Shown here piece after piece: positions 1-41,760 of a stretch of 41,760 nucleotides of DNA (positions within the stretch are counted from its first letter, which is position 1; the number at the start of each line of letters is the position of its first letter). Source of the DNA: an uncultured Victivallaceae bacterium (GTDB lineage: Bacteria > Verrucomicrobiota > Lentisphaeria > Victivallales > Victivallaceae). The notes below the pieces were generated by a model. That model ran no database searches. It was not told the DNA's origin and saw only the letters and a program-made list of their open reading frames with translations. A program made the position numbers and the translations under genes. Location: the NCBI GenBank assembly GCA_944389925.1, contig CALXOD010000023.1, forward strand, positions 1 through 41,760, in the 5' to 3' direction.

Positions 1-78
1 ACACCTTCATAAGAGAAAAGTGGAGATTCTCCGCTTTCGGGCAAAACGCGAGTTGAGCTCAAATTTACCCCCAAAACG

Positions 79-104
79 AAAAAACCGACCAGAAGACCGG
101 TCGG
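79..104 (-). terminator. Rho-independent terminator after tRNA-Val
   Basis: Read on the minus strand, an 8-bp stem (CCGACCGG pairing with CTGGTCGG, one G-T wobble) with a TCTT loop is followed at once by six T residues. It lies 17 bases past the 3' end of the tRNA-Val gene and fits a terminator for that transcript. Confidence 0.8.
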
Positions 105-120
105 CGGAGAATTTTGAAAT

Positions 121-197
121 TGGTGGGCGGTAGGGGACTCGAACCCATGACCTCTGCCGTGTGAAAGCAGCGCTCTAGCCAGCTGAGCTAACCGCCC
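121..197 (-). tRNA. tRNA-Val (anticodon CAC)
   Basis: The minus strand folds as a complete 77-base tRNA. The acceptor stem is GGGCGGT with ACCGCCC, the T arm carries GGTTCGAACC, and CCA is encoded. The anticodon stem CTGCT/GGCAG encloses loop TTCACAC, giving anticodon CAC, which reads valine GTG codons. A promoter lies just upstream and a terminator just downstream, so it appears to be a single-gene transcript. Confidence 0.95.
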
Positions 198-209
198 ATA
201 ATGCCCCTT

Positions 210-237
210 AAAATAGCACATCAGCAAACAAAGTCAA
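210..237 (-). promoter_or_regulatory. Promoter of tRNA-Val
   Basis: On the minus strand TTGACT (232-237) and TATTTT (210-215) are separated by 16 bases and lie 12 bases before the tRNA 5' end, as expected for a sigma70-type stable-RNA promoter. Confidence 0.6.
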
Positions 238-328
238 GCCGCATTTTTCAGAAAACCTCCCTCTATCTCACATTTTTCCGGAATTCTTCAGGAATTTCCC
301 GGATATTTTCCCCGGAAAGCCGCCGAAA

Positions 329-358
329 TTGGATTTTTGTCGAAAGAGACGCTATATT
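329..358 (+). promoter_or_regulatory. Promoter of the bamA operon
   Basis: TTGGAT (329-334) and TATATT (353-358) are separated by 18 bases. Transcription would begin near 365, leaving a leader of about 40 bases before the GTG start of bamA. The 238-328 stretch between this and the tRNA-Val promoter shows no other clear signal. Confidence 0.5.
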
Positions 359-406
359 AGAGAGATTGTATGATTTTTCAACCCATAACAGTTCCGGAGT
401 CCCGAC

Positions 407-2725
407 GTGAAATCCCCGGCCAAATGGACCATGACAATGCTGGCGGTATGGAGCGCCTGCACCCTCTCCGCAGCAAAAATCACCGACATCCGTTTCGAAC
501 AGCAGGGCGCCACCCCCCTGTCTGAGGAACAAATCTACTACAACATCCGTCTCCGTCCCGGCAGTGAATACACAAGCGACCTCGTTGACGAAGACATCAA
601 GCGTCTTTACGCCACCGGTAATTTTTCCGACATCGTCTCCCAGACCGAGCCGCAAGCCGACGGCGATGTCAAACTCACTTTCCGACTGCGCCTGAAGCCA
701 CAGGTCCGGAAAATCACTCTTGACGGCAATGCCAAGTTTCCAGCAGACGATCTGGAACCGCTGATCACCCTCGCCGCCGATGCTCCGCTTCATGACGCGA
801 AGTTGCGCGAAAGTCTCACCGCAATCCGAAACTTCTACAAGGAAAAAGGTTACAACGAGGCCACCGTCACTCCCGTCATCGAACCGGCCGGGCCGGATCA
901 GGTGAATGTTGTTTTCCGCATTCACGAAAACCTCCGGTTGAAAGTCGACCATGTCAAGTTCGAAGGCGCCACCGCCTATTCTCAATCCGATCTGAAAAGT
1001 GCTATCGCCAACCGCTATTCCTTCTGGAACGCCCTGCCGTGGGTGGGAAGTTATTTCAACACCGGGCTGCTTGACCGCTCCGAACTGGAAACCGATGAGG
1101 CCCGTGTTCGCAGCCTTTATCTGGACAAAGGCTATTTGGACTTCAAAGTAGACAAGATCGATATCACCCCCACCCCGGACGACCCTGAATATGTGGATCT
1201 GACGTTCCATGTCACCGAAGGCGAACCCTATCAGGTGGCCCATATCACCATCACCGGCAACACCGTCGTTCCCACTCCGGAACTGGAAGCCCTGATCCGG
1301 CTGAAGACGGGAGAAACTTTCAACGGCACTCTGGAGACGGAAGCAACCCGGGCAATTTCCGATTATTACGAATCCCTGGGGTATGTCGATGTCGTCGTCC
1401 GACCGGTCCGGCTTGCCGACTTCCGCAATCATACGGTGGACATCCACTTTGAAATCACGGAAGGTCGCCGCTACACCATCCGGGACGTCGTCATTTCCGG
1501 CAACACCTATACGAAAGACAAAGTCATTCGTCGGGAACTCGCCATTCAGCCCGGCGACCCGGTGGACCGCAACCGCATCGAAGTGAGTAAATCCCGCCTG
1601 ATGGGGATGGGGTATTTCCACAAAGTGGAAGCCACCACGGCCAATGCTGATGCCGTGAACGAAAAAGACGTCAATATCCGCGTGGAAGAAAAGGAAGACC
1701 GTTTCCAGTTCAAAGTCGGCGCCGGCTTCTCCGACGTCAACAGCCTGGTCGGAATGGCGGAAATCTCCAGTAACAACTTTGATCTTTTTAGCCCCGGCAA
1801 CTGGTTCTACGGCGGCGGTCAGCGGCTCCGGCTGCAGGCACTGGTCGGGATTGAACGCATGGGTTTCAACTTCGACTTTACGGAACCCTGGCTGTTCGAC
1901 CTGCCCATGCGATTCGATCTGTCGCTTTACGGCAACCAGATGGACTTTGAACACTGGGACGAACGCCGTTACGGCGGACGAGTGTCCCTGAGCCGCAAAA
2001 TTTTTGATGACTTCACCACCATCACCGGAGCATACAAGTTCGAACAAGTCAACGTCCTGGATATGTCCCACCACGTCGGCCCCGAACTGCGGGAGGAACG
2101 GGGCCGCCAATGGGTCAGCCAGACCTCGCTGATGCTTGACCGCGATACGCGGGACAGTCTGGTATTCCCGACTTCCGGTTACAACCTGAATCTGCTGGCC
2201 GCAGTCTCTCCGAAAATTATGGGCTCCTCCAGCAACTTCTACCGGGTGGAAGCCAAGGGCAGCTATTACCACTCCTTCTTTGAAAAGGCTATTGTGGCCA
2301 TGGGCGGATTCCGCATCGGTACGGTCTCCGCATTCAACCGCAACGACAACGTACCGCTCTTCGAACGGTATTTCCTCGGGGGCGGCGACTCCCTGCGCGG
2401 CTTCCCCTTCCGTGAAGTCTCTCCGCTCAACCATGACGGTGACGCCATGGGCGGCCAGACCATGTTCCTGGGAACCTTTGAAATCAGCCATCCGATCTGG
2501 AGTTTCATCCGCGGTGCCGCTTTTGTGGATATCGGCAATACCTGGGAAAATGCCTGCAGCTTCGGCCCCGGCGGGATCAACGTCGGCGCCGGTTACGGCC
2601 TGCGTATCCAGCTGCCGATGATCAATGCACCGCTCAAACTGGACCTGGCTTATCCGGTAGTCAACAATCAGGACGATGTATCCAGCAAACTGCGTTTTCA
2701 CTTCAATATGGGATTCACCTGGTAA
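407..2725 (+). CDS. bamA: Outer membrane protein assembly factor BamA
   Basis: BamA is the Omp85-family core of the machinery that folds beta-barrel proteins into the outer membrane. The 772-residue product is close to the usual BamA length. It begins with a signal peptide (residues 1-23, hydrophobic stretch ending SAA), continues with POTRA-type repeats to about residue 420, and ends with a barrel. The family's conserved RGF motif is at residues 664-666, after GGGDSL. The last strand ends in aromatic W, the usual place for the barrel sorting signal. The start is GTG at 407, with GGAG seven bases upstream (396-399). mazG follows after two bases and the heptosyltransferase gene overlaps mazG, so the three are probably one envelope-related operon. 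Confidence 0.95.
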   Translation: MKSPAKWTMTMLAVWSACTLSAAKITDIRFEQQGATPLSEEQIYYNIRLRPGSEYTSDLVDEDIKRLYATGNFSDIVSQTEPQADGDVKLTFRLRLKPQVRKITLDGNAKFPADDLEPLITLAADAPLHDAKLRESLTAIRNFYKEKGYNEATVTPVIEPAGPDQVNVVFRIHENLRLKVDHVKFEGATAYSQSDLKSAIANRYSFWNALPWVGSYFNTGLLDRSELETDEARVRSLYLDKGYLDFKVDKIDITPTPDDPEYVDLTFHVTEGEPYQVAHITITGNTVVPTPELEALIRLKTGETFNGTLETEATRAISDYYESLGYVDVVVRPVRLADFRNHTVDIHFEITEGRRYTIRDVVISGNTYTKDKVIRRELAIQPGDPVDRNRIEVSKSRLMGMGYFHKVEATTANADAVNEKDVNIRVEEKEDRFQFKVGAGFSDVNSLVGMAEISSNNFDLFSPGNWFYGGGQRLRLQALVGIERMGFNFDFTEPWLFDLPMRFDLSLYGNQMDFEHWDERRYGGRVSLSRKIFDDFTTITGAYKFEQVNVLDMSHHVGPELREERGRQWVSQTSLMLDRDTRDSLVFPTSGYNLNLLAAVSPKIMGSSSNFYRVEAKGSYYHSFFEKAIVAMGGFRIGTVSAFNRNDNVPLFERYFLGGGDSLRGFPFREVSPLNHDGDAMGGQTMFLGTFEISHPIWSFIRGAAFVDIGNTWENACSFGPGGINVGAGYGLRIQLPMINAPLKLDLAYPVVNNQDDVSSKLRFHFNMGFTW

Positions 2726-2727
2726 AA

Positions 2728-3570
2728 ATGGCTGCTTCACCTGATTTTCATCATCTGCCGCCGAACATTGACTCCCTGCGGCTGATTCTCGAGAAACTGC
2801 GGGCTCCCGGTGGCTGTCCGTGGGATCGCGAACAGACCCGGGAGACGCTGGCCCGTTGCCTGTCGGAGGAATGCGCCGAATTTCTGGATGCGGTGGACCG
2901 CCGGGAACCTGCCGAAATCTGCGATGAACTGGGCGACGTGATGATGAATGTTGTGTTTCAGGCCGTAGTTGCCGCGGAACGCGGAGAATTTACCCTGGAA
3001 GACGTTTTCCGCAACGTCAATGCAAAAATGGTACGCCGCCACGCCCATGTATTCGGCGACGCCACCGCCGAATCCGCCACTGACGTCCTGGCCATCTGGG
3101 AGAAAATCAAAGCCGGCGAGAATCGCCCGCCCCGTGAATCGGTGCTCGACGGGGTCCCCCGGCACCTGAGCGCACTCGACCGGGCGGAAAAAATTCAGAA
3201 AAAAGTGGCCAAAGTGGGCTTCGACTGGAGCCGGGAAACGGAAATTCTGGATAAAATTGCCGAGGAGCTCGCCGAACTACGGGAGGCAATGGCCTCCGGT
3301 GATGCGGAGCACACCGATGAGGAGCTCGGTGATCTGCTGTTTGCCGTGACCAATCTGGCACGCTTCCGGAAACGCCGCACTTCCGAGGAATTGCTGCGTC
3401 AGACCAATGAAAAGTTCATCCATCGCTTTCAGCTGGTGGAAAAGGAATTGAAACGCCGCGGCATCGCCCCCGCAGAAGCCGGCATCGAGCTGTTGGAAAC
3501 CCTTTGGAACGAAGCAAAACGGCAACCCGCCGCAACAGATTGCGGAGAACAACCGCATTCAAAATCATGA
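2728..3570 (+). CDS. mazG: Nucleoside triphosphate pyrophosphohydrolase MazG
   Basis: MazG hydrolyses (d)NTPs to the monophosphate and pyrophosphate in the cytoplasm, clearing aberrant nucleotides. The 280-residue product has the two-repeat layout of full-length bacterial MazG. The signature GGCPWD is at residues 28-33, and the magnesium-binding EExxE (47-51) with ExxD (67-70) follows in the first repeat. A second EELAEL...DEELGD copy lies in the C-terminal half. It starts two bases after the bamA stop with no strong ribosome site of its own, suggesting translational coupling. Its stop overlaps the next start in ATGA. The pairing with outer-membrane genes is probably positional rather than functional. 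Confidence 0.93.
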   Translation: MAASPDFHHLPPNIDSLRLILEKLRAPGGCPWDREQTRETLARCLSEECAEFLDAVDRREPAEICDELGDVMMNVVFQAVVAAERGEFTLEDVFRNVNAKMVRRHAHVFGDATAESATDVLAIWEKIKAGENRPPRESVLDGVPRHLSALDRAEKIQKKVAKVGFDWSRETEILDKIAEELAELREAMASGDAEHTDEELGDLLFAVTNLARFRKRRTSEELLRQTNEKFIHRFQLVEKELKRRGIAPAEAGIELLETLWNEAKRQPAATDCGEQPHSKS

Positions 3571-4679
3571 CGAAACCATTGGACAAGCTGCTGCATTCTC
3601 TGGACATCCGCCGTGAATTCGGCGCCCCGGCGTTCCCGGTCACCCCGATCCCGCCCGAAACCATGCGCAACGGCGTAGTGGTCCGGATGCCCAACTGGCT
3701 GGGAGACGCCGTTATGGCGCTTCCGGCACTGCGACAGTTGAAGAACATGCTGCCGGAACACTGTGCGCTGGCAGTTATCACGCCCCGCGGAATGCGACCG
3801 TTTTATCACGCGCTGCCGTGGGTGGATCTGATTCTGCCGCTGCATGATGCCCACCGCCGGTGGCGATTGGAAGAATTGATGATGGTACGGCGCTTTTCTC
3901 CGGGTTTCGGAGTATTATTCAACAATTCGTTCCGGGATGCACTGATGTTGCGCCTGGCCGGAGCGGGGCCGCTTTACGGGGCCTCGGCCCGGTGCCGCTC
4001 TCTGCTGCTGCGACGCAGCTTCGCCTTTCCCGGGCGGCGGGATCACGAATTGAACCGAATGCACCACGCCAATAAATATCTGGCTATCGTACGGGCTCTG
4101 GGGGCGCCGGAATGGGACGGAACTCTGCCGGAAATCCGGATTGCCCGACCGTTTTTCCAGTTGAGTCCGGAAGTCCGCGCGTTGTGTGACCATCCGAAGC
4201 TGCTGATTCTGGCCGCGGGAGCCGCTTACGGAGCGGCAAAACGCTGGAGCAGCGAAAATTTCAACCGTACCGCAGCAGCCTGGATCGCCCGCGGCGGGAT
4301 CGCTGCCACGGTAGGCACAGCAGGAGAAGCACCGATCGGCGAGGAAATCGCCACCGGACTCCCCCCGAGCAAATTCTTCAATATGATGGGAAAAACCGAC
4401 ATGACCGCCTTGATGTACCTGGTACGTTCCGCACGCGCAGTCATCGCCAACGACAGCGGTGTCATGCATCTGGCGGCGGCGATGGGACGGCCGGGAGTGG
4501 CAGTCTTCGGTTCGACGGATTATTCCGCTACCGGCCCGATCGGGAACAACTGGAAAATTCTCTATTCCGGCCGCTCCTGTTCCCCCTGCTTCGCCCGAAC
4601 CTGTCCCCGGAACAACCCGGAATGCATGACCGACATCCCCGCTGAAACCGCCATTGCAGCGTTGGAAGATTTGTTCTGA
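3567..4679 (+). CDS. waaF: Lipopolysaccharide heptosyltransferase (WaaF-like, GT9)
   Basis: Glycosyltransferase family 9 enzymes of this type add L-glycero-D-manno-heptose from ADP-heptose to the LPS inner core. In this 370-residue product PNWLGD is at 42-47, the sugar-nucleotide loop GAAYGAAKRW at 218-227, and NDSGVMH at 295-301. A cysteine cluster CSPC...C near 338-346 is typical of heptosyltransferase II. The ATG at 3567 is chosen because it overlaps the mazG stop as ATGA; an in-frame ATG at 3504 would overlap mazG by 67 bases. The heptose adenylyltransferase at 7380 supplies the same pathway. Which heptose is transferred cannot be told from sequence alone. Confidence 0.88.
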   Translation: MTKPLDKLLHSLDIRREFGAPAFPVTPIPPETMRNGVVVRMPNWLGDAVMALPALRQLKNMLPEHCALAVITPRGMRPFYHALPWVDLILPLHDAHRRWRLEELMMVRRFSPGFGVLFNNSFRDALMLRLAGAGPLYGASARCRSLLLRRSFAFPGRRDHELNRMHHANKYLAIVRALGAPEWDGTLPEIRIARPFFQLSPEVRALCDHPKLLILAAGAAYGAAKRWSSENFNRTAAAWIARGGIAATVGTAGEAPIGEEIATGLPPSKFFNMMGKTDMTALMYLVRSARAVIANDSGVMHLAAAMGRPGVAVFGSTDYSATGPIGNNWKILYSGRSCSPCFARTCPRNNPECMTDIPAETAIAALEDLF

Positions 4680-4717
4680 TCCCGACGGACATCCTTTTAA
4701 TCTTTCGGATGACGCCG

Positions 4718-5497
4718 TTATTCCGCCGTCACTTCTCCGTCATTTTCATCGTCAGTTCCGGAATTTTTTTCTTTCCGAAAGCGTCCTGTCTTCAGAAAAT
4801 CAGCCACTTGCATCCAAACCGCATGCCGCTGCATCAAAAATGCATGACCGCCAATCGCCGCCCAATGATCCGTCATTCCCGGCATCGGCCATTCGTCTGG
4901 CCGCACTTCCCAGTCCCGGCTTCCGGAAATAATGCCGATCTCGATTTTCTCGGGCCAGGGCAGTTGATTAGCCGTGGAATCCGGCTCGCGCCGCAGATCC
5001 GCCAGCGGCGGCGAAATATGCCGCAGTACGGGCAACAGTCGCAGCGCCCGGCTCGCCGCACGCGATCCCCGGTTCGGCGGCGCCAGCATCACTATGCGGC
5101 CGAACCGGGCGTGCAATTCCGGTGACGCCTCTGCCCACGCGGCCCGAAACAGCAAACCGCCCATACTGTGGGTTACCAGATCCAGCGGCGCTTCCGCCGG
5201 CTGCCGGCGCACCAGCTCCTCAAGCCGGTTCCGCAGGTTCGAACTGTGCCCCATCAGGGATTTCCGATTGTAGGTGGAATAATCATAAAGCCACACCCGG
5301 TAGCCACGAGTTCGGAGAAAATTTCCGAGATTTTTCAAAACCACCCCGCGGTGAGTCAAACCATGTACCAACACCACCAGGCGTCCATTCCACTGCTCCG
5401 GCGGCCTCAAAGCCAGCAACCGGTCACTCTTCCGGCAGGAGTGAAGCCCCAATGCCGGAAGCATTCCCGCTATTCGCCACGCATCGGAAAATTTCAT
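4718..5497 (-). CDS. Alpha/beta hydrolase, lipase-like
   Basis: This 259-residue protein has the layout of a triacylglycerol-lipase/PGAP1-like alpha/beta hydrolase. LVHGL near 43-47 forms the oxyanion region, the nucleophile elbow is THSMGG with Ser111, a candidate acid is Asp195 in GSRDW, and the histidine is His218 in GGHAF. Its substrate is unknown. There is no convincing signal peptide; Cys21 sits in a poor lipobox (LHSC), so localisation is uncertain. The ATG at 5497 follows a GAGGGGAAG ribosome site. The gene converges with the heptosyltransferase gene and follows the alcohol dehydrogenase gene on the same strand after about 100 bases, so the two may be co-transcribed. Confidence 0.75.
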   Translation of the reverse strand: MKFSDAWRIAGMLPALGLHSCRKSDRLLALRPPEQWNGRLVVLVHGLTHRGVVLKNLGNFLRTRGYRVWLYDYSTYNRKSLMGHSSNLRNRLEELVRRQPAEAPLDLVTHSMGGLLFRAAWAEASPELHARFGRIVMLAPPNRGSRAASRALRLLPVLRHISPPLADLRREPDSTANQLPWPEKIEIGIISGSRDWEVRPDEWPMPGMTDHWAAIGGHAFLMQRHAVWMQVADFLKTGRFRKEKNSGTDDENDGEVTAE

Positions 5498-5604
5498 GGG
5501 TGCTTCCCCTCTCCCTTCCGCAGAAAGCCGGCCATTCGCATCTCATACAGTCGCGGAATCGCTCCAGCCGCACATTTGACTACACGGCTCTTCCTGGAAG
5601 TTTT

Positions 5605-6789
5605 TCAACTTTTCCTTAATATTTCGGAAATGATCCGACAGGAATCTTCCAGCGGCACCGGCCGTGGCGCCAGCTGAAGTTTCATCGGATTTTCCGCGGC
5701 GCTCCGGGCGGTGCGTTCCAACAATTCCGGGGTAATCTCCGGAAACGCGCCCAGCGATTCCGGCACGCCGCAACGGGACAGGAATTTCCGGAAAGAGGCC
5801 ACCACCGCTTCGGGCGAATCCCCGGGGAATATGGAACGCAGCAGCATCGTCCGCTCCGCCACCTCCGGCCGCCCCAGATAAAACTCCCAGGCCGCCGGCA
5901 ACAGCATAACCACCGCCAGCCCGTGAGCAATCCGACCGAACCAGGAAAAGCTGCAAAGGTGCGGCAATCCGGTCGATTTGTAGCGGATCACCATCCCTCC
6001 CAGGCAGGAAGCCGCAGCCATCGCCGCGCGGGAATCCGCTCCCGGAGCATCCAGCGCTTCCGGAAGATATCGTTCAATCAGTCGGATTCCGGTCAAGGCC
6101 CAGTCGTTGGCCGCCGCATGCCTTCCGTCCTGCCCGATATTCAGAAATCCTTCGATCAAATGGGCCAGCGCATCGCAGCCGGTAGCCAGCGTTACAGCCC
6201 GCGGCATGGAGGCGGCAAAATCCGGTATCACAAACGAACAGGCGGGAATGATTGCCGGATCGCTGATCAGTTTCTTCACCCCGAGTCTGCGATCCACGAT
6301 GTTGCTGTAAAGCGTCACCTCCGAACCGGTACCGGATGTGGTCGGGAAACAGATCACCCGGTCCGGATTCCCCCCCGGAAATGCCTGCGTATACCGATCC
6401 GATCCGAAATAATCCGCCACCGTCCCTCCAGCCTGATAGACGAGATAAGCCGCCTTGGCCGCGTCCATGACGCTACCGCCCCCCAGAGCAATGACCGTAT
6501 CCGGATTTTCCGCTCGGAGAAAGGCGGTCATCCGTTCTATGGTCTCCACATCCGGCTCCGGAGAAATCTCCCGAAAACGCACAGTTGTTACCGGCACCTC
6601 CGCCGTCAAACGCGCAAAACGGGAAAAAATGCCGGTCTCATCGACGCTGTGTCTCCCCGTAAACAGAGCGATCCTGCGGGAACGCCGCTCCAGCAGCAGC
6701 CGGATCAGCGACGGCCCCGGATTATCGCCGAATACGACGGCAGTGTCCGGATAGTTTTCCCATAAAGTCTGATATTCCGGCGAAATCAT
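5605..6789 (-). CDS. Iron-containing alcohol dehydrogenase
   Basis: This is a group III (Fe-dependent) NAD(P)-linked alcohol dehydrogenase of 394 residues, the normal family size. The nucleotide-binding loop GGGSVMDAAK starts at 103 and PTTSGTGSEVT at 149. The metal ligands are visible as Asp206, His210, His277 and His289. The start at 6789 is fixed by the strong AGGAGG 7 bases upstream; the frame stays open further upstream but then runs into the divergent dCMP deaminase gene. A promoter (6837-6864) precedes it. The substrate cannot be inferred; family members handle simple alcohols, 1,2-propanediol, lactaldehyde or glycerol. Confidence 0.85.
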   Translation of the reverse strand: MISPEYQTLWENYPDTAVVFGDNPGPSLIRLLLERRSRRIALFTGRHSVDETGIFSRFARLTAEVPVTTVRFREISPEPDVETIERMTAFLRAENPDTVIALGGGSVMDAAKAAYLVYQAGGTVADYFGSDRYTQAFPGGNPDRVICFPTTSGTGSEVTLYSNIVDRRLGVKKLISDPAIIPACSFVIPDFAASMPRAVTLATGCDALAHLIEGFLNIGQDGRHAAANDWALTGIRLIERYLPEALDAPGADSRAAMAAASCLGGMVIRYKSTGLPHLCSFSWFGRIAHGLAVVMLLPAAWEFYLGRPEVAERTMLLRSIFPGDSPEAVVASFRKFLSRCGVPESLGAFPEITPELLERTARSAAENPMKLQLAPRPVPLEDSCRIISEILRKS

Positions 6790-6801
6790 GCCTCTTCCTC
6801 C

Positions 6802-6830
6802 TTGCTTCCGCTTCCCCATGTCGTTATAGT
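6802..6830 (+). promoter_or_regulatory. Promoter of dCMP deaminase operon
   Basis: TTGCTT (6802-6807) and TATAGT (6825-6830) are spaced by 17 bases and point toward the dCMP deaminase start at 6904. The site lies back to back with the alcohol dehydrogenase promoter. Confidence 0.5.
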
Positions 6831-6836
6831 AAACAT

Positions 6837-6864
6837 ATAGTATCATATTCGCGGCTGATTGCAA
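6837..6864 (-). promoter_or_regulatory. Promoter of alcohol dehydrogenase
   Basis: On the minus strand TTGCAA (6859-6864) and TACTAT (6837-6842) are 16 bases apart, giving a leader of about 40 bases before the 6789 start. Only six bases separate its -10 from the -10 of the opposite promoter, so the two probably interfere with each other. Confidence 0.55.
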
Positions 6865-6903
6865 GCCACTTTGGAAACGCCTTTTTCCGAAAGGTTCGAA
6901 TTC

Positions 6904-7383
6904 ATGACGCAAAAAGAAACCAGAATCCGTCCCGACTGGGACACCTATTTCATGAGCATCGCCGGTGTGGCCGCCACCCGGAGCAACTGTTCGCGGCGGC
7001 AGGTCGCCGCCGTCATCGTCCGGGACTGCCGGATTATCTCCACCGGTTACAACGGCACCCCGCGGGGCGTGCGCAATTGTTGCGACGGCGGCTGTCCCCG
7101 TTGCAACTCCGACGTTCCCAGCGGCACCGGATTGACCGAATGTCTGTGCAGCCACGCGGAAGAAAATGCCATCGTGCAGGCTGCCTACCACGGCATCGCG
7201 GTAAAGGATGCCATTCTCTACACGACCTTCAGCCCCTGCCTGCAATGCGCAAAAATGATCATCAACGCCGGAATCCGCGAAGTGATTTACCACCGGCGCT
7301 ACTCCATCGATCAAACGTCTCTGGCGCTGTTGCGCGAGGCCGGTGTAAAAGTCCGTCCGCTGGAACCGGAGGTGCAATCATGA
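6904..7383 (+). CDS. Deoxycytidylate (dCMP) deaminase
   Basis: The enzyme converts dCMP to dUMP, the precursor of dTMP, in the cytoplasm. The 159-residue product has the zinc cytidine-deaminase motif HAEE (His84, Glu86) and PCLQC (Cys112, Cys115). A further cysteine group CCDGGCPRC at 59-67 is found in ComEB-type dCMP deaminases. The ATG at 6904 is preferred over an upstream in-frame TTG (6859) because it has AAGG ten bases upstream and gives the standard N-terminus. The stop overlaps the next start as ATGA, coupling it to the heptose adenylyltransferase gene. Confidence 0.88.
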   Translation: MTQKETRIRPDWDTYFMSIAGVAATRSNCSRRQVAAVIVRDCRIISTGYNGTPRGVRNCCDGGCPRCNSDVPSGTGLTECLCSHAEENAIVQAAYHGIAVKDAILYTTFSPCLQCAKMIINAGIREVIYHRRYSIDQTSLALLREAGVKVRPLEPEVQS

Positions 7384-7874
7384 CTTTCACGCCGGATCCG
7401 GCAAGCCGTATCCTGACGCTGGCCGACGCCGTCGTCTGGAGAAATCAACTGCGCAGAGAGGGCAAACAGCTGGTCATCACCAACGGCTGTTTCGACCTGC
7501 TTCACCGCGGGCACGCGGCCTATCTGCGGGAAAGCCGCGAACTCGGCGACGCCCTGCTGGTCCTGGTCAATTCCGATGCCTCGGTTCGAGCTCTGAAAGG
7601 ACCGTCACGCCCGGTGGTCGATGAATACAGCCGATCTTATCTGCTGTGCAGTTTGCGTTGTGTAGATGCAGCCGTGATTTTCAACAGCGCCCGCTGCGCC
7701 GCGGAACTGGCGGCACTGGCGCCGGATCTTTACGTCAAAGGCGGAGACTATACGGTCGAAAAACTCGATCCGGAAGAACGCGGCGCCCTGCAGAAAGCCG
7801 GAACGCGAATCGTTTTCAAACCCTTCGTGCCCGGCTTTTCCACTACCCGGCTGATTGAAAGAATCCAGTCCTGA
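7380..7874 (+). CDS. rfaE2: D-glycero-beta-D-manno-heptose 1-phosphate adenylyltransferase
   Basis: This 164-residue stand-alone nucleotidyltransferase corresponds to the C-terminal domain of HldE (RfaE domain II), which makes ADP-D-glycero-beta-D-manno-heptose for the LPS core. The ITNGCFDLLHRGH block (residues 33-45) carries the HxGH signature. The KGGDY motif lies about two thirds along, and FSTTRLIERI near the end matches the family C-terminus. It starts at 7380 in an ATGA overlap with the dCMP deaminase gene. The kinase half (RfaE domain I) is not in the window, so the pathway is split. It supplies donor for the heptosyltransferase at 3567. Confidence 0.87.
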   Translation: MTFTPDPASRILTLADAVVWRNQLRREGKQLVITNGCFDLLHRGHAAYLRESRELGDALLVLVNSDASVRALKGPSRPVVDEYSRSYLLCSLRCVDAAVIFNSARCAAELAALAPDLYVKGGDYTVEKLDPEERGALQKAGTRIVFKPFVPGFSTTRLIERIQS

Positions 7875-7903
7875 CGCGCCGATGTGCGCCCGGCAGTGCC
7901 GCG

Positions 7904-9583
7904 TTATTTCCCCTGCATTTTCGCCCAGGAATCCTTGAGCGTGACCGTGCGGTTGAACACGGGACGGCCGGGCCGGGAATCCCGATCCAGTGCGAAATAT
8001 CCCTGCCGCTCAAACTGCACCGTCTCTCCAACTGCCACAGAAGCCAGCGCCGGCTCCAGCAAACATTCCGCCGTCTTGAGCGAATCGGGATTAAGCTGCG
8101 TCAGGAAATCCGTTCCGTCCGCTCCGGGCTGTTCTACGGAAAACAGCCGGTCATACAAGCGGACCGTACCCGGCAGCGCCCGGGATTTTTCCACCCAGTG
8201 AATGGTTCCTTTGACCTTGCGGCCGTCCGGGGCGGAGCCGCCACGGGTTTCGGGATCGTAGGTGCAGATCAGCTCCACCACCCGGCCTTCCGCATCGGTA
8301 ATCACCTCTTCGCAGCGGATGAAGTATCCATACCGAAGCCGCACCTCACGCCCCGGCGCCAGCCGGAAATACCCTTTGGGCGGCTCCATCATGAAATCGG
8401 ACCGTTCGATGTACAATTCCCGCCCGAACGGGATCTCCCGGGTGCCCGCAGCGGGATCTTCCGGATTGTTGATCCCCTGAACCATTTCGACCTGCCCTTC
8501 CGGGTAGTTCTTCAAGGTCACCTTCAATGGATCCAGCACCGCCATGAACCGGGACGCCGTCCGGTTTAACTCCTCACGGATACAGCGTTCCAGCACCGCA
8601 AGGTCGGTTACACTGTTGATCTTGGTCACCCCCAGCCCCGCACTGAAATTGCGGATGGCGGCAGGCGGCACTCCGCGGCGACGCAAGCCGCACAGCGTCG
8701 GCATCCGGGGATCGTCCCAGCCCTCAACGTAATGCTCCTTGACCAGCTGCAAAAGCTTGCGCTTGCTCATCACCGTGTAGGAGAGCTGGAGCCGGGAAAA
8801 TTCATACTGATGCGGGCGATGCGGGAAATCGATCGCCTCCAGCACCCAGTCATACAGTGGCCGATGGATCTCAAACTCCAGCGTGCAGAACGAATGCGTC
8901 ACCCCCTCGAATGCGTCCTCCAGACAGTGGGCGAAGTCATACATCGGGTAAATACACCACTCGTTCCCCTGCCGGAAATGTTCGGCGCGCCGGATCCGGT
9001 ACAGGACCGGGTCGCGCATATGAATATTGGGCGACTGCATGTCGATTGCGGCCCGCAACACCATGGATCCATCCGGAAATTCCCCCGCCCGCATCCGCTG
9101 GAAAAGATCCAGATTTTCCTCGACAGACCGGGAGCGTCCCGGCGGATTGGTCCCCGGAACTGCGGAATTCCCGCGATATTTCTCCCACTCCTCGGGAGAA
9201 AGATCACAGACATAGGCTTTCCCACGCCGGATCAGCTCCAGCGCGCATTCGTACATTTTCTCAAAATAATCCGAAGCGTAATAGATGGTGTCACCGAAAT
9301 CATATCCGAGCCACCGGATGTCTTCGGCAATGGAATCCACATATTCGGTATCCTCTTTGGTCGGATTGGTATCGTCCATGCGAAGATGACAACAGCCGCC
9401 GTTTTCACGGGCAACCCCGAAATCAAGGCAGATGGCCTTGGCGTGGCCGATATGCAAATAACCATTCGGTTCCGGTGGGAAGCGGGTCACCACCTTGCCG
9501 TCATACCGGCCGGCAGCCAGGTCTGCGGCGACGATTTCGCGGATAAAATCAAGAGAAGGCGTGGAAATATTTTCCTCAGACAT
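7904..9583 (-). CDS. glnS: Glutaminyl-tRNA synthetase
   Basis: GlnRS charges tRNA-Gln directly. The 559-residue product matches bacterial GlnRS in length. It has [18 protein letters not shown]-type signature residues with HIGH at 44-47, and the second class I motif as VMSKRK in place of KMSKS. The C-terminal anticodon-binding beta-barrels follow. Start 9583 is chosen because the protein then begins directly with the normal GlnRS N-terminus, with AAGG 13 bases upstream; residues further upstream look non-coding. It converges with the heptose adenylyltransferase gene. Confidence 0.93.
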
Positions 9584-9739
9584 TTTGCAAAAATCCTTAT
9601 CAAGTCTTATTGTAAGTTCATTCAAGTCCGGCATCCCGCGGTGCACGGCCGGATGACCGGGAACCATGTTTTCCGGAGCCGGTAAAAAACACCGGAGTCA
9701 CCGGCATTGTCGGCGGTGAGCCGGAAACGGGAAGAGCGA

Positions 9740-9769
9740 TTGTTTCTGTTTCTGTGTCATGTTTATACA
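9740..9769 (+). promoter_or_regulatory. Candidate promoter of glycosyltransferase gene
   Basis: TTGTTT (9740-9745) and TATACA (9764-9769) are 18 bases apart. A start site near 9777 would lie just before the GGAGAG ribosome site of the GTG start at 9796. The rest of the glnS/glycosyltransferase gap (9584-9739) shows no clear signal beyond CCGG-rich short repeats. Confidence 0.35.
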
Positions 9770-9795
9770 ATACCTTGACCGGAGAGAACTTTCAA

Positions 9796-11058
9796 GTGAA
9801 AATCACGGAACACGAGTGGAATAAATATCGGAAAAAGGCGCTGTTCCGTCCGCTGGAGCCATTGACGCCGCCGCCTGTCTTCGGCCGTTTCATCGTCATT
9901 CCTGTCATGGATGAACTGGAAGAACTGCCGGATACTCTGAAAAGTCTGTCGCTTGCCCTGAACCGTCCCCTCAGCACCTCCACCGGCATCCTGCTGGTCG
10001 TCAACCACCCGCCGGACACCCCGGAAAAACGGCGCGCAGCCGATGAAACCCTTCTGCGGCAGTTGCGCACGGCCGCTCCGGAACTGCTGCAGGGACTCAT
10101 CCCTGGAGAGACACTTTTCTGGATCGACGCAGCCTCCGCAGGGAATGAATTACTCCGCGGCGTGGGCGAGGCGCGCAGAATCGGACTGGATTGTGCCCTG
10201 ACGCTGCTGGCACCGGAACAACGGGAAGAGGCGTTTCTCTGCTGCCTTGATGCCGATTCTCCGGTGGCGCCGGATTATCTGGAGCGGCTGGAGGAATGTT
10301 TCCGGACCCACCCAGAAGCCGGTGCGGTCAGCATTGCCGTCCGGCATCGACCCGGCAAAACGGCGGCAGAGGAAAGCGCCATTCGCGCCTATGAACGCTA
10401 TATGGCGGATTACGTCGCGCGCCTGAAAGAGGCCGGATCGCCCTATGCCTTCCACACCATCGGTTCGGCCATGGCGGTTCGGGTTCCGGTCTATATCGCC
10501 GCGGGCGGCATGCGGGTACGAAGCGGTGCGGAGGACTTTTACTTTCTTCAGGCCGTCCGGAAAATCGCTCCGGTCATTGAATATCCGGAGCCGCTGGTAT
10601 TCCCGGCGGCAAGACCGTCCGACCGGGTCCCTTTCGGCACCGGTCCGGCGATCCGGGCACAACTGGCGGGGCAACCCCTGCCGGAATATGCGAATACCGC
10701 CTTTGCCGCCTTGAAGATATTGCTAAAAGCAGCTGATGACGAAACACTTCGAAATATTGAAAAATTTGACGAAAAAGTGACGGACCCCATCCGTCACTTT
10801 CTCCGGCAACATGGTTTTTACACCGTCTGGCCCTCGGTAATACGGAACCTTCCGGCCCGGAACGGGGCAGCCCGGCAGGCTTTCGACCGCTGGTTTGACG
10901 GTCTGAAAACGCTGCAGTTTCTGAAATCATACCAAAATTCTGCGCCAGATTCACCGGCTGTTTCCGGCGGATCCGTGCCTGATGCCGGAAGCGTCCGGGA
11001 AAAAAGCCGGGATTTTTCCGGAAATGATTGTCTTCCGGGCAATTCCGTGCTACATTAG
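9796..11058 (+). CDS. Family 2-like glycosyltransferase
   Basis: This 420-residue protein looks like a GT-A-fold glycosyltransferase acting in the cytoplasm. It opens with the FIVIPVMDE segment typical of nucleotide-sugar binding and has a DAD metal motif at about 152-154 (LDADSP). GSAMAVRVPVY and GAEDFYFL follow, resembling the acceptor/catalytic ED region of GT2 enzymes. The donor and acceptor are unknown. The GTG at 9796 is preferred over the upstream GTG at 9754 because GGAGAG lies nine bases before it and the best promoter would start transcription after 9754. The last 50 residues are low complexity. A perfect 11-bp hairpin lies inside the gene at 10774-10800. Confidence 0.7.
   Translation: MKITEHEWNKYRKKALFRPLEPLTPPPVFGRFIVIPVMDELEELPDTLKSLSLALNRPLSTSTGILLVVNHPPDTPEKRRAADETLLRQLRTAAPELLQGLIPGETLFWIDAASAGNELLRGVGEARRIGLDCALTLLAPEQREEAFLCCLDADSPVAPDYLERLEECFRTHPEAGAVSIAVRHRPGKTAAEESAIRAYERYMADYVARLKEAGSPYAFHTIGSAMAVRVPVYIAAGGMRVRSGAEDFYFLQAVRKIAPVIEYPEPLVFPAARPSDRVPFGTGPAIRAQLAGQPLPEYANTAFAALKILLKAADDETLRNIEKFDEKVTDPIRHFLRQHGFYTVWPSVIRNLPARNGAARQAFDRWFDGLKTLQFLKSYQNSAPDSPAVSGGSVPDAGSVREKSRDFSGNDCLPGNSVLH
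10774..10800. repeat. Perfect 11-bp intragenic inverted repeat
   Basis: AAAGTGACGGA and TCCGTCACTTT flank a 5-base loop inside the glycosyltransferase coding region. The arm contains the same TGACGG core seen in intergenic repeats at 19.8 and 27.5 kb. Confidence 0.7.
11028..11056 (+). promoter_or_regulatory. Candidate promoter of lipoprotein gene
   Basis: TTGTCT (11028-11033) and TACATT (11051-11056) are 17 bases apart, overlapping the 3' end of the glycosyltransferase gene and about 60 bases before the lipoprotein start. Confidence 0.4.
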
Positions 11059-11115
11059 CTTTCATGAAGACATTCGGGCATTGTTGATGAAAACCGGGAC
11101 AGGGGAGTGGAGTCA

Positions 11116-12810
11116 ATGAAAAATAAACCGATCATATCAGGAATCATCGCAGCAACACTGGCCTTTCTGTGCGGCTGTCATACCACGGAACCTGCCTCCC
11201 CTCAGAAAACACTGCATGAACAGGTAACTTCCCACCTGAATCCCGGCGGCAGCTATTACCAGTACTCTGAACTTACCGCGACTCTGGCCTCACTGTACGC
11301 CTATGGCGACCGTGTCAGCCAGGCCATTCTCCAGTCCGATCTACCGCCGGCCGATCGGGAAAAACTGGCCGGTCTTCTGAATACCGTCATGCTCGGCATC
11401 TCTCTGGCCGGGCTGGATGGAGAAGTGGCCGCGGGCTCCAGTTCCGTCCCGCTGAATCTGCCGCCGGACAGCCCGGTCCGTTACCGCAATGTCTCCTATG
11501 CCGGATACGGCCCCGGAATGGGGCAGGGATTGCTCTGGCAGCTTTTCGGTACGAAAAATCGGGATCTGCGCGATCACCTGAGGGCAATTCCGGCCGATGC
11601 GCTCTTCGTCGCGGATTTTGAATTTTACCCGGAACGCTTCCTTGAGTTTTTCGAACGAATCGCCGCAAATTTCGCCAAGGAAGGACGTCCCACGCTAACC
11701 ATTCCCGATAGCGTGAGAGAGTTTTTCCCAGCAATGGGAGGCGAATGGTTCGTGCTGCTTCGCCCCGTGCCCCCCGAAAAGCAGAATGGGGGAATGCCGA
11801 TCTCATTCCTGATAGGCATGCCAGACCACGGCAACAAAATTTTCCGGAAACTCACCCATTTTGAAGAAACACCAGAGGCCGGAACCACGCGCAAACTGTC
11901 CCAGTTAGGTGCCGTGCTGCCGTTTACGCCGGTTTTGATGGCAGGCGAAAACAGCCTTTGTCTCTACTCCGATGAACAGGCTATTCCAGCGTTCAAAGAA
12001 GGGATCCCCGTGCTCGCCGATACGGAGCAATTCGCCGCGCTGACCTCCGGCTTGAAAATGGAGGGAACGGGATTTTTCTACTCCAGCGCGGGCCTGGGAA
12101 ACTTGCTGACCACCCTCACGCCCGAAATCTGCAACGGGATCGCCATACCGGTAGAGTTGCCGAACCAGCTGTACATCATGCGGAAAGAATCCAACGGACT
12201 CCTGGTGGAAGGGAACTCCGGCTGGGACCTCAATACCACTCAGTTCGGCCTGAGCCTGACGCCGATGCTCCTGCAGCTGTCTCTCGAAATGTTCAACAGC
12301 GCCGAAGATCAGCAGGATGATGCGCAAGAAAATGCGGATTTTCAGGAATGCGGCAATCGTATGCAACAACTCCAGAAGGGTCTGGCAGCTTACGCCGATG
12401 CCCATGACGGCCGTTTCCCTGCAGGAAATGATATCGAAGGATTCCGGGAATTAATCGCCGCCGGCAACATCCCACCCGATGCGGCACTTTGTCCCGCCGC
12501 CCGGGGCGACCAGCCGGCAAAGGATGCCCAGAGCTTCGATTATGACAATTGTTCCTATGTCTATTTCGGCGGCGCCACGCGGCAGTCGCCGCCGTATCTG
12601 CCGCTGGTGGTCGACTGGCCCTTCAACCACCAGGATCGGTTTCATGTGCTGTTCGTCAATGGTGAAATCCGCTCTTATCCCTTAGAGAATCTCTCCAGCT
12701 GTCGGCGGCTGGTCAGTTTCCTTCACAGTGAATTCAAATATACCGAATCGGAATTTCTGAAACTACTCCAGACCGCAGACAAACTGGACGCCAAGTTCAT
12801 CATCCAATAA
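11116..12810 (+). CDS. Lipoprotein of unknown function
   Basis: I do not recognise the family. The 564-residue product starts with a lipoprotein signal: a hydrophobic stretch ending LCGC, so Cys19 is the likely lipidated residue and the protein is exported. The middle has no recognisable catalytic motif. Residues from about 405 on resemble the periplasmic C-terminal domain of prepilin-like/DUF1559-type proteins from the PVC group (YADAHDGRFP near 420; a LFVNGEIRSYP-like end motif). The ATG at 11116 has GGGGAG eight bases upstream. It precedes the HlyD/M50 cassette by 39 bases on the same strand and may be co-expressed with it. Confidence 0.6.
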   Translation: MKNKPIISGIIAATLAFLCGCHTTEPASPQKTLHEQVTSHLNPGGSYYQYSELTATLASLYAYGDRVSQAILQSDLPPADREKLAGLLNTVMLGISLAGLDGEVAAGSSSVPLNLPPDSPVRYRNVSYAGYGPGMGQGLLWQLFGTKNRDLRDHLRAIPADALFVADFEFYPERFLEFFERIAANFAKEGRPTLTIPDSVREFFPAMGGEWFVLLRPVPPEKQNGGMPISFLIGMPDHGNKIFRKLTHFEETPEAGTTRKLSQLGAVLPFTPVLMAGENSLCLYSDEQAIPAFKEGIPVLADTEQFAALTSGLKMEGTGFFYSSAGLGNLLTTLTPEICNGIAIPVELPNQLYIMRKESNGLLVEGNSGWDLNTTQFGLSLTPMLLQLSLEMFNSAEDQQDDAQENADFQECGNRMQQLQKGLAAYADAHDGRFPAGNDIEGFRELIAAGNIPPDAALCPAARGDQPAKDAQSFDYDNCSYVYFGGATRQSPPYLPLVVDWPFNHQDRFHVLFVNGEIRSYPLENLSSCRRLVSFLHSEFKYTESEFLKLLQTADKLDAKFIIQ

Positions 12811-12849
12811 AAAACATTCATAAAGAACCTGTCTCATACTAAAATACCT

Positions 12850-13656
12850 ATGATTGTTCGAATTTTTCTCACTGTCATCGTCAGTTTCAGCAGCGTCTTG
12901 ACGGTTTTGGCCGCATCGCCGGAGGAAACCGGCCCCCGTACGGTGCTGTTCCCGCTGCGCCACGCGATCCTTTCCAGTCAGGTGGAAAGCAGCATCCTCA
13001 AGCATCACCACCAGGAAGGAGAGGCTTTTCAGGAGGGGGACGTACTGATCCAGTTCGACGACTCCGCCTTCCGTCAACGCCTGCTGCGCAGCCAGGCTTC
13101 CACCCGGGAAGCGGAAGCAGGCCTGGAGTATGCCAGAAAAAATCGTGAAACCGTTGCCGATCTCTTCAAAAAGGGGATTCAGGGACAACAGGAGATGGAT
13201 CGTGCCAACTTGGAAGTGGAAGTCGCAGAAGCTCGGCTGCTCGGCATGCAGGCCGCCCAGAAACTGAACGAAAAAGAACTGGCCGATTGTACCATCCGTG
13301 CACCGTTTTCCGGTCGTGTGGTCCGCAAACTGGCGCAGGAACACGAATTCGTCCGGGTCGGTCAGCAGGTGCTGCAGATTCTGGACGACCAAACCCTTCT
13401 GGCCGCTCTGCATGTGGATTCCGCTTTGCGCAATCAGGTGAAACTCGGCGAAACCCGCCGCATCCGTATCGATGAAACCAATACCATTCATACCGGGAAA
13501 ATCACCCAGATTTCCGCGGAAGTGGACTCCGGCAGTCGCACCTTTGAAATCAAAATCAGTATAGACAACACTGATGGGAAACTGGCCGCCGGCATGTCCG
13601 GCGTCCTGCTTCCGGCCTCCCCCGCCATCGCCAAGTCCCCGGAGACGCAGCCATGA
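12850..13656 (+). CDS. HlyD-family periplasmic adaptor protein
   Basis: A membrane-fusion (adaptor) protein of 268 residues, shorter than typical RND adaptors. It has an N-terminal signal sequence (residues 1-22), a split biotinyl-lipoyl-like domain (GEAFQEGDVLIQFDD and IRAPFSGRV...VRVGQQVLQI), a helical hairpin between the halves (about 78-145), and a beta-barrel-like C-terminus. Such proteins bridge an inner-membrane transporter and an outer-membrane channel, but neither an ABC/RND pump nor TolC is encoded next to it. Its stop overlaps the following start as ATGA, so it belongs to the cassette of the next two genes. No strong ribosome site is seen. Confidence 0.8.
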   Translation: MIVRIFLTVIVSFSSVLTVLAASPEETGPRTVLFPLRHAILSSQVESSILKHHHQEGEAFQEGDVLIQFDDSAFRQRLLRSQASTREAEAGLEYARKNRETVADLFKKGIQGQQEMDRANLEVEVAEARLLGMQAAQKLNEKELADCTIRAPFSGRVVRKLAQEHEFVRVGQQVLQILDDQTLLAALHVDSALRNQVKLGETRRIRIDETNTIHTGKITQISAEVDSGSRTFEIKISIDNTDGKLAAGMSGVLLPASPAIAKSPETQP

Positions 13657-15065
13657 GCCAGTCCGCCCCGTCTTCCGAGCTGCAGATCCTGCGCGGCAAG
13701 CTCAATGCGCTCTCCGCCGTTATTCGACTCGGCCACGAAGCCTATGACAAAGAGGAATTAGCCGATTGGGCCGGACACGTTGTAAACAACAGCGTGCTGC
13801 TGCTGCCCTATTACCGCTCCGCCCTGATTGATCTGCGCGGCAACGCCCCCCGGCTGACGGCGGTCACCGGTCAAACCGCAGTCAACGCCAATACCGAATA
13901 TGCGCACCATGTACTCGCCCTGATCCGGAAATTCCGCCGACTGGAGAAAGTCACGGAACTGACCGAAGAAGTTCTGGATGAAAACGGCGCATCCGCAGAA
14001 GCCGAGGAGGCTTTTGCCGCCCTGCAGGCGACTTCTCCCCTGCTTTATCTGGTGCCGTTTCGCCAGGCAGGCCGTAAAAATGCGGACGAAGCCGATTTTC
14101 TCTGGCTGGTTGAATTCGACAAACCGGAATCCCGGGCCGTGGCACCCGCACTGCTGGCGCTGCTCAAGGAACATTATTCCGAATCGTTGTTCTACGTCAC
14201 CAGCCGCAAAAAGAAGTCATGGCACCACCGCCTGCTGGAACGTCGCAGCTGGATGCGGCCGTCCCGTCTGATTCTGGTCCTTCTGCTGCTCTTCGCTCTG
14301 TCGACGGTTCTGGTACGAATCCGCCAGACGGTTTCGGCGGAATTTGAATTGATTCCGGCACGGGAATCGATTGCCTATTCACCATTTGAAGGGGTCATTG
14401 ACCGCTGTCTTTTCAAAAGCGGCGATCCGGTACGGAAAGGTGATCCGGTCATTCTGTTTGAAACCGATGAGCGACAATTCAATCTGGAAACCGCCCGCAA
14501 TGAATACAACCGGATCAATGCCCAGCTGGATCTGACCCGCCGGCAGTCCTTCCTGGACCCGGCCAAACGTGCCCAGATCAAATTGCTGGAACTGCAAAAG
14601 GAAAAAGCCGCCATCGACATTGAGCGCAACGAATGGTACCTTGCCCGCAGTCGGGTAACAGCGGAAGTCGACGGCATTCTCGATGCAGGCGACGCCGACA
14701 AGCTCTCCGGCAAGGCGGTTCGTCCCGGCGAAAAACTTTTTGAAGTGCTGGGCACCGGCGATATGGTGGCCGAAATCGCACTGGATGAACGCAACGCCTC
14801 AGTATTGAACGAAGAAACCGCGATTACCCTGTATTTGCACGCACGTCCGGAAGTGGCGATTCCCGCACGAATCCAGAACGTAACCGGACGGCCGCTGCTG
14901 ACACCGCGCCGAACCTATTGTTATTTGATCCGCGCTGATTTTTCCGCTCCGGCAAACCTGGAACTGATTTGCGGCATGCGCGGCATCGCCCGGATTGCGG
15001 GACCGCGGGTGACGCTGGGGTATTACCTTTTCCGGCACCTGGTGTTATGGTACCGACAACTCTGA
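13653..15065 (+). CDS. GAF-like/HlyD hybrid membrane protein
   Basis: The 470-residue protein has two parts. The first 185 residues are predicted cytoplasmic and resemble a GAF-type sensor fold (helix, then VVNNSVLLLPYYRSALIDL); the assignment is tentative. A single membrane segment follows at about 205-221, after a basic stretch. The rest is HlyD-like: AYSPFEGVIDRCLFKSGDPVRKGDPV is the first lipoyl half (long run split here by description), a helical hairpin follows, and AEVDGILDAGD with PGEKLFEV forms the second half. This suggests a periplasmic adaptor tied to a cytoplasmic sensing or docking domain. It overlaps the HlyD gene (ATGA) and is 13 bases from the M50 protease gene. Confidence 0.72.
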   Translation: MSQSAPSSELQILRGKLNALSAVIRLGHEAYDKEELADWAGHVVNNSVLLLPYYRSALIDLRGNAPRLTAVTGQTAVNANTEYAHHVLALIRKFRRLEKVTELTEEVLDENGASAEAEEAFAALQATSPLLYLVPFRQAGRKNADEADFLWLVEFDKPESRAVAPALLALLKEHYSESLFYVTSRKKKSWHHRLLERRSWMRPSRLILVLLLLFALSTVLVRIRQTVSAEFELIPARESIAYSPFEGVIDRCLFKSGDPVRKGDPVILFETDERQFNLETARNEYNRINAQLDLTRRQSFLDPAKRAQIKLLELQKEKAAIDIERNEWYLARSRVTAEVDGILDAGDADKLSGKAVRPGEKLFEVLGTGDMVAEIALDERNASVLNEETAITLYLHARPEVAIPARIQNVTGRPLLTPRRTYCYLIRADFSAPANLELICGMRGIARIAGPRVTLGYYLFRHLVLWYRQL

Positions 15066-15078
15066 TGCGGTACCACTC

Positions 15079-17271
15079 ATGATCATTCGAGAAGACAATG
15101 TCGCAGCCCCGCTCTCCCCGGAATCGCTGCCGACACCAGAGACCACCACACCGACGCCTCCTCCGCGAAAGGGCGTCCAGACGCCCCCGCAGCGACTGGG
15201 CGAACTGCGACCGGATCTGGAATTGTTTCGCGGCGACCGGAATGAATTCGGCGAAGCCACCTGGGTGATTTTCGACCCGGTCGCCGACACCTATTTCCGC
15301 ATCACAGACGAAGACTACCGGATCATCCGCCTCTGGACCGGCAACCCGGAACCACAGGCTTTCGTCGCCAAACTGGCCAATGCCGGTCTCAGGGTTGCGC
15401 CGGAACGGCTGCTGTTGCTCTCCGCTTTCATGTACCAGAACGGACTGCTGCGTCCCGGTTACCGGACCTCGGAGGAACGGTGCATGAAAATGCGGGAAAT
15501 GCGCAAGAAGATGTTCTGGCATATGATGCTGAATTACTATTTGTTCTTCCGGATTCCCCTCTGGTCGCCGGACCGGTTCATCTGTCGCACCCGGGACGTG
15601 GTGGAGACGGTTTTCAACCGCTGGGTGCTGGCGGCGCTGCGGGTACTGGCCGGAATCGGCTACCTGTGTTTAATCGTCAACTGGTACCGCTTCACGGATG
15701 CATTTCTGAATTCGATTTCGCTGCAGGGCATGATCCGTTATTCCATTGCCGTCATGGTCATAAAAGTCATCCATGAGTTTTCCCACGCTTATACCGCCCG
15801 GCATTTCGGCTGCCGGGTGCGGCGGATGGGGGTGGCATTCATCTTCTTCTTTCCCCGGCTTTATACGGACCTGACGGACTCCTGGCGGGTACGGGACCGT
15901 TACCGCCGTTTTCTCATCGACGGGGCGGGCATTTTCAGCGAACTGATCATCGGCGGCATTGCGGCGCTGGTCTGGACCAACACCGGGCCGGGGTTGACTC
16001 ATGCGGTTTCCTATTATATTTTTGCGGTCAGCATTATCAACACGGTGCTGATCAACGGGAACCCGTTCATCCGTTACGACGGCTACTACATGCTCATGGA
16101 CCTGGTCAACATTGACAATCTACAGAAACGCGGCACCATTGTGGTACGCAACCTGTGGCGGCATTATCTTTTCGGCCTGCCGGCGGAACCGGATCCGTCG
16201 CGCGGCTGGAAACGTGCATTTTTGATCGCTTACGGATTCGGGATGTTTTTCTACCGGATTTTCCTGTATTTGTCGATCATTCTGCTGGTTTATTTCAATT
16301 TCGCCAAGGCGGTGGGGATCGTATTGCTGATTCTGGAAGTTTATCTGATGATTTTAAAACCGATTATGGGAGAAGGGAAGGCATTGTTTATGAACAGAAA
16401 ACGAATGAATCGCCGCAAAGCGCTGCTGTCTCTTTCCGGCGCGGCCCTGATCATCGCGCTTCTGGCCGTGCCGCTGCCCTGGAGAATCGCCGCTCCCTGC
16501 GAAGTTGCCGCCCCCGGAGCCGTCATGATCTACGCACCGGAAAACGGCATTGCGGTCCAACTGCCGCCTGAGGACGGCAGTCGGGTGACAGCCGGAGATC
16601 TGCTGCTGCTTCAGGAAAATCCCCAGCTGGATTGGCGTCTCCAGGAAGCGGATGTCGGTATTGCGCTGGATTCAGAACAGCTTGATCAGGCGGAGCGCTC
16701 CGATCAACTGCTCGGCCAGGTCGCAATCATCCGTGAATCTCTGGAAAGCAGCCGCGCGACCCGGGAAGAAACATTGCGTCGCCGGGAACTGCTCGCCACC
16801 AAGGCCCCTCTGGACGGCATTTTCACCCGTCGGGACCGCCATCTGACTCCGGGCAAGCGACTGAATCGCGGAGATCTGATCGGAGAAATTCACCCCTCTC
16901 AGTCACCACAGATCACCGCTTACGTATCGGAAGAAGACGTAAAATTTCTACGCGTGGGCGATACGGTCAGCGTCGAGCTGAATGGTGATCTCCCTTCCTA
17001 TCCCGGAAAAATCACCTCCATCCGCGAAGTCACCACTCTGCTGTCCCCCTCTCCCTTGCTGGATGCATTCGGCGGCCCGATCCTGACTACGCCGATTGAG
17101 GAAAACGCATTTCTGCCGCAGACGGCCTGTTACCGGGTAGAAGTACTGCTGACGGACCAGACTCTTCCGACTGGCCGCTCGGGAACGACGCGCATTCGGC
17201 GTTACGCCTCCATCGGCGGCAATCTGCTGCGCACTGTGCTTCGGGTACTCCGGCGGGAGTTGAGCTTCTGA
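15079..17271 (+). CDS. M50 zinc metalloprotease with PqqD-like head and HlyD-like tail
   Basis: The 730-residue protein combines three modules. Residues 40-125 resemble a PqqD-type winged helix (WVIFDPVADTYFRITDED), the fold used as a peptide-recognition element in RiPP systems. Residues 145-450 form a multi-pass membrane protease: HEFSH at 232-236 is the zinc motif and NPFIRYDG with Asp334 the third-ligand region, as in the peptide zinc metalloprotease branch of family M50. After a further membrane segment (about 437-455), residues 470-690 form HlyD-like lipoyl/barrel domains in the periplasm. Such proteins are thought to process or export peptides. Start ATG at 15079. No precursor peptide, radical enzyme or ABC exporter is adjacent. 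Confidence 0.82.
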   Translation: MIIREDNVAAPLSPESLPTPETTTPTPPPRKGVQTPPQRLGELRPDLELFRGDRNEFGEATWVIFDPVADTYFRITDEDYRIIRLWTGNPEPQAFVAKLANAGLRVAPERLLLLSAFMYQNGLLRPGYRTSEERCMKMREMRKKMFWHMMLNYYLFFRIPLWSPDRFICRTRDVVETVFNRWVLAALRVLAGIGYLCLIVNWYRFTDAFLNSISLQGMIRYSIAVMVIKVIHEFSHAYTARHFGCRVRRMGVAFIFFFPRLYTDLTDSWRVRDRYRRFLIDGAGIFSELIIGGIAALVWTNTGPGLTHAVSYYIFAVSIINTVLINGNPFIRYDGYYMLMDLVNIDNLQKRGTIVVRNLWRHYLFGLPAEPDPSRGWKRAFLIAYGFGMFFYRIFLYLSIILLVYFNFAKAVGIVLLILEVYLMILKPIMGEGKALFMNRKRMNRRKALLSLSGAALIIALLAVPLPWRIAAPCEVAAPGAVMIYAPENGIAVQLPPEDGSRVTAGDLLLLQENPQLDWRLQEADVGIALDSEQLDQAERSDQLLGQVAIIRESLESSRATREETLRRRELLATKAPLDGIFTRRDRHLTPGKRLNRGDLIGEIHPSQSPQITAYVSEEDVKFLRVGDTVSVELNGDLPSYPGKITSIREVTTLLSPSPLLDAFGGPILTTPIEENAFLPQTACYRVEVLLTDQTLPTGRSGTTRIRRYASIGGNLLRTVLRVLRRELSF

Positions 17272-17291
17272 GCCTGGATGAGACACGTGCC

Positions 17292-17672
17292 TCAGGCTTT
17301 CTCCAGCACCACACTGGCTACGGCATACCGAGCCTCGTGTGTCAGGGAAAGATGCACTGCGCCGCCGCCCAGTTTCCGAAAGGTCTCCGCAGCCGCTCCC
17401 CGCATTTTCACATAAGGCCGGCCATTTTCACCATTGCGGCACTCCACGTCCAGCAGGGCGCATCCGGCACCGATGCCGCACCCCAGCGCCTTGGAAACCG
17501 CCTCCTTGACCGCCCAGCGTCCCGCATAGTAAATCGAAGGATCGTTGCGTTCCGCCGCCTCCTGCCGTTCGGCCAGAGTAAAAGTTTTCTCTACAAAAGC
17601 GCCGTCAAAACGTTCCAGCAGTTTCCGGATCCGTTCAATTTCCACCAGGTCCACACCGATGCCGACAATCAT
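17292..17672 (-). CDS. acpS: Holo-[acyl-carrier-protein] synthase
   Basis: AcpS transfers 4'-phosphopantetheine from CoA to acyl carrier protein. The 126-residue product has the two family signatures: GIGVDLVEI with Asp8, and GRWAVKEAVSKALG with Glu57, the magnesium ligands. The C-terminal SLTHE motif is present. Its start overlaps the stop of the preceding MerR-like gene as ATGA, placing it last in the ribF-MerR-like-acpS operon. coaD at 19902, on the other strand, makes the CoA precursor used here. Confidence 0.93.
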   Translation of the reverse strand: MIVGIGVDLVEIERIRKLLERFDGAFVEKTFTLAERQEAAERNDPSIYYAGRWAVKEAVSKALGCGIGAGCALLDVECRNGENGRPYVKMRGAAAETFRKLGGGAVHLSLTHEARYAVASVVLEKA

Positions 17673-18751
17673 GGCTGCTCCTTTCCCGCGGTCGTTCCGG
17701 CAGAAACAGCCGGATTGACCGGATTTGCCACCGCCGGTTGCGTCTGTGCCGTTTCCGATTCTGCTTCGGCCCGGTTTTCCGCAGCCTTGCGGGCGGCGAC
17801 TTCCTTTTCCAGTTTCTCCAGCAATTCGCGCTGCCGGACGGCAAAGTCCTCCTTCAACCGTGCCAATTCCGCCTCATGGCGTCTGCCGGTTTCCTGCTCC
17901 CAGCGCTGCCGGACGGTTTCCGCCTCCCGACGTTGCTGTTCCAGTTCTTTCTGCAATGCCTGCAAATTTCGCTGATAATCTTCTCGATCGCGATCCAGGG
18001 AAACCGTCATTTTTTCCAATTCCGCCTGCTGCTCCCGACGCATCCGAGTCGCCTCTGTCTCCGCATGGCGCGACGCCGCGGCATTTCGACGCTGCTCTTC
18101 CTGCAGCACTGAAATCAACTGCTGCGTCGCCTCGACTTTGCCACTCAGCGCACCAGATTGTTCCTGCAGCGACGACCATTGCTGAATATCCGCCGCCCGC
18201 TCTTCCTGCAGCCGCTCCAGCAGCCGCCCCGTAAAAAGCAGCAGCGGCAGCCCCACCGCCAGCAACAGCAACAAAATCACCAGCCCCAGCATCCACCAGA
18301 ATCGCCGCGCTGTCGTATGCCGCTGCTTTTCCTGCTCCTCCAACACGGAAAAAAGACGCGCCAGATCCTGCTGTGCCCGCATCATCGCCTCCGTGCCTTC
18401 TTCCCGCACCGCCAGCGCGGTATTGGGTGCCTCCTCCGACACTGCGGCATTCTCTCCTGCGGCCCCTGCTGCAGCAGGGGCAGGCGCAGTCTCCGGAGCC
18501 ACCTCCGGACGCAACCCGTGGCGGCGGGCCAGTTCCGCCTCAACTTCAAAAGCCGATTTCCCGGCATCCCGCAGTGCTGCCACTTCCCGCAATACACTCA
18601 ATGCACCGGAGGAATAAGCCTTTCGCTTGCCGCGATATTCGAACTCCAGATAGGCACCATAGCGGTTCAACCAGTCGTTGACCGTAGTTCGCGGCACGCC
18701 CAGTTCCTGTGCCAGATCCGAGGTTAAATACGTTTTTTTCTCTTCCGTCAT
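17669..18751 (-). CDS. Membrane-anchored MerR-like coiled-coil protein
   Basis: I recognise domains but not a named family. Residues 7-50 form a MerR/RacA-like winged helix (LTSDLAQELGVPRTTVNDWLNRYG). Residues 80-120 are an Ala/Pro/Glu-rich linker, 152-173 a strongly hydrophobic membrane helix after RR, and 176-335 a long charged coiled coil rich in Gln, Glu and Arg, ending in a low-complexity tail. Topology by the positive-inside rule would put the DNA-binding head in the cytoplasm and the coiled coil in the periplasm. A role tethering DNA to the envelope is inference. It is coupled by ATGA overlaps to ribF upstream and acpS downstream. 360 residues. Confidence 0.7.
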   Translation of the reverse strand: MTEEKKTYLTSDLAQELGVPRTTVNDWLNRYGAYLEFEYRGKRKAYSSGALSVLREVAALRDAGKSAFEVEAELARRHGLRPEVAPETAPAPAAAGAAGENAAVSEEAPNTALAVREEGTEAMMRAQQDLARLFSVLEEQEKQRHTTARRFWWMLGLVILLLLLAVGLPLLLFTGRLLERLQEERAADIQQWSSLQEQSGALSGKVEATQQLISVLQEEQRRNAAASRHAETEATRMRREQQAELEKMTVSLDRDREDYQRNLQALQKELEQQRREAETVRQRWEQETGRRHEAELARLKEDFAVRQRELLEKLEKEVAARKAAENRAEAESETAQTQPAVANPVNPAVSAGTTAGKEQP

Positions 18752-19689
18752 GGTTTCTCCCGCCTCCGTAAAAATTCTTCCCGGATCACCTCGATGTCCT
18801 GTTCAATCTGTCGTCGCAGCTCCTCCACGCCGGAAAACGCTCGTTCCGGACGCAGATGACGGATCAGCTCCACCCCGATTTCCATACCGTAAAGGTTGCC
18901 GGAAAAGTCCAGGACGTGCACCTCCAGCCGTCGTCTCCCCTCCGGCCAGCCGAATGTCGGCGCCACCCCCAGGTTGACCGCGGCCGGATGCGCAATCCCC
19001 GCAACCAGTGCCCGCGCCGCATACACGCCATCCGGCGGTAGAATCCCGGTATCCACCGCCAGATTGGCGGTTGGCCGTTTCAATTCCCGCCCGGCGGCAT
19101 GGTAGCCGGGCTCCACAATTCCCGTCAACCGGTAAGGCCGTCCCAGCAGGGCTTCTGCACGGGCCAGCAATCCCGAAGCCACCGCCCGGCGGATCGCGGT
19201 GCTGCTGACCACTTCCCCCTCGATCCGTAATTCTGGAACAGCCCGAAATGCGAGTGCATGTTCCCGACAGTAGTCGGCCAGCAAAGCGGCATTGCCCGCC
19301 GCCTTCGCTCCGAAACGCCAATCTGACCCGACACAGATCCCCGTTACCGTACTGGAAATTCGCAACAGTCGCTGGAGAAACTCCTCCGACGCCAATCCGG
19401 CAAATTCCGGAGAAAACCGAATCACCACCGCCTCCGCCGCCCCGTAATGTCGCAGCAGTCGCAGTCGTTCCTTCGGTGGCATCAGCAGCCGCGGCGGATC
19501 CTGCGGACAAAGAACTTCCCGGGGATGCGGCACGAAAGTCATCGCCACCGGCACGGCTTCCGTTTCCCGCGCCATCTCCGCCAGTTCGGCAAGCAACAGT
19601 TGATGTCCCCGGTGTACGCCGTCAAACACCCCGATTCCGACCGCCACCCTTCGACCGGTCAAACCGGCGTCTTCAAACAATCCCGTCAT
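18748..19689 (-). CDS. ribF: Bifunctional riboflavin kinase/FAD synthetase
   Basis: RibF phosphorylates riboflavin to FMN and adenylates FMN to FAD. The N-terminal nucleotidyltransferase domain shows GVFDGVHRGH (residues 20-29, HRGH signature). STAIRRAV ends that domain. The C-terminal flavokinase domain carries PTANLAVD and the GVYAARA segment. The ATG at 19689 gives 313 residues, the usual length; an in-frame GTG at 19713 is an alternative with a closely spaced AAGG. A promoter with near-consensus hexamers precedes it. The stop overlaps the MerR-like gene start. Confidence 0.92.
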   Translation of the reverse strand: MTGLFEDAGLTGRRVAVGIGVFDGVHRGHQLLLAELAEMARETEAVPVAMTFVPHPREVLCPQDPPRLLMPPKERLRLLRHYGAAEAVVIRFSPEFAGLASEEFLQRLLRISSTVTGICVGSDWRFGAKAAGNAALLADYCREHALAFRAVPELRIEGEVVSSTAIRRAVASGLLARAEALLGRPYRLTGIVEPGYHAAGRELKRPTANLAVDTGILPPDGVYAARALVAGIAHPAAVNLGVAPTFGWPEGRRRLEVHVLDFSGNLYGMEIGVELIRHLRPERAFSGVEELRRQIEQDIEVIREEFLRRREKP

Positions 19690-19751
19690 TTCCGAAATGT
19701 CCCGTTCTCTCACCGTGCCTTATCCCGGCGCGGTTGCATTCCTACGGGAAT

Positions 19752-19780
19752 ACTGTATATTACTATACGGAGAAAGTCAA
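19752..19780 (-). promoter_or_regulatory. Promoter of ribF-acpS operon, with palindrome
   Basis: On the minus strand TTGACT (19775-19780) and TACAGT (19752-19757) are 17 bases apart. The inverted repeat GTATA-N4-TATAC (19755-19768) overlaps the -10 and spacer and could be an operator. The predicted leader is only some 30 to 55 bases, too short for an FMN riboswitch. Confidence 0.6.
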
Positions 19781-19793
19781 ATCCGGTTTCCTT

Positions 19794-19836
19794 AAATGAC
19801 GGCTTCTTTTTTGAGCTCACATATATAAAATGACGG
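19794..19836 (+). repeat. Two AAATGACGG repeats upstream of coaD
   Basis: AAATGACGG occurs at 19794-19802 and 19828-19836, followed by related TTGACGAAAAA and TCGACGA elements before the coaD start. The same 9-mer recurs in the uvrB downstream region. Confidence 0.5.
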
Positions 19837-19901
19837 AAAATTGACGAAAAATCGACGACTCCGGATGTCTTCATCCGACGTTCGAAAAAAATGAGGAAAA
19901 C

Positions 19902-20396
19902 ATGAAACGTGTTCTTTATCCGGGAAGTTTCGATCCATTCACCAACGGCCACATGGACCTGGTGGAACGGGCCGCCCAGCTCTTTGACCAGGTGATCGTC
20001 GCAGTGGCGATCAACCTGGAAAAGCATCCGATGTTCGATCTGGAGGAACGGGAAAAAATCATTGAAGAGTGCTGCCGCCATCTGCATAATGTGCAGGTAG
20101 TATCTTTTCAGGGCCTGCTGGTAGATGCCATGGTGCGGCTCAACGCCCAGGCGGTCCTGCGCGGCCTGCGGGCCTTCTCCGACTTCGAATACGAGTTGCA
20201 GATGGCTTTGATGAACCGGAGCCTGCGTGCGGAATGTGAAACCATCTTCATGATGCCGACTGCGAATAACTCCTTCGTCAGTTCCCGTATGGTTAAGGAA
20301 GTGGCCTGTCTCGGCGGAGACTTCGCCCAGTATGTCCCCGCTCCGGTGGTAAAGGCAGTGCGGCAGAAGCTCGCGGAAAAAAATCGGGGGGAATGA
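19902..20396 (+). CDS. coaD: Phosphopantetheine adenylyltransferase
   Basis: CoaD catalyses the penultimate step of CoA synthesis, joining ATP and 4'-phosphopantetheine. The 164-residue product has the expected length and the signature YPGSFDPFTNGH with TNGH at 14-17. Further blocks are RGLRAFSDFEYE and the C-terminal SSRMVKEVA. A GAGGAAA ribosome site precedes the ATG. It is followed three bases later by yceD on the same strand, a compact two-gene unit. AcpS nearby (17292) uses the product of this pathway. Confidence 0.95.
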   Translation: MKRVLYPGSFDPFTNGHMDLVERAAQLFDQVIVAVAINLEKHPMFDLEEREKIIEECCRHLHNVQVVSFQGLLVDAMVRLNAQAVLRGLRAFSDFEYELQMALMNRSLRAECETIFMMPTANNSFVSSRMVKEVACLGGDFAQYVPAPVVKAVRQKLAEKNRGE

Positions 20397-20399
20397 CCC

Positions 20400-20864
20400 A
20401 TGATTAAAATTCATCTCGGCCTGCTCGCCAAACAACCGGTCGACCTGGAAGGAACGGAGCCCGCGGAACTGCTCGGCGTCCAGCCGAGTTCGGCTTTGAC
20501 AATTCTCTCGCCGCTCACCTATCGCCTCACGGCCCGGAGCGTTTCCAACGGCGCGCTGGTGGAAGGGGAAATATCCTATCGGATCGGCGGCAGCTGCGGA
20601 CGCTGCCTTGAAGAGGTGGAGCAGACCCTGCGCAATGCCCATCTCTGTTTATTCTACGACAATCTTCCGGAAGAGGAGCTGGACATCACCGATGATGTCC
20701 GTGAAGAGGCGCTGCTGCTGCTGCCGATGAATCTGCTCTGCTCTCCGGACTGCCGGGGCCTGTGCCCGCAATGCGGCGCCAACCTGAATCAGGAAACCTG
20801 TTCCTGCACATCGGAACCGGATCAAGATTCACCTTGGTCAGCGCTGGATCAGCTGCAACTCTAA
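20400..20864 (+). CDS. yceD: YceD/DUF177 family protein
   Basis: This 154-residue protein belongs to the YceD (DUF177) family, linked in many bacteria to large ribosomal RNA and ribosome assembly. The family core is in RLTARSVSNGALVEGEISY and GSCGRCLEE. The C-terminal cysteines (SPDCRGLCPQCGANL, then CSC) fit a zinc site. In most genomes rpmF (ribosomal protein L32) follows directly; here none is seen and a hairpin and the convergent dprA gene follow instead. It begins three bases after coaD. Confidence 0.83.
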   Translation: MIKIHLGLLAKQPVDLEGTEPAELLGVQPSSALTILSPLTYRLTARSVSNGALVEGEISYRIGGSCGRCLEEVEQTLRNAHLCLFYDNLPEEELDITDDVREEALLLLPMNLLCSPDCRGLCPQCGANLNQETCSCTSEPDQDSPWSALDQLQL

Positions 20865-20878
20865 AAATGCGAAGGTGC

Positions 20879-20907
20879 CTCGGAATGGCCCCCCGATCTA
20901 TTCCGAG
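20879..20907 (+). terminator. Candidate terminator after yceD
   Basis: CTCGGAAT (20879-20886) pairs with ATTCCGAG (20900-20907) over eight bases with a 13-base loop. A pyrimidine run CTCCTTCTTCTCTTT follows, weaker than a pure T tract. It lies between convergent yceD and dprA. Confidence 0.4.
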
Positions 20908-20935
20908 CTCCTTCTTCTCTTTGCCGGAGTGCGCT

Positions 20936-22054
20936 TCAGGCTCGCAGCGAATACACCTGATCCGCGCTGTGCCGCACCAGCAGCTGCATTTCCAGACGCA
21001 GCAGAATTCCCCCGAGATTCCCCGAATCCAGCCCGGTTCGAACAGCCAGTTCATCAAAAGTACATTCGCCAGCGCGCAGAATTTCCAGCACCCGCGCCGC
21101 ATCCTCCGGCAAATCGGAAGTGCTGCGGGGCGCATAGGCAATTTCCGGCTCGCCGAGCTGACGGGAAAACGGCAAAAGACCGCTGCCCATCGCCTCCAGA
21201 ATATCCCCGATCTGTTCCACCAGCACCGCACCGTCACGAAGCAATTTGTGGCAGCCCCGGGACTGGGGATTGTCAATCCGTCCCGGCACCGCCAGCACCT
21301 GCACCCCTGCTTCCAAAGCCAGGTTGGCGGTAATCATCGCTCCGGAATCCAACCCGGCCTCCGTTACCAGCACCGCGTCCGCCAGACGTGCCACAATCCG
21401 GTTCCGCCTGGGAAACGAGGTCCGATTCACCGGGAAACGCATCGGAAATTCACTGATAAGCGCGCCACCTGTTTCAATAATCCGTCTGGCCAGCGGCAAG
21501 TTTTCCTGTGGATGGAGCCGCGCCAGACCGCCCCCCAGCACCGCCACCGTCACCCCGCCGCGTTCCACCGTCGTGGAATGCGCCACAGTATCCACCCCAA
21601 ACGCCAGACCGGAGATAATCACCATCCCCGCCGCTACCGCATCAGCCGTCAGCATCGCGGTAATTTCGGCACCATACCGCGACATGCGTCGCGAACCGAC
21701 TACCGCCAGTGCCTGTCCACAACCGAATTCTGGCAGTACTCCCCGGACATACAATACCAGCGGCGGATCGTATAACTCCCGGAGAATTCCCGGGTACGCC
21801 TCATCGGCCAGCGTCAGAATCCGCACCCCGCCGCGTTCGGCGAATTCCATTTCCTCCTGCCAGTCAATTTCCCGTCGGAAATCCGCAACCCTTCCCGCCA
21901 GCTGCGGTCCGATGCCGGGGACCTCGCGCAACGCTTCCTCGGGCTGCTCCAACGCCGCCGCGCCGGAGCCGAAGTATTCGCATAATGCCCGATATTTGGC
22001 ATGCCCGATACCGGAAATCATATTGAAAATAATGCATGCCTCGCGTTCAGTCAT
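20936..22054 (-). CDS. dprA: DNA-processing protein DprA
   Basis: DprA loads RecA onto incoming single-stranded DNA during natural transformation. The 372-residue product has an N-terminal helix-hairpin region (VPGIGPQLA), a Rossmann core with VVGSRRMSRYG, SGLAFGVDTVAH, VLGGGL and FPRRNRIVARLADAVLV, and a C-terminal winged helix (ECTFDELAVRTGLD). All family blocks are intact. The start at 22054 overlaps the aroB end by eight bases, placing it third in a thrC-aroB-dprA unit. Other competence genes are not visible. Confidence 0.93.
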   Translation of the reverse strand: MTEREACIIFNMISGIGHAKYRALCEYFGSGAAALEQPEEALREVPGIGPQLAGRVADFRREIDWQEEMEFAERGGVRILTLADEAYPGILRELYDPPLVLYVRGVLPEFGCGQALAVVGSRRMSRYGAEITAMLTADAVAAGMVIISGLAFGVDTVAHSTTVERGGVTVAVLGGGLARLHPQENLPLARRIIETGGALISEFPMRFPVNRTSFPRRNRIVARLADAVLVTEAGLDSGAMITANLALEAGVQVLAVPGRIDNPQSRGCHKLLRDGAVLVEQIGDILEAMGSGLLPFSRQLGEPEIAYAPRSTSDLPEDAARVLEILRAGECTFDELAVRTGLDSGNLGGILLRLEMQLLVRHSADQVYSLRA

Positions 22055-23129
22055 GGCACTGTTCCATCGCCTCCATCAGCCGCACCGGTTCCAGATCCGC
22101 CACCACCTGCGCGCGCCCGATACCGCATGGCAGCACGACAACCACCCGGCCGTCCCGGCATTTTTTATCATGCCGCATAATCTCCAGCAGAGCGGCGGCA
22201 TTGTATTTCCGGGGCAGCCGCACCGGCAACCCCGCGGCACGCAACAGCGCGTTCTGCCGCAACTCATCCTCCCGGCTCCAGAACCCGGTGGTGACGGCCA
22301 GACGCCCCGCAATCGCCATCCCGATGGCTACGGATTCACCGTGGCTCAGCGAAAAGTTGGAAAGCAATTCCACCGCGTGGCCAAAGGTATGTCCGTAATT
22401 GAGCAAGGCGCGTCTACCATGTTCCTGCTCATCCTCGACCACAATGGCGGCTTTCAGTTCGCAGCAGCGGCGAATGATCCGGCCGAACAATGCCGGATCC
22501 GTCACTTCCGCCGTCAGTCCGGCAGCATGTTGTTCCAGAAACGAGAAAAACGCGCCATCCAGAATGACGCCGTACTTGATCACTTCCGCCAGCGCACCGA
22601 TCCGTTCCCGCATCGGCAACGTCCGGAGAAATGCCGGATCAATCAGCACCAGACGCGGCTGGTGAAAAGCCCCCGCCAGATTCTTACCTTCCGGCAAATC
22701 CACACCGGTTTTTCCCCCGACTGAGGAATCCACCATGGCCAGCAGGGAGGTCGGCACCTGAACAAAATCCACCCCACGCATGTAAATGGCCGCCGCAAAA
22801 CCGGTCAGATCCCCGACCACCCCGCCCCCGAGAGCCACAAAAAGCGAACGCCGATCGCACTTCTGCCGGGCAGCCGCAGCGCAGATGGCGGCCGCGGTGG
22901 CGAATGTCTTTGACGCTTCACCGGCCGGGAAAACAAATTCTCCACCTGCCCCGGAGGTGAAAAATAATGCAGTCCCCTCCGGCAGAATGCTCCCGGTATG
23001 AGTATCAGCCACCGCCAATACCCGCCGCCCTGCCGCCAGCCTCCGGAACCGGGCCGCGGTTTCAGACAGGGGACCGATCAGAATGTCGTAACCGTTCTCC
23101 GGCAGCGCGACTGATACGGTGTCCAACAT
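22047..23129 (-). CDS. aroB: 3-dehydroquinate synthase
   Basis: AroB converts DAHP to 3-dehydroquinate in the shikimate pathway. The 360-residue product shows the NAD-binding GGGVVGDLTGFAA, the VPTSLLAMVDSSVGGKTG block, the zinc-site LNYGHTFGHAVE, and SHGESVAIGM. Length and motifs are complete. It lies 29 bases after thrC and overlaps dprA, giving an amino-acid/aromatic operon with dprA as passenger. Confidence 0.95.
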   Translation of the reverse strand: MLDTVSVALPENGYDILIGPLSETAARFRRLAAGRRVLAVADTHTGSILPEGTALFFTSGAGGEFVFPAGEASKTFATAAAICAAAARQKCDRRSLFVALGGGVVGDLTGFAAAIYMRGVDFVQVPTSLLAMVDSSVGGKTGVDLPEGKNLAGAFHQPRLVLIDPAFLRTLPMRERIGALAEVIKYGVILDGAFFSFLEQHAAGLTAEVTDPALFGRIIRRCCELKAAIVVEDEQEHGRRALLNYGHTFGHAVELLSNFSLSHGESVAIGMAIAGRLAVTTGFWSREDELRQNALLRAAGLPVRLPRKYNAAALLEIMRHDKKCRDGRVVVVLPCGIGRAQVVADLEPVRLMEAMEQCHD

Positions 23130-23158
23130 GCTCCACAGCCCTTTCCGTTCAGTCTGTT

Positions 23159-24448
23159 CTACAGATTCAACGCAGCGCGAACGGCATCCAGCGTCGGATC
23201 GATCACCTGCGGCCGGTTGGCATACGTTCCCCGGATTCCAAGGTGTCCCAGCTCATCCTTGTGATAACCGATCACCGCATCCGGATCTTTCAGAACGTTA
23301 CCGGTCAGGATGCCGACAACAGTGGCTTCCGGATCGATCACCCCGGTGTCCACGAGCTTTTTCGCTCCGGCAACCGAGCAGCAGGAAGCGGGTTCCGCAC
23401 CGATGCCGGCGGCATCCACCATGGCTTTGGCGTCCATGATTTCCTGTTCGGAAACGCTCTCCACCACGCCATTCGACCATTTCAGACCGCGCAGGGATTT
23501 TTCCCAGGAAACCGGGTTGCCGATCTTGATCGCGGTCGCGATGGTTTCCGGATTGCGAACAGGCTCAAACGGCGTATGCTGTTTCCACATGTGTGCCAGC
23601 GGCGCCGCGCCTTCCGCCTGAATGACCGCAATCCGCGGAATCCGGTCGATAATTCCCAGCTGATACAGTTCCTCCATCCCTTTGCTCAAAGCGCTGTTGT
23701 TGCCGAGGTTACCGCCGGGGATGACAAACCAGTCCGGCACCTGCCAGTCCAGCTGCTGCAGAATTTCAAAACCGATCGCCTTCTGCCCTTCGATCCGGAA
23801 GGGATTGATCGAATTGAGCAGATAAATGTGCAACTCCCGGCACACCTCCTGCACCAGAGCCATCGCGTCATCGAAATTCCCGCGAATCTGCAGCGTCCGC
23901 CCGCCGAAGGCGAGCGCCTGTGCCAGTTTGCCGTATGCGATCTTCCCCTCAGGAATGAAAATTACCGAATTCATCCCGCAAACCGCCGCATAGGAAGCCA
24001 TGCTGGCGCTGGTATTGCCGGTACTGGCACAGGCCACATTCCGGGCCCGGTAGAATTTTGCCGCAGTCACGCCGCAGGTCATCCCACGATCTTTGAAGCT
24101 GCCGGTGGGGTTTTCCCCTTCATGTTTCAACAGAAAATGTTTCAGGCCTGCATACTCCCCGGCCTTGCCCGCCGGATAAAGTCGGGTATTACCTTCCTGT
24201 CGGGTGACAATCTCTTCCGGCGGAAGATCGAAAATCAGTTCCCGGTACCGCCATACGCCGGAAGCATCCACGCCGCGTTTCGCTCCCCAGCGGGACTCCC
24301 AAAGCGCCTTCAGCTCCTCTCCGTCCACCCCCGAAAGATCGCGGTGCAAGTCAAGCGTCCCCCCGCAATCGCAAAGATAACGGGGCTGGTCGAGTTCATA
24401 ATCACGTCCGCAGCGGACGCACTTCAAACATGCTTTCATTCTGTGCAT
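23159..24448 (-). CDS. thrC: Threonine synthase
   Basis: ThrC makes threonine from O-phosphohomoserine with pyridoxal phosphate. The 429-residue product begins with a cysteine cluster (C7, C10, C13, C26, C28) like a small zinc ribbon. It then has the PLP lysine in NPTGSFKDRG (Lys119), the phosphate-binding GGNLGN, and SCCSVAGAKKL near the C-terminus. The ATG at 24448 is preferred because AGGA lies eight bases before it; 24457 and 24439 are in-frame alternatives. The open frame upstream overlaps the divergent metallohydrolase gene and is not used. Co-linear with aroB and dprA. Confidence 0.93.
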   Translation of the reverse strand: MHRMKACLKCVRCGRDYELDQPRYLCDCGGTLDLHRDLSGVDGEELKALWESRWGAKRGVDASGVWRYRELIFDLPPEEIVTRQEGNTRLYPAGKAGEYAGLKHFLLKHEGENPTGSFKDRGMTCGVTAAKFYRARNVACASTGNTSASMASYAAVCGMNSVIFIPEGKIAYGKLAQALAFGGRTLQIRGNFDDAMALVQEVCRELHIYLLNSINPFRIEGQKAIGFEILQQLDWQVPDWFVIPGGNLGNNSALSKGMEELYQLGIIDRIPRIAVIQAEGAAPLAHMWKQHTPFEPVRNPETIATAIKIGNPVSWEKSLRGLKWSNGVVESVSEQEIMDAKAMVDAAGIGAEPASCCSVAGAKKLVDTGVIDPEATVVGILTGNVLKDPDAVIGYHKDELGHLGIRGTYANRPQVIDPTLDAVRAALNL

Positions 24449-24467
24449 AAGTTCCATCCTGTAAATC

Positions 24468-24496
24468 TTGAATTTGTTGAAAACACCATGTAATTT
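24468..24496 (+). promoter_or_regulatory. Promoter of metallohydrolase-uvrB unit
   Basis: TTGAAT (24468-24473) and TAATTT (24491-24496) are 17 bases apart, about 30 bases before the AAAGGG ribosome site of the gene at 24533. Confidence 0.45.
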
Positions 24497-24532
24497 ATCA
24501 CCGAAATTCGTTTTTTTAAAGGGTACGATATC

Positions 24533-25363
24533 ATGAAACTGACAATTCTCGGCTCCGCCGCGGCGGAAGCGGTCCCCGCTCTGTGGTGTGAATGTGAAGT
24601 CTGCGCTTACGCCCGCCGCCATGGTGGCAAAGACATCCGCCGCCGAACCGCTTACTGGATTGATGCGGATACGCTGGTGGATTTCGGTCCGGATGCCTTC
24701 TGGCAAACCGTCGCCTTTGGAATAAACCTGACCGAAATCAACCGGGTATTTTTCACCCATGCCCACTCAGACCACTGTAATCCTGTAGAGCTTTCCTGGC
24801 GGCAGCCGGGCTTCAGCCGGGTCACCCGCAATCTCGCCCTCTTCGGCTCCCGACCGACTTATGATCTGCTGGAACAGGTTCTGGCGGAAAAAAGCCGGAC
24901 CTCTCTGGCGGAACTGCATTGTGACTTCCATCTGCTCAGTCCGGGAGACCGGATCACCGACGGCGATCTGGAAATCACGGCGATTCCCGCCACCCATGCC
25001 ATAGAATTGGATCCGTTGAACTTCCTTTTCTGCCGCAACGGCCGTACACTGCTGATCGCCAACGACACCGGCTTCTGGAAACCGGAGGCCTTTGACCTCC
25101 TCCGGGACCGGAAAATCAACGCCGCAGTCATTGATACGACCATGGCACTGAAATTCGCGGACCATGACCAGGGACATATGGGAGTAGCGGCCACAGTGCG
25201 CTTCCGCGATGAACTGCGGCGGCGCGATTTGCTGGCAGCGGATGCGCGGGTGATCGCCAACCATTTCAGTCACAACGGCAACACCATACACGAACAACTG
25301 GTTGATTACTTCTCCCCTCATGAAATTGAGGTGGGCTTTGACGGTATGACACTGGAAGTCTGA
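24533..25363 (+). CDS. MBL-fold metallohydrolase, PhnP-like
   Basis: This 276-residue metallo-beta-lactamase-fold enzyme carries HAHSDH (His76, His78, Asp80, His81), a later metal histidine in ATHA, IANDTG and ANHFSHNG. An N-terminal cysteine group (Cys19, Cys21, Cys24) after the first strand is typical of the PhnP branch, whose best-known member hydrolyses phosphoribosyl cyclic phosphate. No phn genes are nearby, so a phosphonate role is not supported; general cyclic phosphodiesterase activity is the safer guess. An AAAGGG site precedes the ATG. uvrB starts nine bases after its stop. Confidence 0.78.
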   Translation: MKLTILGSAAAEAVPALWCECEVCAYARRHGGKDIRRRTAYWIDADTLVDFGPDAFWQTVAFGINLTEINRVFFTHAHSDHCNPVELSWRQPGFSRVTRNLALFGSRPTYDLLEQVLAEKSRTSLAELHCDFHLLSPGDRITDGDLEITAIPATHAIELDPLNFLFCRNGRTLLIANDTGFWKPEAFDLLRDRKINAAVIDTTMALKFADHDQGHMGVAATVRFRDELRRRDLLAADARVIANHFSHNGNTIHEQLVDYFSPHEIEVGFDGMTLEV

Positions 25364-25372
25364 GTCGATCCG

Positions 25373-27418
25373 ATGGGACTCTTTCAGCTGCATTCCAACT
25401 ACCAGCCGGCAGGGGATCAGCCGGAAGCCATCCGAACGCTGTCCCGACAGCTGCAAGCTGGACAACGGGAACAGATTCTGCTCGGAGTAACCGGTTCCGG
25501 CAAAACATTCACCCTGGCCAACGTGATTGCCCGACTGGACCGTCCGGTGCTGGTGTTGTCGCACAATAAAACGCTGGCGGCTCAGCTCTTCAGCGAGTTC
25601 AAGGGATTTTTCCCCGAAAACGCCGTGGAGTACTTCATCAGCTACTATGACTATTATCTGCCGGAATCCTATATTCCTCAGACAGACACCTATATCGCCA
25701 AGGATGCTTCCATCAACGAGAATATCGAAAAACTCCGCCTCTCCGCCACCGCCAGCCTCGTGGAACGCCGCGATGTGATCATCGTCGCCAGCGTCTCCTG
25801 TATCTACGGTCTGGGCTCTCCGGACGATTACGCCGACATGTGCGTTGTTCTGGAAATCGGCGACACCATCGGGCGCGATGAAGTGCTCCGGCGCCTGGTG
25901 GATATTCAGTATGAACGCAACGACACTGCCCCGGAAAAAGGCCAGTTCCGGGTGCGCGGCGACTCCGTGGATGTATACGAACCGCAGCGGGATGACTTCA
26001 TCCGCATCACCTTCTGGGGAGACGAAATCGAATCCCTGGAGCGTCGGAACGCCGTCAACGGCGCCGTCAAAACCCGTCCGCGAAAAGTAACGCTTTTCCC
26101 GTGCCGTCATTTCGTACTGCCGCAGGAGCGCATTGAAGCCGCCGCCGCGGGCATCACTGCGGAAATGCGCGCACGTGTTGCCGAATTTGAACAGGCCGGC
26201 CGACTGGTGGAGGCGCAGCGCCTCTACCAGCGCGTAACCTACGACCTGGAAATGATGCAGGAAATCGGCTATTGCAGCGGCATTGAAAATTATTCGATGT
26301 ATCTCTCCAACCGTTTACCGGGCAGTCGGCCGTATTGCCTTCTGGACTTTTTTCCGGACGACTTCCTGACTGTTATTGACGAGTCACATGTCACCCTGCC
26401 TCAGCTTCAGGCCATGTACAAGGCCGACCGGAACCGGAAACAGACGTTGATCGAACATGGCTTCCGTCTTCCCTCCGCCCTGGATAACCGTCCGTTGAAG
26501 TTCGACGAATTCGAAGCGCTCAAGGGCGACACCATCTATGTTTCCGCCACCCCCGGCCCCTATGAACTGGCGCGGGGCGGCAAACCGGTCGAACAGGTCG
26601 TGCGCCCCACCGGACTGCTGGACCCCCTCATCGAAGTCCGCCCGCTGGAAGGCCAGATCGACGACGTGATGGCGGAAATCCGTGCCGTCGCCGCCCGGGG
26701 CCAGCGCACCCTGGTAACCACCATGACCAAGAAAAGTGCAGAGCGGCTGGCCGATTATCTGACGGAACTGGGGATCAATACCAGTTATCTGCATTCCGAA
26801 ATGGACGCGCTGGAGCGGGTCCGAGTACTTACCCGGCTGCGTGCGGGAGATTTCGATTGCCTGATCGGCATCAACCTTCTGCGGGAAGGGATCGACCTGC
26901 CGGAAGTGGCACTGGTGGCGATTCTGGATGCGGACAAAGAGGGATTTCTACGTTCGGAGCGCTCACTGATACAGGTGGCGGGCCGGGCCGCGAGAAACGC
27001 TGACGGCCGAGTCATTCTTTACGGGGATACAGTTACCCCAAGTATGAAGGCGCTGATCGAAGGCAGTGCCGCACGCCGTGCCCGGCAGGAGGAATACAAT
27101 CGCCGGAACGGCATTGTCCCGAAAACCATCGTGCGCAATACCGTTCCGACCATCAACGAAGTGGTCACTGCGGGCGCACCGGTCAAAAAACGTCCGGTCC
27201 CCGCCCGTCTGGCCGGTACCGTTCTGGATACAGCCGGCACGGCGGACGGCGCAGTTGATCTCGACCGTCTGGGACTGAGCACGCAGGAGCTGGAGCAGTT
27301 TACCGCCGAATTGGAAAAGGAAATGCTCGAAGCCGCCGAGGCTCTCGAATTCGAACGCGCCGCCGATCTCCGGGATCGATTGAAAGCATTGGGAAAACTG
27401 AATTCAGGCGCCAAGTAA
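25373..27418 (+). CDS. uvrB: Excinuclease ABC subunit B
   Basis: UvrB is the damage-verifying helicase-like subunit of nucleotide excision repair. The 681-residue product is full length: Walker A GVTGSGKT at 38-45, the beta-hairpin region YYDYYLPESYIP near 91-102, the DESH box in VIDESHVT, helicase motifs GINLLREGIDLPE and QVAGRAARN, and the C-terminal UVR motif (LEKEMLEAAEALEFERAA) that contacts UvrC. It follows the metallohydrolase gene directly with only a weak ribosome site. No LexA-like box was recognised upstream. Confidence 0.97.
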   Translation: MGLFQLHSNYQPAGDQPEAIRTLSRQLQAGQREQILLGVTGSGKTFTLANVIARLDRPVLVLSHNKTLAAQLFSEFKGFFPENAVEYFISYYDYYLPESYIPQTDTYIAKDASINENIEKLRLSATASLVERRDVIIVASVSCIYGLGSPDDYADMCVVLEIGDTIGRDEVLRRLVDIQYERNDTAPEKGQFRVRGDSVDVYEPQRDDFIRITFWGDEIESLERRNAVNGAVKTRPRKVTLFPCRHFVLPQERIEAAAAGITAEMRARVAEFEQAGRLVEAQRLYQRVTYDLEMMQEIGYCSGIENYSMYLSNRLPGSRPYCLLDFFPDDFLTVIDESHVTLPQLQAMYKADRNRKQTLIEHGFRLPSALDNRPLKFDEFEALKGDTIYVSATPGPYELARGGKPVEQVVRPTGLLDPLIEVRPLEGQIDDVMAEIRAVAARGQRTLVTTMTKKSAERLADYLTELGINTSYLHSEMDALERVRVLTRLRAGDFDCLIGINLLREGIDLPEVALVAILDADKEGFLRSERSLIQVAGRAARNADGRVILYGDTVTPSMKALIEGSAARRARQEEYNRRNGIVPKTIVRNTVPTINEVVTAGAPVKKRPVPARLAGTVLDTAGTADGAVDLDRLGLSTQELEQFTAELEKEMLEAAEALEFERAADLRDRLKALGKLNSGAK

Positions 27419-27504
27419 CAGAACCACGCCCCCTCCTTTTGCTCCGGGTATCTCCCTTCCCCCCGTCGTCGTCTTCCCACCATCCTGTTACGGCAACCGG
27501 CATA

Positions 27505-27542
27505 AAATGACGGATCCATTCGTCATTTCAAAAAAATGACGG
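27505..27542 (+). repeat. AAATGACGG repeat cluster downstream of uvrB
   Basis: Direct copies of AAATGACGG lie at 27505-27513 and 27534-27542, with an inverted CGTCATTT at 27521-27528 between them, so the first and inverted copies can form a hairpin. They sit in the 263-base gap between convergent uvrB and the transhydrogenase operon. The rest of the gap up to the terminator is A+T-rich without a gene. Confidence 0.6.
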
Positions 27543-27613
27543 ATATTTTCATAACCTGTTAAAATAGAAGTAAAAAAACATCTATATCCCCTCTTTTCTG
27601 CTTTTTATTACAT

Positions 27614-27651
27614 AAAAAAACAGTCCGGAATTTCGGTAAAATTCCGGACTG
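27614..27651 (-). terminator. Strong terminator of the transhydrogenase operon
   Basis: A perfect 13-bp stem (27621-27633 with 27639-27651; arm CAGTCCGGAATTT) with a five-base loop is followed on the minus strand by seven T residues. It lies 30 bases after the stop of the GltD-like fusion gene. Confidence 0.92.
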
Positions 27652-27681
27652 CTCCATCCTGTTAAAACGCTGTGGCGGCCG

Positions 27682-29712
27682 TTATTTCTTCAACCGCCAG
27701 TCCAGCGCGCCCACCGGGCAGGCATTGATGCATTCGCCGCACTCCGCACAACTTTCCGGGAAGCCCCGGTCGAAAGCGGTCCCCACATAGGTGAAAAATC
27801 CGCGCCGCTTCGGCGAAAGCAGAGAAAGATTCACCACTTCCGAGCACACCTTTACGCAAATGCCGCATTTGATGCATTTGCCGCGGTCCTGAATAATCAC
27901 CGGATGCCGGGTATCGTAAACGACCGGCAGTTTTTCTCCCGGAATGGCGTCCGGCGAAGCACCACAGCGTTCCGCATGCTGCCGCAGTTTGCAATCGCCT
28001 TTAGCCGTGCAGCTGCATTCGATACAGCGCTTTCCTTCGCGCTGGATCTGTTCCGGCGTCATGGTGTGGCACACTTCGTGGAAGGTCGTGCGGCGTTCCT
28101 CCAGCGGAATCAACTCCTGTTTTTCCCGGTCGGCCTCGGAAACGTCCGTGCGCAGAAACACCAGATTTTCCTTCTTCAGACTCTGCCAATGCCCGCGCGA
28201 CACGTTTACCATCGGCTCGGGCCGGTATTCTTTCCCGGAGAACCCGCTGATGATTTCCAGCGCCATCACCCGGGCGGCCCCCACCGCCTCCACCACGGTC
28301 GCCGCACCGGAAACACAGTCTCCGGCGGCATAAACCCGATCGGCCACCCGCGACGCACCGGCGGCAATCCGCAAATTGCCGCGACGGTCCGTTTCCAGAC
28401 CGGCCGGTGCCAGCGTCGTCTGACCGATCGCCGCAATCACCGTATCCGCCACCACTTCAAAATCACTGCCCGCCACCGGCACCGGTTTGCGCCGTCCGGA
28501 GGCATCCGGTTCCCCGAGCTCCATCCGGCGGCAGGTCAGGACCAGGTGATCCCCTTCACGGCGCAACGATACCGGCGCTACCAGAAAATGGAACTGCACG
28601 CCTTCTTCGCGCGCCTCGTGGATTTCAATCTTTTCCGCCGGCATTTCCGCCTCGGTCCGGCGGTAGAAACAGTTGACGTCGGGACTCCCCAGCCGTACCG
28701 CGGTGCGAACACAGTCCATGGCAGTATTACCGCCGCCGATGACCACCACCTTGCCGGGATTCGCCCCTTTGTTGCCGGCGAGCGCCACTGCGCGGAGAAA
28801 ATCGATCCCCTGCAGCGCCAGCTCCTCGCCTTCACAACGCATTCCGGAAGCCTGCCAGCAGCCCACCGTAATCGCCACGGCATCAAAATCCCGCTTCAAC
28901 TCTTCGAGAGAGAGGTTTTCCCCCAGTTTGCGGTTATATTCGAACTGCACGCCGAGCCGATCGAAGTGCGCCAGCTCCCGATCCAGGATCTCCTTCGGCA
29001 GCCGGTAGGCGGGAATACCGTAACGCAGCATCCCCCCCGCCTGCGGCATGGCTTCGAAAATCGTCGCCGCCACCCCGTTGCGCCGCAGAAAATACGCCGT
29101 CGCCAGCCCCGCCGGCCCCCCGCCGACAATGGCCACGCGCCGCCCCGTTTCCGGCGGCAGCGTCTCCAGATACTCGTCGTAGTAAAGATCCGCGGCAAGA
29201 CGCTTGAAATCATTGATCGCCACCGGCTTGCCGTACACGTTCCGACGGCAGTCCTTTTCGCAGAAACGCGGACAGACCCGACCGATGCTCATCGGCAGCG
29301 GAATGCGCTCTTTGATAATCTTCAAGCTTTCCAGGAAATCGCCGTTCTTGCCGGCCCGGACGTATTCCTCCACCGATGCATGGGCCGGGCAGGCCATCGT
29401 GCAGGGGGCCTCGCAATCGCCGGTATGTTCGCTCAGCAGCAAATTCAGTGCCGTGCGGCGCATATCCTGCACCTCTTCGGAACTGGCATCCACATCCTGC
29501 CCGGGAGCCGGACGGCTGGAACAGGACGGCAGAAAACGACCGGTTTTCCGGTCCCGGACCACGCAGACAAAACAGCTGGTCGACTTGGAAATCCGCCGCT
29601 CTCCGCACAAGGTCGGAATGAAAATGCCGTTCGCCGTGGCAACCTCCAGAATGGTCTGGCCGGGAGCGGCGCTGACCGGTTTGCCGTCCAGAGTGAATTC
29701 AATCTTGTTCAT
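27682..29712 (-). CDS. 2Fe-2S/GltD-like/ferredoxin fusion subunit (StnC-like)
   Basis: The 676-residue flavoprotein is built in order. A NuoG-type [2Fe-2S] domain comes first (Cys36, 47, 50, 64). A GltD/NfnB-type oxidoreductase follows, with N-terminal cluster cysteines (100, 104, 108 and 147, 151, 155), FAD loop GGGPAG at 197-202, NAD(P) loop GGGNTAMD at 326-333 and AGD at 463-465. A linker rich in cysteine (563-583) leads to two ferredoxin-type [4Fe-4S] motifs (CIKCGICVKVC at 613, CAECGECINAC at 655). No [FeFe]-hydrogenase H-cluster motif is present. With the NuoE/NuoF-like partners this matches the Stn-type electron-bifurcating transhydrogenase layout. Starts in an ATGA overlap. Confidence 0.82.
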   Translation of the reverse strand: MNKIEFTLDGKPVSAAPGQTILEVATANGIFIPTLCGERRISKSTSCFVCVVRDRKTGRFLPSCSSRPAPGQDVDASSEEVQDMRRTALNLLLSEHTGDCEAPCTMACPAHASVEEYVRAGKNGDFLESLKIIKERIPLPMSIGRVCPRFCEKDCRRNVYGKPVAINDFKRLAADLYYDEYLETLPPETGRRVAIVGGGPAGLATAYFLRRNGVAATIFEAMPQAGGMLRYGIPAYRLPKEILDRELAHFDRLGVQFEYNRKLGENLSLEELKRDFDAVAITVGCWQASGMRCEGEELALQGIDFLRAVALAGNKGANPGKVVVIGGGNTAMDCVRTAVRLGSPDVNCFYRRTEAEMPAEKIEIHEAREEGVQFHFLVAPVSLRREGDHLVLTCRRMELGEPDASGRRKPVPVAGSDFEVVADTVIAAIGQTTLAPAGLETDRRGNLRIAAGASRVADRVYAAGDCVSGAATVVEAVGAARVMALEIISGFSGKEYRPEPMVNVSRGHWQSLKKENLVFLRTDVSEADREKQELIPLEERRTTFHEVCHTMTPEQIQREGKRCIECSCTAKGDCKLRQHAERCGASPDAIPGEKLPVVYDTRHPVIIQDRGKCIKCGICVKVCSEVVNLSLLSPKRRGFFTYVGTAFDRGFPESCAECGECINACPVGALDWRLKK

Positions 29713-31436
29713 CGGGTACTTCCCTCTCCTTTTTCGACTCGGCCGATCGCTTTCTTCGGACAGACTTCGATACAGCTGTTGCAGCGCGTGCAGAGACTGT
29801 TGTCCACCACGAAATCATCAGAAATCGCACCAACCGGACATCCTTTTATACACAGTTTGCACTTGATGCACCGGCTCTGATCCAGTTTTACATCCACCAG
29901 CGCCGAACAGCTCAAGGCCCGGCAGCGGTGCTGTTCGACATGTTCCAGGTATTCATTGCGGAAATAGCGCAGCGTGGCCAGCACCGGATTCGGCGCAGTC
30001 TGTCCCAGACCGCAGAGCGATCCCGCCCGGACTTTTTTGCCGAGGTCTTCCAGAAAATCCAGATCGGACAGCTGCCCTTTCCCCTCAGTAATCCGGCACA
30101 GCGTTTCGAACATCCGTTTGGTACCAACGCGGCAGAACGTGCATTTGCCACAGCTTTCCCGATGGGTGAAATCCAGAAAATAACGCGCTGTTTCCACCAT
30201 GCAGCGCTTCCGTCCGATCACGATCATCCCGCCGGACCCCATGATCGCTCCCAGGCTCCGCAGCGAATCGTAATCCACCGGCGTATCGAATTTCTCCACC
30301 GGAATACAGCCGCCGGACGGCCCGCCGGTCTGTACCGCCTTGACCTCATTCGGGTCGGCACCACCGATGTCAAACACGATCTCCGCCAGCGTGATCCCCA
30401 TCGGCACTTCCACCAGCCCCGGATACTTCAAATCGCCCGCCAGCGCGAACAATTTGGTCCCCTTGCTTCCGGCGGTACCGACGGAGGCGAATTTTTCGCC
30501 GCCCTCCCGCAGAATCAGCGGGATGTTGCCGAAGGTTTCCACGTTGTTGATCATTGTCGGATACCCCTTCCACCCGCTGTCGGTCGGGAAAGGCGGCCGG
30601 AAACGCGGCATCCCGCGCTTACCTTCGAGCGAATGAATCAGCGCAGTTTCTTCTCCACAGACAAAAGCGCCCGCGCCTTCCTTGATGATGATCTCCAGCT
30701 CACGCCCGTCAATCACGTTGAGCTTGTGCTCGTAAATCTGTTTAATGGCGATCTGCAGGTGCCGGATGGCCATCGGATATTCCGCCCGACAATAAATGAA
30801 CAAACGGGTGGCGCCGGTAGCGTGGGCCGCAATCAACATCCCTTCCAGCATCTGATGCGGCACGCTCTCCATCAGCGACCGGTCCATGAACGCCCCCGGA
30901 TCGCCTTCATCGGCATTGCAGATCAGAATCTTCTGTTCCGCCTGCTTCGCCGCCAGAAACCCCCATTTGTTCCCGGTGGGGAAACCACCGCCGCCGCGAC
31001 CGCGCAGCCCGGAAAGCTTCACCTCCGCCACAACCTCTTCCGGACGCATGGACAACGCCCGACGCAGCGCGACATAACCATCATGCGCCACATAGTCTTC
31101 AAACGAAACCGGGTTGATCCGTCCGGCCAGCGCCATCACCTTGACCAGTTCCTTGGCTTTGCGGCCCGCCGGGATTTCAAAACGGCCGACTTCGCTCAAA
31201 TTGAGAATCGCTTCCGCGGACTGTTCATCTCCCCGTACCTGGGAATAAAAAATAGAACGCCCGTCCGTCGTCACCACCTCCACCAGCGGTTCGGCGTAAC
31301 AATGGCCAATACAACCGGTCTCCTCCACCGGAATACCGTGGGCAATCGCCCGCAGCGACTCCAACACGGCCCCTGCCCCGGCGGCGATACCGCAGGAAGC
31401 GGTCCCAACCCGGATCTTCTGAATTCCAACATTCAT
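29709..31436 (-). CDS. NuoF/HydB-like flavoprotein subunit (StnB-like)
   Basis: This 575-residue subunit oxidises or reduces NAD(H) through FMN. A thioredoxin-like head (1-70) has Cys15, Cys42 and Cys46. The NuoF core has GLRGRGGGGFPTG (143-155) and CNADEGDPGAF (173-183) for FMN and NADH. The [4Fe-4S] ligands are Cys429, 432, 435 and 475. Two ferredoxin motifs close the protein (CIKCKLCIKGC at 523, CTRCNSCIEVC at 549). This is the HydB architecture of bifurcating complexes rather than the simpler NuoF of complex I. It overlaps both neighbours by ATGA, so the three subunits are co-translated. Confidence 0.88.
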   Translation of the reverse strand: MNVGIQKIRVGTASCGIAAGAGAVLESLRAIAHGIPVEETGCIGHCYAEPLVEVVTTDGRSIFYSQVRGDEQSAEAILNLSEVGRFEIPAGRKAKELVKVMALAGRINPVSFEDYVAHDGYVALRRALSMRPEEVVAEVKLSGLRGRGGGGFPTGNKWGFLAAKQAEQKILICNADEGDPGAFMDRSLMESVPHQMLEGMLIAAHATGATRLFIYCRAEYPMAIRHLQIAIKQIYEHKLNVIDGRELEIIIKEGAGAFVCGEETALIHSLEGKRGMPRFRPPFPTDSGWKGYPTMINNVETFGNIPLILREGGEKFASVGTAGSKGTKLFALAGDLKYPGLVEVPMGITLAEIVFDIGGADPNEVKAVQTGGPSGGCIPVEKFDTPVDYDSLRSLGAIMGSGGMIVIGRKRCMVETARYFLDFTHRESCGKCTFCRVGTKRMFETLCRITEGKGQLSDLDFLEDLGKKVRAGSLCGLGQTAPNPVLATLRYFRNEYLEHVEQHRCRALSCSALVDVKLDQSRCIKCKLCIKGCPVGAISDDFVVDNSLCTRCNSCIEVCPKKAIGRVEKGEGSTR

Positions 31437-31885
31437 TTGGCAGCATACTCCTTGAGAATTTTCACCGTTCCCTTGCGGTCGAGTTTGCCGAACACGCGGC
31501 CGTTAATGCTCATGACCGGAGCCAGACTGCAACATCCCAGGCAGGCCACCGTTTCCAACGAAAAATGTCCCCGCTCATCCGTCTCACCCGGCTTGATCTT
31601 CAGTTCGGCACTGATCCATTCCGAAATCAGCGGCGACCCCTTGATGTGACAGGCCGTCCCGTCACAGACGGCAATTTTGAACCGTCCCGGCTTCACCCGT
31701 TTGAACTGAGCGTAAAAACTCAACACCCCTTCCACTTCCACTGCCGGAATGCCGAAATATTCAGATACCGCGCAGATGGCCTCGTCCGATACATACCCGG
31801 CCTGTCCCTGCACCGCCTGCAGAGCCTTGATCAGATTGCTCGGGTCCCGCTCAATCTTCTCCAGAAAGTCATAATTGCTGTCCAT
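31433..31885 (-). CDS. NuoE/HydC-like [2Fe-2S] subunit (StnA-like)
   Basis: A 150-residue thioredoxin-fold ferredoxin with [2Fe-2S] ligands Cys74, Cys79, Cys115 and Cys119 (CDGTAC and CLGCC). This is the small partner of NuoF/HydB. An AAGGAG site lies 11 bases before the ATG at 31885. It is the first subunit gene; no clear promoter is visible in the 67 bases separating it from arnD, so transcription may start upstream of arnA or the promoter is atypical. Confidence 0.88.
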   Translation of the reverse strand: MDSNYDFLEKIERDPSNLIKALQAVQGQAGYVSDEAICAVSEYFGIPAVEVEGVLSFYAQFKRVKPGRFKIAVCDGTACHIKGSPLISEWISAELKIKPGETDERGHFSLETVACLGCCSLAPVMSINGRVFGKLDRKGTVKILKEYAAK

Positions 31886-31952
31886 GGAATCTCAAACTCC
31901 TTATCCACCAATAATGTGAATCGTTTTTGCCCTCTTTTTGCCGTGCCCCCTC

Positions 31953-32840
31953 TCACCGGGTCTGTACGGCCAGCCACCCTTCCCGACCGGGAAACGGTCG
32001 CGGCTCCATGCATCCTTCCGGCGCCGCCTGAAAACGCCGGGCGATCTCTCCCAGCGGCACAACAGAAAACCCCAGTGCCTTCACCCGCCGCAGATAATCC
32101 TCGAACATTCCGCGACAACGTCCGCCTTCGGCCTCCGCGTGAATGGTCAGTACATTCGGCCCATCCTCCCGCAGCAAGGCGATCTGGCGATCATTGTAAT
32201 TTTCGTCCGTCACCCCGTCACGCCCAAGCATTTCATCGTAAGTCGGCAGCGTCACCGGGATCTGAAGACGACTCAGCTTCTTCCCCTCCACCACCGGGTA
32301 AAACGGCGTCATTCCCCGACAGTCCGAATCAAAAGCGAAAGGGAAATCCGCCTTGACCAGCAGCAACCGGTCATTGGTCCGCCAGCCGGGGGTAGCGCTG
32401 GAAATCGGCATGGCACCGGTAATCCGCTGGAGCTCCTCCACGCCGCGCGCAAGTTCCTCCTGCATCTGCGCAGTGCTCATCCGGTCAATCTTCGCCTGGG
32501 AGCGATGGTGATCCCAGGCGTGAAATCCCACTTCGTGCCCCGCTTCCGCCGCCTGTCGGATCTGCGCCGCCAGCCGGCGACCGATCCGGGGTCCCGGCCA
32601 GGCGGTCCCCATCAGCACGATCTCCGGCCCATACAGCCCTGCGGCATCGGTACGCAGCATCTTCCACAAAAAGGCCGGTTTCAGCAGCCGCCACAGATGC
32701 CGTCCCATATTATCCGGTCCGACCGAAAAATAAAAGGTCCCCCGAACCTGATGCCGCGCCAGAATCTCACACAACGCAGGCACCCCGCGCGCCGTCCCCC
32801 GGTAGGTATCGACGTCAATTCTCAACCCGATGATTTTCAC
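31953..32840 (-). CDS. arnD: 4-deoxy-4-formamido-L-arabinose-phosphoundecaprenol deformylase
   Basis: ArnD is a polysaccharide-deacetylase-fold enzyme that removes the formyl group from undecaprenyl-phosphate Ara4FN before transfer of Ara4N to lipid A. The 295-residue product opens with LRIDVDTYRGT, the ArnD version of the deacetylase metal motif (Asp9, Asp11), and has GHEVGFHAWDHH for the metal histidines. The start is GTG at 32840 with GGAGG four bases upstream. It follows arnA by 27 bases in the same order as in enterobacterial arn operons, supporting ArnD over a generic chitin or peptidoglycan deacetylase. Confidence 0.87.
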   Translation of the reverse strand: MKIIGLRIDVDTYRGTARGVPALCEILARHQVRGTFYFSVGPDNMGRHLWRLLKPAFLWKMLRTDAAGLYGPEIVLMGTAWPGPRIGRRLAAQIRQAAEAGHEVGFHAWDHHRSQAKIDRMSTAQMQEELARGVEELQRITGAMPISSATPGWRTNDRLLLVKADFPFAFDSDCRGMTPFYPVVEGKKLSRLQIPVTLPTYDEMLGRDGVTDENYNDRQIALLREDGPNVLTIHAEAEGGRCRGMFEDYLRRVKALGFSVVPLGEIARRFQAAPEGCMEPRPFPGREGWLAVQTR

Positions 32841-32867
32841 GGTGCCTCCGCGCTTTTCGTTGCCAGA

Positions 32868-34859
32868 TCAGCGGGTGAATTCGCCGGAACGCATCGCCTC
32901 TTCGAGGAAGAAATTCAGCGTGGTTTCGATCGACTGATCCAGCGGAATCCGAGGCGTCCAGTCCAGCAGCTTCCGGGCATTGCGGATGCTCGGCACGCGA
33001 TGCTGCACGTCCTGATACCCTTTGCCGTAAAATGCGCCGCTCTCCACCACCAGATAACCGGCAAAAGGCGGAAAATGTTTGCGCAACGGATGTTTTTCGA
33101 ATTTTTCCACCAGCATTTCCGCCATCACCTTGATGCTGGCCTCGTTCGCGGGATTGCCGATGTTGATGATCTGGCCGTCGCACTTGCCGCCTTTGTTTTC
33201 AATAATGCGGAACAGCGCCTCCACCCCTTCGGAAATGTCCACGAAGCAGCGCTTCTGTTCGCCACCGTCGATCAACTGAATCGGCGACCCCTGAACCAGA
33301 TTGAGAATCAGCTGCGTAATAGCCCGGGAGGAGCCGATCCGCGCCGAATTCAGCGAATCCAGCCGCGGCCCGATCCAGTTGAAGGGCCGGAACAACGTGA
33401 ACGACAACTGGCCTTTGGCGCCATACGCCCAGATCACCCGGTCCAACAACTGTTTGCTGGTCGAATAGATCCAGCGCTGCATCCGGATCGGCCCGGTCAC
33501 CAGGCAGGAGTTATCCTCGTCGAAACTCGGATCCTGGCACATGCCGTACACTTCACTCGTGGACGGGAAGATAATGCGTTTTTTATATTTGACACAGTAC
33601 CGGACGATCCGCAGATTCTCTTCGAAATCCAGCTCGAACACCCGCAGCGGATTGCGCGTATATTCGATCGGTGTGGCGATCGCCACCAGCGGCAGTACAA
33701 TGTCACACTTGCGGATATGATATTCGATCCACTCCCGGTGGATGGAAATGTCCCCTTCGCGGAAATGAAATCCCGGACGATCCAGCAGATGATCGATATA
33801 ATTCGAACGCAGGTCAAGACCGTAAACCTCGTATTTGCCGCTGGCCAGCAGCCGCTCACTCAAATGACTGCCGATAAATCCGTTGACGCCGAGAATCAGC
33901 ACGCTTTTCTTGCGTCCGGCCTCCCGCATCCGTCGGGGATCATTCCCGAACACCATGTTTTTCACCACCCGCCCGTCCGCGGCAAACTGCTCGCCGGTCG
34001 TGCAGACCGAACCGTCAAACTGGGCCTGCCGTACCCGGATAGCACCTTCGCCGCAGGCAATCGTAAGCGGCGCAGACTGCAGCACCGTACCCGGAGCGGC
34101 ATCCCCTTCCCGATTCATGGCATCCACCGCCCAGAAAAAGCATTTGCGTTCCCCGAGGAAGGAAAATGCCCCCGGATAAGGCCGGGTCACTGCCCGTACC
34201 AGATTCCGGACTGCCGTGCTGGACTGTGTCCAGTCAATCTGGCCATCAGCGGGAGTACGTCCACCGAAGCAGGTGGCCTGCGATTCATCCTGAGCCCGGC
34301 GCGGCGCCTTACCGGCGAGCACCAGCGGCAGGGTACGCTTCAGCAGCACCGTCGTTGCAGCACAGGCTTTGTCAAAGAGTGTACGGGCGGTATCATCGTC
34401 ACTGATGGCGAAACGTTCCTGATCCACAATGTCTCCGGCATCTGCCCGGGCCGTCATGTAATGTAAAGTGACTCCGGTCTCCTTTTCACCGTTAATGATG
34501 GCCCAGTTGAGCGGCACCCGGCCACGGTATTTCGGCAGCAGCGAACCGTGCAAATTCAACGCGCCGTATTTCGGAATCTCCAAAATCGCCGGTTTGACGA
34601 GCGACCGGTAATAAAAGCTGAAAATCACCTCCGGCGCCATTGCCCGGATACGTTCGACCCAGACAGGGTGATTGATATCTTCGGGAGCGAAAACTTCAAT
34701 CCCCTTGTCCGCAGCGAGTTCTGCTACGGAGCCGAACCAGATGTTCTCAGCCGGGTTATCCCGGTGGGTAAATACGGCAGAGATCTCGAACCCCGCCTCC
34801 AACAGTGATTCGATTCCGACCCGGCCGATATTATGATATCCCAGCACGATACACTTCAT
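32868..34859 (-). CDS. arnA: Bifunctional UDP-L-Ara4N formyltransferase/UDP-glucuronate dehydrogenase
   Basis: ArnA oxidatively decarboxylates UDP-glucuronate and formylates UDP-Ara4N, for cationic modification of lipid A that lowers polymyxin binding. The 663-residue product is nearly the same length as E. coli ArnA. The formyltransferase triad falls at Asn102, His104 and Asp140, with HGSLLP. The SDR half begins at about 318 with [10 protein letters not shown], has STSEVYGMC with Glu436, and YSTSK with Tyr465 and Lys469. A GGAGGAG site precedes the ATG. arnB, arnC and arnT are not in the window, so the pathway must be completed elsewhere or is partial. Confidence 0.95.
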
Positions 34860-35000
34860 GGACGGTCTCCTCCAATAAAATAATAATGGATCCCCGATGA
34901 ATCCGGTTGAAAATACGATAAACCAACATAATATAGTATGAAAAAGATGCTTTTGCCAGAACAGGCGTGCAAAAAACGTCGTTCTTTCTGTAAAAGCGGC

Positions 35001-35028
35001 TTGCGTTCTATTTTTCCCGGTATATTTA
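35001..35028 (+). promoter_or_regulatory. Candidate promoter of the HdeD-like gene
   Basis: TTGCGT (35001-35006) and TATTTA (35023-35028) are 16 bases apart, about 60 bases before the start. The remaining arnA upstream region (34860-35000) is A+T-rich without a second clear hexamer pair. Confidence 0.4.
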
Positions 35029-35090
35029 TTAATTAGATTGAGGAAAAACCTCCGGTTGATTCTTTTAATTTTTCAAGGAGACGTTTCGCT

Positions 35091-35672
35091 ATGAATCAGG
35101 AATCTGATCTGCAATCCTCCGTCAAGGCCGTATTTTTCCCGGAAAAATTTTCCCGGAATGCTCTTCTTTTCCGGGCAGTCCTGCTACTGCTGACCGGAGT
35201 CCTGCTCGGCTTCCGTCCCTGGTTGACCTTGACGGTATTCACCACGGTAGTCGGCTTTTTCCTGATTTTCGAAGCGATGTGGCTGTTCGCCGCGGCCCTG
35301 CCACGACGGGAAGGCCGGACCGGCGGCATTCTGCATGCTCTGCTGACACTGATTCTGGGATTCCTCTGTATCGCCAGCCCATTGATGATGAATCTGGCCT
35401 GGATGTTCGTACTGGGCTTCTGGCAGCTGGTCAGCGGCGGCAACTGGTTCATGCTGGCCGCCACGGTAAAACCGCGTACCTGGCCGCTCGTCAGCGGCAT
35501 TCTGGCCACCATTACCGGACTGCTGTTCCTCATCTGGCCGGCGGTGGGACTGGCAGCGATGGCCTGGGTACTGGCAGCTCTGCTGATTTTATTTGGCGTG
35601 ATCCTGCTGCTGGCGGCCCTGTCTTTGCCGAAAGCCGCACCGGTTTCAGTACAAAACGACGTAAACGATTAA
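35091..35672 (+). CDS. HdeD/DUF308 family membrane protein
   Basis: This 193-residue inner-membrane protein has about six hydrophobic segments in pairs (starting near 27, 49, 80, 101, 131 and 156), the pattern of the HdeD/DUF308 family. HdeD has been linked to acid resistance in E. coli, but most members have no known role. AAGGAG sits 12 bases before the ATG. Its stop overlaps the convergent SDR gene stop by three to four bases. Confidence 0.78.
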   Translation: MNQESDLQSSVKAVFFPEKFSRNALLFRAVLLLLTGVLLGFRPWLTLTVFTTVVGFFLIFEAMWLFAAALPRREGRTGGILHALLTLILGFLCIASPLMMNLAWMFVLGFWQLVSGGNWFMLAATVKPRTWPLVSGILATITGLLFLIWPAVGLAAMAWVLAALLILFGVILLLAALSLPKAAPVSVQNDVND

Positions 35673-36694
35673 CTGTAAACGTCCTTCAAGTCAGCATGCG
35701 GCGTTCCCCTTTCTCTTAATTCCTGAAAAGTTCGTGCCAGCGCGTCTTCCAGAGAAATCCGGGGTTTCAATCCCAGCCGTTCCGCCCGGGCCAAATCGGG
35801 AAGATAATATTCCACCCGGGCACCCGGCACTGGTCTCTGCCGCGTCAGTATGGGGGAATCCGATCCGGCAACGGTACATACCAGGTGTGCCAGTTCCGCA
35901 ATACTAACGGCGCGCTCCGCGCCCACATTGCAGATGGTCCCGGCCGGCGCCGTCAACAGCAGCCGCCACAACCATTCCGCCAGTTCTCCGGCGTACAGAT
36001 AACTGCGCCGCGGCGTACCGTCACCACGGATGACAATCGGACGCCCCGCCAGACAATCGCCAATGAAATTTCCGACGGCGAAATGCGTCTCCAGCGGCAG
36101 GCCGGCGCCGACAAATGCAAAACACCGTGCAATCACCGCGGCCACACCGGAATCAAGAACCAGCTGTTCTGCCAGCAGCTTCCCTCTGCCGTACGCGGTA
36201 ACCGGACGCGCAGGGCGCGCCTCACTGAACCGTTCCTCTCCGTTTTCCGACGGCCCGTATACCGCACCGGAACTCGTCAGCAGCAGCCGTGAAACACCGG
36301 CTTTTGCGGCAAAATCCAGAACGCGCCGTGTCCCGTCCACGATGATCGAATACATCTCATCCGGATTTTCTCGTTCCAACCGGGCACTGGCCGGCGTTGC
36401 CGCGTGAATCACAGCATCAAACTCGCCTTCCGGAAATGAAAAAGACCGGACATCCCCCTCCACCAGTCGAATCCGCCGTTCACCCGCAAATTGAGGCCAA
36501 CGACGGTAGAAATCAGTAATGGACCGGGTCAGCAATACCATTTCCGCATCTTCCGGAGCGGTTTCCAGGAAACATTCCAGCAACCATTTTCCGAAAAACC
36601 CGGTTCCGCCGGTGCAGAACAGCCGTTTCCCACGCCATTGCGTCATGGGCACGGCAAGACGCGCCTGCCATTCTGCACAATCTTCCCGGGTCAT
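35669..36694 (-). CDS. NAD-dependent epimerase/dehydratase (extended SDR)
   Basis: A sugar-nucleotide-type extended short-chain dehydrogenase of 341 residues. The NAD loop is GGTGFFG, followed by GDVRSF, VIHAATP, LTSSGAVYG and the catalytic YGRGK (Y-x3-K), with a YAGELAEWLW substrate block. It is most like UDP-glucose epimerases, dTDP-glucose dehydratases or UDP-glucuronate decarboxylases; the exact substrate is open. The ATG at 36694 is preferred: the frame stays open to a GTG at 36832, but that lies inside the tRNA-Ala promoter region and the extra 46 residues look non-coding. Nearness to arnA suggests an envelope polysaccharide role. Confidence 0.75.
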   Translation of the reverse strand: MTREDCAEWQARLAVPMTQWRGKRLFCTGGTGFFGKWLLECFLETAPEDAEMVLLTRSITDFYRRWPQFAGERRIRLVEGDVRSFSFPEGEFDAVIHAATPASARLERENPDEMYSIIVDGTRRVLDFAAKAGVSRLLLTSSGAVYGPSENGEERFSEARPARPVTAYGRGKLLAEQLVLDSGVAAVIARCFAFVGAGLPLETHFAVGNFIGDCLAGRPIVIRGDGTPRRSYLYAGELAEWLWRLLLTAPAGTICNVGAERAVSIAELAHLVCTVAGSDSPILTRQRPVPGARVEYYLPDLARAERLGLKPRISLEDALARTFQELRERGTPHADLKDVYS

Positions 36695-36796
36695 TTGTGA
36701 TGCCGCCTTCCCAAGAACGGCAGGAGATAAAAGTCCCAATTCCGGGCTTTCTTTACAAAAAGCCTCTTTTTTTCCTGATTTTTTAAGATTCGCAAC

Positions 36797-36824
36797 TTGA
36801 TTTTCTCCGAAAAACAGATACTGT
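36797..36824 (+). promoter_or_regulatory. Promoter of tRNA-Ala
   Basis: TTGATT (36797-36802) and TACTGT (36819-36824) are 16 bases apart; the predicted start lies about eight bases before the mature tRNA 5' end. Confidence 0.5.
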
Positions 36825-36838
36825 AATAGCACTTTCGT

Positions 36839-36915
36839 GGGGCATTAGCTCAGTTGGCTAGAGCATCACACTGGCAGTGTGAGGGTCAGCGGTTCAAGTC
36901 CGCTATGCTCCACCA
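36839..36915 (+). tRNA. tRNA-Ala (anticodon GGC)
   Basis: A 77-base tRNA with encoded CCA. The acceptor stem is GGGGCAT with ATGCTCC (one G-T pair), the anticodon stem TCACA/TGTGA encloses CTGGCAG giving GGC, and the T arm has GGTTCAAGTCC. It reads GCC alanine codons. No terminator follows; recombinase sequence begins at once, consistent with an element integrated at its 3' end, which keeps the tRNA intact. Confidence 0.95.
36886..36915. other. Probable left attachment site within tRNA-Ala
   Basis: The recombinase reading frame continues 30 bases into the antisense of the tRNA 3' half and stops there. This is the pattern left when an element crosses over within or at the end of a tRNA gene. 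The exact core cannot be defined without the other junction. Confidence 0.45.
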
Positions 36916-38352
36916 TTCATTACATTTGGACGAACTCGCAGAGGGTTCGATGCGATAACGGTTCTCACCAACGTGATCAATACGCGAAATATGTGTGAGA
37001 ATCAACCTTCTCAAACCGGTGCGATCAAAATTAGAACGAGCTTCGGCAAGCAACCTGCCCGTGTTACGCATGATTTCCAGTTCCCGTTGAATGTCATCGA
37101 AAATTGAGGTGTCGCTCCCTTGCGCCTTCAACATCTCAACCCGTGCTGTCAATCGTTCAATTTCACGTGTCAAATAGTTCAACTTGTCATTCAAGAAACC
37201 AGCTTCATTCAGATTGTCGAGCGACAGAATGACCTTGTAGATACGGTTCCGCTCCTGCGTCGCTTCCGTCCGGGCATTGATCGCTTCTTCCACTTCCGGA
37301 TGCACCCGTGACAGGAATTCATCACGGGCCTTCAGCAGTTTTTTCTCCATAGTGGCCAGCAATCTTTCATCAGAACGATATTTTTCCAGCTGATCCAGAA
37401 CCGCGTCTTCTATTTTTTCCGCCTTGACACGGTTTTTGCATGAGGAATCGGAGCAAACGTAATAATGATATCTCCCCCCTTTCGCACTGGCGGGGGACAT
37501 TGAGCATCCACAATGGCATTTCAAAAGCCCCGTCAGCAAATAGGTGTATTTTTGCGCGTTAGGGCGGCTCGAACGTGGCGTCGCCGGAATCATGGATTGA
37601 ACGGATTCGAAAAGAGATTCCGGGATAATCGCATCATGCTTCCCCTCAAATTCATGACCGGCATACACAATCTTTCCCAAATAGGTCCGATTTCGAAGTA
37701 TCGTAAACAATGCCGATTTCCCGATCACTCCGCGATATTTGGATAAAATATCCATCGTCTGATATTTTTCCGAGGCGTACATTTCGAAAATATCCTTGAC
37801 GATTTGCGCCTCCCGGGAATCCACATAAAGTTTGTTGTCTTTTTTCTCCCCACGTTTATAACCGAATGGCGGATTGCCGGTCGGCCACATCCCCTTTGCG
37901 GCAATGCTGATCATCTTATTTCTGATGTTTTCAGCGGTCTGTTCTCGTTCAAACTGGTTGAATACCTGCATGACCCCGAGCATCGCCCGACCCGATGGAG
38001 TGGAAAAATCCAAATGTTCCGTCGCGGAAATGAACCCCTTACCCTGTTCAAACAGCGTGGCGAAAATTTCCGCTCCATCTCGAAGATTTCTGCTCATCCT
38101 TGAGAGCTTATAAACGATCAGGGTATCCCATCCGGCATTCCCTGACCGCAGTTGTTCCATGATTTGCGAAAATCCGGGACGTGCAATATCCTTACCGGAA
38201 AAGAATTCGTCGGATATCTCGCCGACAACCTCTCCGCCGTGAAATTTGACGTATTCGCGGCAATAATCAATTTGCATCCGGATTGAGGTTTCCGTCCCAT
38301 CCCAGCTGGAGCCCTTCGGCGAAACACGGGCGTAAATTAAGTATTTCATCAT
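36886..38352 (-). CDS. Large serine recombinase (integrase)
   Basis: This 488-residue site-specific recombinase begins with the resolvase domain: YARVS with the nucleophile Ser11, KLSRMSRN with catalytic arginines, and the recombinase domain from about 160 (GNPPFGYKRG). A zinc ribbon follows (CHCGC and CSDSSC, residues about 282-312), then a long coiled coil (330-440). It would integrate and, with a directionality factor, excise the element. The last dozen codons and the stop come from the antisense of tRNA-Ala, so the C-terminus depends on the integration site. ATG-ATG at 38352/38349; no strong ribosome site is visible. Confidence 0.88.
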   Translation of the reverse strand: MMKYLIYARVSPKGSSWDGTETSIRMQIDYCREYVKFHGGEVVGEISDEFFSGKDIARPGFSQIMEQLRSGNAGWDTLIVYKLSRMSRNLRDGAEIFATLFEQGKGFISATEHLDFSTPSGRAMLGVMQVFNQFEREQTAENIRNKMISIAAKGMWPTGNPPFGYKRGEKKDNKLYVDSREAQIVKDIFEMYASEKYQTMDILSKYRGVIGKSALFTILRNRTYLGKIVYAGHEFEGKHDAIIPESLFESVQSMIPATPRSSRPNAQKYTYLLTGLLKCHCGCSMSPASAKGGRYHYYVCSDSSCKNRVKAEKIEDAVLDQLEKYRSDERLLATMEKKLLKARDEFLSRVHPEVEEAINARTEATQERNRIYKVILSLDNLNEAGFLNDKLNYLTREIERLTARVEMLKAQGSDTSIFDDIQRELEIMRNTGRLLAEARSNFDRTGLRRLILTHISRIDHVGENRYRIEPSASSSKCNEWWSIADLNR

Positions 38353-38410
38353 TAGAAGTCATCCGAATATTTGTCAAACCGGCGTGGAAATCGTTTCCGT
38401 CGTCTTCATA

Positions 38411-39517
38411 CTATGACAGCAAGTGGAGATTACTGATCAGGTTGCAGGCAAACCACGGATCCTCCAATTTAAAATACTGCGGTTTCGCTGTTGCGCCGTC
38501 TTTTTGAACTATAATACCGTCTGCACAAGGATTTACGCAAATTATCTTTTTCACAGGTATTTTTACAGCTTTCAGCGATGATAACCAGAATAGATGCTTG
38601 TTTGTAATCAATAACGATCCGCAACCAATATTGACAGTTTCAGTTGTGTCTACAGGATATCCCTTGAATGATCCGGTGCGGAAATACACTCCCTTGGCGA
38701 CTCTGAAACTCATTCCAGCGCTACCGCCTTCATAATGCCGTCTATTGCGATCTTCATAGTAATCAACATTATTGAAAATCCATATCGGTTCTTCTCCTCG
38801 TTGCATGATTACTGGGAAATTTATTGTTATATTTACACGCTTGCTGATTATTCCGCTTAAAATATCCCGCAATACAAGACTTTTTGTGATTTTCATCATA
38901 TAGGTGCTATCGTCTTCTTGCACTATTTCAAATGTGTCTGATAAAAAATCAAGAACTTTCTCTTCCTCTTCAGAAATAACTCCATCTTCCAACGCTTTGT
39001 CGATTATCTTTCGCCACGCCTCTATAATGCTGTTTCTGGTCTCTTCTCCGCTCATCCCATACAGATTCGATATATGACGCACCTTTTGTTGTATTCCGAC
39101 CAAATTATCTAATTTTGATGATGCCGATACTATTTCATTTACGATTGTTGCGTGACCGTAATTTTTTATTTTTTCACCTGGAATGCTGTTCCACGTCTTG
39201 ACCGGATCGAGACACATTGCAGAAATCATTTGTACAAGAATAGAAATTTCATCTTCGGAAATAAAACCATCCGATAGCGCTTCAGTCGCTTTTTCTTCCC
39301 AGCATTCCTCGAGGAGTGATTGCAATACCTTATCTGGAATCATACGTTTTTTCGCTGTATGTGCAATTACCTCTCCGATATTCATACAATCGCGACTTTG
39401 ATAAATTTGATCAATACATTGCCGAATGTAACTCTTTCCGTGCATAAATGAATCGTAACATTCCTGATGTTGACGTTTCATGAATCCTGCAGGTTCTCCA
39501 CAAAAACGACATTTCAC
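38411..39517 (-). CDS. Unknown protein: zinc knuckle, duplicated helical repeat, PH-like tail
   Basis: I do not recognise a named family. The 368-residue product has a CxxC-x10-HxxC knuckle at 3-20. Two similar acidic helical segments follow (80-98, LSDGFISEDEISIL; 177-195, LEDGVISEEEEKVL), which resemble TerB-like modules and indicate internal duplication. A beta-rich C-terminus (about 278-365) contains GSLLITNKHLFWLSS and IPVKKI, the pattern of bacterial PH/GRAM-like domains. The start is GTG at 39517 with GGAGG eight bases upstream, 17 bases after the repressor stop, so it is probably transcribed with the repressor. Codon use is visibly more A+T-rich than the host genes. That position suits a lysogenic-conversion or immunity gene; this is inference. 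Confidence 0.68.
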   Translation of the reverse strand: MKCRFCGEPAGFMKRQHQECYDSFMHGKSYIRQCIDQIYQSRDCMNIGEVIAHTAKKRMIPDKVLQSLLEECWEEKATEALSDGFISEDEISILVQMISAMCLDPVKTWNSIPGEKIKNYGHATIVNEIVSASSKLDNLVGIQQKVRHISNLYGMSGEETRNSIIEAWRKIIDKALEDGVISEEEEKVLDFLSDTFEIVQEDDSTYMMKITKSLVLRDILSGIISKRVNITINFPVIMQRGEEPIWIFNNVDYYEDRNRRHYEGGSAGMSFRVAKGVYFRTGSFKGYPVDTTETVNIGCGSLLITNKHLFWLSSLKAVKIPVKKIICVNPCADGIIVQKDGATAKPQYFKLEDPWFACNLISNLHLLS

Positions 39518-39534
39518 GATCTCCCCCTCCCGTT

Positions 39535-40479
39535 TTACAGTTCACAGCTTTTTCTAACGACGATGCCAATCCAAGCAATTTCACTGGTGCTGTTCACGGT
39601 AATATCTTTTCCGGTTTTTTCATTGTCGCTGGTCAACATCAGGATCGAACCGGCCCGGCGCAGACGTTTACAAACCACCGTACCCGCATATTCGGAATCA
39701 TCCGAAAAACGGACGATCACAATTTTTCCGGACGGGATGCTGTTCATGTCGTATTGTTCTTCGCAGAACAGGATGTCTCCGTCGGCAATCGTTGGCTCCA
39801 TCGATACGCCGTGAACCCGGAATGCCTGCGTGTTCCGCCGAATTCCAACCGGCGCCAGCGCAACATCTGTTGTTTCCGGATCCCATTTCTTCATGATCGG
39901 TTCACCGTTACGGCCGACGAGAGAGGCGATGTGCGTCGCGGCATTCGCCCAGTCCACCACCGGGACCGGGCGAGTAAGAACTCCAAGCTCCTTGTAAATA
40001 CCGTCGGGAGCCAGCAGGCCACGTTCGGCCGGTGTCAAGGGCGCGTCATCGTGTTTGATATTCAGCCCGTCCAGAACCGCAGAGAGCACATCAGGAAACC
40101 AGTTCAGTTTCCCCGCCAGCAAACGCTCGATCGAGTTTGCCGAATCATAACCAATCCGGCGACTCAGTTCCGACGCATTACGGACGCCTTCGCGCAACAT
40201 CGCATCTTTGATGCACTCCCGGAGTTCCGGAGTGTTCTGAATGGTATCTTGGATTTTCGGAGGAACTGGTTCCGGTTCGTCTTCGAGATACGGGCGCAAT
40301 ACGGGCTCGATCGTTGCCCACGTACTGTTGTTGAAGTGCGTTGGCATGTTTTTGTAAATTTTGCTCAAATGTTGGGGGGATAACCCCATGCGACGGGCAA
40401 GTTCAGCTTGACTGATTTCACTGCTCATCAGCCGAAGACGACGAAACGCGTTCCTAATTTGATCAGTGACAGGTTGCAT
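39535..40479 (-). CDS. S24-type phage repressor with two HTH modules
   Basis: A CI/LexA-like repressor of 314 residues. The first XRE-type helix-turn-helix is at about 22-42 (ISQAELARRMGLSPQHLSKIY). A second DNA-binding-like segment lies at 88-140 (NASELSRRIGYDSANSIERLLAG). The C-terminal S24 peptidase domain has Ser226 in GVSMEPT and Lys271 in VVCKR. No Ala-Gly or Cys-Gly cleavage dipeptide is visible in the linker 141-215. The ATG at 40479 is chosen for TGGAGG five bases upstream; 40491 is an alternative. It should hold the rightward promoter at 40576 silent. Confidence 0.87.
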   Translation of the reverse strand: MQPVTDQIRNAFRRLRLMSSEISQAELARRMGLSPQHLSKIYKNMPTHFNNSTWATIEPVLRPYLEDEPEPVPPKIQDTIQNTPELRECIKDAMLREGVRNASELSRRIGYDSANSIERLLAGKLNWFPDVLSAVLDGLNIKHDDAPLTPAERGLLAPDGIYKELGVLTRPVPVVDWANAATHIASLVGRNGEPIMKKWDPETTDVALAPVGIRRNTQAFRVHGVSMEPTIADGDILFCEEQYDMNSIPSGKIVIVRFSDDSEYAGTVVCKRLRRAGSILMLTSDNEKTGKDITVNSTSEIAWIGIVVRKSCEL

Positions 40480-40506
40480 AAACGCCTCCATAATTTTATC
40501 GCATCA

Positions 40507-40535
40507 AACATAACACTTTAACAAAAAAATATCAA
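40507..40535 (-). promoter_or_regulatory. Promoter of the repressor gene
   Basis: On the minus strand TTGATA (40530-40535) and TATGTT (40507-40512) are 17 bases apart, with a leader of about 20 bases to the 40479 start. Confidence 0.6.
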
Positions 40536-40556
40536 GAGAATGTAAAAAAATATCAA
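40523..40556. repeat. Two direct repeats in the switch region
   Basis: The 13-mer AAAAAAATATCAA occurs at 40523-40535 and 40544-40556, 21 bases apart (two helical turns). The first copy contains the -35 of the repressor promoter, so these may be binding sites for autoregulation. Confidence 0.55.
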
Positions 40557-40575
40557 AAAAAAATCATTCCGTGGC

Positions 40576-40607
40576 TTGACAATATAAACTCACAAATTTA
40601 TATTGTC
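40576..40607 (+). promoter_or_regulatory. Early rightward promoter with overlapping operator
   Basis: TTGACA (40576-40581) and TATATT (40599-40604), 17 bases apart, form a near-consensus promoter. An 11-bp perfect inverted repeat, GACAATATAAA (40578-40588) and TTTATATTGTC (40597-40607), covers both hexamers. A repressor dimer bound there would exclude RNA polymerase. Confidence 0.8.
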
Positions 40608-40637
40608 ACCATTCCATTAACAAAAGGAAGGTGTGGA

Positions 40638-40832
40638 ATGATGAAAAAGAAGCACATTTACGTGAGCGAATGCGTGCATGCCGAAGTAAAAAAGCGCGCA
40701 AAACAGTACGGGAGACAAATCAACATGAGGCTGATTGATGATCTTATCAGCCTCGGACTGGAGCAGTGGGATAAATTGCAAAAAAAATTTAACCACAGCA
40801 TCAACCTACAAGTTGATAACACAAACAAATAG
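40638..40832 (+). CDS. Small ribbon-helix-helix-like protein
   Basis: The 64-residue basic product starts with a short strand (KHIYVSECVH) followed by two helices (AEVKKRAKQYGRQINMRLI and DLISLGLEQW), the layout of Arc/CopG-type ribbon-helix-helix DNA-binding proteins. It is the first gene after the early promoter, the position of Cro-like regulators. AAGGAAGG lies upstream; the ATG at 40638 or the adjacent one at 40641 could be used. The family match is by pattern only. Confidence 0.6.
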   Translation: MMKKKHIYVSECVHAEVKKRAKQYGRQINMRLIDDLISLGLEQWDKLQKKFNHSINLQVDNTNK

Positions 40833-40847
40833 ACAGGTTTTTGTAAC

Positions 40848-41123
40848 ATGGAAGACGACATTGTCGTTTCGGTCAACGAATTGCGACCCGGCGACATGTG
40901 GCCGCTGCCGGTGGACAAAATAGATGAACTTGCCGAGTATCTGATAAACTCCATGATTCGACACCAACAGGAGAAGAAAACTTATGATAAATCTTTATTT
41001 CCTCCCTCCTCCCCGGAGGGTCCGGAAGGACAACTTCTTTACGCCGGGAATGGCGTTCGGCATCGGGGTATTCGTCGGCCTGATGCTGCCGCTGTGGATC
41101 AAAATTTTAACCAGATGAGGTGA
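40848..41123 (+). CDS. Small protein of unknown function
   Basis: A 91-residue frame starting 15 bases after the previous gene. The first 45 codons look coding (G/C-rich third positions; MEDDIVVSVNELRPGDMW, then VDKIDELAEYLINSM, a strand plus helix). The second half overlaps the 44-codon membrane ORF in another frame and has A/T-rich third positions, so it may be only read-through of the overlap. No homologous family is recognised. Confidence 0.4.
   Translation: MEDDIVVSVNELRPGDMWPLPVDKIDELAEYLINSMIRHQQEKKTYDKSLFPPSSPEGPEGQLLYAGNGVRHRGIRRPDAAAVDQNFNQMR
40984..41118 (+). CDS. Small membrane protein (44 residues)
   Basis: This short frame has AGGAG ten bases before its ATG. It encodes a basic N-terminus (PPRRVRKDN) and one hydrophobic helix (MAFGIGVFVGLMLPLW) ending in a lysine and an arginine. 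Third codon positions are mostly G or C, unlike the overlapping frame. It ends ten bases before the next gene. Function unknown; single-pass micro-proteins are common in phage early regions. Confidence 0.5.
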   Translation: MINLYFLPPPRRVRKDNFFTPGMAFGIGVFVGLMLPLWIKILTR

Positions 41124-41127
41124 TTTT

Positions 41128-41760
41128 ATGGAGAATCGTAATCAGCTTTTTGATGCATCCATCGAGCGTGTCATGATGGACATCGAACAAACCAGGCGCG
41201 AGGATGTCATAGTTGACGCAAACCGCGTCCGCCTGGTCCCGTCCCCAAACGGCACCCGAATTGAAGCCGCATTCGAGGGAAAGGTACACCCGGTCAAGCA
41301 GGTGGCATTGAACCAGATCGAGGGAACACTGCTTCCCGGATTTTCGACCTTCGGCCGGAACCTTGTGCAAGCCGGAATGCGTGATCTCTATATCGATAAC
41401 GCCAACCGTCTGCTGGAGCGATCCGGAGACAAAAAGATGGTGCGGATGAGCGCAGCTGGGGATGGGGAAATGTCCCTCCGGGCGTGGCTCTCCACCAGCT
41501 ATCAGCGATATGACGACGACGTCGTATTCGGCGCGATGCTCGACGCTATCGAAGACGCCCCGGAATCCACGGCATTCCGGAGCATCGGCGGTTACCGTAC
41601 TGATTCAACCAGCTACATCAAACTCGTTACAAAAGACCCGTTGTTCTCAATTTTTGCAGATGGCCGCGAACGGGCGTTTTCCCCCGGTTTCATCCTCTCC
41701 AATTCGGAAGTCGGACAGGGATATTGCCGACTGGATATCCTGCTGATCGACCGCTATTGC
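41128..41760 (+). CDS. DUF932-like phage/plasmid protein (3' end outside window)
   Basis: The frame from ATG at 41128 stays open for 211 codons to the window end. GAGGTGA five bases upstream is a strong ribosome site. The part seen resembles DUF932 proteins of phages and plasmids: LRAWLSTSYQRYDDDVVFGAML and FSPGFILSNSEVG are the family-like blocks (first strand/helix of the core, then the SNSEVG motif). DUF932 function is unknown. Truncated by the window, not by mutation. Confidence 0.6.
   Translation, partial: MENRNQLFDASIERVMMDIEQTRREDVIVDANRVRLVPSPNGTRIEAAFEGKVHPVKQVALNQIEGTLLPGFSTFGRNLVQAGMRDLYIDNANRLLERSGDKKMVRMSAAGDGEMSLRAWLSTSYQRYDDDVVFGAMLDAIEDAPESTAFRSIGGYRTDSTSYIKLVTKDPLFSIFADGRERAFSPGFILSNSEVGQGYCRLDILLIDRYC

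Follow-up and report, generated by a model that had tools for sequence, protein, structure and literature searches.

A PH/GRAM-like gene behind the repressor of a Victivallaceae prophage, a candidate for superinfection exclusion or defence

The lactococcal sie genes are placed between integrase and repressor, a slot also occupied in Dub35A by orfs 3-5, for which no phage resistance was seen when they were tested (PMC7693887). Tha, likewise a prophage gene, is expressed from the cI operon (PMC11087260). TerY-P, whose triad has been described (PMC11090510), gives Pseudomonas anti-phage protection (PMC10889362), and Ter clusters have been associated with resistance to tellurite and colicin and with inhibition of phages (PMC7371120). 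SNIPE is a membrane-bound phage-DNA nuclease, homologues of which can bear a PH or DUF4428 domain when they have no transmembrane (TM) segment (PMC13190303), and the tested anti-phage system Shango includes a TerB-like subunit (PMC10250203). Here we compare with these systems a gene in a window of 41,760 nt, the whole stretch of uncultured Victivallaceae DNA that was analyzed.

The gene (38411..39517, -) has a GTG start and encodes a 368-aa protein with an N-terminal zinc knuckle, predicted helical TerB/Tic110-like repeats, and a predicted PH/GRAM-like C-terminal domain. The frame was kept open in none of 2000 base shuffles, and the 189 differences from the homologue in another Victivallaceae genome (G009) are distributed 43/20/126 over the three codon positions. 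Based on the excess at third positions (126 of 189), we infer selection at the protein level; as judged by these substitutions and the open frame, the gene is shown to be real, conserved, and under purifying selection. Its GC content is 39.1%, compared with 57.9% for the host part of the window, 53.0% for the repressor, and 48.1% for the integrase, and just 0.5% of windows of its size reach so low a value. The composition is foreign relative to the host, in accord with a sequence-only reading that had called the gene more A+T-rich than the host genes.

Upstream lies a CI/LexA-type repressor gene (39535..40491, -) with HTH and Peptidase_S24 domains. The 17-nt gap between the two (39518..39534, -), which reads TAA-AACGGGAGGGGGAGATC-GTG and includes a strong Shine-Dalgarno sequence (ribosome site GGGAGGGGGAG), confirms the earlier placement of the start 17 bases past the repressor stop on the same strand. 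It is too short for a promoter or terminator, and from this geometry the gene is probably co-transcribed with the repressor as one unit. A divergent promoter region (40492..40637), with promoter-like sites on both strands, separates the repressor from the first rightward early gene. A rightward early gene at 41128-41760 (+) is cut by the contig end and matches PHROG 1362, of unknown function, weakly.

Downstream of the gene is a large serine integrase (PHROG 95; 36886..38352, -), the last codons of which overlap tRNA-Ala(GGC) (36839..36915, +). The two genes lie on opposite strands, and the integrase C-terminus, ...WWSIADLNR, is read from the sequence complementary to the tRNA 3' end. The prophage probably integrated at this tRNA, which would mark its left end; the assembly yielded no right attachment site in the form of a repeated tRNA 3' end, consistent with a contig that ends inside the prophage. 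Host genes at 31953-34859 (-) resemble, by eye, an ArnD-type polysaccharide deacetylase and an ArnA-type bifunctional enzyme of lipid A modification. The gene sits between repressor and integrase on the repressor strand, as do lysogeny-slot superinfection-exclusion genes.

In a search of 100 genomes that counted the window's own, close homologues occurred in that genome and G009 only, with one remote match, and the gene is rare and patchy in this set. The nearest named relative is from a Victivallis metagenome-assembled genome, of the same family as the window genome. The G009 homologue (contig 25) is 83% identical and occupies the same slot behind a repressor, in a tailed prophage with portal, terminase, head protease, major head, tape-measure, and tyrosine integrase genes. 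Where they were compared, the two elements have one block in common, 1,834 bp at 84%, comprising the C-terminal part of the repressor and the gene, whereas the repressor N-terminus and the integrase (serine versus tyrosine) differ. Directly behind the G009 homologue, before the integrase, is a gene for a staphylococcal-nuclease-like secreted protein (L005:11109-11558, +). The place beside the integrase, with the repressor on the other side, is kept in the window, G009, and Lactobacillus phages and would also suit an accessory factor for integration or excision. We regard this role as highly improbable, given that the same gene accompanies integrases of two types and that no excisionase-like domain was found in the window protein.

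The knuckle predicted by the sequence-only reading is a CxxC-x10-HxxC motif at residues 3-20 (CRFCGEPAGFMKRQHQEC; 39458..39511, -), with ligands C3, C6, H17, and C20 invariant in seven sequences. Two acidic helical units with a DGxIS-E motif follow, which are mutually similar in a pairwise test (BLASTP 6e-5). The first (residues 61-110, containing EALSDGFISEDE; 39188..39337, -) was recognized from the predicted structure and its likeness to the second (residues 142-203, containing KALEDGVISEEE; 38909..39094, -), and only the latter reaches Pfam TerB (PF05099), below cut-off at 17.1 versus 24.4 bits. The best TerB score of 11 relatives was E 0.00088. Against solved structures the family profile matched Tic110 best (4bm5, 4e-9 to 6e-8), with TerB structures 2ou3 and 2jxu at only 0.25 and 0.5. 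The repeats were predicted at pLDDT 92, and no TerB entry was among the structures listed by the fold search. The two TerB-like repeats proposed earlier are partly confirmed: the units resemble each other and appear to be remote TerB/Tic110-like helical repeats, nearer to Tic110, rather than TerB family members, and we name them accordingly. In a fold search the N-terminal 228 residues returned generic helical proteins only (eIF2B epsilon, cullins, Munc13; Z <= 8.8), and no fold is claimed for them; weak PADLOC matches to PDC-S48 (0.0014) and Cmr5 reflected the helical repeat alone.

An AlphaFold2 model built from 11 sequences, with the Prevotella and Moraxella plasmid homologues left out of the structural alignment, has a pLDDT of 86.8 and comprises a short knuckle, helices (residues 18-220), a beta barrel (244-350), and a final helix (354-367). 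Residues 229-368 (38414..38833, -) gave Z 13.7 to the Lam6 PH-like domain (5yqr; 1.9 A over 97 residues), followed by MTMR2 (13.0), Vps36 (12.4), and BBS5 (12.4). In the model they form a barrel with roughly seven strands and a capping C-terminal helix, the arrangement of the PH/GRAM-like superfold. Pfam gathering scores were missed (Vps36 15.9 versus 24.1 bits; GRAM and bPH_3 below cut-off, in relatives only). From the model we confidently assign a PH/GRAM-like fold to this region. Of the checks suggested with the sequence-only reading, structure prediction bore out its PH/GRAM-like tail, and the profile search placed the repeats nearer to Tic110 than to TerB. A full-length Foldseek search, in which the top matches were DH-PH exchange factors at low whole-chain TM scores, was set aside.

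The beta1-beta2 loop (residues 257-286, RNRRHYEGGSAGMSFRVAKGVYFRTGSFKG; 38660..38749, -) is the most basic and best conserved stretch of the family (top-residue frequency 0.61, K/R 25%, D/E 2%); the model is at its least confident here (pLDDT 62-71). In PH domains generally this loop is a common site of lipid head-group binding, and the modeled window protein may bind membrane lipids through it. The highest 19-aa hydropathy of the protein is 1.28, compared with 2.45-2.76 in three relatives from the same slot described below (L004, L019, L066), and by this measure it has no TM or lipoprotein segment of the lactococcal type. No nuclease or other enzyme domain was recognized in it. No Pfam or NCBIfam model scored above cut-off, and the matches to PHROG and PADLOC were weak, those to NCBIfam YmfL and PHROG being discarded; these scans support the view that it fits no known phage family, and the modular layout of the sequence-only reading is likewise supported.

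Relatives were found by protein similarity alone, with genomic context ignored; a single-sequence scan of viral contigs returned none, alignments being needed for detection. About ten phage lineages, including the window and G009, have a relative in the repressor slot and about six have one elsewhere. A locus with unclear reading frames (L031) and another outside any phage setting with no more than a remote PH-like tail (L018/P0004) were left out of these counts. Hosts of the slot lineages, where known, are Victivallaceae, other Verrucomicrobiota, Bordetella, and Lactobacillus. The relative follows an HTH gene after 29 nt in L023 and after 48 nt in L027, where the left neighbor is Mu-type transposase-like by eye, and an HTH-S24 repressor after 20 nt in L025/L026, with an integrase downstream. 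Lactobacillus phage JNU_P4 (L043) has a DUF4428+PH-like gene after CI-like and ImmA-like genes, again with an integrase downstream, and in the Lactobacillus-type prophages L047 and L048 the order is CI, ImmA-type gene, relative, DUF5067 lipoprotein, integrase. The PH-like and lipoprotein genes of the latter two (L048:5917-7386, +), enclosed by the ImmA-type gene and the integrase, may cooperate.

In two loci from other Verrucomicrobiota (L019, L066) an HTH gene is followed, after 46 and 2 nt, by a TM+PH-like gene, and in Bordetella phages (L004) such a gene comes after the repressor and one further ORF. All three have a hydrophobic segment in place of the repeats, consistent with placement at the membrane. 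Relatives away from any repressor occur near tail or terminase genes (L024, L042, L053), in T4-like phages (L028/L029), and in L030. The L030 gene (7632-8312, +) joins a TM2 domain to the PH-like tail and lies on the strand opposite the neighboring phage genes. If a random gene is taken to lie directly behind a repressor about once in 50 cases, a rough assumed figure, the occupancy of ten of about sixteen lineages is far beyond chance; counting the window and G009, whose block has a common ancestor, as one leaves about nine independent slot cases. The repressor slot is common for the family and not universal.

Across the slot family the front ends vary (knuckle+TerB, TM, DUF4428, or none), as do integrases and repressors, the latter being of HTH+S24, HTH-only, or HTH+ImmA type. 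The persistence of the PH-like tail and the slot through these changes points to expression in lysogeny and not to partnership with one repressor. A partner in lysogeny control, sensing a signal and modulating the repressor or prophage induction, would suit a gene that adjoins the repressor, forms one 1.8-kb block with its C-terminus in two prophages, and follows repressor and ImmA-type genes in Lactobacillus phages. The changing repressor types beside a constant gene, and the several phages in which it lies far from any repressor, make such a role quite improbable.

Outside this setting, full-length homologues are found inside two Bacteroidota-type TerY-P-like operons. The Prevotella plasmid pE2-28 protein WP_237827913.1 is 28.9% identical to the window protein over 98% of its length, in an operon with a zinc-ribbon kinase, VWA, PP2C, an FGE-like protein, UvrD/exonuclease, and an FtsK-type ATPase; IMG/VR contig L054 has a full-length homologue with Pkinase, VWA, and PP2C confirmed. 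The triad of VWA, PP2C, and Ser/Thr kinase is present at relatives L006 and L054 and was not found beside the window gene, whose neighbors are repressor and integrase. On the mobilizable Moraxella osloensis plasmid NZ_CP068110.1 an unannotated TerB-PH ORF (L007:3-749, +), cut at the record start, lies by a VWA gene. The identical architecture within TerY-P operons, the occurrence of phage copies without kinase, phosphatase, or VWA partner, and relatives in T4-like phages that have no repressor would be expected if the phage protein mimicked a host TerY-P or Ter-type component and blocked it, shielding prophage or progeny. We consider such counter-defence improbable: a gene expressed in the lysogen as part of a repressor operon more typically serves defence than anti-defence, and the TM- and DUF4428-PH proteins in the slot have no TerY-P counterpart among the relatives found.

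In a Verrucomicrobiota genome (G214 C57) a TerB-PH-like protein is fused to an HNH endonuclease (L068:2741-3997, -). Close to it are an ion-channel-type gene and a gene for a product resembling a type I restriction N-terminal domain. Three genomes of one Verrucomicrobiota family (G171, G326, G399) have chromosomal-looking homologues without obvious phage or defence context, and one checked member of this set has a GYF_2 N-terminus. Such chromosomal TerB-PH proteins, the TerB-like motif of the window protein, and the published associations of Ter clusters would also accord with a lysogenic-conversion fitness factor that protects against envelope or metal stress, as thought for Ter proteins, and has no direct effect on phages. 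This is a credible though unlikely explanation, because no other ter gene lies nearby in the window, the TerB match is under cut-off, slot-mates without TerB repeats retain the PH-like domain and the position, and homologues occur in TerY-P and nuclease contexts.

We give about an even chance to the reading of the gene as a lysogeny-expressed prophage moron with a membrane-docked product, a candidate for superinfection exclusion or defence. The occurrence of relatives in the same slot of unrelated phages suggests that the candidate probably protects its host from other phages. The protein would be translated from the repressor transcript during lysogeny and held by its PH/GRAM-like domain, via the basic beta1-beta2 loop, at the inner face of the cytoplasmic membrane, where the knuckle and acidic repeats could act as a sensor binding metal, nucleic acid, or a partner. 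Superinfecting phages would then be excluded or countered, perhaps by a block to DNA entry, recruitment of another effector, or signaling. The sequence-only reading had proposed exclusion or defence, and its support comes from position and company (ten slot lineages, TerY-P operons, the HNH fusion, and the sie and Tha precedents), with the six or so lineages away from the repressor, the three chromosomal-looking homologues, the lack of a recognized enzyme domain, and the Dub35A result telling against it.

Two elements are new here, the PH/GRAM-like core that unites the repressor-slot family and the occurrence of a full-length counterpart within TerY-P operons. More speculatively, and in our view doubtfully, the PH/GRAM-like proteins of this slot may constitute a class of prophage immunity proteins not described before, in which the front end can be exchanged (knuckle+TerB repeats, TM, or DUF4428), the knuckle+TerB form being a stand-alone version of a TerY-P component that links superinfection exclusion to TerY-P phosphorylation signaling. 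If the reading as exclusion or defence is right, a small and very diverse family, whose members in deposited phage and plasmid records are mostly labeled "hypothetical protein" or "TerB family", would acquire a role open to testing in membrane-docked superinfection immunity, poorly understood TerY-P signaling would be tied to prophage biology, and C..C...AG.....H.EC together with the RVAKGV loop behind a repressor would serve as a search handle.

Among described proteins, TerB of Klebsiella and E. coli (PF05099; 2jxu) resembles the window protein in the acidic helical DGxIS..E motif and a weak profile match, whereas the latter falls below the Pfam cut-off, has no ter operon, and carries an additional knuckle and PH-like domain. 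With the PH/GRAM domains of Lam6, MTMR2, Vps36 (GLUE), and BBS5, and of Pfam bPH_3 and GRAM, it has the predicted fold in common (Z 12-14); its sequence is under all Pfam cut-offs and its basic beta1-beta2 loop is long and conserved. Shango combines a TerB-like protein with an ATPase and a helicase, and the available description mentions no PH-like domain; the window has no such ATPase or helicase neighbors, and a PADLOC scan, in a release that may not include a Shango model, gave no Shango match. The SNIPE domains DUF4041 and GIY-YIG nuclease had no Pfam match in the window protein, yet the parallel is striking, since the N-terminal alternatives of SNIPE homologues (TM, PH, and DUF4428) recur in the repressor-slot family. 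Sie2009, SieF7/2AB, and Tha are, as published, prophage accessory genes of the repressor-integrase slot, expressed in lysogeny and acting in exclusion or defence; the window gene is likened to them by slot and not by sequence, and neither the hydrophobic N-terminus of Sie2009 nor the HEPN domain of Tha is seen in its product. The TerY-P-associated proteins of Prevotella and L054 have the same knuckle, helical repeats, and PH-like tail, the Prevotella protein in an operon with kinase, VWA, PP2C, and FtsK-type ATPase, whereas the window gene stands alone behind its repressor.
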